From: Kyrpidia sp.
GTDB taxonomy: Bacteria; Bacillota; Bacilli; Kyrpidiales; Kyrpidiaceae
DNA length: 64,000 bases
Direction of reading: 5' to 3'
Assembly: GCA_029960885.1 (NCBI GenBank)
Contig: JASBVV010000002.1
Location: 1-64,000 of the forward strand
Shown here piece by piece: positions 1-64,000 of this stretch. The number at the start of each line of letters is the position of its first letter. Position 1 is the first letter of the stretch. Both the position numbers and the translations under genes were made by a program. The notes under the pieces were generated by a model that was given only the letters and a program-made list of their open reading frames with translations, was not told the DNA's origin and did no database searches.

Positions 1-582
1 AAGGTACGCATTTTTATCAGTTACGACGACCTTGAGGAAAGGGGAATCGGCCGCGAGGAGATTTGGCAAAACGGCCGGAAGATCCAGGAGTTGTTCTGGG
101 ACATGATGGAGAAGGCCTACATCGAAGTGGGTTTCGAGGTGATGGGGCCCATCGCCGTGGAGGCGTTCACCATGCCCGCCGAGGGCGTGGTGGTGGTCGT
201 GAGCCAAGTGTCCTCGGTCTCCGAGGCGGAAGAGGAAGACGATGAAGCCGAACCTGTGATAGATGAGGAGATCGGGCAAGCCGAACTGTGTTTTGCGTTT
301 CAAGATTTTGAAGACGTGGTGCAGGCGGCCTATGCATTGCGCCCGAGGTTTTCGGGAACAGGGAAACTGTTTGCGTATCATGCCCGGTTCTACTTGTATT
401 TCCCCGCCGATCAGGTGGAGGAGTCCCAACAGGCGGCATTGACGGCCTTGGCCGAGGAGTACGGCGAACGCAGCCGGACCACTCCGGCCGTGTTGGAGGA
501 ATACGGAACCACCGTGTTTCGGGAAAATGCCGTAGGCGAACTCTGCGCCCGGTTTCCCTTTCGACCGGGCCATGTGGAATGA
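1..582 (+). CDS. mecA: Adaptor protein MecA (5'-truncated by the window edge)
   Basis: Frame 1 is open from base 1 (KVRIFISYDDLEERGIGREEIWQNGRKIQELFWDMMEKAYIEVGFEVMGPIAVEAFTMPAEGVVVVV), matching the MecA N-terminal pattern; the listed ORF start at 91 is internal. Confidence 0.85.
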   Translation, partial: KVRIFISYDDLEERGIGREEIWQNGRKIQELFWDMMEKAYIEVGFEVMGPIAVEAFTMPAEGVVVVVSQVSSVSEAEEEDDEAEPVIDEEIGQAELCFAFQDFEDVVQAAYALRPRFSGTGKLFAYHARFYLYFPADQVEESQQAALTALAEEYGERSRTTPAVLEEYGTTVFRENAVGELCARFPFRPGHVE

Positions 583-608
583 ATCTGAAACCGGGTCGTT
601 TTCACAAA

Positions 609-635
609 CAGCCCCGTCCGGTCTCGGCGGGGCTG
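609..635 (-). terminator. GC-rich hairpin at the 3' end of the DUF441 gene
   Basis: CAGCCCCG (609-616) / CGGGGCTG (628-635) inverted repeat between convergent genes; weak T-tract. Confidence 0.4.
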
Positions 636-643
636 TGGCCGTC

Positions 644-1111
644 TCAGCGCGAGAGGAAATGGATCCAGCTCCAGAACTCCACCAACATGGCGGCGATGGC
701 CGCGGCCATCAGAGGCCCCACCGGGATCCCGCGCAGGAAGATGATGCCGAAGATCGAGCCGATCACCAATCCGATCATGAGCGAGGGATCTTGACGCAGC
801 AAATGCAACCCCCGACCGTTCAAATACGTGGCGACCAGCCCGCCGATCATCGCCGCGATGCCCGCCGGGCTGACGAACACCCGGATCAGGTCGGTCATGG
901 TCAGGGTGCCGTCCACCAAGGGGACCAGCACCGCAACCATAAGAAACAGCAGCCCCAATTCGAGTCCACGGCGTTCGAGAGTCGGGAAATAGCGCTCCAG
1001 GTGCGACAGTTTGAGGATGAGCAACAAGCAGGCCGCGGTGGTGAGCACATGAGAACGCCCAATCAGGCCGATGACGATGAGAAGCACCAACACCAGTTCG
1101 CCGGTCAACAC
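644..1111 (-). CDS. DUF441 family multi-pass membrane protein
   Basis: 155 aa hydrophobic protein with the DUF441 pattern (IGLVIGSIFGIIFLRGIPVGPLMAAAIAA). Confidence 0.8.
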   Translation of the reverse strand: MLTGELVLVLLIVIGLIGRSHVLTTAACLLLILKLSHLERYFPTLERRGLELGLLFLMVAVLVPLVDGTLTMTDLIRVFVSPAGIAAMIGGLVATYLNGRGLHLLRQDPSLMIGLVIGSIFGIIFLRGIPVGPLMAAAIAAMLVEFWSWIHFLSR

Positions 1112-1212
1112 GTTGATCTCCCTCCGCCCATGTCCCAGGGGACACTATATGATATGGGCGAAGAGAGGCCACTATCCCATGTGCGATTCGGCGGTCGCCG
1201 GCGGCGGAAAGC

Positions 1213-2052
1213 TCAAAATTGTACCCCCGCGATCACGTGGTCGTCGGACCGCCTGACAATCCGGGACGGAGGGATCGTCCAACGCAGGGTGTCGCTTCGC
1301 AGCCCCCGGCGAAGAGTCTCTACGGCCACCACATCCCCCGGATGAATATTTCCGAGATTGACATTGACCCCGAGGCGGCGGAGGAAAAATTCCTGCTGCG
1401 ATTTCCGGGGAGCTTCCCAGATGACCCGGTCCGGCGAGGAAAGCCGGGCCATCAAGCGGCCGATCTCCTCTTCGAGGATACTGCCGTCCTCCCGGTAGAA
1501 TCCCACATTTCGCCCCGATTCCCGCCCTTCAAGGATCACGTAATCGGACCCGGAGGAAAGGTCTTTCTCAAGTTGGTCGACGTATTGGTCGATGGTCATG
1601 GCCAATCCCGCCTTTTTCTTGCCCGTTTCGGTCAGGACGAGAAAACCGCGCCGTTTTGCCTCTCGAATCCATTGGCGCCGGGTTTGCCCATCGATTTCGA
1701 CGGTTCCGTCGGAAATTTCGATGCAGGGAAAACCGAGTTCCTCGGCCCGGGTCAAAAATCGATCGGCGCGACCCTGCAGCAATGCGGTTTCGAACAAAGT
1801 TCCCCCCGGATAAGGAATCATGCGGGATTCCCTGAGAAGCGAGATTTTTGCCTTTAACAGATCCGAAGAGTACAAAAAAGAAGTTCCAAAGCCGAATTTC
1901 CAAAAGTCGATCCATTCTCCCGCGCACTCCACGATATCCCGCATGCTGCGGATGCCCATTCCGGAGTCGATCACCATGGTGAGTCCGTTCTTTCTCGGTT
2001 TCGGCCGGCGCCCCGGCAGCGGCTCGCTCAGGATATCTTCCCAAGGTCCCAT
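1213..2052 (-). CDS. Phosphosulfolactate synthase (ComA/YitD family)
   Basis: Contains KNGLTMVIDSGMG, WKFGFGTSFLY, EISDGTVEI, VILEGRESGRNVG and GNIHPGDVVAVETLRRGLR; start set at MGPWEDIL rather than the longer ORF. Confidence 0.8.
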   Translation of the reverse strand: MGPWEDILSEPLPGRRPKPRKNGLTMVIDSGMGIRSMRDIVECAGEWIDFWKFGFGTSFLYSSDLLKAKISLLRESRMIPYPGGTLFETALLQGRADRFLTRAEELGFPCIEISDGTVEIDGQTRRQWIREAKRRGFLVLTETGKKKAGLAMTIDQYVDQLEKDLSSGSDYVILEGRESGRNVGFYREDGSILEEEIGRLMARLSSPDRVIWEAPRKSQQEFFLRRLGVNVNLGNIHPGDVVAVETLRRGLRSDTLRWTIPPSRIVRRSDDHVIAGVQF

Positions 2053-2099
2053 TGTCCCGCGTTCGCTCCCTTCTGCCCAGTGGAGTGGAAAAACCACGG

Positions 2100-3374
2100 T
2101 CATCTTATGCCCGCAGCTCCTGGGCGGTTCCCCAGAAATGCGCGGGGCTCGGAGCTCCGCCCGGTCGGCGGGCGTCCGGTCACCCGGATGAACCATAGAG
2201 ACAACCCCGCAGCCGTGACCGCGAGAGCGGCGCACACGCCGAACATCCACACCGGGGGAAGTTTCATGAGCAGCGAGAACGCCGGCGGTCCGGCGGCCAC
2301 CCCCAGGAAACGGACACTGCCGTAGAACGAGGTGATGATCCCACGTTCTTCACGCTCGGTCGTGCCCGTGATCAAAGTGTTCAGCGACGGGAGCACCACT
2401 CCCGTGCCGATTCCGGAAAGCACCAAATCGGCCAGCTGTAAGGCGGGCGAACGGAGAAAAGCCAGGGCGAACAGGGTGGCGGCGACTGTGGTCAGGCCGG
2501 TCACCACCGCCCCCTTCATCAGCGGACGATTCTTTTTGATCCATCGCCCGGTCAAATACGAGGCCGTGCACATCCCGGTCAATGGAATGGCCAAAATGCC
2601 GCCCCGGGCGAATACTCCAAGATGATACCGAGATTCGAGCATTTCCGAGACGTAAAAAAGAATGCCGAAAAGCAAGAAAAGGGCGGTGGCCCCGCTGAAG
2701 TACCCAACCAACAGCCAATGGCCGTCTCTCTTCCATATTTTTGTAAATTTTCTCCAATATTGCGAGGGCGATCTCCCTGTTTTCACCGGGGGTTCGCGCA
2801 CGCCCAGCAAAAGTCCGACTACCACGGGGATGGTCAGCAAAGGAAAAAGGAGAAATGTGCCGTACCAGAGCCATCTGCCCACCCAAGCCCCGAGAATGGG
2901 ACTGATGACTTTTCCCAGTCCGTTGGAGGCTTCATTGAGCCCCAAGGCCCGGCTTCGCGCGTTGCCCTGAAACAGATCACTGACCAAGGCCATGGCGATG
3001 GGTGCGGTCCCGGCAGCCCCTAGTCCTTGGATGACCCTCCCGAACAGGATCCAGGGAAACACGCGGTGGCCCGCCCAGGCGCCGAACGCCGCAACGAGGC
3101 CGCCCAAAGCGTACATTCCTAATGAAGGAATCATGATCCATTTGCGCCGGAACCGATCCGAAAGAATGCCGGCCAAGGGGATAATCAGGCCGGCGGGCAC
3201 GGAAAAGAGGGTGATGACCAGACTGGCCTGAAACTGGCTGATGCCCAAGGTGGACTGCATGGTCGGCAGGATGGGAATCAACATCGAATTTCCCAGGACC
3301 ATGATAAACGGTACCGAACTGATCGCCCAAAGGGCTGTGGGACCAGGGTTGGTTGATTCTGTCACGGCGTTCAC
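2100..3374 (-). CDS. MFS transporter
   Basis: 424 aa, about 12 hydrophobic segments, MFS motif GILSDRFRRKWIM. Confidence 0.85.
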   Translation of the reverse strand: MNAVTESTNPGPTALWAISSVPFIMVLGNSMLIPILPTMQSTLGISQFQASLVITLFSVPAGLIIPLAGILSDRFRRKWIMIPSLGMYALGGLVAAFGAWAGHRVFPWILFGRVIQGLGAAGTAPIAMALVSDLFQGNARSRALGLNEASNGLGKVISPILGAWVGRWLWYGTFLLFPLLTIPVVVGLLLGVREPPVKTGRSPSQYWRKFTKIWKRDGHWLLVGYFSGATALFLLFGILFYVSEMLESRYHLGVFARGGILAIPLTGMCTASYLTGRWIKKNRPLMKGAVVTGLTTVAATLFALAFLRSPALQLADLVLSGIGTGVVLPSLNTLITGTTEREERGIITSFYGSVRFLGVAAGPPAFSLLMKLPPVWMFGVCAALAVTAAGLSLWFIRVTGRPPTGRSSEPRAFLGNRPGAAGIR

Positions 3375-3443
3375 CTCTTTTGGCTATCCCACGCTAGTGT
3401 CGGCCGGTCCGCCGTCGAATATGCGACGGGAAGATGGATGTCT

Positions 3444-3472
3444 TTGAGTTTTGTACGGGAAATCCGTATAAT
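3444..3472 (+). promoter_or_regulatory. sigma-A type promoter for the PLP trans-sulfuration gene
   Basis: TTGAGT (3444-3449), 17-bp spacer, TATAAT (3467-3472). Confidence 0.7.
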
Positions 3473-3523
3473 CGGCTTATCATAGAATGAAATGGGCAGA
3501 CCCATCGGGGGGAGGACGGAGAG

Positions 3524-4672
3524 GTGAAAAAAGACACCCAATATGTTCATATCGGCACCAGAACGGATCCCGCCACAGGGGCGATCTGCCCGCCCATCTA
3601 TCCGGCAACCACATATCGCCATCCCGAATTTGGGAAAAGTACGGGATACGACTACACGCGCACCGGCAATCCCACCCGCGCCATCGCGGAGCAGGTGATG
3701 GCCGACCTGGAGGAAGGGGACCGGGCGTTTGTACTCTCGTCGGGCATGGCGGCTGTGGCGTTGGTTTTTTCACTGTTCGCGCCGGGGGACCGGATCGTTT
3801 TGTCCGATGATCTGTACGGTGGCACCTGGAGACTTCTGGAGCGCGTATTTTCACGGTTCGGTTTGCGGTCGGAATACGTCGACCTGACCGCGGAGGACTC
3901 GTGGGCCCCTCGTTTGGCCGGAGCTGCGGCGGTGTTTGTGGAAACGCCCACCAATCCGCTGCTGAAAGTGGTCGATCTGCCCCGTCTTTGCAGCAGGGCC
4001 AAGGAGCACGGCGCCCTGGTGATCGTGGACAACACGTTTATGACGCCGTATTGGCAGAAACCGCTGACCCTCGGTGCCGACATCGTGGTGCACAGTGCCA
4101 CCAAATATCTGGGGGGACACAATGATGTTTTGGCGGGAGTGGTGGTTTGCCGAGGGCCTGAATTGGCTGATGGCCTGACCTTGCTGCACCATTCGGTGGG
4201 AGCGGTGCTGGGTCCCCAGGAATGCTGGCTGCTGCTGCGAGGGATCAAAACGCTGCCCCTTCGCCTGGCCCGGCAACAGGAGAATGCTTATGCCGTCGCC
4301 CGTTGGCTCCAGGGGCACCCCGGGGTTTCCCAGGTCTATTACCCCGGCCTCGAAGGACATCCGGGGTATGAAGTGCACCGGCGCCAGGCCTCGGGGGCGG
4401 GGGGGATGATCTCGTTTCGGGTCCGCGACGTTCGCGATGTCAGAAGGCTGCTCATCGACGGACAGGTGGTTTTGTTCGCCGAAAGCCTGGGCGGTTTGGA
4501 GACACTGATCACCCATCCCGCCTCTCAGACCCATGCGGATGTCGACCCCGGACTGAGGCGGCGGATCGGCATTACCGACGATCTTTTGCGGTTGTCCGTG
4601 GGCGTGGAAGATGTCGAAGACATCATCGACGATCTGGAGAGACGCCTCACAAATCCGCCGGGTTCGCGATGA
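3524..4672 (+). CDS. Cystathionine gamma-synthase/beta-lyase family PLP enzyme
   Basis: PLP-lysine motif VVHSATKYLGGHNDVLAG plus family signatures (SSGMAAVALVFSLFAPGD, ETPTNPLLKVVDL). Confidence 0.88.
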   Translation: MKKDTQYVHIGTRTDPATGAICPPIYPATTYRHPEFGKSTGYDYTRTGNPTRAIAEQVMADLEEGDRAFVLSSGMAAVALVFSLFAPGDRIVLSDDLYGGTWRLLERVFSRFGLRSEYVDLTAEDSWAPRLAGAAAVFVETPTNPLLKVVDLPRLCSRAKEHGALVIVDNTFMTPYWQKPLTLGADIVVHSATKYLGGHNDVLAGVVVCRGPELADGLTLLHHSVGAVLGPQECWLLLRGIKTLPLRLARQQENAYAVARWLQGHPGVSQVYYPGLEGHPGYEVHRRQASGAGGMISFRVRDVRDVRRLLIDGQVVLFAESLGGLETLITHPASQTHADVDPGLRRRIGITDDLLRLSVGVEDVEDIIDDLERRLTNPPGSR

Positions 4673-4741
4673 GAGGAAAGAGGATTTCTTGAACGTACGG
4701 CGAACCATTATAGGCAGGGGTGGGTCCAAAGAGAGAACGAG

Positions 4742-5989
4742 GTGGGGCGACGAATGGAGATCAGTGCACACGGCACGCAACAATGGATTCGGAGCGCACT
4801 GAGCCGGATGGGATACGGAGAGGCTGTGATCGAGCAGTTGATCGAGCCTCAACTTTGTCTCACCGTACGGATTCCGGTGATGATGGACAACGGCGCGATT
4901 CGGATCTTTACTGGGTATCGGGTTCAGCACCACAATGCCGTGGGGCCCACCAAAGGGGGCATTCGATTCCACCCCGATGTAAATCTCGCCTCGATCATAA
5001 GAGAGGCGATGATTATGACCATCAAGTGCGGATTGGCCGGCGTCCCTTTTGGCGGCGCAAAAGGGGGCATCGCCTGCGATCCCAGGGAATTGTCGTTTCG
5101 GGAACTGGAGCGGTTGAGCCGGGGCTACGTACGGGCGATCAGTCAAATCGTCGGGCCGACAAAGGACATCCCCGCTCCGGACGGGCTTTCGAATTCCCGA
5201 ATCATGGCATGGATGGCCGACGAATACAGCCGGTTGCGCGAATGCGACGCCAGGTCGTTCATCACCGGAAAACCGGCGGTGCTCGGCGGCATCGCGGATC
5301 GGGAACGGCTGTTGTTCCACAGTGTCCTGTTGCTTCTGGAAGAATCGATCCGGGATGCCGGGCTGTCCCTGACCGGTGCCCGGATCATCATCCGCGGTTT
5401 CGGAGAACTTGGGGCGTATCTCGCGGCGGAGATCCACCGAAAAGGCGGGGTCGTGATCGGTTTGTCCGATCGGTATGGCGCCCTCTATGAAGAGGGCGGC
5501 CTGGACATCGAGACCCTGCTGGATCGCCGGGACTCATTCGGCACCGTCACCCGGCTTTTTCATACCCGTTTGGCCCACGACGAAATCTGCGACAAACCGC
5601 ATGACGTTTTTGTCGGTGCCACATCGACGCCCGCCCTGGGCGAAGAAGGGGCCGCCCATCTATCGGGACGCTTGGTTTTCGAGGCGGTTCCGGGGGGCGT
5701 GCATCTGTCCGCATACCGCGTGCTCCTCCAAAGGGGCGTGACGGTGGTTCCGGGGATTCTCAGTTCGCTGGGTTCCGTCTTTCTGTCGTATTTTGAGTGG
5801 GTGCAAAACAAAGAGGGGTATCGATGGAGTAAGGAACAACTGGAAAGCCGCCTTCAAGAACGAATGATAAAGGCGTACCGTCGTTTGCAAGACGTGGTGC
5901 GTACCGGGGAAAGCGATCCTCTGCTGGCTGCGGCCATGGTCGGGCTGAGGCCCGCGGCTGAAGCGATCCGGATCCGCGGCCTTTTGTGA
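4742..5989 (+). CDS. Glu/Leu/Phe/Val dehydrogenase family protein (RocG/GudB-like), atypical motifs
   Basis: FTGYRVQHHNAVGPTKGGIRFHP, GGAKGGI, RAISQIVGPTKDIPAPD and SYFEWVQNKEGYRW are family signatures; several other motifs are altered (see findings). Confidence 0.85.
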   Translation: MGRRMEISAHGTQQWIRSALSRMGYGEAVIEQLIEPQLCLTVRIPVMMDNGAIRIFTGYRVQHHNAVGPTKGGIRFHPDVNLASIIREAMIMTIKCGLAGVPFGGAKGGIACDPRELSFRELERLSRGYVRAISQIVGPTKDIPAPDGLSNSRIMAWMADEYSRLRECDARSFITGKPAVLGGIADRERLLFHSVLLLLEESIRDAGLSLTGARIIIRGFGELGAYLAAEIHRKGGVVIGLSDRYGALYEEGGLDIETLLDRRDSFGTVTRLFHTRLAHDEICDKPHDVFVGATSTPALGEEGAAHLSGRLVFEAVPGGVHLSAYRVLLQRGVTVVPGILSSLGSVFLSYFEWVQNKEGYRWSKEQLESRLQERMIKAYRRLQDVVRTGESDPLLAAAMVGLRPAAEAIRIRGLL

Positions 5990-6123
5990 ACAAGGTCTCG
6001 GGATGAGACGGCTTTCCGGGCATGGCTTGATATCGTGCGGTACATACTGGGAAGGAATTGACGGCAGTTTGGGGGCATACTATGAGCGGACACATGGGTA
6101 GACGTCCACAAGGAGTGGAGCAC

Positions 6124-6291
6124 ATGCCGCTACAAACACCCCGTCGCGTAAAAGTGCACATCCGCTGTCGCCACTGCGGAGAAAGTTTTATTCTTCGCGG
6201 TTCGCGGAAAAGAAGCGGTGAAATCGATACGGGCTTTAAACGGTGCCTCTGCGACAATGATCGGGATTTTGATATTGAAACCATCGGGTGA
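6124..6291 (+). CDS. Small protein with CxxC...CxC cysteine pattern
   Basis: AAGGAG upstream of ATG 6124; MPLQTPRRVKVHIRCRHCGESFILRG...GFKRCLCDN. Confidence 0.5.
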   Translation: MPLQTPRRVKVHIRCRHCGESFILRGSRKRSGEIDTGFKRCLCDNDRDFDIETIG

Positions 6292-6422
6292 CCGCTGCGA
6301 AAACCGCGCGCCCGTCCCGCCGGCCTGGTGTGGCCGGTGTTTTTTTTTGTGCTGCGGCTGACATAAAAAGACAGGTCATCACGCACACTAGAATACGACT
6401 TTCAAGGGGAAGGTGGACACGG

Positions 6423-7148
6423 ATGGCGAGGCCGACTCTGCGCGCCAGGTGGTTGGTGCGCCTCATTCTCTTGGCGATGACGGCGTGCTCGACCCTCGAT
6501 GCCGGTGGTGTCGCCCGGGCTCTGTCGGACAAGACCCTGATGAAAGGCAGCCGGGGCGAGGATGTGTATGAATTACAGGATCGCCTGAAGTACCTCGGTA
6601 TGTATCGAGGGGCTGTGGACGGCATTTTCGGATGGGATACATACTGGTCGGTCGGTTCTTTTCAAAGTGGCCATGCGCTGCCCGTCACCGGGCAGGTGGA
6701 TGATGCCACGCGGAGGGCCTTGCTGCAGGCCACCCGGGGGTTTGAACCCCGTCACCACAGCAGTACCCATGTGGCCGGGGGTGTGGGCCGATTCTCGGCC
6801 AATGACATTAAACTGATGGCCAATGCGGTGTACGGGGAAGCCCGGGGAGAGCCCTACATCGGACAGGTGGCGGTGGCGGCCGTGATCCTCAACCGCTTGG
6901 ACGATCCGCGGTTTCCAAAGAGCGTTCCCGGGATCATTTTCCAACCCGGCGCTTTTACAGCGGTGTCGGACGGGCAAATTGGGCTCTCGCCCAACCCTCA
7001 GGCGCGGAAAGCCGTCATGGACGCCGTTCGGGGGTGGGATCCCACGGGAGGCGCGGTGTATTATTTTAATCCGGCCACGGCCACGTCCAAATGGATTTGG
7101 TCCAGGCCGCAGATCAAGCGAATTGGAAAACATATTTTTTGCCGATAG
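6423..7148 (+). CDS. sleB: Spore cortex-lytic enzyme SleB
   Basis: N-terminal peptidoglycan-binding domain plus hydrolase_2 domain (LMANAVYGEARGEPYIGQVAVAAVILNRL); followed by ypeB. Start trimmed to MARPTLRARW. Confidence 0.88.
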   Translation: MARPTLRARWLVRLILLAMTACSTLDAGGVARALSDKTLMKGSRGEDVYELQDRLKYLGMYRGAVDGIFGWDTYWSVGSFQSGHALPVTGQVDDATRRALLQATRGFEPRHHSSTHVAGGVGRFSANDIKLMANAVYGEARGEPYIGQVAVAAVILNRLDDPRFPKSVPGIIFQPGAFTAVSDGQIGLSPNPQARKAVMDAVRGWDPTGGAVYYFNPATATSKWIWSRPQIKRIGKHIFCR

Positions 7149-7186
7149 CTCCAAAACGAGAATGTCTCGGGGGAGGTCGATTCGAG

Positions 7187-8542
7187 ATGTACAGGCGTGT
7201 GGCCGCGGTTCTGACCCCGGTGTTGGCCGTCGCTCTGGTGATCACCGGTTTCTGGGGGTATCGGGAGCACCGTCAGAAGCAGGCTGTGCTCCTCAAGGCG
7301 GAAAATCAATATCAACGGGCTTTTCACGACCTGACGACCCATGTGGACCAGTTACAGGATGAGTTGGGGAAAGCGATGGCGATCAACAGTGTTCGACAAC
7401 AGACGCCGTGCATGACAAATATCTGGCGTCTGGCGTTTGCGGCTCAGTCGGACGTCGGGCAACTTCCCCTGACCCTGATGCCTTTCCATAAGACCCAGGA
7501 ATTTCTTAACAACATCGGCCAGTTCAGTTATCGGTTGGGGGTGAAAGATCCGCAAAAACCGCTTTCGTCCCAGGATTGGACGACCCTGAAAACTTTGTAC
7601 GGGCAGGCCGCCCGGGTGGAGAACGACCTTCGCCAAGTGCAAAGCGGGATCCTCAGTCATAACCTGCGCTGGATGGATGCGGAAATGGCGATGTCGGACA
7701 ACCAGAAAAAGGACGACAATCAGATTATCGATGGATTTCATAAATTAGAGAAACAGGTAACGGAGTTTCCCGAGGTTTCATTTGGTCCCACCCACCGCAC
7801 GCTGGAATCCCGGATTCAAGAGCAGCCGGCGCAAAATCTCGGCTCGGATGCGCCGCCCGACCGGGTCGCCGCCAAGGTCAAACAGTTTCTCGGTTTGGCC
7901 GGGAAGGAAACGGTCAAGGTGCAGGAGAACGGCAAAGGCAATCCAAACCCCACGTACAGTGTGACCGTCGAGGACGGCCGGGCGAGCCATGTTTTTTTGG
8001 ACGTGACGAAACAAGGGGGTCACGTGCTGTGGTATATGAACGATCGACCGGTGGGCGGCGAGAAAATCGATCTGTCGGCCGCCGAGGCCGGTGCCCGGAA
8101 CTGGCTCAGGGCCCATGGATACCCGGTGATGGAGATGATCCAGGCCGATCAAACGGACAGTGTCGGCGTTTTTGAATTCGTGCCGGTGGAGCGGGGGATC
8201 CGCCTCTATCCCGACAAGGTGACGGTGAAGGTGGCGTTGGATAACGGTGAGGTCATCGGGCTGTCGGCAAAGGATTATGTCTATCACCATCGGCCCAGAA
8301 ATCTTCCCGTGCCCAGTCTGTCCATGGCCCAAGCCCGGCAGCGGTTGAGCCCTCACGTCACAGTCCAGGAGCACCATCTGGCGCTGATCCCAAATGACGA
8401 AAAACAGGAGGTGCTGGCTTACGAGTTTTTGGGGACGATCGACCGGGATACCTACCGGATCTACATCAACGCCCGAAACGGGGACGAAGAAGGCGTGGAA
8501 AAGATGCGAAGGGAGCCGCCCGGCACCGCACAAAGCTGGTGA
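7187..8542 (+). CDS. ypeB: Germination protein YpeB
   Basis: N-terminal TM anchor, PepSY-like repeats, directly downstream of sleB. Confidence 0.88.
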   Translation: MYRRVAAVLTPVLAVALVITGFWGYREHRQKQAVLLKAENQYQRAFHDLTTHVDQLQDELGKAMAINSVRQQTPCMTNIWRLAFAAQSDVGQLPLTLMPFHKTQEFLNNIGQFSYRLGVKDPQKPLSSQDWTTLKTLYGQAARVENDLRQVQSGILSHNLRWMDAEMAMSDNQKKDDNQIIDGFHKLEKQVTEFPEVSFGPTHRTLESRIQEQPAQNLGSDAPPDRVAAKVKQFLGLAGKETVKVQENGKGNPNPTYSVTVEDGRASHVFLDVTKQGGHVLWYMNDRPVGGEKIDLSAAEAGARNWLRAHGYPVMEMIQADQTDSVGVFEFVPVERGIRLYPDKVTVKVALDNGEVIGLSAKDYVYHHRPRNLPVPSLSMAQARQRLSPHVTVQEHHLALIPNDEKQEVLAYEFLGTIDRDTYRIYINARNGDEEGVEKMRREPPGTAQSW

Positions 8543-8561
8543 GGCCGGGCAGTTTGCCGGG

Positions 8562-9290
8562 CTACCTCGCCCATTGGTGCAAAAAATTCGTCACTCCCCG
8601 GGCCGTGGCCTCGGCGATCTGCCGCTGATAAGCGGGGTCGGTCAACCGGACCCGATCGGATGGGATGAGGAGGTAGCCCGCTTCCACGATCACCGCGGGC
8701 ATCGTCAAGTGTTGCAACAGGTAATACGCGGATCCGTCGTGGGCTTCTCGCGGAGACATTCCCGGAATGGTGCGCAACTCAGCTTGAATGGCGTCGGCGA
8801 GCGGCTTTGATCCCGGCAGAGCCGGGTTAAAAAAGGTTTCTGCACCGCCCCGGGCGGCTTCGGGGGAACTGTTGCAGTGGATACTGACGAAGGCAACGGC
8901 TCGATGGGCTTCAGCAAAAGCGATCCGGGCGTCGAGGTCGGTACGTTTGGCGTCTCGGCCTCGTTGTCCGGGCAAGGCGTAATCCCGGTCGTCCGTGCGT
9001 GTTAAAAGCACGGTAAACCCCCGATTTCTCAGGGCGGCGGCCAGTGCCCTGGAAATTTGCAGGGCGATGTCCTTTTCCGGAGGGGCCGCTTCGACTCGGA
9101 CGCCCGGGTCGTAACCGCCGTGACCGGGATCCACCACGATGGTCGGGGTCGGCCACCATGCCGGTGCCTCGATGTGCAGCCGGCCGGCGGGCAGGAGAAG
9201 CAGGGCGCAGAGAAGAATGAGGGTCCCGGCGGCCGCCCACCGCTTCCATGCGGGCCGAATGACGGCCAAGGTCAGTCTCCCTTTCTTCAT
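8562..9290 (-). CDS. cwlD: N-acetylmuramoyl-L-alanine amidase, CwlD-like
   Basis: Amidase_3 motifs IVVDPGHGGYDPG, FVSIHCNSSPE, VIVEAGYL; N-terminal TM segment. Start at MKKGRLTLAV. Confidence 0.72.
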   Translation of the reverse strand: MKKGRLTLAVIRPAWKRWAAAGTLILLCALLLLPAGRLHIEAPAWWPTPTIVVDPGHGGYDPGVRVEAAPPEKDIALQISRALAAALRNRGFTVLLTRTDDRDYALPGQRGRDAKRTDLDARIAFAEAHRAVAFVSIHCNSSPEAARGGAETFFNPALPGSKPLADAIQAELRTIPGMSPREAHDGSAYYLLQHLTMPAVIVEAGYLLIPSDRVRLTDPAYQRQIAEATARGVTNFLHQWAR

Positions 9291-9414
9291 TGCCTGTCCT
9301 CCCCGTTTCTCTCGTTCTCTCCCCATGTCTATGCGGGCACAGGACCGGTCATGCCGGGGGCTTGGCATGGAACGTTGGGGATTGGCGTAAGATGGGAACA
9401 AGGGGGGCGGGAAG

Positions 9415-9903
9415 ATGCGCCGGGTGGATCGGGACCCGAATCCTTTGGCTGACGTTGTGCAAAGGAGCACGGAGTGGATGTTTCGATTGGCGGCCTTGGG
9501 CCTATGTATGTTGGCGGCGGTCCAGGGACTCCTGATGGTCCCCCAGGTTCGGGTGTGGTTGTTGCCGGTGGAGCGCTTGGAAGGGGCGCCGGTTCAGGGG
9601 GCGGCTTCGGCGGGGGAGGCGGAAATTTCGTTGAGTCTGGTGGGAGGCGGGGAGTGGCCGGACGCCTATGTCACCATCAACGGCCGACCCGTTCAGGCCT
9701 TCAGCCATGCGGAGGTCCGGTTGACGGTTCATGAAGGGGATGCGCTTCAGGTGGACGCCACCCGAGCCCGGGGAAACCGCAGGGTGTCGATCGACCACGA
9801 TTCCCCCCGTTTGTTGACCCCGGTGGCCGGCCTCGAGTGGGATGTGGGCGGAGGGCGAAAGTCGCCGGTGGTGCACGTCCATTTTATCGCCATAAATCCC
9901 TAA
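9415..9903 (+). CDS. Hypothetical membrane-anchored protein
   Basis: 162 aa ORF with one N-terminal TM segment and a C-terminal extracytoplasmic domain; no family recognised. Confidence 0.5.
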   Translation: MRRVDRDPNPLADVVQRSTEWMFRLAALGLCMLAAVQGLLMVPQVRVWLLPVERLEGAPVQGAASAGEAEISLSLVGGGEWPDAYVTINGRPVQAFSHAEVRLTVHEGDALQVDATRARGNRRVSIDHDSPRLLTPVAGLEWDVGGGRKSPVVHVHFIAINP

Positions 9904-9923
9904 GATTCGACGGAATCCGTCCC

Positions 9924-9953
9924 TTGCGCCGTTTTGGAGGGTTGTGGTACTAT
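9924..9953 (+). promoter_or_regulatory. Putative sigma-A promoter upstream of cmk
   Basis: TTGCGC (9924-9929), 18-bp spacer, TACTAT (9948-9953). Confidence 0.45.
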
Positions 9954-10077
9954 ATTCCTAGATCAAGACAGATGAAGATGCGCCGACGTCGGACCACGGG
10001 ACGTCCACAGGTTTGCGTGATGGATGCGATGGTGAGCGACCTCTCTTTTCCCTGGCCTGAATAGATGTACACGTAGG

Positions 10078-10101
10078 AAAAGCGGGCTCTGCCTGCTTTT
10101 T
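10078..10101 (+). terminator. Hairpin plus T-run in the cmk leader
   Basis: AAAAGCGGG-ctctg-CCTGCTTTTT, about 40 bp upstream of cmk. Confidence 0.5.
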
Positions 10102-10143
10102 ATATGTTTGGCCTTGTTGCGGCGCCGACGAGGGAGGGCGTGA

Positions 10144-10827
10144 ATGAAAAGATTGCGGGTGGCGATTGACGGCCCCGCAGGGGCCGGGAAAAGCACCATT
10201 GCGCGGCGGGTGGCCGAGGCGCTGGGACTTCTTTATGTGGACACCGGGGCGATGTACCGGGCGATTACTTGGACGGCGCTGCAGGAAGGTGTGGATCCGT
10301 CGGACGCGCCGGCCCTCGCCGGGTTGGCGAATCGAGTACACCTGGAACTGAGGCCGGAGGGGGAAGGCGCGCGGGTGTGGATCAACGGGCGGGATGTGAC
10401 GCCGTTTCTCAGGGATCCCCGGGTGACCCGGGCCGTGTCCGCCGTGGCCGGGGTTCCGGCCATTCGAATGCGCATGACCGAATTGCAGCGGGAATGGGCC
10501 CGCCGGGGTGGAGTGGTGATGGATGGGCGCGATATCGGGACAGCGGTGATGCCCGAGGCCGAGGTCAAGGTTTTTTTGACCGCATCGTTGGCAGAACGGG
10601 CCAAGAGGCGGGTGGAGGAACTGCGCAGGCAAGGGCATGCGTGCGATCCCGATCAGGTGGAGCGGGAATTGGCGGAACGAGACCGGGCGGATACCGCCCG
10701 GGATGTTTCTCCCCTCGTGCGCGCGCCGGATGCCCGGCTCATCGACACCACGGGCCGGGATGTGGACAGCGTGGTGCGGGAGATTTTAACCTTGTGTCGA
10801 CCGTTTCTTCGGGGCGAGGGGGAATGA
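10144..10827 (+). CDS. cmk: Cytidylate kinase
   Basis: RVAIDGPAGAGKSTIARRVAEALGLLYVDTGAMYRA and DGRDIGTAVMPEAEVK. Confidence 0.93.
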   Translation: MKRLRVAIDGPAGAGKSTIARRVAEALGLLYVDTGAMYRAITWTALQEGVDPSDAPALAGLANRVHLELRPEGEGARVWINGRDVTPFLRDPRVTRAVSAVAGVPAIRMRMTELQREWARRGGVVMDGRDIGTAVMPEAEVKVFLTASLAERAKRRVEELRRQGHACDPDQVERELAERDRADTARDVSPLVRAPDARLIDTTGRDVDSVVREILTLCRPFLRGEGE

Positions 10828-10831
10828 CCAG

Positions 10832-11455
10832 ATGGGGGATCGCATATACCGCTTCGGGCGGGTGCTGATCCGGATCCCGATGCAGACCCTTTTCCCCCTT
10901 CGGGTGATTGGCCGGGAGCACGTACCGGAACAAGGGGGCGTTGTGTTGTGCGCCAATCACGGCAGTAACTGGGACCCGGTGTTGCTTGGACTGAGTGTGT
11001 CCCGGCCCATTCACTTCATGGCCAAGGAAGAACTGTTTCGCGTCCCCGGACTGGCTCCGTTGGTGCGGGGCTTGGGCGCGTTTCCGGTGCGCCGGGGCGC
11101 GGCCGACCGCGCGGCACTGCGGACGGCGGTTCAACTGGCCCGAGGAGGACGGGTGGTCGGCCTGTTTCCCGAAGGAACCCGGCGGCGGAGGGGGAAGGTC
11201 GGCCGACCGATGCCCGGGGCCGGTATGGTGGCAGTGCGAAGCGGGGCTCCGGTCATCCCGGTGCATATCGACGCCGGGTATCGGCCGGGCTCCCGGGTCA
11301 CTGTGCGGTTTGGTCCGCCGGTGGATCTCTCCCCGTGGATGAATCGGAGGCTGTCGTCCCGGGAGTATGCCGAGGTGGCCTCGGCGATCATGGATACCGT
11401 GTACCGGCTGCCGGGGTCCGAAGGGTCCTCGGCGGTTCGGGCGGGATCCGGGTAG
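10832..11455 (+). CDS. plsC: 1-acyl-sn-glycerol-3-phosphate acyltransferase
   Basis: ANHGSNWDPV (NHxxxxD) and FPEGTRRR motifs. Confidence 0.88.
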   Translation: MGDRIYRFGRVLIRIPMQTLFPLRVIGREHVPEQGGVVLCANHGSNWDPVLLGLSVSRPIHFMAKEELFRVPGLAPLVRGLGAFPVRRGAADRAALRTAVQLARGGRVVGLFPEGTRRRRGKVGRPMPGAGMVAVRSGAPVIPVHIDAGYRPGSRVTVRFGPPVDLSPWMNRRLSSREYAEVASAIMDTVYRLPGSEGSSAVRAGSG

Positions 11456-11633
11456 AGGAGCAGGGTCCGCCGTTGCATGGTTTTGACGCTCTCATGTCAT
11501 ACTGAACATGAGCAAGATTTGCCAGGCATCTTGACCCCCGCAACTGCACGGTCGGGGTGAATGATACAGCGTTCCACATGTCCGTTTCGGTTTGGCCAGG
11601 GTCGCTGTGTGAGGAACAGGAGGTCTTTTTCGT

Positions 11634-12785
11634 ATGGATGAAATGCGTGACATGACCGATTTGGTGGCGTTGCACAAAGGGGATATCGTCAAAGGCCGGG
11701 TGACCAAGATCGAAGACGGTCAGGTTTTCGTCGATGTCGGCTATAAGTTCGACGGAGTGATTCCCATCGGGGAACTGTCCGCCCTGCGGGTGGAAACCCC
11801 TTCGGATGTCGTGCAGGTCGGCGATGAAATCGAGGTGCGCGTCCAGCGGATCAATGACGAAGAGGGCAAGTTGGTTTTGTCGAAAAAGGCGGTGGACGCC
11901 GAGAAGTCGTGGGATCGCCTGCAACAATTGTTTGAAAGCCAAGAGACCTTCGAAGTTCGGGTGGCCGACGTGGTCAAGGGCGGGCTGGTCGCCGATGTCG
12001 GCGTGCGGGCGTTCATTCCCGCCTCCTTGGTCGAACGCCATTTTGTTGAGGACTTCTCCGGGTACAAAGGTCGCACGCTCCGGGTGAAAGTGGCGGAACT
12101 GGACCGATCCGACAATAAAGTGATTTTGTCCCAGAAAGCCGTCCTCGAAGAGGAATATCAAAAGCAGAAAGAAGAAGTGCTCCATCGCCTGCAGCCCGGC
12201 GATATCCTGACGGGGAAGGTCCAACGCCTCACCAATTTCGGCGCGTTTGTGGATGTGGGAGGGGTCGACGGACTCGTGCACATCTCGGAGTTGGCCTGGC
12301 ATCGGGTGGAACATCCTTCTGAAGTGGTGAAAGAAGGAGACGAGGTCAAGGTCAAGGTTCTCAGGGTGGATCCCGAGCGGGAGCGCGTTTCGCTGTCGAT
12401 CAAGGAGGCCGCTCCGGGGCCCTGGACGGGGGTGTCTCAGCGGTATCACGCGGGCGACGTGGTGACCGGGGTGGTCAGGCGGTTGGTGTCGTTCGGGGCG
12501 TTTGTCGAATTGGAGCCCGGTGTGGAGGGACTGGTGCACATTTCGCAGATCGCGAATCGACGGATCGGCACTCCGCAGGAGGTTCTCGAACCCGGACAGG
12601 AAGTTCGGGTCAAGATCTTGGACGTCAATGAGGGGGATCAGCGAATTTCTCTTTCGATCCGGGAAGCTGAAAGCGAGCGGAATCGAAGGGATGTGGAGCG
12701 GTATCACGACCGCCAGGGTTCGTCTTCCGGGTCAGGGGTGACGCTGGGGGAGATGTTCGGCGATCTGTTCAAAAACCGGCACTGA
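11634..12785 (+). CDS. 30S ribosomal protein S1-like (YpfD)
   Basis: Four S1 RNA-binding repeats (KGRVTKIEDGQVFVDVG, LTGKVQRLTNFGAFVDVGGVDGLVHISE, VTGVVRRLVSFGAFVELEPGVEGLVHISQ); position downstream of cmk/plsC. Confidence 0.9.
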   Translation: MDEMRDMTDLVALHKGDIVKGRVTKIEDGQVFVDVGYKFDGVIPIGELSALRVETPSDVVQVGDEIEVRVQRINDEEGKLVLSKKAVDAEKSWDRLQQLFESQETFEVRVADVVKGGLVADVGVRAFIPASLVERHFVEDFSGYKGRTLRVKVAELDRSDNKVILSQKAVLEEEYQKQKEEVLHRLQPGDILTGKVQRLTNFGAFVDVGGVDGLVHISELAWHRVEHPSEVVKEGDEVKVKVLRVDPERERVSLSIKEAAPGPWTGVSQRYHAGDVVTGVVRRLVSFGAFVELEPGVEGLVHISQIANRRIGTPQEVLEPGQEVRVKILDVNEGDQRISLSIREAESERNRRDVERYHDRQGSSSGSGVTLGEMFGDLFKNRH

Positions 12786-12823
12786 TGGTGTCCGGTCCGG
12801 GGAGAGGGATCGGTGTGCAATCC

Positions 12824-12871
12824 GGCGACCGGTGCCGACGGGAATATCCCCGTCGGCACCGGTCGCCTTTT
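12824..12871 (+). terminator. Rho-independent terminator after the S1-like gene
   Basis: 19-bp perfect stem GGCGACCGGTGCCGACGGG / CCCGTCGGCACCGGTCGCC followed by TTTT. Confidence 0.85.
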
Positions 12872-12949
12872 GCGGTTCGGGGGCCCGGGCAACAAGAGGT
12901 ATAGCGAATCCGTCCGACGGCGACACTAGTGTCACGGAGGTTGGTGCCC

Positions 12950-13573
12950 GTGGCCAGCGGAATTCTGGCAGACGTTTTCATGATGGTCGGGGCGATCCTT
13001 TTGGGTACAGGATGGGGACACCGGCGTGTCGCGCGCTCGCCGGCGGGACGTCGGGCCTTGGTCCTCGGTCTCGGCCTGGCATGGTGTTTGAACAGGTTTG
13101 TCATCGGAATATTTGGAATTCGGTTGAATGCGGGAGGATTGGTGCTGGTCGCTCTGGTTGTCGGCGTTCTGTTCAGTTCCTCCCCCGGAATCCGGGCCTG
13201 GTTCCGGCAGATCGGCGGCATGGTTGTGACCGCCTCGGTCATGGCCCTTGTGTGGGCGGGTTTGCCGTACACTCCGCTGGCGGTGTGGCCGTTTCGCGAT
13301 CTCATCTGCGCCGGCATTGGAGCGGTGGCGGCGGGCCTGCTGGCACCTTCTCCGCTGTTTGCCGCGGCGTGCGCCGGTTGGGGCGTGGTGTGCGGTGTGT
13401 ACGAGGTGCTCGTTGTGCAATACAACGTGTCTGTTCCGGAAGTGGTATGGTTCGACAACGATTTGCTCGACGACATGACCGCGGCCGCCTGGACGGCCCT
13501 GGGGGTGAACCTGGTCATGGGGGGCCTCATGCGTTATGCCCAGAGAAGACCGGCGGCAGGAGAATCGCCGTGA
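12950..13573 (+). CDS. Multi-pass membrane protein of unknown function
   Basis: Hydrophobic ORF, GTG start with upstream GGAGG; no family recognised (position resembles yphA). Confidence 0.55.
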   Translation: MASGILADVFMMVGAILLGTGWGHRRVARSPAGRRALVLGLGLAWCLNRFVIGIFGIRLNAGGLVLVALVVGVLFSSSPGIRAWFRQIGGMVVTASVMALVWAGLPYTPLAVWPFRDLICAGIGAVAAGLLAPSPLFAAACAGWGVVCGVYEVLVVQYNVSVPEVVWFDNDLLDDMTAAAWTALGVNLVMGGLMRYAQRRPAAGESP

Positions 13574-14015
13574 CGAGCGACCCCGGCGGATCACGTTTCG
13601 GCTCTTTTACGACCACGGTGTGGGCTTGGGTGCGTTGTTGACGGCAGCCCTGGATGTCGGCCGGCTCCCCGCGGATCGTCCGTGGGAAGAACAGGCGGTG
13701 CGGGACCTCCTGATAGGCCGGCGGCCCAGCGCAGCCGTGTCCGTGATGGAAGGACCGCGGGGCTGTGCGTACTGGTGCGGCCTTGGGGCCAGCGCCCCGG
13801 TGGTGGTGCGGGCCTGGCGGTATTTTTTACAGTTCTCCCTTTTTCCCCAGGAAACCGCCGTATTCCTTCCGGTTCCCACGCCGGGCGCCCGGAGGTGGAT
13901 CCGGGCCGAGAGGGCGTGGCGGAGGCGGCCGGAAGGGGCCGATCTGGCGGCCCGGGAGGCGATTCGGTATGTTCAGTTCTGGCATCAGGCTCATTTATCC
14001 GTCTGGCCCGACTGA
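13536..14015 (+). CDS. DUF3189-like protein, divergent member of a tandem pair
   Basis: ITFRLFYDHGVGLGALLTAALDVGRLPADRP resembles LRVVYYCYGSAHSSIVCAAIHLGRLKEERP of the next gene. Confidence 0.5.
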   Translation: MPREDRRQENRRDERPRRITFRLFYDHGVGLGALLTAALDVGRLPADRPWEEQAVRDLLIGRRPSAAVSVMEGPRGCAYWCGLGASAPVVVRAWRYFLQFSLFPQETAVFLPVPTPGARRWIRAERAWRRRPEGADLAAREAIRYVQFWHQAHLSVWPD

Positions 14016-14028
14016 GGCCGGGCTTCGG

Positions 14029-14511
14029 GTGGTGTATTATTGTTACGGAAGCGCCCACTCTTCCATCGTTTGCGCCGCCATTCACCTGGGGCGGCTGAAG
14101 GAGGAAAGGCCCTCGGCCAGGGACATCATTCGCCTGGCGGACTTTGACGCCACGGACACGTGGTCCATCGGCACTCTCTTCTTCAAAGGCGTGGATGACC
14201 TGGGGTATCCGGTGTACACCCTGGGTCTGGGCCCTCGGCGGCACAGGGCGCTTCAATCCGTCGCGTCGCTTTTGACGGTCCCGGGGTTTGGGGGATCGCC
14301 CATCCTGTTCGCCGAGGCCCTGCCGCAAATCGGGTGGTTGGCCCGGCTCGGCGGAGCCATGTCCCGGCGGTACGGCCAGGTCTCATTCGGCCGATCGCTC
14401 AGCGCTCGGGCGATCGCAAGGCACTGTGCGGACTTGCGCAGGTTCGTCCGGACCGTTCGGGAAGCCGAACGGCGAGCGGCGATTGACGCGCCGACGCCGG
14501 TTCTGTCATAA
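14029..14511 (+). CDS. DUF3189 family protein
   Basis: VVYYCYGSAHSSIVCAAIHLG N-terminal signature; GTG start overlapping the region just after the upstream stop. Confidence 0.6.
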   Translation: MVYYCYGSAHSSIVCAAIHLGRLKEERPSARDIIRLADFDATDTWSIGTLFFKGVDDLGYPVYTLGLGPRRHRALQSVASLLTVPGFGGSPILFAEALPQIGWLARLGGAMSRRYGQVSFGRSLSARAIARHCADLRRFVRTVREAERRAAIDAPTPVLS

Positions 14512-14556
14512 TCCAGATGGACGTTTGAGGTGGACGGAGCGAAAGGTGTGATCGTC

Positions 14557-15885
14557 ATGGCCGGTGGGCTGGTCGCCATTGTCGGCCGACCGAATGTGGG
14601 GAAATCGACGCTGTTTAACCGGATTGTGGGGCAACGGATCGCCATCGTCGAGGACAGACCCGGGATTACCCGGGACCGCCTTTACGCGTCCGCCTCATGG
14701 AACGGACGAACCTTTCGCCTGATTGACACCGGCGGTTTGGATTTCGGAAGCCCGGACGCCATGGCCGATTTGGTTCGCACCCAGGTGGAGTTGGCGGTGG
14801 ATGAGGCCGATGCCATCCTTTTCTTAGTGGACGGGCTCGAGGGAATCACCGCCGCGGACCAGGAGATTGCGGAGCGTTTGCGCCGGTCCGGAAAACCGGT
14901 GGTCTTGGCTGTCAATAAGCTGGACCATGCCCGGCACATGACCGGCCGTTACGAGTTCTTCCGTCTCGGTTTCGGAGATCCCCTGGCGATCTCTGCGGAA
15001 CACGGCCTTGGAGTCGGCGATCTGTTGGATGAGCTGGTACGCCGTTTGCCCGCGGAAGAGCCGAGCGAGGTCGACGAGGATGCCGTCCGGGTGGCGGTCA
15101 TCGGCCGACCGAATGTGGGAAAATCCTCCTTGGTCAATCGACTCCTCGGTGAGGAACGGGTCCTGGTGAGCGAGGTGCCCGGGACCACGCGGGATGCCGT
15201 CGATACGACGTTTGAACAGGACGGCCAATCTTTTGTGCTCATTGACACCGCGGGGATGCGCAAACGGGGAAAAGTCTGGGAGGGTACGGAGAAGTACAGC
15301 GTGTTGCGCGCGCTCCGGGCGATCGATCGCAGCGATGTTTGTCTTCTCGTCCTGGACGGCTCTCAAGGGATTGCCGAACAGGACAAACGGGTGGCCGGGT
15401 ATGCCGTCGAGGCCGGACGGGCGGTGGTGGTGGTCGTCAACAAGTGGGATCTGGTGGAAAAAGATGAGAAAACGGCGATCCGAATGACCGAGGAGATCCA
15501 CCGGGAATTCCCGTTCATGACCTGGGCGCCGGTGGTGTTTGTGTCCGCAAAAACCGGCCAGCGGGTGAACCGGATTCTCGAAACGGTGGTCCGGGTGGCC
15601 GAGCGGCACGCCATGCGGATCCCGACGTCCACGGTGAATCAGGTGGTGGAGGATGCCGCGGTGCGCGTTCCGCCGCCCGCCGACAAAGGCCGCCGTCTCC
15701 GCCTGTATTACGCCTCACAAGTCGGCGTCCGGCCGCCGACGTTCGTCTTTTTTGTCAACGACCCGGAACTGATGCATTTTTCCTATCTGCGCTATTTGGA
15801 AAACCAGTTTCGGGCGGCTTTCGGATTCGCAGGCACGCCGATCCGGCTGCTCATCCGTCAACGAAAGTCGTCCGGCCGACCGTAA
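14557..15885 (+). CDS. der: Ribosome-associated GTPase Der (EngA)
   Basis: Two tandem GTPase domains (IVGRPNVGKSTLFNRI and VIGRPNVGKSSLVNRL) plus KH-like C-terminus. Confidence 0.95.
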   Translation: MAGGLVAIVGRPNVGKSTLFNRIVGQRIAIVEDRPGITRDRLYASASWNGRTFRLIDTGGLDFGSPDAMADLVRTQVELAVDEADAILFLVDGLEGITAADQEIAERLRRSGKPVVLAVNKLDHARHMTGRYEFFRLGFGDPLAISAEHGLGVGDLLDELVRRLPAEEPSEVDEDAVRVAVIGRPNVGKSSLVNRLLGEERVLVSEVPGTTRDAVDTTFEQDGQSFVLIDTAGMRKRGKVWEGTEKYSVLRALRAIDRSDVCLLVLDGSQGIAEQDKRVAGYAVEAGRAVVVVVNKWDLVEKDEKTAIRMTEEIHREFPFMTWAPVVFVSAKTGQRVNRILETVVRVAERHAMRIPTSTVNQVVEDAAVRVPPPADKGRRLRLYYASQVGVRPPTFVFFVNDPELMHFSYLRYLENQFRAAFGFAGTPIRLLIRQRKSSGRP

Positions 15886-15919
15886 TGCCTTTACGCCTTT
15901 CCATACAGGGGTTGATCCT

Positions 15920-16528
15920 ATGATTGGACAAGCCGTCCTCGTTGCCGCCGTCGGGTACTTGTTGGGTTCCATTTCTACGAGTTTGCTGGTTGGCCGGCTC
16001 ATGGCGGGCATCGACATTCGTGAACACGGAAGCGGCAACGCCGGTGCCACGAATACCCTGCGGGTGCTGGGGCCCCGGGCGGCCGCCGTGGTCTTGGCGG
16101 CGGATATCGCCAAAGGGCTGGCGGCCGTCGCCGTGGCCGCCACCGTGGCGCCGGGGCATTCGGGGTTGTGGGCCCTGGCGGGTCTGTTTGCCGTCATCGG
16201 GCACAATTGGCCTGTCTTTTTCGGTTTTCGCGGGGGACGCGGGATCGCCACCGCCATCGGTGTGCTGTTGACCATGGTGCCGGTTCCGGCCCTCCTGGCG
16301 GGCGTGGTTGCCGTCATCGCACTCGCCCTGACCCGGTATGTGTCCCTGGCTTCTTTGTTGTTCACCCTCCTTACGGCGGTGTTCACCCTGGTTTTTCGCC
16401 ATTCGGCGGCCGAAATCTGGCTCACCGTCGCCGTGGCTGCGCTGGCGGTCTGGCGGCACCGGGACAATATCGGCCGGCTGATGCGGGGTGAGGAGCATCG
16501 CCTGGGCGAAGGGAAAAGCCGGCTATAA
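15920..16528 (+). CDS. plsY: Glycerol-3-phosphate acyltransferase PlsY
   Basis: GSISTSLLVGRLMAGIDIREHGSGNAGATNTLRVLG and FGFRGGRGIATAIGV. Confidence 0.93.
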   Translation: MIGQAVLVAAVGYLLGSISTSLLVGRLMAGIDIREHGSGNAGATNTLRVLGPRAAAVVLAADIAKGLAAVAVAATVAPGHSGLWALAGLFAVIGHNWPVFFGFRGGRGIATAIGVLLTMVPVPALLAGVVAVIALALTRYVSLASLLFTLLTAVFTLVFRHSAAEIWLTVAVAALAVWRHRDNIGRLMRGEEHRLGEGKSRL

Positions 16529-16539
16529 GGAGGACCACC

Positions 16540-17574
16540 ATGGAAATTGCGGTGCTGGGCGCCGGCAGTTGGGGCACGGCCTTGGCCGGAGTGTTGGCCG
16601 ACAACGGTCACGACGTGCGCCTGTGGGCGCGGCGGACCGACGTGGCCGTGGAAATCAATGGGCTCCGGACCAATCGGCGGTATCTCCCTGGGTGTACGGT
16701 GCCCCAAAGGGTCGGGGCGTATACCGATCTGGCCGATGTCCTGCAGGGAGTCCGCCATGTGGTCATGGCGGTGCCTTCCCAAACAGTGCAGGAGGTGGCG
16801 GGCCGTCTCGCACCGCACCTGGCCGATGACGCCTCTCTGCTTCACGCGGTGAAGGGGATTGATGTCAAAACCTGCCGGCGCATGTCCGAAGTGATCCTCG
16901 ATGCCTGTCCGGTGCTGGACCCGGATCGGCTGGCGGTCCTCTCCGGCCCGAGTCACGCCGAGGAAGTGGCCCGTCGACTGCCCACTACGGTGGTGGTGGC
17001 CAGCCGGTCCCCGGAGACGGCCGAGCAGTGGCAACATCTGCTGATGAATCTCCATTTTCGGGTTTACACCCATCCTGACGTCATCGGGGTTGAACTGGGA
17101 GGAAGCTTAAAAAACATCATCGCCATCGGCGTCGGTCTTTCGGATGGACTCGGGTTCGGCGATAATGCGAAAGCGGCCCTCATGACCCGGGGTCTTCACG
17201 AGATCGCCCGATTGGGTTTTCGACTCGGCGCCTCCCCGCTCACCTTTGCGGGTTTGGCAGGGGTGGGCGATCTCATCGTGACGTGCACCAGCCGGCACAG
17301 CCGCAACCGGCGAGCGGGATTGATGCTGGCCCAAGGGCGGTCCTTGGACGAGGTCCTGGGCGGGATGGGCATGGTGGTGGAGGGCGTTCATACCACCCGG
17401 GCCGCGGTGGAACTCAGCCGGCGGCTCGGCGTGGAGATGCCGATTGCCCAGGCGACCTATTCCGTGCTGTTTGATGGCGAACATCCCCGCCAGGCGGTGG
17501 AGAACCTCATGGGCCGCACGCCGAAACAGGAGTGGGTATCCGATCTCTGGCAGGGAAGTCCCGACTGGAGTTGA
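16540..17574 (+). CDS. gpsA: NAD(P)H-dependent glycerol-3-phosphate dehydrogenase
   Basis: VLGAGSWGTALAGVLADNGHDVRLWARR, LSGPSHAEEVARRLPTT, ELGGSLKNIIAIGVGLSDGLGFGDNAKAALMTRGL. Confidence 0.95.
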   Translation: MEIAVLGAGSWGTALAGVLADNGHDVRLWARRTDVAVEINGLRTNRRYLPGCTVPQRVGAYTDLADVLQGVRHVVMAVPSQTVQEVAGRLAPHLADDASLLHAVKGIDVKTCRRMSEVILDACPVLDPDRLAVLSGPSHAEEVARRLPTTVVVASRSPETAEQWQHLLMNLHFRVYTHPDVIGVELGGSLKNIIAIGVGLSDGLGFGDNAKAALMTRGLHEIARLGFRLGASPLTFAGLAGVGDLIVTCTSRHSRNRRAGLMLAQGRSLDEVLGGMGMVVEGVHTTRAAVELSRRLGVEMPIAQATYSVLFDGEHPRQAVENLMGRTPKQEWVSDLWQGSPDWS

Positions 17575-17655
17575 GGCCGGGACGTTTGATACAATGGAAA
17601 TGAAGCCCGCGGCCGGATCCGGGACGGTGCGGGAGCGAAGAGAGGAGGCTTCGGT

Positions 17656-18042
17656 ATGAGCCAGGTTCCAAAGGAATTAAAGTACAGTGAAGAGCACGAG
17701 TGGGTTCGGGTGGAAGGAAACCGCGCGGTGATCGGCATTACCGATTTCGCCCAGTCCGAGTTGGGAGACATCGTCTTCGTGGAATTGCCGTCCGCCGGGG
17801 CCGAAGTCAAGGCCGGGGAGACGTTCGGTACGGTGGAGTCGGTGAAAACGGTGTCCGACCTGTATGCGCCGGTCTCCGGAAAAGTGGTGGAAGTCAACGG
17901 TGACTTGGGGGATGCGCCGGAGAAGGTCAATGAAGATCCGTACGGCGCGGGGTGGATGATCGTCGTTGAGATGTCGGACTCCAAGGAGCTGGATCAGTTG
18001 ATGGATGCCAACGGATACAGCGCGCACGTCAGCGCTTCCTGA
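17656..18042 (+). CDS. gcvH: Glycine cleavage system H protein
   Basis: [35 protein letters not shown] with lipoyl-lysine region [18 protein letters not shown]. Confidence 0.95.
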
Positions 18043-18049
18043 CGGGGCG

Positions 18050-18883
18050 ATGGCGATGCCGGCTTGGCGGGTGTTACATACCGGGAAAGGTTCCCCGGCC
18101 TACAACATGGCGGTGGATGAGGCGGTGTTGATCGCCCATTCGGAAGGCCGGGTGCCGCCGACCCTGCGGCTGTACGCGTGGAATCCGCCGACCTTGTCCA
18201 TCGGGTATTTTCAGCGGGCGGAGAAAGAAGTGGATTTTCAGGCGCTACGGACCCGCGGTTACGGGTTCATCCGGCGGCCGACCGGGGGTCGGGCCGTGCT
18301 TCACGACCGCGAAGTGACGTACAGCGTGGTCGTGTCAGAGTCATACCCCGGGATGCCCGGATCCGTCACCGAATCCTACCGGGTGATCAGCGAAGGGTTG
18401 GTTCTCGGTCTCAGGAGGCTCGGATTCGATGTGCAGTTTTCCCGGCCGGACGATGAACAGAAGCGGAGGTTGTCGGCACCCAGTTCCGCCGCCTGTTTCG
18501 ACTCGCCGTCGTGGTACGAGGTCGTCGCCCGGGGCAAGAAATTGATCGGTAGCGCGCAGACCCGGCAGCGAGGCGTGATTTTGCAACATGGATCGATTCT
18601 TCTGGAGTTGGATGCCGGGGCGCTGTTTGCCGTCCTGCGGATTCCGAGCGATCGCGTGCGGGAGCGGTTGTACCGGACCTTCCGCGACCACGCCGTCTCG
18701 CTGAGCGACTTGGCGGGGAAACCCGTCTCCTCCGAACAGGTGGAGGCCGCCCTCGTCGAGGGATTCGCCGAGGCGCTCGGGGTCACCCTGATTCCCGGAG
18801 AATTAACCGAAGAGGAAAAACAGTACGTCGAACGGCTCGAACGGGGCAAATACGGCTCCGACCAGTGGAATTTTCGAAAATGA
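18050..18883 (+). CDS. lipM: Octanoyltransferase LipM
   Basis: AYNMAVDEAVL, GFIRRPTGGRAVLHDREVTYSVVVSE, ACFDSPSWYEVVARGKKLIGSAQTRQRGVILQHGSILLELD. Confidence 0.88.
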   Translation: MAMPAWRVLHTGKGSPAYNMAVDEAVLIAHSEGRVPPTLRLYAWNPPTLSIGYFQRAEKEVDFQALRTRGYGFIRRPTGGRAVLHDREVTYSVVVSESYPGMPGSVTESYRVISEGLVLGLRRLGFDVQFSRPDDEQKRRLSAPSSAACFDSPSWYEVVARGKKLIGSAQTRQRGVILQHGSILLELDAGALFAVLRIPSDRVRERLYRTFRDHAVSLSDLAGKPVSSEQVEAALVEGFAEALGVTLIPGELTEEEKQYVERLERGKYGSDQWNFRK

Positions 18884-18893
18884 TGCGGCCTCG

Positions 18894-18918
18894 GAACGGT
18901 TCCGAGCCGTTCTTTTTT
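18894..18918 (+). terminator. Rho-independent terminator after lipM
   Basis: GAACGG-tttccgag-CCGTTC followed by TTTTTT. Confidence 0.8.
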
Positions 18919-18927
18919 GTCCGGCGG

Positions 18928-18957
18928 TCATATTTCTCTCTCTCGGGCTCATAGATA
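18928..18957 (+). promoter_or_regulatory. Putative sigma-E type promoter upstream of the spoIVA locus
   Basis: TCATATTT (18928-18935), 14-bp spacer, CATAGATAT (18950-18957), similar to the B. subtilis sigma-E consensus. Confidence 0.5.
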
Positions 18958-19002
18958 TGTACCGTCCAAAGACCGTGCTATCGACGGGCAGCCTGAGGGA
19001 GG

Positions 19003-19229
19003 TGATGTCGAGTATCGTCGGCGACGGTGATTTTCACGCGCCTGGTTGGGAAATGAACTTTCGGTTCCGCCGCCGCGATCGTGCGTCCGCGGCGCTCTGG
19101 GGCAACCTGTCGGTGGCCCGGGACGGGTCTGCATCGTTCTTGATGTTTGGATGACAATCAATTCCATAAACTTTGATGAATGTCGGATGCCGTTCGAACC
19201 GGGCCGACCACGCCGAGGTATGTCTCCGC
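19003..19229 (-). pseudogene. spoIVA: Inverted N-terminal fragment of spoIVA (P-loop region), with indels
   Basis: Minus-strand reading gives, across frames, YLGVVGPVRT..TFIK / FMELIVI / PNIKNDADPSRATDRLPQSAA / AEPK..PNQA..KITVAD, the SpoIVA N-terminus. Confidence 0.8.
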
Positions 19230-19277
19230 TTCCCAACCAGGCCGTGGAAATCACCGTCGCCGACGGTCTCGACATCA
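19003..19277. repeat. Imperfect inverted repeat, arms 19003-19052 and 19230-19277
   Basis: Left arm (reverse complement) TTCCCAACCAGGCGCGTGAAAATCACCGTCGCCGACGATACTCGACATCA vs right arm TTCCCAACCAGGCCGTGGAAATCACCGTCGCCGACGGTCTCGACATCA. Confidence 0.85.
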
Positions 19278-20482
19278 ATGTGCGCCTCGTGGATTGTGTG
19301 GGATACGCCGTGGACGGAGCCCGGGGTTATGAGGATGAGAACGGCCCCCGCATGGTGAGCACGCCCTGGTTTGAAGAGCCGATTCCCTTTCAGGAAGCGG
19401 CGGAGATCGGCACCCGCAAAGTGATCGCCGACCATTCGACCATCGGTCTGGTGATCACCACCGACGGCAGTATCGCCGAGATCCCCCGGAGTGCCTACAT
19501 CGAAGCCGAGGAGCGGATCGTCGGGGAATTGAAGGAACTGGGGAAGCCTTTTGTGATGATCCTGAATTCGTCCCACCCCTATCACCCGGAGACCGGGGCG
19601 CTACGGGCGGCGCTCGCGGAAAAATACGACATTCCCGTGCTGCCCCTCTCCTGCGCCACCATGGGCCAGGAAGATATCCTTGGGGTTCTGCGGGAGGCGT
19701 TGTACGAATTCCCGGTCCATGAAGTGAATGTGAATCTGCCGAGCTGGGTGATGGTTCTCGACGCGGACCACTGGTTGCGGTCTCAGTTTGAACAGGCGGT
19801 GCGGGACAGTGTGCGGGATGTGCGGCGCCTCCGGGATATCGACCGCGTGGTCGACCAGTTCCATCAGTACGATTTTGTCACCCGGGCGGCCCTGGCCCAT
19901 ATGGATATGGGCCACGGAGTGGCGGACATCGATCTGGAGGCTCCGGATGAACTGTACGACCGTGTGCTGACGGAGATCGTCGGCACGGAGATCCGGGGGC
20001 GGGATCAACTTCTGAAACTCATGAAAGAACTGACCTGCGCCAAACGAGAGTACGACAAGGTGGCCGATGCGCTGAAGATGGTGAAAACCACCGGATACGG
20101 CATCGCTTCCCCCATCCTGGAAGAAATGACCTTGGATGAGCCCGAACTGATCCGTCAGGGTTCCCGGTTCGGAGTGCGGCTCAAAGCCACGGCGCCGTCC
20201 ATTCACATGATCCGGGTGGATGTGGAGTCGGAGTTTGCGCCTATCGTGGGGACGGAGAAACAGAGCGAAGAGTTGGTGCGGTATCTCATGCAGGATTTCG
20301 AAGAAGATCCTCTCAAAATTTGGGAATCGGACATATTCGGCAAGTCCCTGGCCGCCATTGTGCGCGAAGGGATCTCGGCCAAATTGGCCATGATGCCCGA
20401 GAATGCCCAGTATAAACTCCAGGAGACCCTGGAGCGGATCATTAACGAGGGCAGCGGGGGGTTGATCGCCATTATTTTGTAA
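19221..20482 (+). CDS. spoIVA: Stage IV sporulation protein A, 5'-truncated/rearranged (no Walker A in frame)
   Basis: From PNQAVEITVADGLDINVRLVDCVGYAVDGARGYEDENGPRM to ERIINEGSGGLIAIIL the frame matches SpoIVA; upstream residues of the listed ORF do not. Confidence 0.85.
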
Positions 20483-20527
20483 ACCGCCATGGTTCGACAG
20501 ACCGCCGGATGGGGTGCGCATATGCAC

Positions 20528-20558
20528 GGAGGAGCTTGGAGGCTCTCTCCTCTTTTTT
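20528..20558 (+). terminator. Rho-independent terminator after spoIVA
   Basis: GAGGAG...CTCCTC followed by TTTTTT. Confidence 0.7.
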
Positions 20559-20600
20559 ATGTTAACTTTTTGCCATCGTCGCCGCGGCGGCGGAAAGGAT

Positions 20601-20629
20601 TTCGACGTCCGGTGTCGAAGAAATTATAA
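20601..20629 (+). promoter_or_regulatory. Promoter with overlapping inverted-repeat operator
   Basis: TTCGAC-N17-TTATAA promoter; TTCGAC-gtccggt-GTCGAA (20601-20619) is a perfect 6-bp inverted repeat over the -35/spacer. Confidence 0.5.
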
Positions 20630-20690
20630 AGAAAAGGTAAAAAAGAAGTAAAACGAGTCAGGTCATCAAGGAGATGAGGGGGGCCGGGCG

Positions 20691-22274
20691 ATGCAGTCAT
20701 CCATCCACATTCCGGAGTTTTACAATTTCGCTTCAGTCGTTGATGAATTCGCGAAAGACCGGAGTCGATTGGCAATTGTGGACGTCTCCGAGGACCTCCG
20801 GGAGGAATGGGTTCCCTATTGGCGTCTGAAAGATCTGTCGAATCGGTTCGCCAATGTGCTCACCGCCCACGGGCTTGGACAGGGGGATCGGGTGATTGTC
20901 ACGTTGCCCCGGTCGGTGGATGCCTATGTGGCCTATCTCGGTTTGATGAAGATCGGGGCGGTCATTCTGCCCGGTTCGGAGATGCTGCGGGCCAAGGATT
21001 TGGCTTATCGCATTCAGCACGCCGGGGCCAAAGCGGTGGTGGCGTTTGATGGGATTCGCGAGGAATTCGAGGCCATTCGCCGGGATTGCCCGTCGGTCGG
21101 GCGGTATCTTTTGTTCGGTCAAGCCGACGGGTGGGTGGACGTCCGGGTGGAGATGGCCGCGGCGGACCGGGAGTTCGAGCCGGTCCGGACTCGCGCGGAC
21201 GAACTCGCCTTTTTGTCTTATACTTCAGGCACCACCGGAGGACCCAAAGGGGTGATGCACACCCACTCGTGGCCGTGCGCGCACATTCAGGTGGCCGCCA
21301 CCCATTGGTTCGATGTGAGGCCCGGGGAGTTGTCCTGGGCGACGGCGGGGCCCGGTTGGGCGAAGTGGGTCTGGAGTCCGTTCGTGTCCATTCTGGGCAA
21401 AGGGGGAACGGCGTTTGTCTATCGAGGGCGGTTCGATCCGAAAACATATCTCGATTTACTGGAACAATACCCCATCAGCCTTCTTTGCGCCACACCCACG
21501 GAATACCGCCTGATGGCGAAGGTGAGCGATCTCGGGCGCTATCGGTTCCGGTCGCTCCGCAGCGCCGTGAGTGCCGGGGAGCCGTTGAACCGCGAGGTCA
21601 TCGACACCTTCCTTCGCCATTTCAACGTTTTGGTGCGGGACGGATACGGTCAGACCGAAAACTCCCTGATGGTCGGGACCACGGTGGACACGCCGGTTCG
21701 GCCGGGCTCCATGGGCAAACCGTTCCCGGCTTACCGGATCGCCGTGGTGGACGAAGACGGACAGCAGGTGCCCGACGGTCAGGTCGGCGACATCGCCATC
21801 CATCGGGAGGCGCCGACGTTGTTTCGGGGCTATCTGGACGATCCGGAACGCACGGCCAAGGCGTTTCGGGGCGAGTGGTACATCACCGGGGACCAGGGCC
21901 GGATGGATGAGGACGGCTATCTGTGGTTCGAAGGACGGGCGGACGACATCATCATCAGTTCCGGTTACACCATCGGGCCGTTCGAGGTGGAAGACGCCCT
22001 GGTCAAACACCCCGCGGTGGCCGAATGCGCGGCGGTGGCCAGTCCCGATCCCGAACGCGGGCACATCGTCAAAGCCTTCGTGGTCTTACGGGAGGGTTAT
22101 GACGGGTCGCCGGAGTTGACCGGCGAGTTGCAGGAGCATGTCAAGAATATCACAGCGCCGTACAAATATCCCCGGGAGATCGAATACGTCTCCTCATTGC
22201 CGAAAACCACGTCGGGAAAAATCCGCCGGGTGGAACTGAGGACCTTGGAAAAAGAACGCAAGCGGCAAAAGTAA
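20691..22274 (+). CDS. Acyl-CoA synthetase (AMP-forming, medium-chain/AcsM-like)
   Basis: SYTSGTTGGPKGVMHTHSW, DGYGQTENSLMVG, YITGDQGRMDEDGYLWFEGRADDIIISSGYTIGPFEVE, PKTTSGKIRR. Confidence 0.88.
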   Translation: MQSSIHIPEFYNFASVVDEFAKDRSRLAIVDVSEDLREEWVPYWRLKDLSNRFANVLTAHGLGQGDRVIVTLPRSVDAYVAYLGLMKIGAVILPGSEMLRAKDLAYRIQHAGAKAVVAFDGIREEFEAIRRDCPSVGRYLLFGQADGWVDVRVEMAAADREFEPVRTRADELAFLSYTSGTTGGPKGVMHTHSWPCAHIQVAATHWFDVRPGELSWATAGPGWAKWVWSPFVSILGKGGTAFVYRGRFDPKTYLDLLEQYPISLLCATPTEYRLMAKVSDLGRYRFRSLRSAVSAGEPLNREVIDTFLRHFNVLVRDGYGQTENSLMVGTTVDTPVRPGSMGKPFPAYRIAVVDEDGQQVPDGQVGDIAIHREAPTLFRGYLDDPERTAKAFRGEWYITGDQGRMDEDGYLWFEGRADDIIISSGYTIGPFEVEDALVKHPAVAECAAVASPDPERGHIVKAFVVLREGYDGSPELTGELQEHVKNITAPYKYPREIEYVSSLPKTTSGKIRRVELRTLEKERKRQK

Positions 22275-22421
22275 TCGATATTGCCCCGGAAATGAAAAAA
22301 ATCGCCCGTTTCGACAAGGAATCGCTGTCTGTTGAAACAATTCGTCGCAGTGTGTCGAACGCGGAAGTTTTCGGGTACAATGAGAGGCGATGGATCGACA
22401 CGAATCGGAAGGGAAGTCTGG

Positions 22422-22664
22422 ATGATGATCAGCGATGAAGCGACGTCGATTCTGGGGGATTATTTTGCCATTCAGGCCAAGGAGAACGGAGTCACGGTGA
22501 TCGGGCTCACCCGGGGCATGGACACCCGGTTCCACCATACCGAGAAACTGGATCGCGGCGAGGTCATGTTGGCCCAGTTTACCGAACACACCTCCGCCAT
22601 CAAGGTCCGGGGGAAATGCCGGATCTTCACGAAGTTCGGCGTCATCGAACCTTTGGACGACTGA
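22422..22664 (+). CDS. mtrB: trp RNA-binding attenuation protein (TRAP)
   Basis: [45 protein letters not shown] closely matches MtrB; start at MMISDEATS. Confidence 0.93.
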
Positions 22665-22727
22665 ATCGTAAAATTCCCCGGACCCGCATAGACATTCTCA
22701 CGAAACGGCGGTTGGGGGGCGCGGGGA

Positions 22728-23189
22728 ATGCGGGGATGGCTGATGATCGTGGCCGCTGCGTTTGCGGTGGCCGGAGTGTTGGCGGTGATTCCCCAACGGG
22801 CTTTCGATCGATTTGCCGACGGTTCCCTGCCGGTGCTGTGGCATCGCCCGGTCCGGGTGGATTCCTTGGCGGCTGTGGCGGACCGGTTGAACGGACTGCC
22901 TTTGCAGGCGCGCCTGGTGAGTGTCCGGTGGGCGCCGGGGACGGTGACCGTTGATCTGGCGGGACGGGACCGGGAAGGGGATCCCGCCCTGATCCAGGAT
23001 GTATATACCCTGGCCTACGCGTTTTTGGTCGACGCCGACGGCGTGGACGAGGCGCGCATTCGGATGGTGGATGGGATGGGCCGGGTGGTTCGCACGTACA
23101 CGGCGGACCGCCCGGCGTTGGTCCACGGACCTCCTCCCGGCACGGACGCCGTCCCGGCTTTTGTTCAGAACCGGTTTCATCAGCAGTGA
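22728..23189 (+). CDS. Hypothetical secreted/membrane-anchored protein
   Basis: 153 aa ORF with N-terminal hydrophobic segment, between mtrB and hepS. Confidence 0.45.
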   Translation: MRGWLMIVAAAFAVAGVLAVIPQRAFDRFADGSLPVLWHRPVRVDSLAAVADRLNGLPLQARLVSVRWAPGTVTVDLAGRDREGDPALIQDVYTLAYAFLVDADGVDEARIRMVDGMGRVVRTYTADRPALVHGPPPGTDAVPAFVQNRFHQQ

Positions 23190-23257
23190 CGGCATGGGCA
23201 GAGTCGTCGCCGCGAACCGATGCGTAGCCCCGACGACACAAATATGATAAAGTTAAA

Positions 23258-23302
23258 GCCGTCGGACAGGAGACTCGCCGGTTGGCCGACGGCCTTTCTT
23301 TT
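23258..23302 (+). terminator. Hairpin plus T-rich tract upstream of hepS
   Basis: GCCGTCGG ... CCGACGGC followed by CTTTCTTTT. Confidence 0.6.
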
Positions 23303-23346
23303 CAACGAGAGGAAACGCCGCAAAACCATAGGGAGTTGGATAGAGC

Positions 23347-24195
23347 GTGCTCATCACGGAATGGGAAATGGAAATGCGGGGTATCGAGACGGAAATCGCC
23401 CGGGAGATGGCCCATCCGGAGCTTCGAGAATGGACGTCTGGGCCTTTCGATCGTTCGCTGCTCTGGTTCATTTGGAGTATGGGGGTGTCCGCGGGGTTGG
23501 GCCCGGCTCTGCGGACGGCGGTCACGGCAGCCACGTACCTGGTGCATCGGGGTCTTGAGGTTCACGAATTGGAACGATTCCGTTCCTCAGGCCCGGTGCC
23601 CGCCACGGCGGTCCTGGCCGGGGATTTCTTTAGCAGCAAATATTATCTCCTGCTGGCGAGGCACGGATTGATCCCGTTGATCGGCGTCCTGGCGCGCGGT
23701 GTTCGCCGGGTCAATGAGCAAAAGGTGCGCAGGTCGACCTGGCGATGGGAGGCCGACCCGGAGGGATACGCCCGGCTTTGTGTGGAGATGGAGACGATCA
23801 TTGTGCGGGAGCTGGGGCGTCAGTTGTCCCTGGGGGATGCCTGGACGGAACTGGTGAAAACGGCCGGCCGCGGGTTTGCCTTGGCCCGGGGGGGCGCTTG
23901 GGGTCGGGGGGCTGTGCTCCCTTCTTTGATGGACCTGTACGTGTGGCGATCGGCCACGGCCGAGGAGCGGCGGGCACTTCACGAAGCGGGGGCGGGATGG
24001 ATCGGACGGGTGCGGGCACTGTATGCGAAATACAATGCAGGGGGTTGGCTGAGCGACCAACTGGCGGAGGTGTGCGCCGCTATTCGGCGGCTGTTTGCGT
24101 CCCTTTCCCGCGTGGAAGCGGAAGGTGTGGAACGGATGTGCTCCGAGTGGGAGGCGGCTTGGGCCACCCGGGTGCCCGCGGCGAAGGAGAGGTAG
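23347..24195 (+). CDS. hepS: Heptaprenyl diphosphate synthase component 1
   Basis: ATAVLAGDFFSSKYYLLLARHGLIPLIGVLARGVRRVNEQK; position upstream of menG/hepT. Confidence 0.8.
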   Translation: MLITEWEMEMRGIETEIAREMAHPELREWTSGPFDRSLLWFIWSMGVSAGLGPALRTAVTAATYLVHRGLEVHELERFRSSGPVPATAVLAGDFFSSKYYLLLARHGLIPLIGVLARGVRRVNEQKVRRSTWRWEADPEGYARLCVEMETIIVRELGRQLSLGDAWTELVKTAGRGFALARGGAWGRGAVLPSLMDLYVWRSATAEERRALHEAGAGWIGRVRALYAKYNAGGWLSDQLAEVCAAIRRLFASLSRVEAEGVERMCSEWEAAWATRVPAAKER

Positions 24196-24199
24196 CGGA

Positions 24200-24991
24200 T
24201 TGCAAAATCAGTCGGAAAATCAACCGAACAAAGTGGAACTGGTGCAGTCGATTTTTTCGCATATCGCCAGGTATTATGACCGGATGAACGATCTGATCAG
24301 TTTCCAGCGCCACAAGGCCTGGCGGGCGTTCACGATGAAACAGATGGCTGTTTTCCCGGGTGCCCAAGTGTTGGACGTGGCGGCGGGGACCGGAGACTGG
24401 ACCATCGCCCTGGCCAAAGCAACGGGAGCCGGCGGTCGGGTGGTGGGCCTTGATTTTTGCCGGGAGATGCTCGATGTGGCCAAGGAAAAAGTGGCCCGGG
24501 AAGGGGTGGGCCGTCAGACGTCGCTGGTTCTGGGGGACGCCATGGAGCTCCCGTATTCCGATGACACGTTTGATTATGCGACCATCGGATTTGCGCTGCG
24601 CAACGTCAGAGACTATCGCCAGGTGTTGCGGGAGATGACCCGGGTGGTCAAACCCGGCGGCCGGGTGGTTTCGCTCGAATTGTCGAAACCCACCTGGGAG
24701 CCCTTTCGCACGGTGTATTATTTGTATTTTTATAAGGTGATGCCCTTGGTGGCCCGGATACTGGTCGGGGATGGCGCGCCCGCGTATCAATATCTGCCGA
24801 ACTCGCTGACCCAGTTCCCCGGGGCGGAAGAGTTGGCGTCGGTGTTCCGGGAGATCGGGTTGGTCGACGTGCGTTTTTGGCGGTTTTCGGGCGGTGTGGC
24901 CGCGCTGCACATCGGTCGAAAACCCTTGCCGCCAGGCCGGCCGTATGGAGAATCCGAGGAGGAAGGCCGCCCGGTCGAGGCTCCAAGCTGA
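24200..24991 (+). CDS. menG: Demethylmenaquinone methyltransferase
   Basis: VQSIFSHIARYYDRMNDLISFQRHKAWR, VLDVAAGTGDWTIALAKA; TTG start with GGAGAGG upstream. Confidence 0.92.
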   Translation: MQNQSENQPNKVELVQSIFSHIARYYDRMNDLISFQRHKAWRAFTMKQMAVFPGAQVLDVAAGTGDWTIALAKATGAGGRVVGLDFCREMLDVAKEKVAREGVGRQTSLVLGDAMELPYSDDTFDYATIGFALRNVRDYRQVLREMTRVVKPGGRVVSLELSKPTWEPFRTVYYLYFYKVMPLVARILVGDGAPAYQYLPNSLTQFPGAEELASVFREIGLVDVRFWRFSGGVAALHIGRKPLPPGRPYGESEEEGRPVEAPS

Positions 24992-25021
24992 GGCTCGGGA
25001 CGGTGCAGGGGGCGATGTGCA

Positions 25022-25669
25022 ATGGCGGGATGGGATCCGGGGGATGTTCGCCCCGTGGTGATCGGCATGACCGGGGCCAGCGGGGCGGTGTACGCCGTTC
25101 GCTTGCTCCAGGAGTTGGCGCGATTGGAACAGCCGGTGCATCTGTTGGTCTCCGGGGCGGCCTGGGACGTCATCCGGTTGGAGATGGGGTGGCCGATCCC
25201 GCCCGGTGACGGTGAGGCTCTGCTGCAGTGGGCCGGGATCGCACCCGGCCGGGTATTTTGCCACGATCTCAGGGACTTTTCGGCGCCGGTGGCCTCCGGC
25301 TCCCACCTGACCCGGGCGATGGTGATCGTGCCGTGCAGCATGGGGACATTGGCCGCTGTGGCGGCGGGGTCGTCGGACAACTTGCTGGAACGGGCCGCCG
25401 ACACTCATCTTAAAGAGGGCCGCCCGCTGATCCTGGTGCCCCGGGAAACTCCGCTCCACCTGATCCACCTGGAGAACATGGTTCGGGCGGCCCGGGCCGG
25501 GGCAAGGATCGTTCCGGCGATGCCCGCCTTCTATCATCGGCCGCAAACCATGATGGATTTGGTGGACTTTGTGGTGGGCAAGATTCTCGATCAGCTCCAA
25601 TTGCCGCACACCCTGTTTCGGCGGTGGGGAGCTCCCGGAGAGGAGGCGGGCGGAGTTGACAGAACGTGA
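25022..25669 (+). CDS. ubiX: UbiX family flavin prenyltransferase
   Basis: IGMTGASGAVYAVRLLQEL, VPCSMGTLAAVAAGSSDNLLERAADTHLKEGRPLILVPRETPL. Confidence 0.92.
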   Translation: MAGWDPGDVRPVVIGMTGASGAVYAVRLLQELARLEQPVHLLVSGAAWDVIRLEMGWPIPPGDGEALLQWAGIAPGRVFCHDLRDFSAPVASGSHLTRAMVIVPCSMGTLAAVAAGSSDNLLERAADTHLKEGRPLILVPRETPLHLIHLENMVRAARAGARIVPAMPAFYHRPQTMMDLVDFVVGKILDQLQLPHTLFRRWGAPGEEAGGVDRT

Positions 25670-26624
25670 ATTCTTGTCAATGTTTGATCAGGATGTCCTG
25701 GCTTTGGGGGAAGAGGCCGACGGCATCAAACGGGAGCGATTCGGGGATCGGGTGTTTCTGGTTGAGCGGTATGTATCACGTCCCGGGTTGGGCGGGAATG
25801 AGGCGGACGGCCCTGCGGAACGGGTCCCGGGGCTCCTGGACGGCGGTGAACCGCCGAGAAGTATCGTCCTTGATCCGCACCTCGAGGATGCCGAAAGCTT
25901 GGCCGGAAGGATCTCCACTTTGCGAAGCACCGGGTACCGGGGGAGTCTCAGCGGTCCCTCGGCGGGCCACGTGTGGCGCTGGGCGGGGGCGAGTCGGTCC
26001 AAGGCCGAGGAGTTGCTCCGTCGGTTCAAAGAAGCGGGGATGTCTCTCTTGCGGGGGGATGATGCGGAGGTGCTGGACGAACGGTGGCGTAGCGGCCGTT
26101 CGCTTCTTCCCCTTGAGGTGTGGCTCGGGGTGCACCGGCTGGCGCACGAGGTCGGCCTTCCCAGTTCCGTGGCCCTTCGATACGGAGCCGGGGAGACCCG
26201 GCAAACCCGGGTTCGTGAACTGATGGCTCTGGCGGAGTGGGCCCGGGATGGGCAACTGGTGTCTCTGCGGTTGGAGCCCTGGGATCCCGAGCGCTGGCCG
26301 CTGTCGGACAGACTTGATCTGGCCCCGACCACGGGCTTGGATGACCTGACCATGGTGTCGGCGTCTCGGATCGCGCTTCCCGATGCCCATCTGGAGGTGT
26401 CGTGGCGGATGGTGGACGAGAAGCTGGCGCAGACGGCGCTGCGATTCGGGGCGGACAGCCTGTCCGGGACGCCGTGGCGAAGGTGGGACGAACCGTTTCC
26501 TCTGACGGGCATCGAGGCGGGAGACGCCCGGCAACTCGAACGGCTGGTTCGGGAAACCGGCCTTGTGCCCGAATGGGTGAGTGAACAGTTTCAAATGGTT
26601 CGCGACAGGGGGCGGCCGGATTGA
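25656..26624 (+). CDS. MqnE (aminofutalosine synthase)-like protein lacking the radical-SAM cysteine motif
   Basis: DQDVLALGEEADGIKRERFGDRVFLVER and TTGLDDLTMVSASRIALPDAHLEVSWRMVDEKLAQTALRFGADSLSGT resemble MqnE; no cysteine in the whole translation. Confidence 0.65.
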   Translation: MTEREFLSMFDQDVLALGEEADGIKRERFGDRVFLVERYVSRPGLGGNEADGPAERVPGLLDGGEPPRSIVLDPHLEDAESLAGRISTLRSTGYRGSLSGPSAGHVWRWAGASRSKAEELLRRFKEAGMSLLRGDDAEVLDERWRSGRSLLPLEVWLGVHRLAHEVGLPSSVALRYGAGETRQTRVRELMALAEWARDGQLVSLRLEPWDPERWPLSDRLDLAPTTGLDDLTMVSASRIALPDAHLEVSWRMVDEKLAQTALRFGADSLSGTPWRRWDEPFPLTGIEAGDARQLERLVRETGLVPEWVSEQFQMVRDRGRPD

Positions 26625-27442
26625 GGGACGTGTTGCGCGTCGGGCGGATCGACTATGCCAACATCTTGCCGGTCTATCACTTTTTCAATCATGAAAAGGT
26701 GGTCTTGAAACCGTCGGTGCCGAGCCGGCTCAACGCCTGGTTGGAAGAGGGAGCGGTGGATTTGGGGCCCGTGTCCAGTTTTGCGTACGGCCTTCGTCCC
26801 CACGATTATGTGGTGTTGCGGGATTTGTCCGTGAGCAGTCGGGGGCCGGTGGGGTCGATTTTTTTGGTGTCCACCCGCCCCGTCCGGGACCTGCACGGGC
26901 GGACGGTGGCCCTGACCAGCAGTTCCGCCACCTCTGTGAGACTGCTGAAGATTTTGTTCGCCCGCCGGTTTGAGATTGCTCCGAAATATGTTACCATGGA
27001 CCCAGACTTGGATCAGATGCTGGAACGGGCCGAGGCGGCGTTGTTGATCGGCGACGATGCCCTTCAGGCGGCGATGAATCCCCGGGGACTTTTCTTGGTG
27101 GACCTGGGGGAAGTCTGGCGGGAATGGACGGGGCGTGGGATGGTGTTTGCCCTTTGGGCGGTTCGCAGAAAGGTGGCGGTCGAGGCGCCGGAGCTGTTGG
27201 GATCGGTGCACCGGGCGTTTCGGGAGGCCCGGGACCGAGGACTTCGGGAGATCGACGCGGTCATAGGGTCCGCCCGGGAGCGGTGCGGCGGGGATGAACC
27301 TTTTTGGCGGCGATACTATCAGTGTCTTTCGTATGATCTCGAGGACGATCTGATCGAGGGATTGCACCGGTATTACCGGGAAGCGCATGAACTGGGGCTG
27401 CTGCCGGAAGCCGCCCGGGTTCGATTGTGGGGGGATCTCTGA
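26621..27442 (+). CDS. mqnA: Chorismate dehydratase MqnA
   Basis: LRVGRIDYANILPVYHFF, VPSRLNAWLEEGAVDLGPVSSFAYG, LIGDDAL; futalosine pathway context. Confidence 0.88.
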   Translation: MRDVLRVGRIDYANILPVYHFFNHEKVVLKPSVPSRLNAWLEEGAVDLGPVSSFAYGLRPHDYVVLRDLSVSSRGPVGSIFLVSTRPVRDLHGRTVALTSSSATSVRLLKILFARRFEIAPKYVTMDPDLDQMLERAEAALLIGDDALQAAMNPRGLFLVDLGEVWREWTGRGMVFALWAVRRKVAVEAPELLGSVHRAFREARDRGLREIDAVIGSARERCGGDEPFWRRYYQCLSYDLEDDLIEGLHRYYREAHELGLLPEAARVRLWGDL

Positions 27443-28521
27443 TGTTGGTGCGGACGGGGTCGACGGAGGAGATTCTGAAGAAGGCGTTGGCCGGTGAGCG
27501 GTTGACCTTGGAGGACGGGGTCCGGCTGTACGAATCCCCGGACCTGGTAGCTTTGGGCCGGGCCGCCCGGGAGGCGGCGCGGCGGTTCCATCCGGAGAAC
27601 GTGGTCACCTTCGTTGTGAATCGGAACATCAACTATTCCAACGTGTGCAACACGTATTGCAGTTTTTGCGCGTTTTACCGGCGGCCTGGTCACCCGGAGT
27701 CCTATCTGTTGCCGGACGAGGTGATTTTCGACAAGATCGAGGAAACGGTGCGCCTCGGCGGCACGGAAATTCTCATGCAGGGCGGGACCCATCCGGATCT
27801 GCCGCTCAATTACTACACGGAGCTGCTGCGCAAGATCAAGGCGCGGTTTCCGGTGCACATGCATTCTTTCTCTGCGGCAGAGATTCAGAATCTGAAAAAG
27901 ATCTCCGGGCTGTCCCTCGACGAGGTGTTGCGGGCCTTGCGGGATGCCGGGCTGGACTCGCTACCCGGAGGCGGGGCGGAGATCCTGGACAACCGAACGC
28001 GCATGCGCATCAGCCGGCTGAAAGGGACTTGGGAGGCGTGGATGGATGTCCATCTCGCCGCCCATCGGCTGGGGATGCCGTCCACCGCCACCATGGTGGT
28101 GGGGTTCGGCGAGAGTTGCGAAGAACGCGTGTTGCACATGCTGAGGGTGCGGGAAGCGCAGGACCGGACCGGCGGGTTTACGGCGTTCATCGCCTGGACG
28201 TACCAACCGGACAACACTGCGTTGCGGGGAACCCGGGCGACGGCGGCCGAATATCTGAAGACCGTGGCGGTGGCGCGGCTCATGTTGGACAACATCCCGA
28301 ATCTGCAGGCGTCCTGGGTCACGATGGGGCCGAAGATCGGGCAACTCTCCCTGGAGTTTGGGGTCAACGATTTTGGCAGCACGATGATCGAGGAGAATGT
28401 GGTCCGGGCGGCCGGAGCACATTTCCGCATGACCCGGGAGGACATCATCCGGTTGATCCGGGATGCGGGGCGAATGGCCGCCCAGCGCAACACGTATTAC
28501 GACATCCTGCGCTATTTCTGA
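27442..28521 (+). CDS. mqnC: Cyclic dehypoxanthinyl futalosine synthase MqnC
   Basis: Radical-SAM NINYSNVCNTYCSFCAFYRR, GGTHPDLPLNYYTELLRKIK, SWVTMGPKIGQLSLEFGVNDFGSTMIEENVV. Confidence 0.92.
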   Translation: MLVRTGSTEEILKKALAGERLTLEDGVRLYESPDLVALGRAAREAARRFHPENVVTFVVNRNINYSNVCNTYCSFCAFYRRPGHPESYLLPDEVIFDKIEETVRLGGTEILMQGGTHPDLPLNYYTELLRKIKARFPVHMHSFSAAEIQNLKKISGLSLDEVLRALRDAGLDSLPGGGAEILDNRTRMRISRLKGTWEAWMDVHLAAHRLGMPSTATMVVGFGESCEERVLHMLRVREAQDRTGGFTAFIAWTYQPDNTALRGTRATAAEYLKTVAVARLMLDNIPNLQASWVTMGPKIGQLSLEFGVNDFGSTMIEENVVRAAGAHFRMTREDIIRLIRDAGRMAAQRNTYYDILRYF

Positions 28522-28564
28522 TGGTCTCGCCCAAAACCGGGGCCTGTTTGCAGAGAGGAACGAT

Positions 28565-29533
28565 ATGAGGGTTACTGAACTGTATCTGGCCATGCAAGGT
28601 GAACTCAGACGCGTGGAGGAGATTCTCGAAGAAGAAGTGGCGAGCCGTGAGCCGGCATTGCAGGATGCCTCGTTGTATCTATTGAGGGCGGGCGGGAAAC
28701 GGTTGCGGCCCTTGGTGGTGCTGGTGTCCGGCCGGTTCGGTCGCCAAGGGGATGGAGAGTCCTTGGCCCGGGCCGCGGCGGCCCTGGAGATGATTCATAT
28801 GGCGACCTTGGTGCACGATGACGTGATCGACCGGGCGGAGACCCGCAGGGGTCGGCCCACGGTGAAAGCGGCGTGGGGCGACCAATTGGCTCTGTACACG
28901 GGCGATTTTTTGTTGGCCCGGGCGTTGGAACTGTTGTCGGAAGTGGCCGATCGGCGGCTCCACGAGGTGACGGCCCGGGCGATTGCGCACATGTGCCGAG
29001 GGGAGTTGGAGCAGATGCACGACCTGTACCGGGTTGAGCAGCCGCTCCTCCGGTATTTTCGCCGGATCCGCCAGAAAACGGCCCTGCTCATGGCGGTGAG
29101 CTGTCTGGTCGGAGCTCGGGTGGCCCGGGCGGATGAGGCGGCGGTGCGCGCGCTGTGGCGGTTTGGCGGGCATCTCGGCATGGCGTTTCAGATTGTCGAC
29201 GATGTTCTGGACTTCACCGGAAGTGAAGCGGTTCTCGGCAAGCCGGTGGCAAGCGACCTGCTCCAAGGAAATTTGACGTTGCCGGTGCTTTTGGCGGTTC
29301 GGGAGGAGGCACTGGGACGTCGGTTGGCGGAGCGCATTCGTCCGGGCATGACGGCGGATGAGGTGGCCAAAGTGGCGAAAGCGGTGACAGCATGCGGGGC
29401 GGTTGAGCGGGCCAAACAGGTGGCCCACCGGTACGTGGAGCGAGCCCGGAGGGATTTGGCGCCTCTGCCGTACGAGTGGGGCAGGGAAGCGATGGAGGCG
29501 GTGTTGGGATTTGTCGCGGCCCGGGATCGCTGA
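28565..29533 (+). CDS. hepT: Heptaprenyl diphosphate synthase component II
   Basis: LLRAGGKRLRPL, HDDVIDRAETRRGRPT and QIVDDVLDFTG prenyltransferase motifs. Confidence 0.92.
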   Translation: MRVTELYLAMQGELRRVEEILEEEVASREPALQDASLYLLRAGGKRLRPLVVLVSGRFGRQGDGESLARAAAALEMIHMATLVHDDVIDRAETRRGRPTVKAAWGDQLALYTGDFLLARALELLSEVADRRLHEVTARAIAHMCRGELEQMHDLYRVEQPLLRYFRRIRQKTALLMAVSCLVGARVARADEAAVRALWRFGGHLGMAFQIVDDVLDFTGSEAVLGKPVASDLLQGNLTLPVLLAVREEALGRRLAERIRPGMTADEVAKVAKAVTACGAVERAKQVAHRYVERARRDLAPLPYEWGREAMEAVLGFVAARDR

Positions 29534-29554
29534 TCCTGTCAGCGCTGGACGGCC

Positions 29555-29583
29555 TTGTTCGAGGCCGGGCCGTCAGGTATAAT
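29555..29583 (+). promoter_or_regulatory. sigma-A type promoter for ndk
   Basis: TTGTTC-N17-TATAAT. Confidence 0.6.
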
Positions 29584-29651
29584 GATGCGGGCGCGCCGGT
29601 GCAGGGAGCGCGGCACCGGCCGAGTTCCGGAACAAGGAGTGAAAGAGTGAC

Positions 29652-30101
29652 GTGGCGTTGGAACAGACCTTTGTCATGATTAAGCCTGACGGCGTCCAAC
29701 GGGGGCTGATCGGCGAGATTGTTTCCCGGTTTGAGAACCGCGGGCTCCAATTGGTTGCGGCCAAGCTCATGAATGTCTCCCGGGCGTTGGCGGAGAAACA
29801 TTATGAAGAGCACCGGGAGAAGCCTTTTTTCGGGGAGTTGGTATCGTTCATCACCTCCGGACCCGTGTTCGCGATGGTGTGGCAGGGCCAGGGGGCGATC
29901 TCGGTGGTGCGGCAGATGATGGGGAAGACCAATCCGCAGGACGCGGCACCGGGGACGATTCGCGGAGATCTGGCGCTGTCGGTGGGAATGAACGTGGTCC
30001 ACGGTTCCGATTCGCCCGAGAGCGCGGCCAGGGAGATCGCCCTCTGGTTCGGCGGGGAGACGCCCCTTCAATACGAAAGAACCATGGGGCGCTGGATCTG
30101 A
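29652..30101 (+). CDS. ndk: Nucleoside diphosphate kinase
   Basis: [28 protein letters not shown] and [16 protein letters not shown]. Confidence 0.96.
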
Positions 30102-30103
30102 GA

Positions 30104-31039
30104 TCAGGCCTTGGGCGGAGAGCCTTTCAGGTAAGCGCGGATGTCCGGAAGGCGGGAAAGGGCGTATCGCCGTCCGGCGTCGATGCACTCCGGGATGCGG
30201 TGATAGTCGGTCCATCCGATATCCGGAACGGGCGGTGCCAGGCGCAGGGCCGGATAAGGGGACAATCTCAGCCCCGCCAGGTCGGCGAACATGAGGGTGA
30301 GGGATCGGTCGATGATGTCCACGAACGATTCCAGTCGCCGGTCCTCCAGTTCTCCCAAGTGGAGGTCCACGGCGATGACCCGCTGTGCCCCCGCCAGAAA
30401 CAACAGATCGGCGGGGAGGGTGTTGCGTACGGCCCCGTCGACCAAGCGCCGGCCGCGGAACGGAGTCGGCTGGAACACGCCGGGCAGGCTGCAGCTGGCC
30501 CGGACGGCCCGGGCCCATTCGTCTTCTCGTAGTCGGATGTACCTGTGTTCCCGCGGCAAGGGGAAAGACGGCAGTGAGCCGAACACCGCCGTTTCGGCGT
30601 GATACAGGTCGGTGGCCAGTAGCAGGCATGGTATGCGCCGACGAGGATATCTGCGAAGCAACCGGTGGATATAGGATTCCAGACGATTCCCCCGGATAAA
30701 ACCGGCGGGGAGCAGCGTTTTGGGATTCGGCCGCAGCCCCAGGCGATACAAGGGATACAGCAGCAGAAATTTGCCGACGGTCCACAAGGAGATGTCCCAA
30801 TCGATCAACCTCGTCAGGGCCAGTTGTGTGGCTCGGGTGATCATGGATGGAACGGGCATTCCGCGGGCGTACAGCGCGGCGACCAGCGCTCCTGCGCTCA
30901 CCCCGGCGACGATGTCCGGGATGATGCCGTTCTCTTCCAGGACCTGCAGAATGCCCAAGTGGCCGGCGCCGCGCAGACTTCCCCCGCTCAAAGCCAGGCC
31001 GAGCCGAAAGAAGGAGCGAGGCGTGTGGGTCAGTGCCAT
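30104..31039 (-). CDS. Patatin-like phospholipase family protein
   Basis: LALSGGSLRGAGHLGIL, GVSAGALVAAL (GxSxG), LVDGAVRNTLP (DGA). Confidence 0.88.
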   Translation of the reverse strand: MALTHTPRSFFRLGLALSGGSLRGAGHLGILQVLEENGIIPDIVAGVSAGALVAALYARGMPVPSMITRATQLALTRLIDWDISLWTVGKFLLLYPLYRLGLRPNPKTLLPAGFIRGNRLESYIHRLLRRYPRRRIPCLLLATDLYHAETAVFGSLPSFPLPREHRYIRLREDEWARAVRASCSLPGVFQPTPFRGRRLVDGAVRNTLPADLLFLAGAQRVIAVDLHLGELEDRRLESFVDIIDRSLTLMFADLAGLRLSPYPALRLAPPVPDIGWTDYHRIPECIDAGRRYALSRLPDIRAYLKGSPPKA

Positions 31040-31091
31040 GGACATCCCTCCCGTCATCTGTCTGGTGGGGCTGCATGGGGGGACAAGACGG

Positions 31092-33158
31092 GTGGAGAAA
31101 GACGAATACGCATGGTTTGCGTCCCGAATCCTGGGGTGGATCGGGGTGGATCTGGGCGAGTACAAACGCCCCCAGATGGAGAGGAGACTGACGTCGCTCA
31201 GGCAGCGATGGAACTGTTCCAGTTGGGAAGCGTTTTTCGAGTTGCTTCGCCGGGACCGCCGGGTGTACCAGGAGTTTCTCGACAAGATGACGATCAACGT
31301 GTCGGAGTTTTACCGAAATCCGGGCCGCTGGGAAGTGATCGCCCGGCGGTTGGTGCCGCGGTATCTGGGATTGTCCCGGCCGGTCCGCTGCTGGAGCGCC
31401 GCCTGTTCCACGGGGGAAGAGCCGTACACCCTCGCCATGATTCTGATGGAGGGAGGGCTGATTCCGAGCCGTTTTGATATCCTCGCCACGGACATTGATG
31501 AAACGGCCATGGAACGGGCGAAACAAGGGATATACCGGACAGCTTCCCTGGAACATGTCCCCTCCGGCGTCAAGGCCAAATATTTTGACCGTCTGGATGA
31601 GGAACGCTGGGCGATCCGGCCGGTGGTCAAGCAGCGGGTGACGTTTCGCCGGCACAACCTGTTGGCCGACCCCTATGATCACGGCTTTGATCTGATTGTA
31701 TGCCGCAATGTCATGATCTATTTTACCGAAGAGGCGAAAACGAGGATTTACCCGAAGTTTCGCGAATCCCTGGTGCCGGGGGGAATCCTGTTCGTGGGCA
31801 GCACCGAGCCGATTTTCCAGCCGGAGCGATACGGTTTCCGGGTGTTCGATACGTTTTTTTACGAAAAAACGGGTCTTCCGCAGGCGCCCCCCGGTGGTCG
31901 GAATCGCCGCCCGTCCGCGCACCGGGCGATGCGGGCGGCACCGGTTCCTTCGGACGGCCCGGCATCAGAAATCCTGGCACAGCCCGGAGGATCTTCGATG
32001 TTGCGGTTTTTGACGGCGGGGGAGTCCCACGGGCCGGAGTTGACGGCCATCGTGGAAGGATTGCCCAGTCGGCTGCCGATTCAGTCGGCGCTCATTGACC
32101 AAGAATTGCGAAGGCGCCAGCAAGGCCACGGACGCGGGGGGCGCATGCGCATCGAAAGCGACCGGGTGGAGATTACCGGCGGTCTCCGGTTCGGGAAGAC
32201 GTTGGGTTCTCCGCTGACGATGAAGATTCGAAACCGGGACTGGGAGAACTGGAAGACGAAGATGGCGGTGGAAGGCGATCCGCCGCCCGAAGCGAAGCCT
32301 GTGACCAAACCCCGGCCGGGGCATGCGGATTTGGCCGGGCTTCTGAAATATAACCACGATGATGTGCGCAATGTGCTGGAACGTTCCAGCGCCCGAAACA
32401 CCGCGACCTTGGTGGCGGTGGGAGCGGTGGCCCGGCAGTTGCTCATGCCCTTTGGCATTCGGATTTTCAGCCATGTGGTGGAGATCGGCGGGGTGGAAGC
32501 CGAGAGGTTTCCTCAACGAATCGAGGACATCGCCGGGATGGCGGAGAAGTCGCCGGTGCGTTGTGCCGACCCCGAGGCATCGGCGCGGATGGTTGAGGCC
32601 ATTGACCAAGCCCGCCGGGACGGGAACACCCTGGGCGGAATCTTTGAGGTGGTGGCGTTGGGGGTGCCTCCCGGACTGGGCAGTTACGCGCACCCCGACC
32701 GGCGTTTGGACGGTCGGTTGGCCGGCGCTTTGATGAGTATTCAAGCGATCAAAGGGGTCGAGCTGGGCTTGGGGTTTGCCGCCGCCCGGTTGCCCGGCTC
32801 TGAGGTACACGACGAGATCGGGTACGACCCGTCGGTCGGGTATACCCGGGAAACCAATCACGCCGGCGGCATCGAGGGCGGAGTGAGCAACGGCCAGCCC
32901 GTGGTGGTGCGGGCGGCGATGAAGCCGATCCCCACCCTCTATAAACCGCTGCGCAGTGTGGATATTCACAGCAAAGAGCCGTTCCAGGCCAGTGTGGAAC
33001 GATCGGACACCTGTGCGGTGCCGGCGGCCGCGGTGGTCGGAGAAGCGATGGTGGCCTGGGTGTTGGCCGCGAGTTTTCGGGAAAAGTTCGCCGGGGATTC
33101 GTTGGAAGAGGTGCGGGCTCAGTTCGATCACTACATGGACATGGTGAGTCGCCGATGA
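31092..33158 (+). CDS. CheR methyltransferase fused in frame to chorismate synthase (CheR-AroC)
   Basis: Listed ORF 30720-33158 is uninterrupted; CheR ends near VFDTFFYEK, then a ~43-aa Pro/Ala-rich linker, then AroC. GTG start at 31092 preferred. Confidence 0.7.
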   Translation: MEKDEYAWFASRILGWIGVDLGEYKRPQMERRLTSLRQRWNCSSWEAFFELLRRDRRVYQEFLDKMTINVSEFYRNPGRWEVIARRLVPRYLGLSRPVRCWSAACSTGEEPYTLAMILMEGGLIPSRFDILATDIDETAMERAKQGIYRTASLEHVPSGVKAKYFDRLDEERWAIRPVVKQRVTFRRHNLLADPYDHGFDLIVCRNVMIYFTEEAKTRIYPKFRESLVPGGILFVGSTEPIFQPERYGFRVFDTFFYEKTGLPQAPPGGRNRRPSAHRAMRAAPVPSDGPASEILAQPGGSSMLRFLTAGESHGPELTAIVEGLPSRLPIQSALIDQELRRRQQGHGRGGRMRIESDRVEITGGLRFGKTLGSPLTMKIRNRDWENWKTKMAVEGDPPPEAKPVTKPRPGHADLAGLLKYNHDDVRNVLERSSARNTATLVAVGAVARQLLMPFGIRIFSHVVEIGGVEAERFPQRIEDIAGMAEKSPVRCADPEASARMVEAIDQARRDGNTLGGIFEVVALGVPPGLGSYAHPDRRLDGRLAGALMSIQAIKGVELGLGFAAARLPGSEVHDEIGYDPSVGYTRETNHAGGIEGGVSNGQPVVVRAAMKPIPTLYKPLRSVDIHSKEPFQASVERSDTCAVPAAAVVGEAMVAWVLAASFREKFAGDSLEEVRAQFDHYMDMVSRR
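31998..33158 (+). CDS. aroC: Chorismate synthase (possible internal initiation within the fused frame)
   Basis: MLRFLTAGESHGPELTAIVEGLPS...GHGRGGRM; GGAGG 7 nt upstream of ATG 31998. Confidence 0.93.
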   Translation: MLRFLTAGESHGPELTAIVEGLPSRLPIQSALIDQELRRRQQGHGRGGRMRIESDRVEITGGLRFGKTLGSPLTMKIRNRDWENWKTKMAVEGDPPPEAKPVTKPRPGHADLAGLLKYNHDDVRNVLERSSARNTATLVAVGAVARQLLMPFGIRIFSHVVEIGGVEAERFPQRIEDIAGMAEKSPVRCADPEASARMVEAIDQARRDGNTLGGIFEVVALGVPPGLGSYAHPDRRLDGRLAGALMSIQAIKGVELGLGFAAARLPGSEVHDEIGYDPSVGYTRETNHAGGIEGGVSNGQPVVVRAAMKPIPTLYKPLRSVDIHSKEPFQASVERSDTCAVPAAAVVGEAMVAWVLAASFREKFAGDSLEEVRAQFDHYMDMVSRR

Positions 33159-34312
33159 ACTCCGAGCACGGGTTTCAAGAAGTGGTCTGGGTGGAACTCG
33201 GGGAGCGCCGGTATCCGATCGTGGTGGCCGACGGAGTGTTGGACCGGGCCGGAGAGTGGTTCCTGCAAGTCGGTTTGTCCCCCGGGTCGGTCCACCTGAT
33301 CGTGACCGATGAAACAGTCCGTGCGGCGGGGTATCCGGAACGGGTGGCGGCCTCTCTGGGTGCCCGGGGGGTGACGGTGAAAACGGCGGAGATTCCGTCG
33401 GGGGAGCGGTCCAAGTCTCTGGAGTGGGCCGCTAAGCTTTATGAGGCCGCCCTGGGGGCGGGACTGGACCGGCAATCATCGATCTGGGCGGTCGGCGGCG
33501 GGGTGGTCGGGGACTTGGCAGGCTTCGTGGCGGCCACCTATATGCGGGGCGTGGCTTTTGTTCAAGTGCCCACCACCTGGTTGGCTCACGACGCGGCGGT
33601 GGGGGGCAAGGTGGCGATCAATCTGCCCCGGGTCAAGAATGTGGTGGGGGCTTTTCACCAACCGAGACTGGTCTTGTATGATCCCACGGCCCTGGACAGC
33701 CTCTCCCGCCGGGATGTGGCGTCGGGGTTGGCGGAGGTGGTCAAACACGGCAGCATTCGGGACGCCGAGCTGTTCGACCGGGTGGAACGTCTCGGGGAAT
33801 CCGTCTTGTATCTGAGAGGCGTTGAGCGAGTTCGTCTCCTGGCCCGCTCTTGTGCCATCAAGGCCCGGGTGGTGGAGGAAGACGAACGGGAAGCCGGAGT
33901 CCGCGCCCATTTGAACCTGGGGCATACCCTGGGCCACTCGCTGGAGACCCTGGGAGATTATCGCCGGTTTCGCCACGGAGAAGCGGTGGCCGTGGGGATG
34001 GTGTTTGCCGCTCTCCTCTCCGAGATGTGGCTCGGAGCCGCCCCGGGGACAGCGAAGCGCATGGCGGCCGTGTTGGAAAGGATCGGCCTGCCCACGGGCG
34101 TTCCCCGGGACTTTGAGGATGAAGCCCTGCTGCGCCCGATGTACAGCGACAAAAAGACGGTGGGCGGCAAACTGACGTTTGTTTTGCTGGAGGAGATCGG
34201 CCGGGCGAAGACGGTGAGGGGCATTCCCGCAGAGACGGTGAGACAGGCGATTCGCCGCCATCGAAGGGAGTTCCCGGATGGCGGATTTCCACCGCAGGGA
34301 CCGGGCGATTGA
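33155..34312 (+). CDS. aroB: 3-dehydroquinate synthase
   Basis: AVGGGVVGDLAGFVAATYMRGVAFVQVPTTWLAHDAAVGGKVAINLP, LNLGHTLGHSLE. Confidence 0.95.
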   Translation: MNSEHGFQEVVWVELGERRYPIVVADGVLDRAGEWFLQVGLSPGSVHLIVTDETVRAAGYPERVAASLGARGVTVKTAEIPSGERSKSLEWAAKLYEAALGAGLDRQSSIWAVGGGVVGDLAGFVAATYMRGVAFVQVPTTWLAHDAAVGGKVAINLPRVKNVVGAFHQPRLVLYDPTALDSLSRRDVASGLAEVVKHGSIRDAELFDRVERLGESVLYLRGVERVRLLARSCAIKARVVEEDEREAGVRAHLNLGHTLGHSLETLGDYRRFRHGEAVAVGMVFAALLSEMWLGAAPGTAKRMAAVLERIGLPTGVPRDFEDEALLRPMYSDKKTVGGKLTFVLLEEIGRAKTVRGIPAETVRQAIRRHRREFPDGGFPPQGPGD

Positions 34313-34360
34313 TCGTTGGCGGACCGGAACGGAGCCTGGCACCCCGGCATTTTCCCGGTC

Positions 34361-34389
34361 TTGACGGGCTATCGCGGGCGTAGTAGAAT
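34361..34389 (+). promoter_or_regulatory. sigma-A type promoter for the trpDCFBA-tyrA-aroA operon
   Basis: TTGACG (34361-34366), 17-bp spacer, TAGAAT (34384-34389). Confidence 0.8.
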
Positions 34390-34403
34390 GCAACCAAGTT
34401 CAG

Positions 34404-34490
34404 GAGGTTCGTGAGATTCGAGCCGTCCGTGAGCGGAGAGCCGAGTGGATCAGTGGAGACGAGTCCAGAGGAGAGTGGAGCCGAGATGAG
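34404..34490 (+). promoter_or_regulatory. Predicted TRAP-binding site overlapping the trpD ribosome-binding site and start
   Basis: About a dozen GAG triplets; 34468, 34473, 34478, 34483 and 34488 at exact 5-nt period, others at 34431, 34436, 34443, 34456, 34461. Confidence 0.75.
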
Positions 34491-35547
34491 GGATGTGCTC
34501 GAACGGTTGCTTCGCGGGGAGGATTTGACCGAAGCCCAGGCGCAACAAGCCATGGAACAGGTCATGAGCGGAGAGGCGACCCATGCCCAGGTCGGCGCGT
34601 TTTTGACGGCGCTCAGGATCAAGGGGGAGAGGGTCGAAGAGATCGCCGGGTTCGCCAAGGCGATGCGGAAGTTTGCCCAGACGCTGCCGGTCGACCCGGA
34701 GGGGGTCATCGACACCTGCGGCACCGGAGGCGACGGGGCCCGGACGTTTAACGTTTCCACCGCGGCGGCGCTGGTTGCGGCGGCGGCGGGGGCGAAAGTG
34801 GCCAAACACGGCAATCGGAGCGTGTCCAGCCGGAGCGGCAGCGCCGATGTGTTGGCGGCGCTCGGGGTGGAAGTGGACCTCACCCCGGAGGAGGCTGTGG
34901 AATGCCTGGAGGTGTCGGGCCTTTGTTTTCTCTTCGCGCCCAGTTATCATGGGGCGATGCGTCACGCCATGGGTCCCCGGAAGGAACTCGGGTTCCGGAC
35001 GGTATTCAACATTCTCGGTCCACTCACCAATCCGGCCGGCGCCCGGCGTCAGGTCATGGGGACGTTCGCCGAGGATTTGGTGGAGAAGACTGCCAAGGTG
35101 TTGCTGCGTTTGGGTGCCAACCATGCCTGGGTGGTTCATGGACTGGAGGACCATCTCGATGAGTTGAGCGTCAGCGGACCGAGCCTGGTGGCCGAAGTGA
35201 AAAACGGTGCGGTGAGCACATTCGTTGTGACGCCGGAAGATGTGGGTCTGGCGCGCTCGCCCCTGTCCGAGGTGGCGGGCGGGGATGCCGGGGAGAATGC
35301 GGCGATCATCCGATCCATCCTGGACGGCCGCAGAGGGGGCGCCCGGGACATCGTGGTGCTGAACGCCGCGGCCAGTCTCCTCGTGGCGGGAATCACGCCC
35401 ACGCTGCGGGCGGGAGTGGAGCTCGCCGAAACGGTGTTGGACGACGGACGGGCGAAGGAGACCTTGGAGCGCTTGGCCCGGACGACGACATCCCTGGTTG
35501 AGCGCAGAACCCGGGCGCTGTCCGTGAAAGGCGGGGTGGCGGGGTGA
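34486..35547 (+). CDS. trpD: Anthranilate phosphoribosyltransferase
   Basis: DTCGTGGDGARTFNVSTAAALVAAAAGAKVAKHGNRSVSSRSGSADVL; start at MRDVLERLLRGEDL. Confidence 0.95.
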   Translation: MRDVLERLLRGEDLTEAQAQQAMEQVMSGEATHAQVGAFLTALRIKGERVEEIAGFAKAMRKFAQTLPVDPEGVIDTCGTGGDGARTFNVSTAAALVAAAAGAKVAKHGNRSVSSRSGSADVLAALGVEVDLTPEEAVECLEVSGLCFLFAPSYHGAMRHAMGPRKELGFRTVFNILGPLTNPAGARRQVMGTFAEDLVEKTAKVLLRLGANHAWVVHGLEDHLDELSVSGPSLVAEVKNGAVSTFVVTPEDVGLARSPLSEVAGGDAGENAAIIRSILDGRRGGARDIVVLNAAASLLVAGITPTLRAGVELAETVLDDGRAKETLERLARTTTSLVERRTRALSVKGGVAG

Positions 35548-36341
35548 CGATCCTCGAGCGGATTGTCGAAGAGAAAAAGCGGGAGATCCCGAAACTGGGG
35601 GAGGGCCGATCGGCGTGGGAAGCCCGGCTCGCTTCAGCCCCGCCGGTGCGGGATTTCCGCGCCGCCCTGGAGCGGGGAGCCGCCCGCCGCCGGCAAGGGG
35701 CCGGGGTGGGGTTGATCGCCGAGGTGAAGAAAGCCTCCCCGTCCAAGGGATTGATACGCCCGGATTTTAACCCGCTGGTCATCGCCGACGACTATATGCG
35801 CGGCGGCGCGGACTGTATGTCGGTGCTCACCGACCGAACTTTTTTTCAAGGGGATCCCGCCTATCTCGAGCAAATCCGTGAGCGGAGCGACATTCCGCTG
35901 CTCCGTAAAGATTTTATTATCGATGAGCGGCAGATTTGGGAGGCCCGTTGTGTTGGCGCGGACGCGGTCCTGTTGATCGTGGCGATTCTGTCCGATGCGG
36001 CATTGGCGCGGTTCATAGAAGAGGTCCGCCGATTGGGGATGACCCCCTTGGTGGAAGTCCATTCCGAGGAGGAACTGAGACGGGCTGCGGCAGTGGGTGC
36101 CGAGGTGATCGGGGTGAACAATCGGGATCTTCGGACCTTCGAGGTGGATCTGGGGGTCACCGAGCGTCTGGTGCCGAAGGCGCCGGCCGGGGCGCTTGTC
36201 ATCAGCGAGAGCGGGATTTTCTCTGCCGAGGATGTGCGCCGGGTGCGGGAAGCAGGGGCCCGGGCGATCCTGGTGGGGGAGAGTCTCATGCGCAATCGGG
36301 ATGTCGTCCGGGGCATTGAAGCCCTGGTGGGTGGGCCATGA
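35544..36341 (+). CDS. trpC: Indole-3-glycerol phosphate synthase
   Basis: IAEVKKASPSKGLIRPDFNPLVIADDYMRGGADCMSVLTD, LLRKDFIIDERQIWEARCVGADAVLLI. Confidence 0.95.
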   Translation: MTILERIVEEKKREIPKLGEGRSAWEARLASAPPVRDFRAALERGAARRRQGAGVGLIAEVKKASPSKGLIRPDFNPLVIADDYMRGGADCMSVLTDRTFFQGDPAYLEQIRERSDIPLLRKDFIIDERQIWEARCVGADAVLLIVAILSDAALARFIEEVRRLGMTPLVEVHSEEELRRAAAVGAEVIGVNNRDLRTFEVDLGVTERLVPKAPAGALVISESGIFSAEDVRRVREAGARAILVGESLMRNRDVVRGIEALVGGP

Positions 36342-36979
36342 CCACGATCAAAGCCTGCGGTTTCACCCGGGCGGAAGATGTGAAAGCCGCGGAGAAAGCC
36401 GGGGTGGACTGGCTGGGATTCGTTTTGGCGCCGAGCAAGCGCCGGGTGGACGTGGAACAGGCGGCGGCGCTGAGAGGGGTGACGCGGCTCCCCTGTATGG
36501 GGGTGTTCGTGGACACCGATCGCGAAGAGGTGTGGGAAACGGCGTGTCGGGTCGGTTTGGACGGGGTTCAATTGCATGGCCGGGAATCGCCCGCGGATTG
36601 CCGGCGGTTGCGGCGTGCCGGGCTCTTTGTGGTCAAGGCGTTTTCGGCCGTGGAAGATGTGCCGGAAGCGGTGGCGGCCTATCGGGGCACCGTGGACGCC
36701 GTCCTGGTGGATGCCGGGGTTGCGGGCGCCAGGGGCGGGCGAGGCCAAACCTTCGAATGGCGTCACATTCCCGAATGGCGCAGGCGTGCCGAGGGGATTT
36801 TTTTATGGATCGCCGGAGGGCTCCGTCCGGACAACGTGGAAGAGTTGTTGCGGGAGTATCGGCCGGACGGGGTGGATGTGTCCTCGGGAATTGAGGCGGG
36901 ATGTCCCGGAATCAAAGATCCGAATCAACTGGACCAGTTCGTGCGAAAGGTGAGGGAATGGGATGACGGGACCCGATGA
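36338..36979 (+). CDS. trpF: Phosphoribosylanthranilate isomerase
   Basis: [51 protein letters not shown]. Confidence 0.93.
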
Positions 36980-38165
36980 GCGAGGGCGCTTCGGTCGGTT
37001 CGGCGGGCAGTACGTGCCCGAGACCCTGATGTCCGCCCTGGAGGCGTTGGAAAAAGATTATTGGACGTGGAAAGACGATGAACGGTTTTGTCGGGACCTG
37101 GATCGATTTTTGGCGGATTACGCCGGACGGCCGACACCCCTGTATTTTGCCGAGCGGCTGACGGAGTACGCCGGAGGAGCCCAGATCTGGCTGAAAAGGG
37201 AAGACCTGACCCACACCGGCGCCCACAAGATCAACAACACCATTGGGCAAGGACTGCTCGCCCTTTATACCGGTAAGAAGAGGGTGATCGCCGAAACCGG
37301 GGCGGGGCAGCATGGCGTGGCCACAGCGACGGTGGCCGCCCGGTTGGGCCTGGCTTGCACGGTGTTCATGGGAGAAGAAGACATTCGCCGCCAGGCGCTC
37401 AACGTGTTCCGCATGCGGCTGCTCGGCGCCGAGGTGGTGGCCGTTTCCTCCGGCACGGGGACGTTGAAAGATGCCATGAATGAGGCGATTCGACACTGGG
37501 TGGAACATGTGGAAGACAGCTTTTACGTGCTCGGAACCGTGGGGGGACCGCATCCCTACCCGGTGATGGTTCGGAATTTCCAGCGCGTCATCGGCGAAGA
37601 AGCCAAGGTGCAGTTGCGTGAGAAAACGGGTCGCCTGCCCGACGCGATCGTCGCTTGTGTGGGGGGCGGGAGCAACGCCATGGGGATTTTCTATCCGTTT
37701 CTCGACGATTCCGAGGTTCGGCTGTTCGGGGTGGAGGCTGCGGGAAAAGGGCTCCCGACGGGCCTTCACGCCGCGGCGTTGGAAGGGGGGGAGCCCGGTA
37801 TTCTCCACGGGTCCTTCACCTATCTGTTGCAGGATGCGTACGGTCAGGTGACCCCCGCCCACTCGATCTCGGCGGGATTGGATTACCCTGGAGTGGGACC
37901 GGAGCACGCGTATCTGCACGAAACGGGCCGGGTGCGTTACGTGGGCGTGACGGACGATCAAGCGCTGGAGGCGTTCTACCGTTTGGCCGAACTGGAGGGC
38001 ATTCTCCCGGCTTTGGAGAGTGCCCATGCGGTGGCATACGCCCTGGAACTGGCCCGAAGCATGGATCCGGACCGGGTGGTTCTGATCAGTCTCTCCGGAC
38101 GCGGCGACAAGGATGTGGAAACGGTGATGCGCCATCGGCCGGACCTCGGGGGTGATCTCCGATGA
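36963..38165 (+). CDS. trpB: Tryptophan synthase beta subunit
   Basis: [58 protein letters not shown]. Confidence 0.97.
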
Positions 38166-39004
38166 CCACCGCGTTGCTAGAAGCCCTGAACAAGAGGCGC
38201 CAACGGGGAGAGACGGCGTTCATCCCGTTTGTCACCCTCGGAGACCCGACGCTGGAGGTGACGGTGGAGGCGGTCCGTCGGCTGGTTCTGGCCGGCGCCG
38301 ACGCCGTGGAGATCGGCGTGCCCTATTCCGATCCCTTGGCGGATGGCCCAACGATCCAAGCGGCTTCGGAGCGGGCCCTTCGGGGCGGGTTTCAACTGCC
38401 CGATCTGTTTCGCTTGGGGCCGAATCTCCGGGAGGTGGCCGGGGAGGTTCCTCTCATCGCTTTCACCTATGCCAATCCGGTGTATCGCTGGGGGTGGGAG
38501 GCATTCCCGCGGGACTTGGCGAATTCTGGCTACACCGGACTGATCGTGCCGGATTTGCCCATGGAGGAAGCCGGTCCGTTGCGGGATGCGGCGGACCGGT
38601 CCGGGGTCGCCTTGGTCCCGTTGATCGCGCCCACCAGCCACCGGCGGATTCGGCGGATTTGCGAAACGGCCAGGGGATTCATTTATGCGGTGTCGTCCAC
38701 CGGGGTCACCGGGGTCAGGCAACGTCTGCCGGAAAAGCTCCCGAGGCTCATCGAGGACATCCGGCGGTACACCGATCTTCCGATCGGGGTTGGGTTCGGG
38801 ATCGGCAATCCGGAGACGGCGGCGGCGGTGGCCGAATGGGCGGACGCCGTGATCGTGGGGAGTGCGCTCGTGCGAAGATTGGCCGCGATTGCGGAGGATG
38901 GGAGAGAGCCCCAGGCCGTTCTGGACGATCTTGAGGTTTTCGCCCGCAGCTTGGCGGCCCCCCTGCGGGGGAAGGAGAAACGAGGCGATCGCCGCTGTGA
39001 GTGA
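38162..39004 (+). CDS. trpA: Tryptophan synthase alpha subunit
   Basis: [48 protein letters not shown]. Confidence 0.95.
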
Positions 39005-40118
39005 GGCACAAGCTGCCGCGGTTCATCGGATCGCGATAGTCGGATGCGGATTGATCGGCGGGTCTCTGGCCTTGGCATGGCAACGGGCCGGCGTGGCCGG
39101 AGAGATCATCGGCGTGGACTTGCGCATGGATCACCTCGAGGCGGCTTTGCGAATCGGCGCCATCGACCGGGCGCTGACCTTGGACGAAGCGATCGAAGAG
39201 GCCAATGTGGTGGTGCTGGCGGCGCCGGTCGGGGAATCGCTGATGTTGCTCAGGGACATCGCCCGGCATGGGCTGGCCGAGGGGACGCTCGTCACCGATG
39301 TCGGCAGCACCAAGCGTGCGATCTGCGAAGAGGCGCTGGCCGTGTTGCCCAAAGGCGTGTCGTTTATCGGCGGTCATCCCATGGCCGGTTCGGAGAAATC
39401 GGGTATACGATCGGCTTCGCCGCGGTTGTTTGAAAATGCGGTGTACGTGCTGACTCCGCATCAGGATGAGGGGCCCGACATGAAGGAACGGGCCCGAAAA
39501 CTGGTCGCGGCCACCGGCGCCCAGGTCCTGCTCATGGATCCCGAGCGACACGACCGGCTGGTGGCGGCGGTCAGTCACCTGCCCCACGTGGTGGCTGCCC
39601 AATTGGTCCTCCAGGTGGCGGAGTTGGGCGAATCGGATCCGTTGTATCCCGTGCTGGCCGCAGGGGGGTTTCGCGATGTGACCCGGGTGGCTTCGGGTCA
39701 TCCGGTGATGTGGCGGGATATTCTGCTGACCAACGGGGACCGGATCCGGCCGCTTCTCGAACGCTGGCAGGCCCAGATTCACGAGTTGCTCGTGTGGATC
39801 GATCGCCGGGACGGAGAGGCGCTGGAGTCGTTTTTCCGGCGGGCGGCCGACTGGCGCGACGCCCTGCCGGTGCGGGGACGGGGGGCCATTCGCCCGGCGT
39901 ACCAGTGTACCGTCGACGTTCCCGATGAACCGGGCATCATCGGGCGGATCGCCACGATGCTCGGAGAAGCCGGGATCAACCTGCGAAATATTGGGATTCT
40001 GGAAAGCCGGGAGGAAGAGGACGGCCAATTGATCCTGACGTTCGGCACCGAAATGGAGCGGGACGAGGCGTTGCGGTTGCTGGAGTCCCGGGGATTCACC
40101 GTGAATCTGCGGATGTAA
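38997..40118 (+). CDS. tyrA: Prephenate dehydrogenase with C-terminal ACT domain
   Basis: RIAIVGCGLIGGSLALAWQ, GHPMAGSEKSGIRSASPRLFENA; ACT region DEPGIIGRIATMLGEAGINLRNIGI. GTG start 38997. Confidence 0.92.
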   Translation: MSEAQAAAVHRIAIVGCGLIGGSLALAWQRAGVAGEIIGVDLRMDHLEAALRIGAIDRALTLDEAIEEANVVVLAAPVGESLMLLRDIARHGLAEGTLVTDVGSTKRAICEEALAVLPKGVSFIGGHPMAGSEKSGIRSASPRLFENAVYVLTPHQDEGPDMKERARKLVAATGAQVLLMDPERHDRLVAAVSHLPHVVAAQLVLQVAELGESDPLYPVLAAGGFRDVTRVASGHPVMWRDILLTNGDRIRPLLERWQAQIHELLVWIDRRDGEALESFFRRAADWRDALPVRGRGAIRPAYQCTVDVPDEPGIIGRIATMLGEAGINLRNIGILESREEEDGQLILTFGTEMERDEALRLLESRGFTVNLRM

Positions 40119-40162
40119 GGGAACGAGGCCGTATCCCGGACGTGCGCATGGAGGTGAGGGGC

Positions 40163-41467
40163 ATGCGGCTGATCGTAGAACCGGCGACGGCCTTGAAGGG
40201 ACAAGCCCGGGTGCCGGGGGACAAATCGATCTCCCACCGCGCGGTGATGTTCGCCTCGCTGGCCGAGGGGGTATCCCGGGTGGAAGGGTTTCTCTTGGGC
40301 GCGGACTGTCTGAGGACTGTCGCGTGCATGCGGGCCCTCGGGGTGTCTGTGGATCTCGATGGAGATGCGGTGGTTGTTCACGGGGTCGGTTTGCAAGGAT
40401 TGCAGGAACCCGAGGATATTCTCGATGTGGGAAACTCCGGAACCACCATCCGCCTGCTGCTGGGCCTTTTGGCCGGGCAGACCTTTCACTGTTGTTTGAC
40501 GGGCGACGAGTCAATCCGGAGACGGCCCATGGCCCGGGCGGCCAAACCGTTGCGCAGTATGGGGGCCCGGATCGACGGCCGAAAAGATGGGGATCTCGCG
40601 CCCCTATCCATCCGGGGCGGGGACCTGCGGTCCATCAAATATCAGATGCCCGTGGCCAGTGCCCAGGTCAAGTCCGCGGTGCTTCTGGCCGGTCTTTTTG
40701 CTTCGGGGGTCACCGGGGTGAAGGAACCCGTCCCGTCCCGAGATCATACCGAACGGATGTTGCAGGCCCTCGGGGCCCCGTTGTCCAGAAGGAGCGGATT
40801 CACGGAAATCGGCCGGCCGGCCCGGCTGCGTCCCCTGGACATCCGAATTCCCGGGGACCTGTCCTCCGCGGCCTTTCCTTTGGTCGCGGGATTGATCGTC
40901 CCCGGAAGCGAAATCGTCCTCGAGGAGGTGGGGGTGAACCCGACCCGTACCGGCATCCTCGATGCGCTCGGCGCCATGGGCGCCCGGATTGCCGTGGAAC
41001 CCCGGGAGGACCAGGCCGGGGAACCCACCGCCCGGATCGTCGTTCGCTCGCTCCCTCTCGTCGGCACTCGGGTCGCCGGCGCCGCCATCCCCCGGTTGAT
41101 CGACGAGATTCCCATCCTCGCCGTGGCGGCGGCCGCGGCCGAAGGCGTGACCGAAATTCGAGACGCCGCGGAGCTTCGCCTGAAGGAAACGGACCGCATC
41201 CGCACCGTGGCCGAGGAACTTCGCAAATTCGGAGTCAGGATCGCGGAGTTGGAGGACGGGTTAATCATTGAAGGCGGAGGCCCCCTGAAAGGGGCGCACT
41301 GCCGGAGCCACGGCGATCACCGGATTGCGATGGCCATGGCGGTGGCCGGACTGGCGGCCGAAGGGGAAACGGTGGTGGAGGGATGGGAGGCGGCGGATGT
41401 CTCTTTCCCGGGATTCGTCGATCTTCTCGTCTCCCTCGGAGCTCGAGTCCGGATCGAAGAAGATTGA
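40163..41467 (+). CDS. aroA: 3-phosphoshikimate 1-carboxyvinyltransferase
   Basis: VPGDKSISHRAVMFASLAEG, LDVGNSGTTIRLLLG, LRLKETDRI. Confidence 0.95.
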   Translation: MRLIVEPATALKGQARVPGDKSISHRAVMFASLAEGVSRVEGFLLGADCLRTVACMRALGVSVDLDGDAVVVHGVGLQGLQEPEDILDVGNSGTTIRLLLGLLAGQTFHCCLTGDESIRRRPMARAAKPLRSMGARIDGRKDGDLAPLSIRGGDLRSIKYQMPVASAQVKSAVLLAGLFASGVTGVKEPVPSRDHTERMLQALGAPLSRRSGFTEIGRPARLRPLDIRIPGDLSSAAFPLVAGLIVPGSEIVLEEVGVNPTRTGILDALGAMGARIAVEPREDQAGEPTARIVVRSLPLVGTRVAGAAIPRLIDEIPILAVAAAAAEGVTEIRDAAELRLKETDRIRTVAEELRKFGVRIAELEDGLIIEGGGPLKGAHCRSHGDHRIAMAMAVAGLAAEGETVVEGWEAADVSFPGFVDLLVSLGARVRIEED

Positions 41468-41506
41468 AAAAGCACCCCGGGGTCATCCCCCGAGGTACGC
41501 TTTTTT
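41466..41506. terminator. Bidirectional terminator shared by aroA (+) and livF (-)
   Basis: AAAAAGC-ACC-CGGGG / CCCCG-GGT-GCTTTTTT hairpin, overlapping the livF stop. Confidence 0.75.
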
Positions 41507-42187
41507 GACCTCTTCGCTCTGGGCCAGTTCCGCCGAGGATCCGCTCAATTTGATTTGGCCGGTTTCCAGAACATATGCCCGATTGGCGACCGAGAGCGCC
41601 ATGTGGGCGTTCTGCTCCACCAGCAGGATGGTCGTTCCCGCCCGGTTGATCTCCCCGATGATCTGAAAAATCTCCTGGACCAGGATCGGGGCCAGCCCCA
41701 TGGAAGGCTCATCCAGGAGCAGCAGTCGGGGGCGGGCCATCAGCGCCCGCCCGATGGCCAGCATCTGCTGCTCGCCCCCGGAAAGGGTGCCGGCCAGTTG
41801 CTTGCGCCGTTCCTGCAAGCGGGGAAAGCGGCTGTATACCATTTCCAGGTCCTTTTGAACGCCCGCTTTGTCCTTTCGCAGATACGCCCCCATCTCCAAG
41901 TTTTCTTCGACGCTCATGGTGGCGAAAACCCGGCGCCCCTCCGGGACCTGGGAGATGCCCAAACGAACGATCTCTTTGGCCGGGGTTTTGATCACCGAAC
42001 GGCCTTCGAACTGCACGTCGCCGCTCCGGGGCGTGATCAGTCCGGAAATGGTCCGCAGCAGCGTGGTCTTTCCCGCACCGTTGGCCCCGATGAGGGTGAC
42101 GATCTCGCCCGGGCCGACGGTGAGGGAAATGTTTTTCAGGGCGTGAATGACCCCGTAATACACGTTCAAATCCCGCACGTTCAACAT
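41483..42187 (-). CDS. livF: Branched-chain amino acid ABC transporter ATP-binding protein LivF
   Basis: GANGAGKTTLLRTISGL, LSGGEQQMLAIGRALM, LLLDEPSMGLAPILVQEIF. Confidence 0.93.
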   Translation of the reverse strand: MLNVRDLNVYYGVIHALKNISLTVGPGEIVTLIGANGAGKTTLLRTISGLITPRSGDVQFEGRSVIKTPAKEIVRLGISQVPEGRRVFATMSVEENLEMGAYLRKDKAGVQKDLEMVYSRFPRLQERRKQLAGTLSGGEQQMLAIGRALMARPRLLLLDEPSMGLAPILVQEIFQIIGEINRAGTTILLVEQNAHMALSVANRAYVLETGQIKLSGSSAELAQSEEVKKAYLGG

Positions 42188-42954
42188 TACGAGGTCACCT
42201 CCCCGAGATATGCCTCAATGACTTTCGGATTGGAACGGATTTCTTCGGGGGTGCCCTGGGCGATCACCGTGCCGTGGTCCAGAACGTAGATCCGTTCGCA
42301 GATCCCCATGACCAAAGACATGTCGTGCTCGATCAACAGAATGGTCAGGGAGAATCGTTCCCGAATGAAGCGGATGAGCTCCATCAACTCTCGGGTTTCC
42401 TGGGGGTTCATCCCGGCCGCCGGTTCGTCGAGCAAAAGGAGCCTGGGCTGAGTGGCCAGAGCCCTGGCGATTTCCAGCCGCCGCTGTTCTCCGTAGGGCA
42501 GATTTTTCGCCATCTCGTCTTTCTTGCCCTCCAAGTGGAAGATGGACAAGAAGGCCATGGCTTTGTCCTCAATCTCCCGTTCGCCGCGAAAATGGTTCGG
42601 CAACCGGAGAATCGACGAAAACACCCCGTGCCGGACATGGTTGTGATAGGCGATTTTCACGTTGTCCAGCACCGTCATGTCGCTGAACAGGCGGATGTTT
42701 TGAAAGGTCCTCGCGATTCCCGCTTTGTTGATCCGCCACGGCGCCCGCCCCACCAGCGACTCACCGTCGAATTGGATCCGGCCTTCGGAGGGCGCGTACA
42801 CCCCGGTGAGAAGGTTGAAAATGGTGGTCTTGCCCGCTCCGTTGGGGCCGATCAATCCCACCAATTCCCCTTGATTCAAATGGAGGGAAACCCCGGAAAC
42901 GGCTCGCAGTCCGCCGAATACACAGGTCACCCGATCCATTTCAAGGAGCGGCAT
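42187..42954 (-). CDS. livG: Branched-chain amino acid ABC transporter ATP-binding protein LivG
   Basis: GPNGAGKTTIFNLLTG, LPYGEQRRLEIARALA, LLLDEPAAGMNPQET. Confidence 0.93.
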   Translation of the reverse strand: MPLLEMDRVTCVFGGLRAVSGVSLHLNQGELVGLIGPNGAGKTTIFNLLTGVYAPSEGRIQFDGESLVGRAPWRINKAGIARTFQNIRLFSDMTVLDNVKIAYHNHVRHGVFSSILRLPNHFRGEREIEDKAMAFLSIFHLEGKKDEMAKNLPYGEQRRLEIARALATQPRLLLLDEPAAGMNPQETRELMELIRFIRERFSLTILLIEHDMSLVMGICERIYVLDHGTVIAQGTPEEIRSNPKVIEAYLGEVTS

Positions 42955-43921
42955 GTCCGTCCCTCCTTCTTCCCAGTCCGATGGAAGAAAGTCGAAACTC
43001 TTTCGTTCCCATCAGCCCCTGGGGCCGGAAAATCATGATGAGGATGAGGATCAGGGAGTAGATCACCATCTGCCACTGTGGATAATCCTGAAGCAGCGCG
43101 GTGATGAGTGTCAGAACCACCGCTCCGAGGATGGATCCCGTGATGCTGCCCAGTCCCCCCAACACCACGATCACCAAGATATTAAAGCTCTGCAAAAACC
43201 CATAAGACGTGGGTTTGATGAAATAGAAGGTGTGAGCGGCCAGTGCGCCGGCCAGCCCGGCGAACAGGGCGCCGATGGTAAACGCCAACACTTTGTAATA
43301 CGTGACATTGATCCCCATCATCTCCGCCGCGACTTCATTTTCCCGCACGGCGATACAAGCCCGTCCGTGCCGGGATCGGACAAAATTGGCAATCACCGCC
43401 ACAGTAATCAGGGCCGCAAAATACAGCCAGGTGAAGTTGGTTTCCTTGTGGACCGTCATGCCCGCCGCGCCCCCGACATATTGCAGATTGATCAGGACCA
43501 CTTGGATAATCTGCCCAAAGCCCAGGGTGGTGATGGCCAGATAGTCGCCTTTGAGCCGGAGGGTGGGGATGCCGATCAGAAGACCGATGAAAGCGGTGAA
43601 CACACAGGCGACGAGCAGGGCCGCCGGGAACGGCAGGTGCATCTTGGCCGTCATGACGGCGGAGGTGTAGGCGCCCACGCCGGCGAACCCGGCGTGACCG
43701 ATGGAAAACTGCCCGGTGAAGCCGTTGATGAGGTTGAGACTCACGGCCAGGATTACATTGAGACACATTTGATACACGATCAGCGACATGTACGAATCGA
43801 TGACGCCGGAGTCGATCAAAAGGCCCAGTACGGCGTAAAGAACCAGCCCCGCGGCAATCCATACCCAAAACGTCCATCGGCTCGATTTGGCCGCGCGTCC
43901 ATTTGCGTTCATTCCCGTCAC
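42941..43921 (-). CDS. livM: Branched-chain amino acid ABC transporter permease LivM
   Basis: LNLINGFTGQFSIGHAGFAGVGAYTSAVM, LRLKGDYLAITTLGFGQI. Confidence 0.92.
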   Translation of the reverse strand: MTGMNANGRAAKSSRWTFWVWIAAGLVLYAVLGLLIDSGVIDSYMSLIVYQMCLNVILAVSLNLINGFTGQFSIGHAGFAGVGAYTSAVMTAKMHLPFPAALLVACVFTAFIGLLIGIPTLRLKGDYLAITTLGFGQIIQVVLINLQYVGGAAGMTVHKETNFTWLYFAALITVAVIANFVRSRHGRACIAVRENEVAAEMMGINVTYYKVLAFTIGALFAGLAGALAAHTFYFIKPTSYGFLQSFNILVIVVLGGLGSITGSILGAVVLTLITALLQDYPQWQMVIYSLILILIMIFRPQGLMGTKEFRLSSIGLGRRRDGHAAP

Positions 43922-44800
43922 CTACACTTTCTCCCGGGCGTGCTTGCCGAAGAGGCCTTCGGGTTTGATGAGGAGGATGAGAATCAGCAGGGCGAACGCA
44001 ACGGCGTCCCGCCACAGGGAGAACCCCAGGGATTGGACCAAAGTTTCGATCAGCCCCAAAACCAGACCGCCCACCATGGCACCGGGAATGATGCCGATGC
44101 CGCCGAGCACCGCGGCGATGAACGCCTTCAGGCCAGGCATGATGCCCATGAGCGGATCGATGGCGCTGTAATATGCCCCGTACACCACCCCCGCCGCGGC
44201 GGCCAGGGCGGAGCCGATGGCGAAGGTGAACGAAATGGTGCGGTCGACATCGATGCCCATGAGTTGGGCGGCCTCGGGGTCGTAGGCCACCGCCCGCATG
44301 GCCTTGCCGATTTTTGTGCGATGGACGATGTACTGGAGAATGACCATCATAACCACCGTCAGGGCGATGATGCCGATCTGTTTCGTGCTGACGGTGACAC
44401 CGCCGAGGTTGAACGCGGTGTCCGGCAACATGTTCGGATAGCCCCGGGCCTGGGCTCCCACCGTGATGATTCCGGCGTTCTCGAGAAACAGCGAGACGCC
44501 GATGGCCGTGATCAACGCCGCGATCCGGGTGGATTTGCGCAACGGACGATAAGCAAACCGTTCGATCACGACCCCGAGGACGGCGCAGGCCGCCATGGAA
44601 ACGACCAGGGAACCGAAGAAGCCCAGGTGCAGCCCGGTGTACGAAAAGTACGCCACAAAGGCTCCCGCCATGAACACGTCGCCGTGGGCGAAGTTGATCA
44701 ATTTGATGATCCCGTACACCATGGTATAGCCCAGGGCGATCAGGGCATAAATGCTGCCCACGGACAGGCCGTTGATCAACTGCTGGATAAATGTCGTCAT
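43922..44800 (-). CDS. livH: Branched-chain amino acid ABC transporter permease LivH
   Basis: QQLINGLSVGSIYALIALGYTMVYGIIKLINFAHGDVFM. Confidence 0.93.
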   Translation of the reverse strand: MTTFIQQLINGLSVGSIYALIALGYTMVYGIIKLINFAHGDVFMAGAFVAYFSYTGLHLGFFGSLVVSMAACAVLGVVIERFAYRPLRKSTRIAALITAIGVSLFLENAGIITVGAQARGYPNMLPDTAFNLGGVTVSTKQIGIIALTVVMMVILQYIVHRTKIGKAMRAVAYDPEAAQLMGIDVDRTISFTFAIGSALAAAAGVVYGAYYSAIDPLMGIMPGLKAFIAAVLGGIGIIPGAMVGGLVLGLIETLVQSLGFSLWRDAVAFALLILILLIKPEGLFGKHAREKV

Positions 44801-44822
44801 GGTGCCCCCTCTTTCACACGGT

Positions 44823-44844
44823 AAAGGGGGGTTTCCCCCCCTTG
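44823..44844 (-). terminator. Intercistronic G/C hairpin between livK and livH
   Basis: AAGGGGGG / CCCCCCTT inverted repeat downstream of livK. Confidence 0.45.
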
Positions 44845-44881
44845 CGCGACATCAATGGAACGGCCCCCCGAATCCGGGCGA

Positions 44882-46057
44882 TCACGTGGTCGGTTGAATC
44901 TTGGTCCGGAACACCTGTTTCCCGTCTTTCATCTCAATGACCACCGCGGCTTTCACCGGGTTGTGGTACCGGTCGATGGACATAGTCCCCGTGATGGCGT
45001 CGAAGCTTTTCGTCTGGGCCAGGGCGTCTTTGATCTTGACCGGATCGGCGGATCCAGCCCGTTTGATGGCGTCGGCCACCAGACGCACCGTGTCATAACC
45101 CAAGGCGGCAAAACCATCCGGCTTCCGGTTGTATTTTGCCTGGAATTTTTTGACGAAGTCCTGAATCCTTGGATCCGGATCGTCGGACGAGTAATGGTTC
45201 GTGAAAAACACATGGTTGGTGTTCTGTGCGCCGGCGATCTGGACCAGGGTATCCGAATCATATCCGTCCCCGCCGAGGATCGGTTGGTTCATCCCGAGTT
45301 CCCGGGCTTGCTTGATGATCTTGCCCACGTCCTGATAATAGTTCGGAACGTATAACAGATCCGGGTTCAGGCCTTTGATTCGGGTCAGGGTCGTGCGGAA
45401 GTCGGAGTCGGTGGATGTGTAGGATTCAGAGCCGATGATCTTGCCGCCCTGTTTTTCAAATTCCTTTTTGAAGGCGTCGGCCAGTCCTTTGGCGTAGTCG
45501 CTGTCGTTGGCGACATACAGGACGGCCGTCTTCGCCTTGAGATCCTTGATGGCGAAATCGGCGCCGACCGTGCCCTGGAACGGGTCGATGAAGCAGGTTC
45601 GGAAGGCGAAATCGTTCACCTTGCCCGTGCTTTCATCGACGGTGATCTTCGCCGCCGTCCCCGTGGGCGTAACAATCGGGATCTTCGCGTCGGTGGCCAC
45701 GTTCAGCTCCGCCATGGTGTTGCCGGTGGTGGCCGGGCCCAATATTGCGACAACTTTTTGTTCAATTAATTTTTGCGCAATGGTCGTTGACTGGGTGGTG
45801 TCGGATTGGTTGTCCAGAGCGATCAACTGCAACTGCTTCCCGAGGACCCCTCCGGTCTGGTTGATCTCGTCCACCGCCAACTGCATGCCGTCCCGCGCCG
45901 AGCTCCCGTATGCCGACACCTGTCCCGACAGTTCGAGGTTGGCGCCTAATTTAATGGTGTCGCCGGAACCTCCGCCCGCGGTGCCCGAGCCCGAACCGCA
46001 GGCCGAGAGCAGCGCGCCGCCCAAAAGCAGCGCCGTCACCACTGACAATGGCTTTTT
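44882..46057 (-). CDS. livK: Branched-chain amino acid ABC transporter substrate-binding lipoprotein
   Basis: Lipobox LLSAC; KLGANLELSGQVSAYGSSARDGMQLAVDEINQTGGVLGKQLQLIALDNQSD. Confidence 0.9.
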   Translation of the reverse strand, partial: KKPLSVVTALLLGGALLSACGSGSGTAGGGSGDTIKLGANLELSGQVSAYGSSARDGMQLAVDEINQTGGVLGKQLQLIALDNQSDTTQSTTIAQKLIEQKVVAILGPATTGNTMAELNVATDAKIPIVTPTGTAAKITVDESTGKVNDFAFRTCFIDPFQGTVGADFAIKDLKAKTAVLYVANDSDYAKGLADAFKKEFEKQGGKIIGSESYTSTDSDFRTTLTRIKGLNPDLLYVPNYYQDVGKIIKQARELGMNQPILGGDGYDSDTLVQIAGAQNTNHVFFTNHYSSDDPDPRIQDFVKKFQAKYNRKPDGFAALGYDTVRLVADAIKRAGSADPVKIKDALAQTKSFDAITGTMSIDRYHNPVKAAVVIEMKDGKQVFRTKIQPTT

Positions 46058-46297
46058 CATGGTTCGACCCCCTTGAAGGAAGAGCTGAATATATAACAAC
46101 CTTAATCATACAGCACTAGGAGATGAAAATGCAGTGCCGCAAGCGGGCGAGATTCTGAGAAAACTGCGCATCTCCGAACCATTTCTCGTCCTATCCGCGG
46201 ATTTTCATGGATTCCGCCGGCATCCGCTATGTTTGAATACATGATGGGTCGAGTACACATCCTAAAGTGGGAGTGGTGTGTCAAGGAGGGGACGGAT

Positions 46298-47986
46298 TTG
46301 TTGCAGGTTTCAACCGGCTGGCCGCGGGGGCCGCTGTGGATCGGCACCGAGCGCAAAATCTGGTGTTATATGGACCATCCGAAATCGGCCGAAGCGGTTC
46401 GGGTCCTTTCCGTGACGGCCGAATTGATGAAAACGCCGCCCCGGGTGCATGAATATCGGCTCACCGAACTGAGCCTTTGGCACGCTTGCGCCTTGGGCTG
46501 GGAGGCCCGGGACGTCTTGGACGCCCTGCGCGGGTACTCCATGGGGTCGATGCCTTTTGCCGTACAGGAGTGGATCGTGCAAACCATGGAGCGATGGGGC
46601 GGGTTGATATTATCCCGGTCCGGTGGCCGATATGTGTTGGCGGCCCGCCGGCCCGTTCCGCCGGAAGTCCGACGGGTGATTGAAGCATGCGGGCTTTCGG
46701 GAGCGAACGGCCGGTGGACGGTGCCGGCCCGATTGCGCGGCGAAGTGAAGCGTCGCCTGTTGTCGACGGGGTATCCGGTGTTGGATACGGCGGGATACGT
46801 TCCAGGTGAGCCGCTCGACGTGGAGTTGCGTACCAGCGGGTCATTCGCCCTGCGCCCGTATCAAGAGCAGGCCGTGGAATCGTTTTTTGACGAAGCGCGC
46901 CACGGGGGGAGTGGCGTGGTGGTGCTTCCGTGCGGATCGGGGAAGACGGTGGTGGGTTTGGCGGCGATGGCCCGATGCCGGCAGCACACCTTGATTTTGA
47001 CGTCCACCACCACCGCGGCCCATCAGTGGCGGCGGGAAATCCTCGATAAGTGCGAGATCGATCCCGATGCGGTGGGCGTGTACGCCGGCGGCGACAAACG
47101 GGTCAGACCGGTCACGATTTCCACATACACCATGATGACCTGGAAGAATTCCAGGAACGCGATGCCCCACCTCCGGGCGCTGTCCCGCCGGCCCTGGGGA
47201 TTGATCATCTACGATGAAGTTCATCTGGTTCCCGCGCCGGTTTTTCGTTTTTCCGCTTCGGTCCAGAACTGCCGACGGCTGGGCTTGACGGCCACTCTGG
47301 TGCGGGAGGACGGACGGGAAAGAGAGGTGTTCAGCCTCATCGGCCCGAAATGTTTCGATCTTCCCTGGCGTATTGTGGAAGAAGACGGGTGGATTGCCAA
47401 AGCCCGGTGTTTTGAATTGCGCGTTCCCCTCGACCCGAAGGTGCGGGAGGCGTACCGTCGAGGCGGGTCCCGGGAACGGTGGCGAATGGCCGCGACCAAC
47501 CCGCGAAAACTGGAGGTCGCCCAAGCGTTGATCGAACGGTATCGCGGCACGCCGGTGCTGGTGATCGCCCATTATCTCGAACAACTTCGCGATCTGGCCG
47601 AGAGGTGCGGCGCCCGGGCGGTCACCGGGGAGACGCCCGAGCCAGCCCGGCGGGCGGCTTATGAAGCATTTCGGCGGGGGGAGATCCCGGTGCTGTTTCT
47701 TTCCCGGGTGGCCAACACCGCCGTGGACTTGCCGGATGCCCGGGTGGCCATCGAGTTGTCCGGGAATTTTGGATCGAGGCAAGAAGAGGCCCAGCGCCTG
47801 GGGCGAATCCTTCGTCCCAAACGGGACGGCGGGGAAGCCCGCCTGTATCTCTTGGTCAGCGAAGACACGGAAGAAGTGGAGTCGGCGGCCCGGCGGAGGC
47901 AGTTCCTGGCGGAGCAAGGATACGAATACCGGATCGTGCCGGTGGCGGGAGGGGCGGAGTATGCGATTAACGGAGTGCCTCAATGA
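46298..47986 (+). CDS. XPB/Ssl2 (ERCC3)-type SF2 helicase
   Basis: LRPYQEQAVESFF, VVVLPCGSGKTVVGLAAM (Walker A), IIYDEVHLVPAPVFR (DEVH), RRLGLTATLVREDGRE; TTG start with AAGGAGGGG upstream. Confidence 0.85.
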   Translation: MLQVSTGWPRGPLWIGTERKIWCYMDHPKSAEAVRVLSVTAELMKTPPRVHEYRLTELSLWHACALGWEARDVLDALRGYSMGSMPFAVQEWIVQTMERWGGLILSRSGGRYVLAARRPVPPEVRRVIEACGLSGANGRWTVPARLRGEVKRRLLSTGYPVLDTAGYVPGEPLDVELRTSGSFALRPYQEQAVESFFDEARHGGSGVVVLPCGSGKTVVGLAAMARCRQHTLILTSTTTAAHQWRREILDKCEIDPDAVGVYAGGDKRVRPVTISTYTMMTWKNSRNAMPHLRALSRRPWGLIIYDEVHLVPAPVFRFSASVQNCRRLGLTATLVREDGREREVFSLIGPKCFDLPWRIVEEDGWIAKARCFELRVPLDPKVREAYRRGGSRERWRMAATNPRKLEVAQALIERYRGTPVLVIAHYLEQLRDLAERCGARAVTGETPEPARRAAYEAFRRGEIPVLFLSRVANTAVDLPDARVAIELSGNFGSRQEEAQRLGRILRPKRDGGEARLYLLVSEDTEEVESAARRRQFLAEQGYEYRIVPVAGGAEYAINGVPQ

Positions 47987-49316
47987 ATCGGACATTCGCA
48001 CATTACAGCGCATTGCCTCCCATTGCGGTCTGGATGGCCGGTCCTCGTCCAAATTATCTTTGATCCAGGAGATTCTGGCGAGATTGGGGCGACGGGAAGA
48101 CATTCGCAGGGGCGCGGAAAGCCTTCCGCCTTTGATTCGGGAGGTGGTAATCGCCGTCGTTTGCGGGGGGAGGGATGTGTGGAGCGCGGAAGATCTGCAA
48201 GCTGTGGTGAGGCGGGTGTTCGGCAAGGGGGTGGAGTGGCGGGAGGCGCTCATTCCGGTGATGGATCGGGGTTGGCTGTTTCCCCTTCGCACCGAGCGGT
48301 CCGAGGTGCTGTACCATGTGCCCGCGGAGGTGCGGGAAGGGGTGCGGACCTGGCTGCGGGAAACGTGTCGACGGGATCTTCCCGAGGTGCCGGAACCGCT
48401 GGTGTGGAAAGAGGAAGGTCAGGCCCTGGTTCGGGATGCCGCCGTTTTTTTGGCCTATGTGGAGCGGCGCCGGCCGCCCCTGACCGGAGAAGGGGTTCTG
48501 TACCGGCGGCACCAGCAACAGATCTTCGATTTGATGGAAATTCGGGAGAAGCCGCTGGAACCGGTGACGTGGCGTTTTGGATACGGACGGCGGTTTCACG
48601 ACTATCCCGACCGTTTCGCCCTGATCTACGATTTCTGTTACGCAAAAGGATTGGTGGAAGAACGTGCGGATCACCTTTCCCTGGGTGCACGGGCCCGGAG
48701 CTGGCTGGCTCGTCCGGACGCGGAAAAATGGAGAGATCTGTTTGTTTTCTGGCGGTATGAGTACCGCCGGGCGATCCCGGAGTTGCCCGTGGCCTTGATC
48801 TGGGTGTCCGAAGCGTGCGCCGGCGGATGGATCGAGGAATCCCGTTTGGATCAGTTGCTCGAACCCTATGTGCACGGATATTACTATGACGATGCAGAGA
48901 CGGTGAAACATCGGCGCATTTATGCCATGCTGGTGCATCTCGGCGTGCTGTGCGTCGGCACCGTCCCGGACGGCCGCCGGGTCTACCGCGCGAGCGGATC
49001 GGCGGGCGACCGGTGGGCCGATTCCCTCCCGGAACCGTCCCCGCCGGAATCGTGGGGGCTCATCGTCCAACCCCACTTCGAGGTGCTGGTGCCCCCCCAA
49101 TGGGCGGCCCGGTTGGTTTTGGATCTCGCGGTCTTTGCGGAACCGGTGAGCGGGGAGGGGCTGTCCGTGTATCGCATGAGCCGGAAAAGCATCCGCGCGG
49201 CCCGGGAACGCGGATGGACCGGGGAGGATGTGGTGCGGTGGCTTCGAAGGTACGCCGCCCACGATGTGCCGGGCCACGTCGAGGTGCAAATTTTGCAATG
49301 GGCGAAAGCGCCGTAA
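47961..49316 (+). CDS. XPB/Ssl2-like helicase-associated domain protein (PF13625-like)
   Basis: Overlaps the helicase 3' end; [15 protein letters not shown] and [30 protein letters not shown] resemble the helicase-associated family. Confidence 0.7.
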
Positions 49317-49443
49317 CGGGAGGAAATCGGTGGGCTCCGTCGAATATATTTACACAAGGAGTGAAAATTTGTTCTTTTCGAGACGGCGGTGGACGTCGTT
49401 GGCAAGGTCCTCTGGGATTCCGTGTGGATTGGAGGGAATCGGC

Positions 49444-50025
49444 GTGGGGGATGTCATCCGGGTCTCCGATAAAAAGCAGTTTCTCCAATGGTTCTTGCAA
49501 CGGCATGAGTTGCGAAGTCCGGAGGCGGGCCGGCTTCTCCGGTACATGTGCAATCAAGAGCAGATTCTGCAACGGGTTCACTTTACGGACGATCTGCGAA
49601 ACTTGCCAAAGACGCTGCTCATCTCCGCGACCTGCGTGGACACCGCCCCGTTCCGTTTCTGTAAAAACGGGCGGGTCAGCACCAGCGTCGCCGAAGCGTT
49701 TCGGGACATTCGCCAATTTCCCAACGAGGACATATTCATTAGTTTGTTTTTTCGCAATCGGTCCATCTGTCCGGAATATGCGGCGGTACGAGAACCGCAC
49801 GTCCCGTTGGCAGAACGGCAATCGGCGTTCTTACTGGACTTGGAGGCCTCCTGGGTGATGGACGATGTGCGCCGGCGGTACCTGCACGGCTATTGGATGG
49901 AGCAGGCCGACCGGGCGCTTCGGACCGGAGATCGGGAGTTGTTCCGACGCGCGGGGGAGGAACTGCGGCGATTGGGGGATCCGGACGGCGCGATTGGCCC
50001 GGTGGCGTCCGACGGCGGCCACTGA
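49444..50025 (+). CDS. reoY: ReoY (YpiB) family protein
   Basis: [64 protein letters not shown] resembles YpiB; GTG start with GGAGGG. Confidence 0.78.
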
Positions 50026-50051
50026 GGAATCTGGGATCGATGGGCCGAAGC

Positions 50052-50082
50052 GGGCTCGACTTTTGTCGGGCTCCTTTTTTTT
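50052..50082 (+). terminator. Rho-independent terminator after reoY
   Basis: GGGCTCGAC-tttt-GTCGGGCTC stem (two G-U pairs) followed by CTTTTTTTT. Confidence 0.65.
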
Positions 50083-50123
50083 GTACACTGCAAGAGACAT
50101 CATGGCGCGGAGGTGAGATCGGC

Positions 50124-50606
50124 ATGCTGCTGGGAGATATTGAAGTCAGCCGGTGGGAGGAGATCAAAGTCTTCGTTGACACCCTGGCCGTGGGCGGAGC
50201 CCCGCTGTGCACCGATTCCCGCGGGCAGTTGGGGCTGTATGCCCGGGTGGCGTCGATGGTGATTGCCGATTTGGAACAGGGACTGGCCGGGAGGGTATTG
50301 CGGCTTCCCGTGATCCTCCTGGAAGATGGTCTGGGATGGGAGTCGTTTGTCGGCCGATCCCTGAACTGGCGACGGCGCTTGGGCTGTTCCGGGCCACTGG
50401 TCCTGGTGGGGGTGGGGATCCCCGGGAAGGGTCTTGCGGAAGCGGCGGCCGGGGACGGCGCGGGCCCGGTGGTGCTGGCGCTGAGCGGCGAAGAGGTGCT
50501 GGCCCAAGCGGTGACTCCGGAGGCGCTCGATCATGCCGTCGCCATGTGGAGTCAAAGACTTTTGCAGGAGGTGGTGCATAGGTGGGAAGAGATTCAGGCA
50601 TCCTGA
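50124..50606 (+). CDS. YpiF/DUF2487-like protein
   Basis: 160 aa ORF between reoY and qcrA, the ypiF position; weak sequence resemblance. Confidence 0.5.
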   Translation: MLLGDIEVSRWEEIKVFVDTLAVGGAPLCTDSRGQLGLYARVASMVIADLEQGLAGRVLRLPVILLEDGLGWESFVGRSLNWRRRLGCSGPLVLVGVGIPGKGLAEAAAGDGAGPVVLALSGEEVLAQAVTPEALDHAVAMWSQRLLQEVVHRWEEIQAS

Positions 50607-50858
50607 AAAACAGCATATGCGCGCCAGGCGATTGGCACAAAGTGTTCACATTCTTGCGCCGGGCTCCTGTTTCCCGTGTCGAAACCCGCCGTTTACAATG
50701 AAAACGGGCAGGGGGACGGTTCCGGGTTCACCGCCGCCGGCGCGTTGACACCGGGATCCGGGCGGCGGTAACATGGGAAAGGGAGACCGGGCCATTTTTG
50801 CCGGTGTGCCGGGGATTGCCTGCGCGTGCGGATCGAATCGCGGGGAGGTTCGGGAAGC

Positions 50859-51404
50859 ATGCGTGAGGAAGGTGTGCGCCCGCGCCAGAGCGGAGAATTG
50901 ACGAGACGGCAATTTCTAACATACGCCCTGGGGGGGACGGGTGCGTTCATCGGCGCGTCGATTCTCGCCCCGTTGGTTGCGTTTTCCCTGGATCCGCTGC
51001 GCAAGACCACGGGGGCCCGGTTTGTCGAGGTCGGCGGCGTGGGAGATTTTCATGAGGATTTGCCGAAACAGATTCATTTCAAGGTGACACGGACGGACGG
51101 ATGGATCCAGGGGGAGGCGACGATGACGGCGTGGGTGATCCGAAAAGGTCGGGACATTTTGGCCATGTCTCCGCGGTGCACCCATCTGGGGTGTCAGGTG
51201 AACGGGACGGTGGACGCCGCGGGCAATCCCGTACCGTCGACCGACGGCGAGTGGTGGTTCCACTGTCCGTGTCACGGAGGCCGTTATACCAAGTATGGGA
51301 TTAACGATCCCGCCACACCTCCCCAGCGGCCCCTCGACGTGTACGAGGTCAAAGTGGACAATGGGAAGGTCCTGTTGGGACCCATCCATCAGAGGACGGT
51401 GTAA
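50859..51404 (+). CDS. qcrA: Menaquinol:cytochrome c reductase Rieske iron-sulfur subunit
   Basis: CTHLGCQVNG and CPCHGGRYTKYG Rieske motifs; N-terminal TM. Confidence 0.95.
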   Translation: MREEGVRPRQSGELTRRQFLTYALGGTGAFIGASILAPLVAFSLDPLRKTTGARFVEVGGVGDFHEDLPKQIHFKVTRTDGWIQGEATMTAWVIRKGRDILAMSPRCTHLGCQVNGTVDAAGNPVPSTDGEWWFHCPCHGGRYTKYGINDPATPPQRPLDVYEVKVDNGKVLLGPIHQRTV

Positions 51405-51407
51405 TGC

Positions 51408-52079
51408 ATGTTCGCAAAGCTGTATGACTGGATTGACGAACGCCTCAATGTGACGCCGATCTGGCGGGACATTGCCGACTACGACGTACCTGCGCACGTC
51501 AATCCGGCGAACAAGATGTCGGCGTTCGTGTACTGTTTTGGAGGCCTTACCTTTCTCATTATCGTGACGCAGATTCTCTCAGGGATGTTTTTGGCGATGT
51601 ACTATGTCCCGGATATTGTCAACGCGTATAAAAGTGTCGACTACATAACGAATGACGTCCTGCTGGGCAATATCGTACGCGGGATGCATTTCTGGGGTGC
51701 GAGTCTCGTCATCATTATGATGTTCCTGCACATGCTGCGGGTCTTCTTCACCGGATCGTACAAAGCGCCGCGGGAGCTCAACTGGATCGTCGGCGTATTG
51801 ATCTTCCTCGTGGTCATGGCGTTCGGCTTCACCGGGTATCTGCTGCCCTGGGACCAGAAAGCGTACTGGGCGACGGCGGTCGGCACCAACATCGCGGCCA
51901 CGGTTCCGATCATCGGGCCGTACATCCGGACGCTGTTGGTGGGGGGCGACACCCTGGGTGCGCTCACCCTGACGCGGTTCTTTGCGATTCACGTGTTTTT
52001 CCTCCCGGCGTTCTTGATGATTCTGCTGGCGGCCCACTTCTATATGATCCGTAAGCAGGGGATTTCGGGTCCGCTATAA
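51408..52079 (+). CDS. qcrB: Menaquinol:cytochrome c reductase cytochrome b subunit
   Basis: FVYCFGGLTFLIIVTQILSGMFLAMYYVPD, GYLLPWDQKAYWATAVGTNI. Confidence 0.96.
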   Translation: MFAKLYDWIDERLNVTPIWRDIADYDVPAHVNPANKMSAFVYCFGGLTFLIIVTQILSGMFLAMYYVPDIVNAYKSVDYITNDVLLGNIVRGMHFWGASLVIIMMFLHMLRVFFTGSYKAPRELNWIVGVLIFLVVMAFGFTGYLLPWDQKAYWATAVGTNIAATVPIIGPYIRTLLVGGDTLGALTLTRFFAIHVFFLPAFLMILLAAHFYMIRKQGISGPL

Positions 52080-52121
52080 TCGCTGGCGCGGCGGGGGATT
52101 GCAAAGAAGGAGGTCTCAGAT

Positions 52122-52900
52122 ATGGCAGAGAATTATCGGAACGCATCCCGGGAACCCCCAGGTTCAAACGCGACAAAGAGATCCCCACGGGGACGGAGCC
52201 GTTTTTTCCCAACTTCCTTCTCAAGGAATGGATCGTCGGGGCGATGTTTCTCGTCGCGTTCATTCTCTGGGTGGTGTTCAACCCCGTCGGATTGGAGAAA
52301 GTGGCCAATCCGGAAGATACATCCTATTTGCCGGTTCCCGATTGGTATTTTCTATTCCTGTACCAACTGTTGAAGTACTTCCCCGGAAAATATGTCGTGT
52401 TCGGAACGGTGGTGATCCCGGCCATCGCCACCCTGGGTCTGTTCCTCCTGCCGTGGTTGGATCGCCGGAAAGCCCGGCACCCGTTTAAGCGGCCGATCGC
52501 CACGGCGACCATGGTTCTCTCGGTGTTTTTCATGATCTGGCTGACCTACGTGGCGGAGGAGGAACACCTGACCGAATTGGCGAAACAGGGTCCCCAGGCG
52601 GCCACCCCCGGATCCCAGGCGGGCGGAAATGCCGGACCGCTGGTGGATCCGAACGATCCCGGGGCGCAGATTTTCGCCCAAAGTTGCGCGAGCTGCCACG
52701 GGGCGAATTTGGAAGGTCAGGTGGGGCCGAAGCTGCTGGGCATCGGCAACCAGATGAATGAAGCGCAACTTGTGGAGTATATCAACAATCCGAAGCCGGT
52801 CGCGGGATATCAGTCCATTATGCCTCCCAAAGGCGGATTGCAGTCGGACGATCAGGTGAAACAGGTGGCGGCGTGGCTGGCGAAACAGAAACAAAAGTAA
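52122..52900 (+). CDS. qcrC: Menaquinol:cytochrome c reductase cytochrome b/c subunit, apparent frameshift near 52155-52159
   Basis: SD AAGGAGG plus ATG 52122 (MAENYRN...); homologous body RFKRDKEIPTGTEPFFPNFLLKEWIVGAMFL is in another frame; CASCH heme motif downstream. Confidence 0.85.
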
Positions 52901-52978
52901 TCCGCGCGGGGTCACGGGTGCCTACGCGGGCAAGACGCAAGGAAAGTGATACAATATGCAATATCGTTTCGTGGAAGG

Positions 52979-53006
52979 ATTCCGGCCGTTGGGCCGGGAT
53001 TTTTTC
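52979..53006 (+). terminator. Rho-independent terminator downstream of qcrC
   Basis: CCGGCC-gttg-GGCCGG plus T-run. Confidence 0.65.
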
Positions 53007-53028
53007 TTCGTGGGACCGGCGGGCCTTC

Positions 53029-53892
53029 TCAGCGGGTAAATCCTTCACCGAGGACGTCGTGCACTTCATTGACCACGACGAAGGCCTCCGGATCGACACT
53101 TTTGACGATCCAGTGGAGGCGAATGATCTCGTCCCGGTGGACCACCGTGTACACCATCCGGCGACGGATGCCGGTATAACCGCCGACGGCGGGGACCAGC
53201 GTCGTCCCCCGCCCGAGCTCCAGGTGGATCCGGTCGGCAATCTCCTCGCTGCGGTCGGAGATGATGGTGGCGGCTCGAGCGGCGGAAATTCCTTCCAAAA
53301 CAAAATCCACGACCCGGGACGAGACGAACAACGCAACCAGGGAGTACATGGCCGTCTGTCGCCCGATCAGCACGGCGATCATTCCGATGACTGCCACATC
53401 GATGGCGAAGAGGGTTTTTCCCATACTGATTCCCCAGAAATGTTTGACCACCCGGGCGATGACGTCCGCTCCGCCGGTGGTGGCCCCGAATCGAAAGACA
53501 ATGCCCAGGCCGATTCCCGACAGCACCCCGCCGTACAATGCGGCGAGCAATTTGTCGTCCACGGGGGTTTGAAAACCTTTGGTCAGTTCCGAAAAAATGG
53601 AGACGGCCGCGACACCCCATAGGGTCTTCAGAACGAACTCCCGGCCGAACATTCTGCCGCCCAGCCAAAGCAGGGGAACGTTGAGGACGAGAAAGGTCGC
53701 GCCGACGGGGATGTGAAACAGGTACCAGCCGAGGACCGATAAACCGACGAAACCGCCTTCGGACAAATGGTTGGCGATGAGGAAGTTATTCAGGCCCACG
53801 GAGAAGATGAAGGCACCGGCGGCGATGCCTGCGGATTTCGAGAGGATGGCTTTCACGTGGCTCTCACCCGGCCCCAGCGTACCATATGTCAT
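53029..53892 (-). CDS. YitT family membrane protein (DUF161 + DUF2179)
   Basis: GLNNFLIANHLSEGGFVGLSVL, RFGATTGGADVIARVV, ATIISDRSEEIADRI; start trimmed from the 483-aa ORF. Confidence 0.85.
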   Translation of the reverse strand: MTYGTLGPGESHVKAILSKSAGIAAGAFIFSVGLNNFLIANHLSEGGFVGLSVLGWYLFHIPVGATFLVLNVPLLWLGGRMFGREFVLKTLWGVAAVSIFSELTKGFQTPVDDKLLAALYGGVLSGIGLGIVFRFGATTGGADVIARVVKHFWGISMGKTLFAIDVAVIGMIAVLIGRQTAMYSLVALFVSSRVVDFVLEGISAARAATIISDRSEEIADRIHLELGRGTTLVPAVGGYTGIRRRMVYTVVHRDEIIRLHWIVKSVDPEAFVVVNEVHDVLGEGFTR

Positions 53893-53909
53893 GGATTTCC
53901 ACAAGAGGG

Positions 53910-54950
53910 CTAGCGCCCCGGGATACGGCGGGGCCCAAGCAGCAGAAAAAGGAGCAGCAAGCTGACGTACCCGAATATCGGGTACAGGCCGTGGACGAGG
54001 TTGGAGAATCCGATCCGACTGATGAAAAAAGCAGCGACGAGCAACAGGATGGCCACGCTTCCCGGGTGCACCCGGCGTCCGAGATCCTGAACCATGCGAA
54101 TCAAACCGAACACATTCGCGATCAGGGTGGAGTAGATTTCTCCCCACAGAACGGCGATGAAGACGGCATGGACCGCCGGATGAAGTTCTCGGGCCAGCCC
54201 CCCCATGGGCAACTCGAGGTCGGTGATGACCGGCCAGTACCTGGACATGGCCGCGTTGGCGCACAGGAGCATCAAGCCCATTCCAAGGGCGCCGATCCAC
54301 GCGCCCGCCCGCAGGATCCGGCCGTCGCGAATCTGCCGCCCCAGCGGGATGAACACCGAAACCGAGAGCCCCAGATTGAAAGCGGCGTAAGAGACGGCGG
54401 AGATCGCGGACTTGACGGCGGAACTCGGGAGTGAGGAAAAGGAGGCCGACGCGGCCCCAAAATGATGAAAAGAAATCCATGCGGTGGTCAGTATCATCAG
54501 GGGCACCACCACGTCGTTGGCTTTCATGATGCCGTTCAGGCCGAAGAGAACGGTGAGATAGCAGAGGCTGGCGGTGATCACCACCCCGAGGGAGAAGGAG
54601 AGGCCCAGCCGTTCTTCAAAGAGCGCGCCCGCCCCGGCCAACATCGCCACACTGACCCCGAACAACATCAGACCCATCGTCACATCCACCGCCGGGGCCA
54701 CCCACGGACCCAACAGATGCAGGGTCAGGCTCCGGGAGGAACGGCCGTCCAGGTCTGCGCCGAGGAGCAGCACGCGGCTCCCGACCACGCCGAACAGAAG
54801 ACTGGCCAGCACAATGGCGCCGTACGACGCCCATCCGTGCCGGGTGAAAAAGGTGAGAATCTCCTGCCCCGAGGCAAATCCCGCACCGACAATGGTGCCC
54901 ATAAAGGTGAATCCGACGCTGACGGCCAACCGCCACTGCGATGTGCTCAT
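53910..54950 (-). CDS. YkvI-like multi-pass membrane protein
   Basis: FMGTIVGAGFASGQEILTFFTRHG and about 10 hydrophobic segments. Confidence 0.72.
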   Translation of the reverse strand: MSTSQWRLAVSVGFTFMGTIVGAGFASGQEILTFFTRHGWASYGAIVLASLLFGVVGSRVLLLGADLDGRSSRSLTLHLLGPWVAPAVDVTMGLMLFGVSVAMLAGAGALFEERLGLSFSLGVVITASLCYLTVLFGLNGIMKANDVVVPLMILTTAWISFHHFGAASASFSSLPSSAVKSAISAVSYAAFNLGLSVSVFIPLGRQIRDGRILRAGAWIGALGMGLMLLCANAAMSRYWPVITDLELPMGGLARELHPAVHAVFIAVLWGEIYSTLIANVFGLIRMVQDLGRRVHPGSVAILLLVAAFFISRIGFSNLVHGLYPIFGYVSLLLLFLLLGPRRIPGR

Positions 54951-55091
54951 GGTGCCGCCCCTTTGGCTTTCAGTATGTCGAGCCTGCCCCTTTACCGGGA
55001 ACACGCCCTTGGTTCACTGTATGGGCTCCCATTCTCCGGCATGACCGGGCATATCCCGGGTGCCCGTCCCAATATGGTTTAAACGGGGGGG

Positions 55092-55871
55092 ATGGGAGTG
55101 GATCTTGTACAGGCCATGGTTTTGGGGTTGATTCAGGGGATCACGGAATTTCTGCCGGTGAGCAGTTCCGGACACTTGGTTTTGGCCCACCGGTGGCTCG
55201 GTGTCCAGGAAGGGAGTCTGGCTTTCGATGTTTGGCTTCACGTCGGCACCCTGGCGGCGGTGTTGACGGCTTATCGAAAAGATGTGAGGGCGTTTCTGGC
55301 CCATCCGACCTCGCGGATATGGAAATTAATAGTAGTCGGGACCGTTCCCACGGCTCTCCTGGGTTTCCTGCTTCACGACGCCGTGGCCGCTCTGTTTGAG
55401 GACGGGGCCTCGCTGCCCTGGGAATTCGCCGTCACCGGAATCGTCCTCTATCTGGCGGAATCGGTCCCACGTGGTCGAAAACGCATCAAGGATCTGCGGA
55501 CCTCCGACGCGTGGTGGGTGGGGCTGTGCCAGGGGCTCGCCGTACTGCCGGCCCTGTCCCGATCGGGCATGACATTGGCCGGGGCGCTGTGGAGGGGGAT
55601 GGACCGCACCGAGGCGGCCAGGTTTTCGTTTTTGCTCTCCGTTCCGGCTATTGCCGGAGCGGCGCTTCAAGAGTGGCTCGGCTCCCTGGGAGAGGGCCGA
55701 GCCCCGGGGTGGGCGGAGGGCGTGGGAGCTTTCAGCGCCGCAGTCTCGGGGTATCTGGCCATCTCCTGGATGCTCCGGATCCTCGCGACAAAGTCCCTCA
55801 AACCGTTTGCGTGGTACGTCTGGGCCCTGGGGGCGGGGGTGTGCATTCTTCAGTGGGCCCACCGATTCTAA
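55092..55871 (+). CDS. uppP: Undecaprenyl-diphosphatase
   Basis: GLIQGITEFLPVSSSGHLVLAHRWLG, LPALSRSGMTLAGALWRGM. Confidence 0.95.
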   Translation: MGVDLVQAMVLGLIQGITEFLPVSSSGHLVLAHRWLGVQEGSLAFDVWLHVGTLAAVLTAYRKDVRAFLAHPTSRIWKLIVVGTVPTALLGFLLHDAVAALFEDGASLPWEFAVTGIVLYLAESVPRGRKRIKDLRTSDAWWVGLCQGLAVLPALSRSGMTLAGALWRGMDRTEAARFSFLLSVPAIAGAALQEWLGSLGEGRAPGWAEGVGAFSAAVSGYLAISWMLRILATKSLKPFAWYVWALGAGVCILQWAHRF

Positions 55872-55887
55872 GGAAAATGGAGAAAAG

Positions 55888-55926
55888 AAAGCCGCCCGGG
55901 TCGGTCTGCGGGTCCCGGGCGGCTTT
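55888..55926. terminator. Bidirectional terminator between uppP and ylbJ
   Basis: Perfect 13-bp stem AAAGCCGCCCGGG / CCCGGGCGGCTTT. Confidence 0.8.
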
Positions 55927-55928
55927 GA

Positions 55929-57185
55929 TCATCGGCTGCGCGCGGTCCAGAGCACGATGCGCATTCGTCGGATGAGGTCGATTATCAGAGACAGGGCCAC
56001 GGCGCCGGCCACCACGATGAGCCAGAAGGCGATCGATTCCACGGACCACTGGAACGTTTCCCGGGCGCTGCCCGGAGAGTGGGTGAATGCGGGAAGGGCC
56101 GGAATCCAGCCGTAGGCGAAGGTGCGCCCGACACCCATGTGCCAGAATAGCGCGGTGAACAACGCGGCCAGTCCGGCGTGCAGCCCCCGGGCCGCAAAAT
56201 ACGGGGCGATGCGAATGTCCGTTCCAGTGAGGACGCTGGCGACCTGGGCATGGACCGAAAGGCCGCTCCAGGCGATGATGGCGCCGGCGACGACCAATTT
56301 GTCGAGGAGTGGGGCGGTGACGGCCGCGGTTTGCGCGGTGCCGATGTCGATTTCAAAAAGTCCGCTGAGTGACGGACCGACCAGATCCGGATCCAATCCC
56401 AGCAGGGCCAACAAGCCGCGAAGGGGCAGGGCGAGAATGGGCATGACGCGGGTCAGACGCATCACCTCGAGAAGAACCGAAAAGAAAATGATGAATCCGC
56501 AGATCATAAGCAGGGTACGGATGGAGTCGTTCACGGCGTCGCCCAGAAGTTGGCCAAGCGTCCGGCCGTCTTCCTTCCGGGCCCGCAGAAGTTCTCGGTA
56601 GGCGCGCTGCCACAGTCGCCCTTTCGGTGGCTCGACGTGGCGAGGGCCCAGGCGTTCCTCCCGGAGACCGTAGAATTTGAAGGATACGCCCACCACGAAC
56701 GACGCCAGGTAGTGGGCCAGCGCGATGAGAACACCCGCGGCGGGTTGGTGAAACATGCCCACGGCCACGGCGCCGAACATAAAGAGCGGGTCGGCCGTGT
56801 TGGTGAAGGCGAGCAGCCGTTCCCCTTCCACCCGGGTGCACATCCCCGACTTTCGAAATTTTGCGGTAATCACGGCGTCCATCGGATACCCCGCCGCCAA
56901 TCCCATGGAGAGGGCGAAGGCCCCCACCCCCGGCACACTGAATAACGGCCGCATCAGCGGTTCCAGGAGGACGCCCAGGGCGTGCACCACCCCGATGCCC
57001 AGCATCACCTCGGATAGGATGAAGAATGGCAGCAGGGAAGGGAAGACCACGTCCCAGAAGATTTTCATTCCGTGTACCCCGGCGTTGAACCCTTCCTCGG
57101 GATACACGACCAAAGCCAGGGTTAGAGCCACGACCACCAGGGCCAAAATGACCGTCAGGGCCCGATTGGGAGACCATTCACCCAT
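55929..57185 (-). CDS. ylbJ: Sporulation integral membrane protein YlbJ
   Basis: VVFPSLLPFFILSEVMLGIGVVHALGVLLEPLMRPLFSVPGVGAFALSMGLAAGYPMDAVITAKFRK. Confidence 0.83.
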   Translation of the reverse strand: MGEWSPNRALTVILALVVVALTLALVVYPEEGFNAGVHGMKIFWDVVFPSLLPFFILSEVMLGIGVVHALGVLLEPLMRPLFSVPGVGAFALSMGLAAGYPMDAVITAKFRKSGMCTRVEGERLLAFTNTADPLFMFGAVAVGMFHQPAAGVLIALAHYLASFVVGVSFKFYGLREERLGPRHVEPPKGRLWQRAYRELLRARKEDGRTLGQLLGDAVNDSIRTLLMICGFIIFFSVLLEVMRLTRVMPILALPLRGLLALLGLDPDLVGPSLSGLFEIDIGTAQTAAVTAPLLDKLVVAGAIIAWSGLSVHAQVASVLTGTDIRIAPYFAARGLHAGLAALFTALFWHMGVGRTFAYGWIPALPAFTHSPGSARETFQWSVESIAFWLIVVAGAVALSLIIDLIRRMRIVLWTARSR

Positions 57186-57343
57186 ACGTGAAACTCACTC
57201 CTTCATCCGGCGTCCTCAACAGTCATTCATATGAGGCGGCTGTCCGAATATGAGCCGGGCCTGGGCAAGGGATCGGCGGATGTGGTACGCTCATGGGAGA
57301 TTCCCAGGGTAAGCGATGGAAGGAGAGAAGCGGGTTGGCCGAG

Positions 57344-57697
57344 ATGACTCTTCGCCAGGTTCAGGAGGATGTGGATCGGTACATATCGCAGTTTCGGGAG
57401 GGCTATTTTCATCCCATGACTTTGGTGGTCCGGCTGGCCGAGGAGGTCGGGGAATTGGCCCGGGAAGTGAACCACCGGTTCGGTCAGAAACCGAAAAAAC
57501 CCGGAGAGGCCGAGGGCAGCGTGGCCATGGAGCTGGGAGATATCCTCTTTGTGGTGACCTGTCTGGCCAATTCTCTGGACATCGACCTGGAGGCGGTCCA
57601 CCATGCGGTGATGGAGAAATTCCGCACCAGGGATAAAAACCGGTGGACCCCGATTGCAAAAGGCGAAGGGGCGGAGGAAACGGAGGGAACGATGTGA
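57344..57697 (+). CDS. MazG-family nucleotide pyrophosphohydrolase (YpjD-like)
   Basis: LVVRLAEEVGELAREVNHRFG and ELGDILFVVTCLANSLDIDLE; upstream of dapB. Confidence 0.85.
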   Translation: MTLRQVQEDVDRYISQFREGYFHPMTLVVRLAEEVGELAREVNHRFGQKPKKPGEAEGSVAMELGDILFVVTCLANSLDIDLEAVHHAVMEKFRTRDKNRWTPIAKGEGAEETEGTM

Positions 57698-58500
57698 TGG
57701 CGGAGTCGGATATCCGGGTGGTGGTGGCGGGTGCCGCGGGAAAAATGGGGAGGGAGGTCATCCGGGCCGTGGTCCGGGAGCCCGGCCTGCGCTTGGTGGG
57801 TGCGGTCGGGACACAGCCCCGGGCGGACGCGGGGACGGTGGCCGGGATCGGGGAAATGGGCATCCCGGTGTCCGCGGATCTTCGCGAGACCCTGATCGCC
57901 GCGCGCCCGGACGTGTTGGTGGATTTCACCCGTCCGGACGTGGTCGCCGACCACGTGAACCAGGCGCTGGAATTGGGTATCCGCCCGGTGGTGGGGACCA
58001 CAGGGGTCACCCAGGAACAGATTCGGCGTTGGGATGACTTTTGCAGGCAGCGGGGGATCGGTGGAATCGTCGCGCCGAATTTTGCCGTCGGGGCGGTGTT
58101 GATGATGCGGTTTGCCAGGGAGGCCGCGCGGTTTTTCCCGCACGTGGAAATCATCGAGATGCACCACGATGGTAAATTGGACGCGCCTTCGGGCACAGCG
58201 GTCAAGACGGCGGAAGACATTGCGGTTACGGGCGCCGGGATCACCTCGGGGCGCCCGGACGAGCGGGAACTGTGGCCGGGTGCCCGGGGAGCGGATGTGA
58301 ACGGGGTCCGGATTCATTCGGTGCGACTGCCCGGGCTCGTGGCACACCAGGAAGTGATCTTGGGCGGGCCGGGACAAATTCTGACCCTGCGCCATGATTC
58401 CGTCGACCGGTCGTCGTTTATGCCCGGGGTGGTGCTCGCCGTCCGGGGTGTCATGACGTACTCCGGAATGGTGTACGGGCTGGAACATCTGCTTCACTGA
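57697..58500 (+). CDS. dapB: 4-hydroxy-tetrahydrodipicolinate reductase
   Basis: VVVAGAAGKMGREVIRAV, EIIEMHHDGKLDAPSGTAVKTAE. Confidence 0.94.
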   Translation: MAESDIRVVVAGAAGKMGREVIRAVVREPGLRLVGAVGTQPRADAGTVAGIGEMGIPVSADLRETLIAARPDVLVDFTRPDVVADHVNQALELGIRPVVGTTGVTQEQIRRWDDFCRQRGIGGIVAPNFAVGAVLMMRFAREAARFFPHVEIIEMHHDGKLDAPSGTAVKTAEDIAVTGAGITSGRPDERELWPGARGADVNGVRIHSVRLPGLVAHQEVILGGPGQILTLRHDSVDRSSFMPGVVLAVRGVMTYSGMVYGLEHLLH

Positions 58501-58513
58501 GGAGGCCGGCGGC

Positions 58514-59785
58514 GTGGGACCGGAGGCGTGGGATCCCTGGCTGGCGGCCCGACGGGTGATCGCGGCGCTCGGTGCGGCCGGATGGGAAGCGGTGTTTGTC
58601 GGAGGGTGCGTTCGGGACCTGCTGTTGGGAAGGGCGTCCAGGGATGTGGATGTGGCCACGGCCGCTCCTCCCGAGGCGGTCATGGACGTCTTTCCCCAGG
58701 CGGTGCCGACCGGTTTGGCATTCGGCACGGTGACCGTGCCGATGGGCGGCGTGCCGGTGGAGGTGACGACGTACCGGCGAGAAGGAGGCTATCGCGATCG
58801 GCGTCGGCCGTCGAAGGTGGTATTCACCGCCCGGGTGGAGGAGGATTTGGCTCGCCGGGATTTTACGGTGAATGCGATGGCCCTCACCCCGAGCGGGCGG
58901 TTGATCGATCCGTTCGGCGGGCTGCACGATCTGCTGGCAGGCCGGATTGCGGCGGTGGGGGAACCCAAGCGGAGGTTCGCGGAAGATGCGCTGCGCATGG
59001 TTCGTGCGCTGCGGCTGGCGGCCGAGCTGTCGTTTGATCTGGATCCTGCGGTCGCCCGGGCGCTTCGGGAACAGATGGACGAAGTTCGCCATGTGGCGGC
59101 GGAACGGGTGTTTGCCGAGTGGCGGCTCCTGGTCGCCGGCCGGGTGAAAGCGGTGGCCTCCGAACTGGCGGTGAGCGGATTCTTGGCCTGGTGGATTCCG
59201 TTGCCGAAAGAATGGGACGCGGGGAACCTGGTGCCGGCCGTTGCCCGGTGGGCCGACATTTGCACACGGCTTCCTCCGTCCCCGGCCATGCGCACGGCGG
59301 CGTTGTTGCGGGTGCTCGGGTGTTCCCGGGAGCACGTTGGCTCCATCGGGGAAAGGTGGCGGGCGAGCCGGGCGTTTGAACGGGAGGTGTCGGCGTGGTG
59401 GGAAGCCGCCGCTTTTGATCCGCTCGGTGCGAACCCCGGCGAGTGGGCCCGGTGGTTGTATCACACCGGGCGTTCCCGGAGCGGGGACGGATTCAGGCTG
59501 ACGGTGGCCTTGCGGGGGTACACCGGGGAGCAGGAATCGGCCTGCCGCGCCTCGTTCCGACGGGCATTAAATTCACAGCCCGTGTGGGAGCGACGGGATT
59601 GGGCCGTGGGGCTGGAGGCGCTGTGCCGCGAAGCCGGAGTGCCTCCGGGGCCGGTATGGGGAGACCTGGAACGGGAATTGACGGAAGCGATGTTGGAAGG
59701 CCGGGTGGCCAACGAACCACATGCTCTTCGGCGGTTTGTTCGGAAGTGGGCCCGGGTCCACGGAGATCGGGAGGGTCCAACATGA
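58514..59785 (+). CDS. cca: CCA tRNA nucleotidyltransferase
   Basis: EAVFVGGCVRDLLLGRASRDVDVATAAPPE, RRDFTVNAMAL, RRFAEDALRMVRALRLAAEL. Confidence 0.92.
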   Translation: MGPEAWDPWLAARRVIAALGAAGWEAVFVGGCVRDLLLGRASRDVDVATAAPPEAVMDVFPQAVPTGLAFGTVTVPMGGVPVEVTTYRREGGYRDRRRPSKVVFTARVEEDLARRDFTVNAMALTPSGRLIDPFGGLHDLLAGRIAAVGEPKRRFAEDALRMVRALRLAAELSFDLDPAVARALREQMDEVRHVAAERVFAEWRLLVAGRVKAVASELAVSGFLAWWIPLPKEWDAGNLVPAVARWADICTRLPPSPAMRTAALLRVLGCSREHVGSIGERWRASRAFEREVSAWWEAAAFDPLGANPGEWARWLYHTGRSRSGDGFRLTVALRGYTGEQESACRASFRRALNSQPVWERRDWAVGLEALCREAGVPPGPVWGDLERELTEAMLEGRVANEPHALRRFVRKWARVHGDREGPT

Positions 59786-60765
59786 CGGAGATTCGAGGGC
59801 GAATTCTGCAGACCCTTCGCGAAGCGGGGGATCGATTTGTCTCGGGGGAAGAGCTGGGACAAAAGCTCGGTATTTCCCGGACGGCGGTTTGGAAACACAT
59901 TCAGTCTCTTCAAGGGGCGGGATACCCCATCGAAGCGGTGCGCAATCGGGGATACCGGTTGCTGTGGCGGGGTGAAGTGCTCAGTGCCGAGGCGATTCAG
60001 GCGGGGCTGACGACAAGGTCGCTGGGAAAGCGGATGGCGGTGTTGGAAACGGTGGATTCGACCAACCGGTACGCTTTTGCGGAGGCGGAACGAGGAGCTC
60101 CCGAAGGTTATACGGTTCTGGCCGAACGGCAGACGGCGGGAAAGGGGCGGCGGGGGCGGGCTTGGTTTTCCCCGCCGGGCACCGGCATCTGGATGTCCGT
60201 GGTGTTGCGCCCGGGGTTCCCGGTGTATAAGGCGCCGCAATTGACTTTGACGGCGGCGGTGTCGGTCGCCGACGCGGTGCGGAAGGTGACGGGGGTGCCG
60301 GTGGGGATCAAGTGGCCCAATGACCTGCTTTTGCCCGACGGACGAAAGGTGTGCGGGATTCTGAGCGAACTGAGCGCCGAGGCCGAAGAGATTCGCTTTG
60401 TGGTGCTCGGCATCGGTCTCAACGTGTTCGGGCGACCGGAAACCTTCCCCCCGGAGCTGCGCACGGTGGCGGGGGCTCTGGCCCCAGAGGGGGAGCAGAT
60501 CTCCCGGATCGCCTTGATCCAATCCATGCTGGCTCATCTGGAACGCGATTACGCGGTGTACAGTGAGGACGGGTTCTCCCCGCTCAAAAATCGGTGGGAG
60601 CGGCTGAATGTCTCTTTGGGGCGCCGAATCGCCGTGCAGACATCCCGGGGCCGGCTGACGGGGTGGGCGCGGAGGATCGATGATGACGGCGCCCTGTGGG
60701 TGGAGGCGGACACCGGTGAAATGGAGCCAATCATCAGTGCTGACGTGATCTTTGACCCCCACTGA
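59782..60765 (+). CDS. birA: Bifunctional biotin ligase/repressor BirA
   Basis: N-terminal wHTH (SGEELGQKLGISRTAVWKHIQSLQGAGY), AERQTAGKGRRGRAWFSPPGTGIWMSVVLRP, GIKWPNDLLLPDGRKVCGIL. Confidence 0.93.
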   Translation: MTEIRGRILQTLREAGDRFVSGEELGQKLGISRTAVWKHIQSLQGAGYPIEAVRNRGYRLLWRGEVLSAEAIQAGLTTRSLGKRMAVLETVDSTNRYAFAEAERGAPEGYTVLAERQTAGKGRRGRAWFSPPGTGIWMSVVLRPGFPVYKAPQLTLTAAVSVADAVRKVTGVPVGIKWPNDLLLPDGRKVCGILSELSAEAEEIRFVVLGIGLNVFGRPETFPPELRTVAGALAPEGEQISRIALIQSMLAHLERDYAVYSEDGFSPLKNRWERLNVSLGRRIAVQTSRGRLTGWARRIDDDGALWVEADTGEMEPIISADVIFDPH

Positions 60766-60942
60766 GAGCCTTCTTTCATCCCCTGGATTTTGGGAGGCCG
60801 AGCGGTTATACTGGTGCTGGGAAAGGCGGCACCGCCCAGGGCTGTACTTTCCCGGCGAAGGCAAGCGCTCCGTTTTTCGAGAATCTGCTCTGAGCCGCAC
60901 GACGGACCGAGACAGAGGGAAGTGTCAGGGCAACCCCATGAG

Positions 60943-60976
60943 ACCTTTCGCGCCGCTCGGCCGAAAGGTTTTTTTT
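60943..60976 (+). terminator. Intrinsic terminator in the panB leader
   Basis: ACCTTTCG / CGAAAGGT stem followed by TTTTTTTT, about 50 nt upstream of panB. Confidence 0.75.
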
Positions 60977-61025
60977 GTGGAAGGCGCACCTGCCGTTCGC
61001 GCGGCCGGATCCAAGGGAGTGAAAA

Positions 61026-61847
61026 ATGGTGGAAGGTTTGGCGATGGAATTTCGAAATCGCAAGGGGAGCGTCCCGCTGGTCATGGTCACGGCGTATGAC
61101 TACCCGACGGCCAGGGCGGCGGAAGATGCCGGCGTGGACGCCGTGCTGGTGGGCGATTCGGTGGGTATGGCGGTGCTTGGTCACACATCCACGATTCCGG
61201 TGACCATGGAGGAGATGCTCCACCACAGTCGGGCGGTGCGACGCGGGCTGGAAAAGACGTTGATGGTGGTGGACATGCCGTTTTTGTCGTACCAGGTCAG
61301 CGTGGAGGATGCGCTGCGCAATGCCGGACGATTGATGCAGGAAGGCGGCGCCGATGCCGTCAAGCTGGAAGGCGGGGCGGCCGTGGCGGATCGCATCGAG
61401 GCTCTGGTCCGGGCAGGAATCCCGGTGATGGGGCACATCGGATTGACTCCCCAGTCTGTACATCAACTGGGCGGGTACAAAGTACAGGGGAAAGACCCGG
61501 ATGCGGCCTCGAGGCTTCTCGACGACGCCCGGCGGCTGGAAGAAGCCGGATGCTTTGCACTGGTGGTGGAATGCATTCCCGAGGGACTCGGGGCACAAAT
61601 CGGGCGCACGGTGTCCATTCCGGTCATCGGGATCGGGGCGGGGGCGTACTGTGACGGTCAAGTGTTGGTGATGCATGACCTGCTGGGCTGGTCGTACCAT
61701 CCGGCCCCCAAGTTTGTGAAACGGTACGCCGATTTCGCCGGGGCCGCGGCGGAGGCGGTGCGGCAATACGCCTCCGACGTGCGGGAGCGCCGGTTTCCGG
61801 CGGTGGAGCATGTGTATTTTCCCGAAAGTGGGGAGAGGGTCGGATGA
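61026..61847 (+). CDS. panB: 3-methyl-2-oxobutanoate hydroxymethyltransferase
   Basis: MVTAYDYPTARAAEDAGVDAVLVGDSVGMAVLGH, GHIGLTPQSVHQLGGYKVQG. Confidence 0.96.
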   Translation: MVEGLAMEFRNRKGSVPLVMVTAYDYPTARAAEDAGVDAVLVGDSVGMAVLGHTSTIPVTMEEMLHHSRAVRRGLEKTLMVVDMPFLSYQVSVEDALRNAGRLMQEGGADAVKLEGGAAVADRIEALVRAGIPVMGHIGLTPQSVHQLGGYKVQGKDPDAASRLLDDARRLEEAGCFALVVECIPEGLGAQIGRTVSIPVIGIGAGAYCDGQVLVMHDLLGWSYHPAPKFVKRYADFAGAAAEAVRQYASDVRERRFPAVEHVYFPESGERVG

Positions 61848-62698
61848 TCCGGGCGGAAACAATTGATGAAGCGAGAAGCTGGGCGGCCGGACATCGCCGG
61901 GCGGAAAGGACCATCGGGTTGGTGCCGACCATGGGTTATTTGCACGAGGGGCACCTCTCCTTGGCGCGACGGGCAAAATCCGCAGGGCATGCGGTGGCGA
62001 TGAGCATTTTCGTGAACCCTTTGCAATTCGGTCCCAGGGAGGATTACGATCGCTACCCCCGGGATCTGTCCCGAGATGAAGGCTTGGCGGAGCGAGTGGG
62101 AGTGGATCTGCTTTTTGTACCTCCGGTTGAGGAGATGTATCCCCGCCCGCCCCGGGTCACCCTGAAAGTGGGATCGTTGGCTGACCGGTGGTGCGGGGCC
62201 TCCAGGCCGGGTCACTTCGACGGGGTGGTCACGGTGGTTTCGAAATTGTTTCACATCTTCCGCCCCGACGAGGCGTTTTTCGGGGAAAAGGATTATCAAC
62301 AGTTGCGGATTATCGAAGCCATGGTCCGGGATTTGAACTTTTCCACCCGGGTGGTCGGATGTCCGACGGTGCGTGAGGAGGACGGGTTGGCGATGAGTTC
62401 CCGCAACCGCTATTTGACTCCGGAACAGCGCCGGCGGGCGGCGGCGTTGCCCGGGGCGTTGGCCGAGGCCCGGCGGCTGTGCCGGGAAGGGCACACCCGT
62501 GCCGATGAGTTGGCGGAAGTGGTGCGGCGGGCGTTGTCGAATGCGGGATGCTCCGTGGATTATGTGGCCGTGGTTCGGGAGGACGATCTGGAACCGGTGG
62601 AGAAGGTGACGGGGCCCTGTCGGCTGATGGCGGCGGCGGTGGTCGGAGAAACGCGGTTGATCGACAATGTGGCTCTGGTTCCGGGGAGGGGGGACTGA
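61844..62698 (+). CDS. panC: Pantothenate synthetase
   Basis: [54 protein letters not shown]. Confidence 0.96.
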
Positions 62699-62699
62699 G

Positions 62700-63110
62700 A
62701 TGTATCGACATATGCTCGCGGGAAAATTGCACCGGGCCCGGGTGACGGAGGCGAATCTGAACTATGTCGGCAGCATCACGGTGGATGCGGAATTGTTGGA
62801 CGCGGCCGGAATCCTTCCCGGAGAACGGGTGCAGGTGGTCAACAACAACAACGGGGCGCGCTTGGAAACCTACGTGATTCCCGGAGCCCGGGGCGGGGGG
62901 GATATTTGTTTGAACGGGGCTGCGGCCCGGTTGGCTCAGCCCGGGGATATCGTGATCATTATGGCCTATGGGTGGATGACCGAGGAAGAGGCGCGCAACC
63001 ATCGGCCCCGGGTGGTCCTTCTTGACGAAAACAATCGCATCATGGGGAACATGGTCGAGGAGCCGCACCAAGAGGCGAATTCTTGGCTGCAATCGGCCGA
63101 TCTGCCTTAG
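62700..63110 (+). CDS. panD: Aspartate 1-decarboxylase
   Basis: [34 protein letters not shown] with the G-S processing site YVGSIT. Confidence 0.96.
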
Positions 63111-63206
63111 GTTTCCCGCCCGCCGGAGGTGCCGAGGTGCGGATAAAACCCCAAGGCCGGGCGATACTAAGCGGAAACGCGCATCGTCGCCGAGGGGGAG
63201 TTTTGG

Positions 63207-64000
63207 ATGTCGGAACCTTTTTCCGAACTCTTTGCCAAGTTGCGGAAAATCGAGCAGCGGTTGGCGGCCGACGGGGGCGATCGGTCGGAGTGGGTGCGGG
63301 AATTGGCGGCCCTGCGCGCCAGGGCCGATGAATGGATGGAGAATTGGCTGCTTCTCGAGGACCGGATCGCGGAACTCTGCGAACGATTTGACCTGGATTT
63401 GGATCCCGCGGAATCGCTGAACAACGAAGCCGAAGGGCCTGGAAATCTCGATTTCCCGCAGGGCGATGGACCGCAGGGGAGCGCACAAGAAGCGGCCAAG
63501 GGGCAAGGACCCACGGTGCTGTGGCACTTTCCGCCCCACTTGGACGGTGAACAGCTCGTCCGGACGTTTCGCCGGGGGATTGGATTTTTCGACCTGTGGA
63601 TGTATGAGGAAGCGATCGGCGAATTGGAGAAAGTGGTGCGGGAAACCGGAGATTTCCCGGTGGCCCGGCTATACCTGGCCCTTGCTTATATCGCCCGGGG
63701 ACGCGTCGATGAGGCGGAACCCCACCTCCAGTTGCTGTTGTCCACGGAACGGAGCCCCTGGATTCGGACCAGCGTGTATCACGCCCGGGCCCATATTCGG
63801 GCCGCACAAGGAAGATGGCGGGAAGCGGCCGAGGACCTCTCGCAAGCGGTGGCGTCCCGGCCGGGGATTCCGCTTTTGCACTACAATCTCGGAGTGGCGT
63901 TGATGCGGATCGGCCGGCTCGGGGACGCCGTGGCCGAGTGGATTCGGGTTGTGGAGTTGGACTGCCGGGATGAAGACGGGTGGTTGGCGGGAATCGGAGC
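63207..64000 (+). CDS. TPR-repeat protein (3'-truncated by the window edge)
   Basis: Frame open from ATG 63207 to the last base (MSEPFSELFAKLRKIEQRL...ARLYLALAYIARGRVDEAEPHL...HYNLGVALMRIGRLGDAVAEWIRVVEL); absent from the ORF track because no stop is reached. Confidence 0.75.
   Translation, partial: MSEPFSELFAKLRKIEQRLAADGGDRSEWVRELAALRARADEWMENWLLLEDRIAELCERFDLDLDPAESLNNEAEGPGNLDFPQGDGPQGSAQEAAKGQGPTVLWHFPPHLDGEQLVRTFRRGIGFFDLWMYEEAIGELEKVVRETGDFPVARLYLALAYIARGRVDEAEPHLQLLLSTERSPWIRTSVYHARAHIRAAQGRWREAAEDLSQAVASRPGIPLLHYNLGVALMRIGRLGDAVAEWIRVVELDCRDEDGWLAGIG

Follow-up and report, generated by a model that had tools for sequence, protein, structure and literature searches.

The inverted 5′ segment of spoIVA in a Kyrpidia draft genome is very probably an assembly artefact

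The window analysed here is a stretch of 64,000 nt, positions 1-64000 of the 84-kb contig C15 in a draft genome of Kyrpidia sp. (2.04 Mb, 102 contigs, 86% complete). It carries spoIVA, whose 5′ part was read in an initial annotation as inverted between two repeats. BLASTN comparison of the window with locus L005 of G002, a complete genome of the same genus, divides the region into three blocks, listed here with the features that they contain.

17744-19002, block 1, collinear with L005 1-1268 (blastn)
18005..18883 (+), lipoate-protein ligase family protein, the upstream neighbour; an intact ORF, syntenic with same-genus genomes
18949..19002 (+), near-identical to same-genus genomes, ending at the spoIVA Shine-Dalgarno sequence GGGAGG; left anchor of the join
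19003..19229 (-), block 2, reverse complement of L005 1319-1549, spoIVA codons ~15-91 (blastn); the inverted, error-rich, putative filler, with 12 indel openings and 94-95% identity to Kyrpidia-type genomes, gaps ignored
19003..19052 (-), left arm of the inverted duplication; an error-bearing copy of 19230-19277
19230..19277 (+), right arm of the inverted duplication, all 48 bp identical to G002; right anchor of the join
19230..20482 (+), rest of spoIVA, codons ~76-492; gap-free, 95% amino acid identity to same-genus SpoIVA
19230-20486, block 3, collinear with L005 1502-2758, 0 gaps (blastn)

The same three blocks are found against L006 of G001, the other complete genome of the genus, and against L007 of G003, a same-family relative (the Alicyclobacillaceae MAG Bu37, L034/L007), so the inversion, as assembled, is confirmed. 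Relative to L005, ~50 bp are lost, which take in the last part of the ribosome-binding-site region, the GTG start (L005 1276) and codons 1-14, and 48 bp are present twice in opposite orientations, forming the inverted arms. The overall length of the locus is almost unchanged, since the inverted piece measures 227 bp and the replaced one 233 bp. Aligned with each other, the arms (19003-19052 and 19230-19277) show 92% identity and 2 gaps (E 4e-11), in agreement with the imperfect inverted repeats of ~50 bp that had been described. The initial annotation was also right that codons are duplicated at the junctions and that others are missing at the 5′ end, but in genus numbering the duplicated codons are ~76-91 rather than ~78-93, and the missing ones 1-14/15 rather than 1-16. 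Within 973 kb of the organism's own sequence, roughly half of the genome (12 small contigs within that total read as N), the arms are the sole local inverted repeat of such kind, and therefore not a product of chance; no further inverted patches were found in those 973 kb.

Just upstream of the join, the spoIVA leader of ~45 nt (window 18957-19002) has the same sequence in this genome as in G001 and G002, while that of G003 differs except in the stretch adjoining the ribosome-binding site. The shared sequence is either a conserved leader or part of a cross-strain anchor.

In a profile search, the plus-strand spoIVA frame matches TIGR02836 from position 76 to 492 only. This partial match is still above the family cut-off (687.7 versus 459.9 bits), and the middle and C-terminal domains of SpoIVA (PF20438 and PF20439) are complete. 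Codons ~76-492 are intact and well conserved, as in other members of the family (TIGR02836; PF09547 / PF20438 / PF20439), whereas positions 1-75 are absent from the assembled frame, and with them the Walker A P-loop that a full-length TIGR02836 protein has in its first ~35 residues; its absence had been correctly remarked. The rest of the gene is 95% identical to same-genus genomes in amino acids versus ~84% in nucleotides, and judging from the sequence it looks to be under strong purifying selection. A search for a second intact spoIVA, as proposed in the initial annotation, returned none in this assembly (86% complete), where the assembled copy is the only one.

Intact spoIVA occurs at the same place in G001, G002 and G003, and its N-terminus is in one piece in 108 of 109 comparison loci, the remaining locus being a contig edge. 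A separate oddity is L011, where spoIVA is frameshifted near codon 105 (~2670; G037:C1 3783769-3784935 / 3784920-3785018); G037 is a complete genome from another family of the same class, and its frameshift is a sequencing error or a pseudogene. In Bacillus subtilis, the Walker A substitution K30E in SpoIVA lowers the yield of heat-resistant spores 10^8-fold (PMC7549369), so one would not expect sporulation to succeed in a cell that truly had the sequence as assembled.

The inverted piece is as unusual in its errors as in its orientation. The initial annotation had noticed single-base indels there; they are real, and global alignment of the 227 bp to G001 and G002 corrects their number to 12 openings (16 bases), besides 11-13 substitutions. 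The downstream 1257 bp of spoIVA have 0 gaps, and G001 and G002 align with each other gap-free over the inverted stretch. Where the two copies overlap, in the 48 bp of the arms, the inverted copy differs at several positions from the forward copy, which matches G002. About 10% of mixed indels and substitutions is typical of raw single-molecule reads.

With gaps ignored, the inverted piece is 94-95% identical to G002 and G001. Identity between this genome and same-genus genomes averages 76.6% over 12,661 windows of 231 bp, with a 99.9th percentile of 92.4%. The windows above the latter level are a tRNA locus, a patch in glnA and two other conserved stretches, the glnA patch being the next closest to same-genus genomes after the tRNA locus. 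Five sites in the inverted piece distinguish G001 from G002; three of them carry the G001 base and one the G002 base, and the last is a gap.

An internal control is provided by a search for similar damage elsewhere. At ~77% identity, counting indels in nucleotide alignments proved too noisy, so changes of protein frame were scanned instead, aligning 258 G002 genes (78,392 codons) with the examined part of this genome. Of the six candidates, two are dense clusters of indels within conserved genes; among the remaining four, three resemble ORF-end differences in the alignments, and the last is L189. The glnA patch (C26, L147, ~3430-3570) has five frame-breaking indels in ~100 bp, leaving the gene over two frames. 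The patch in cysS (C4, L126, ~14160-14420) has many indels, an internal TGA stop and a split frame; cysS on C4 also has a later frame break at ~15250. Both patches fall within or next to short stretches that share 96-98% identity with G001/G002, at which G002 and G003 are only 80-90% alike, and both are normally oriented, unlike the spoIVA patch. Scanning all of C15, including the window, a second time gave no convincing frame break; breaks at 27.6-29.2 kb of the window lie opposite intact plus-strand genes and were dismissed as antisense ORFs.

Each of the two genes is the sole copy in the assembly. The product of cysS, cysteinyl-tRNA synthetase, is essential, and a frameshifted sole copy would be lethal. 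The cysS patch therefore cannot be true sequence, and this assembly must contain erroneous, error-dense patches in conserved stretches. We regard the cysS patch as a probable assembly error and the glnA patch as probably another; the spoIVA patch belongs with them, and is misoriented besides.

We conclude that the flipped 5′ region of spoIVA is very probably an assembly artefact, presumably one of gap filling, rather than a rearranged gene. This reading of the sequence is drawn from the three-block geometry, the concentration of errors in a piece with a gap-free flank, the unusual closeness of that piece to G001/G002, and the patches in genes that cannot be broken, cysS and glnA, which are the strongest evidence. 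It is further favoured by the near-equal lengths of the piece and the sequence that it replaces, and by the selection that the remainder of spoIVA appears to be under. The warning in the initial annotation that the indels made an assembly chimera a serious option is thus upheld. Against the artefact, an inversion was seen only once in the roughly half of the genome that was examined, the other two patches being normally oriented, so inversion is not a recurrent error here; moreover, high similarity alone is also found at other conserved stretches that have no indels.

The proposed course of events is as follows. Two contigs would have met within the highly conserved 5′ end of spoIVA, their ends lying at conserved stretches that this organism would share base for base with a more K. 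tusciae-like strain. The gap of ~233 bp may then have been bridged with ~230 bp of uncorrected sequence of single-read quality that came from this region but was inserted backwards and displaced by ~50 bp. A displacement of that size would explain why ~50 bp, from the start to codon 14, are lost and why 48 bp occur twice in opposite orientations. The donor was probably a co-occurring strain, the more K. tusciae-like one, and the error spectrum suggests a long read as the source. The patch thereby resembles the unpolished, indel-rich patches of hybrid or gap-filled drafts and MAGs, which likewise have a local error of ~10% with many single-base indels and frame-clean flanks, fall in conserved stretches and affect essential genes too; it differs from them in being misoriented and shifted by ~50 bp.

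Contig C24 (L145) was considered as proof of a co-assembled second strain and rejected, since its identity to G001 is only 78% and this genome carries a diverged copy on C90. Its 4.4-kb stretch (G000:C24, 7-4461) is 95% identical to G002 and carries, by eye, pabA/pabB-like and MurT/GatD-like genes; it is horizontally shared, duplicated or mis-binned.

The geometry by itself would also suit a real mutation. In the four-point template-switch model (PMC7954356), replication would have left its template at point 1 (L005 1268), copied the other strand from point 2 (1549) as far as point 3 (1319) and gone back to the first strand at point 4 (1502). These are the limits of the blocks observed on L005, where an inverted block sits between two collinear ones and a single deletion accompanies a single inverted duplication. 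A switch that destroyed spoIVA and was followed by decay of the copied piece is nevertheless unlikely, contrary to one option in the initial annotation. Such decay would not leave the 227 bp with 12 indel openings and the neighbouring 1257 bp of the same gene free of them. Nor would the copy exceed, in its similarity to G001/G002, the 99.9th percentile of windows from its own genome; beyond ordinary mutation, a template-switch copy should not depart from the sequence of the organism itself, and this one does. Indels as dense in the sole cysS and glnA are not real decay either, and those patches are not inverted. A little less likely again is that the switch was very recent and inactivated spoIVA in a Kyrpidia-like population whose ability to sporulate is gone or disappearing. 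Fold-back chimeras, for their part, give inverted segments with nearby deletions and duplications, and one that arose in amplification or library preparation and was faithfully assembled would account for the spoIVA geometry in place of a gap-filling error. A single fold-back makes one junction, however, not two, and leaves unexplained both the error density of ~10% and the non-inverted patches in cysS and glnA, making this origin very improbable.

That recombination between the inverted arms might switch spoIVA on and off, another option raised at the outset, is suggested by the position of the arms on either side of the segment, yet we find it scarcely credible. Flipping the segment had been expected to bring the P-loop region back in front of the remaining gene, but flips at three intervals gave no Walker A motif (GKS/GKT) and no full N-terminus, and the start-codon region is absent in both orientations, as had been foreseen for the first codons. 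The arms duplicate coding sequence imperfectly, and comparison with relatives, suggested as a check, found them in none, the N-terminus being intact in all loci but the one at a contig edge. Nor is a recombinase at hand: the genome has no match to the resolvase-type (serine) domain PF00239, and the tyrosine recombinase domain PF00589 occurs on C45 and C74 only, with none on C15.

A precedent of a general sort for scaffolding and gap filling as the origin of the flipped segment may be seen in the coal-fire gas-vent study from which the relative Bu37 (G003, L034) comes. It combined Illumina and R9.4 Nanopore reads in a hybrid assembly, with scaffolding and gap filling by npScarf, and obtained three Kyrpidiaceae MAGs, of which K. 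tusciae strain Bu76 was the most abundant (PMC10215811). Gaps were filled there with Illumina consensus from the assembly graph (PMC10215811), so that step alone would not leave raw-read errors.

The value of the spoIVA case is as a warning. Short uncorrected patches in this draft, possibly of cross-strain origin, mimic inversions and pseudogenes, and read support is needed before such assemblies are used to argue that sporulation has been lost or that a DNA switch exists. Comparing the indel density of a suspect segment with that of its flanks, together with looking for equal damage in essential genes, offers a quick and general check.
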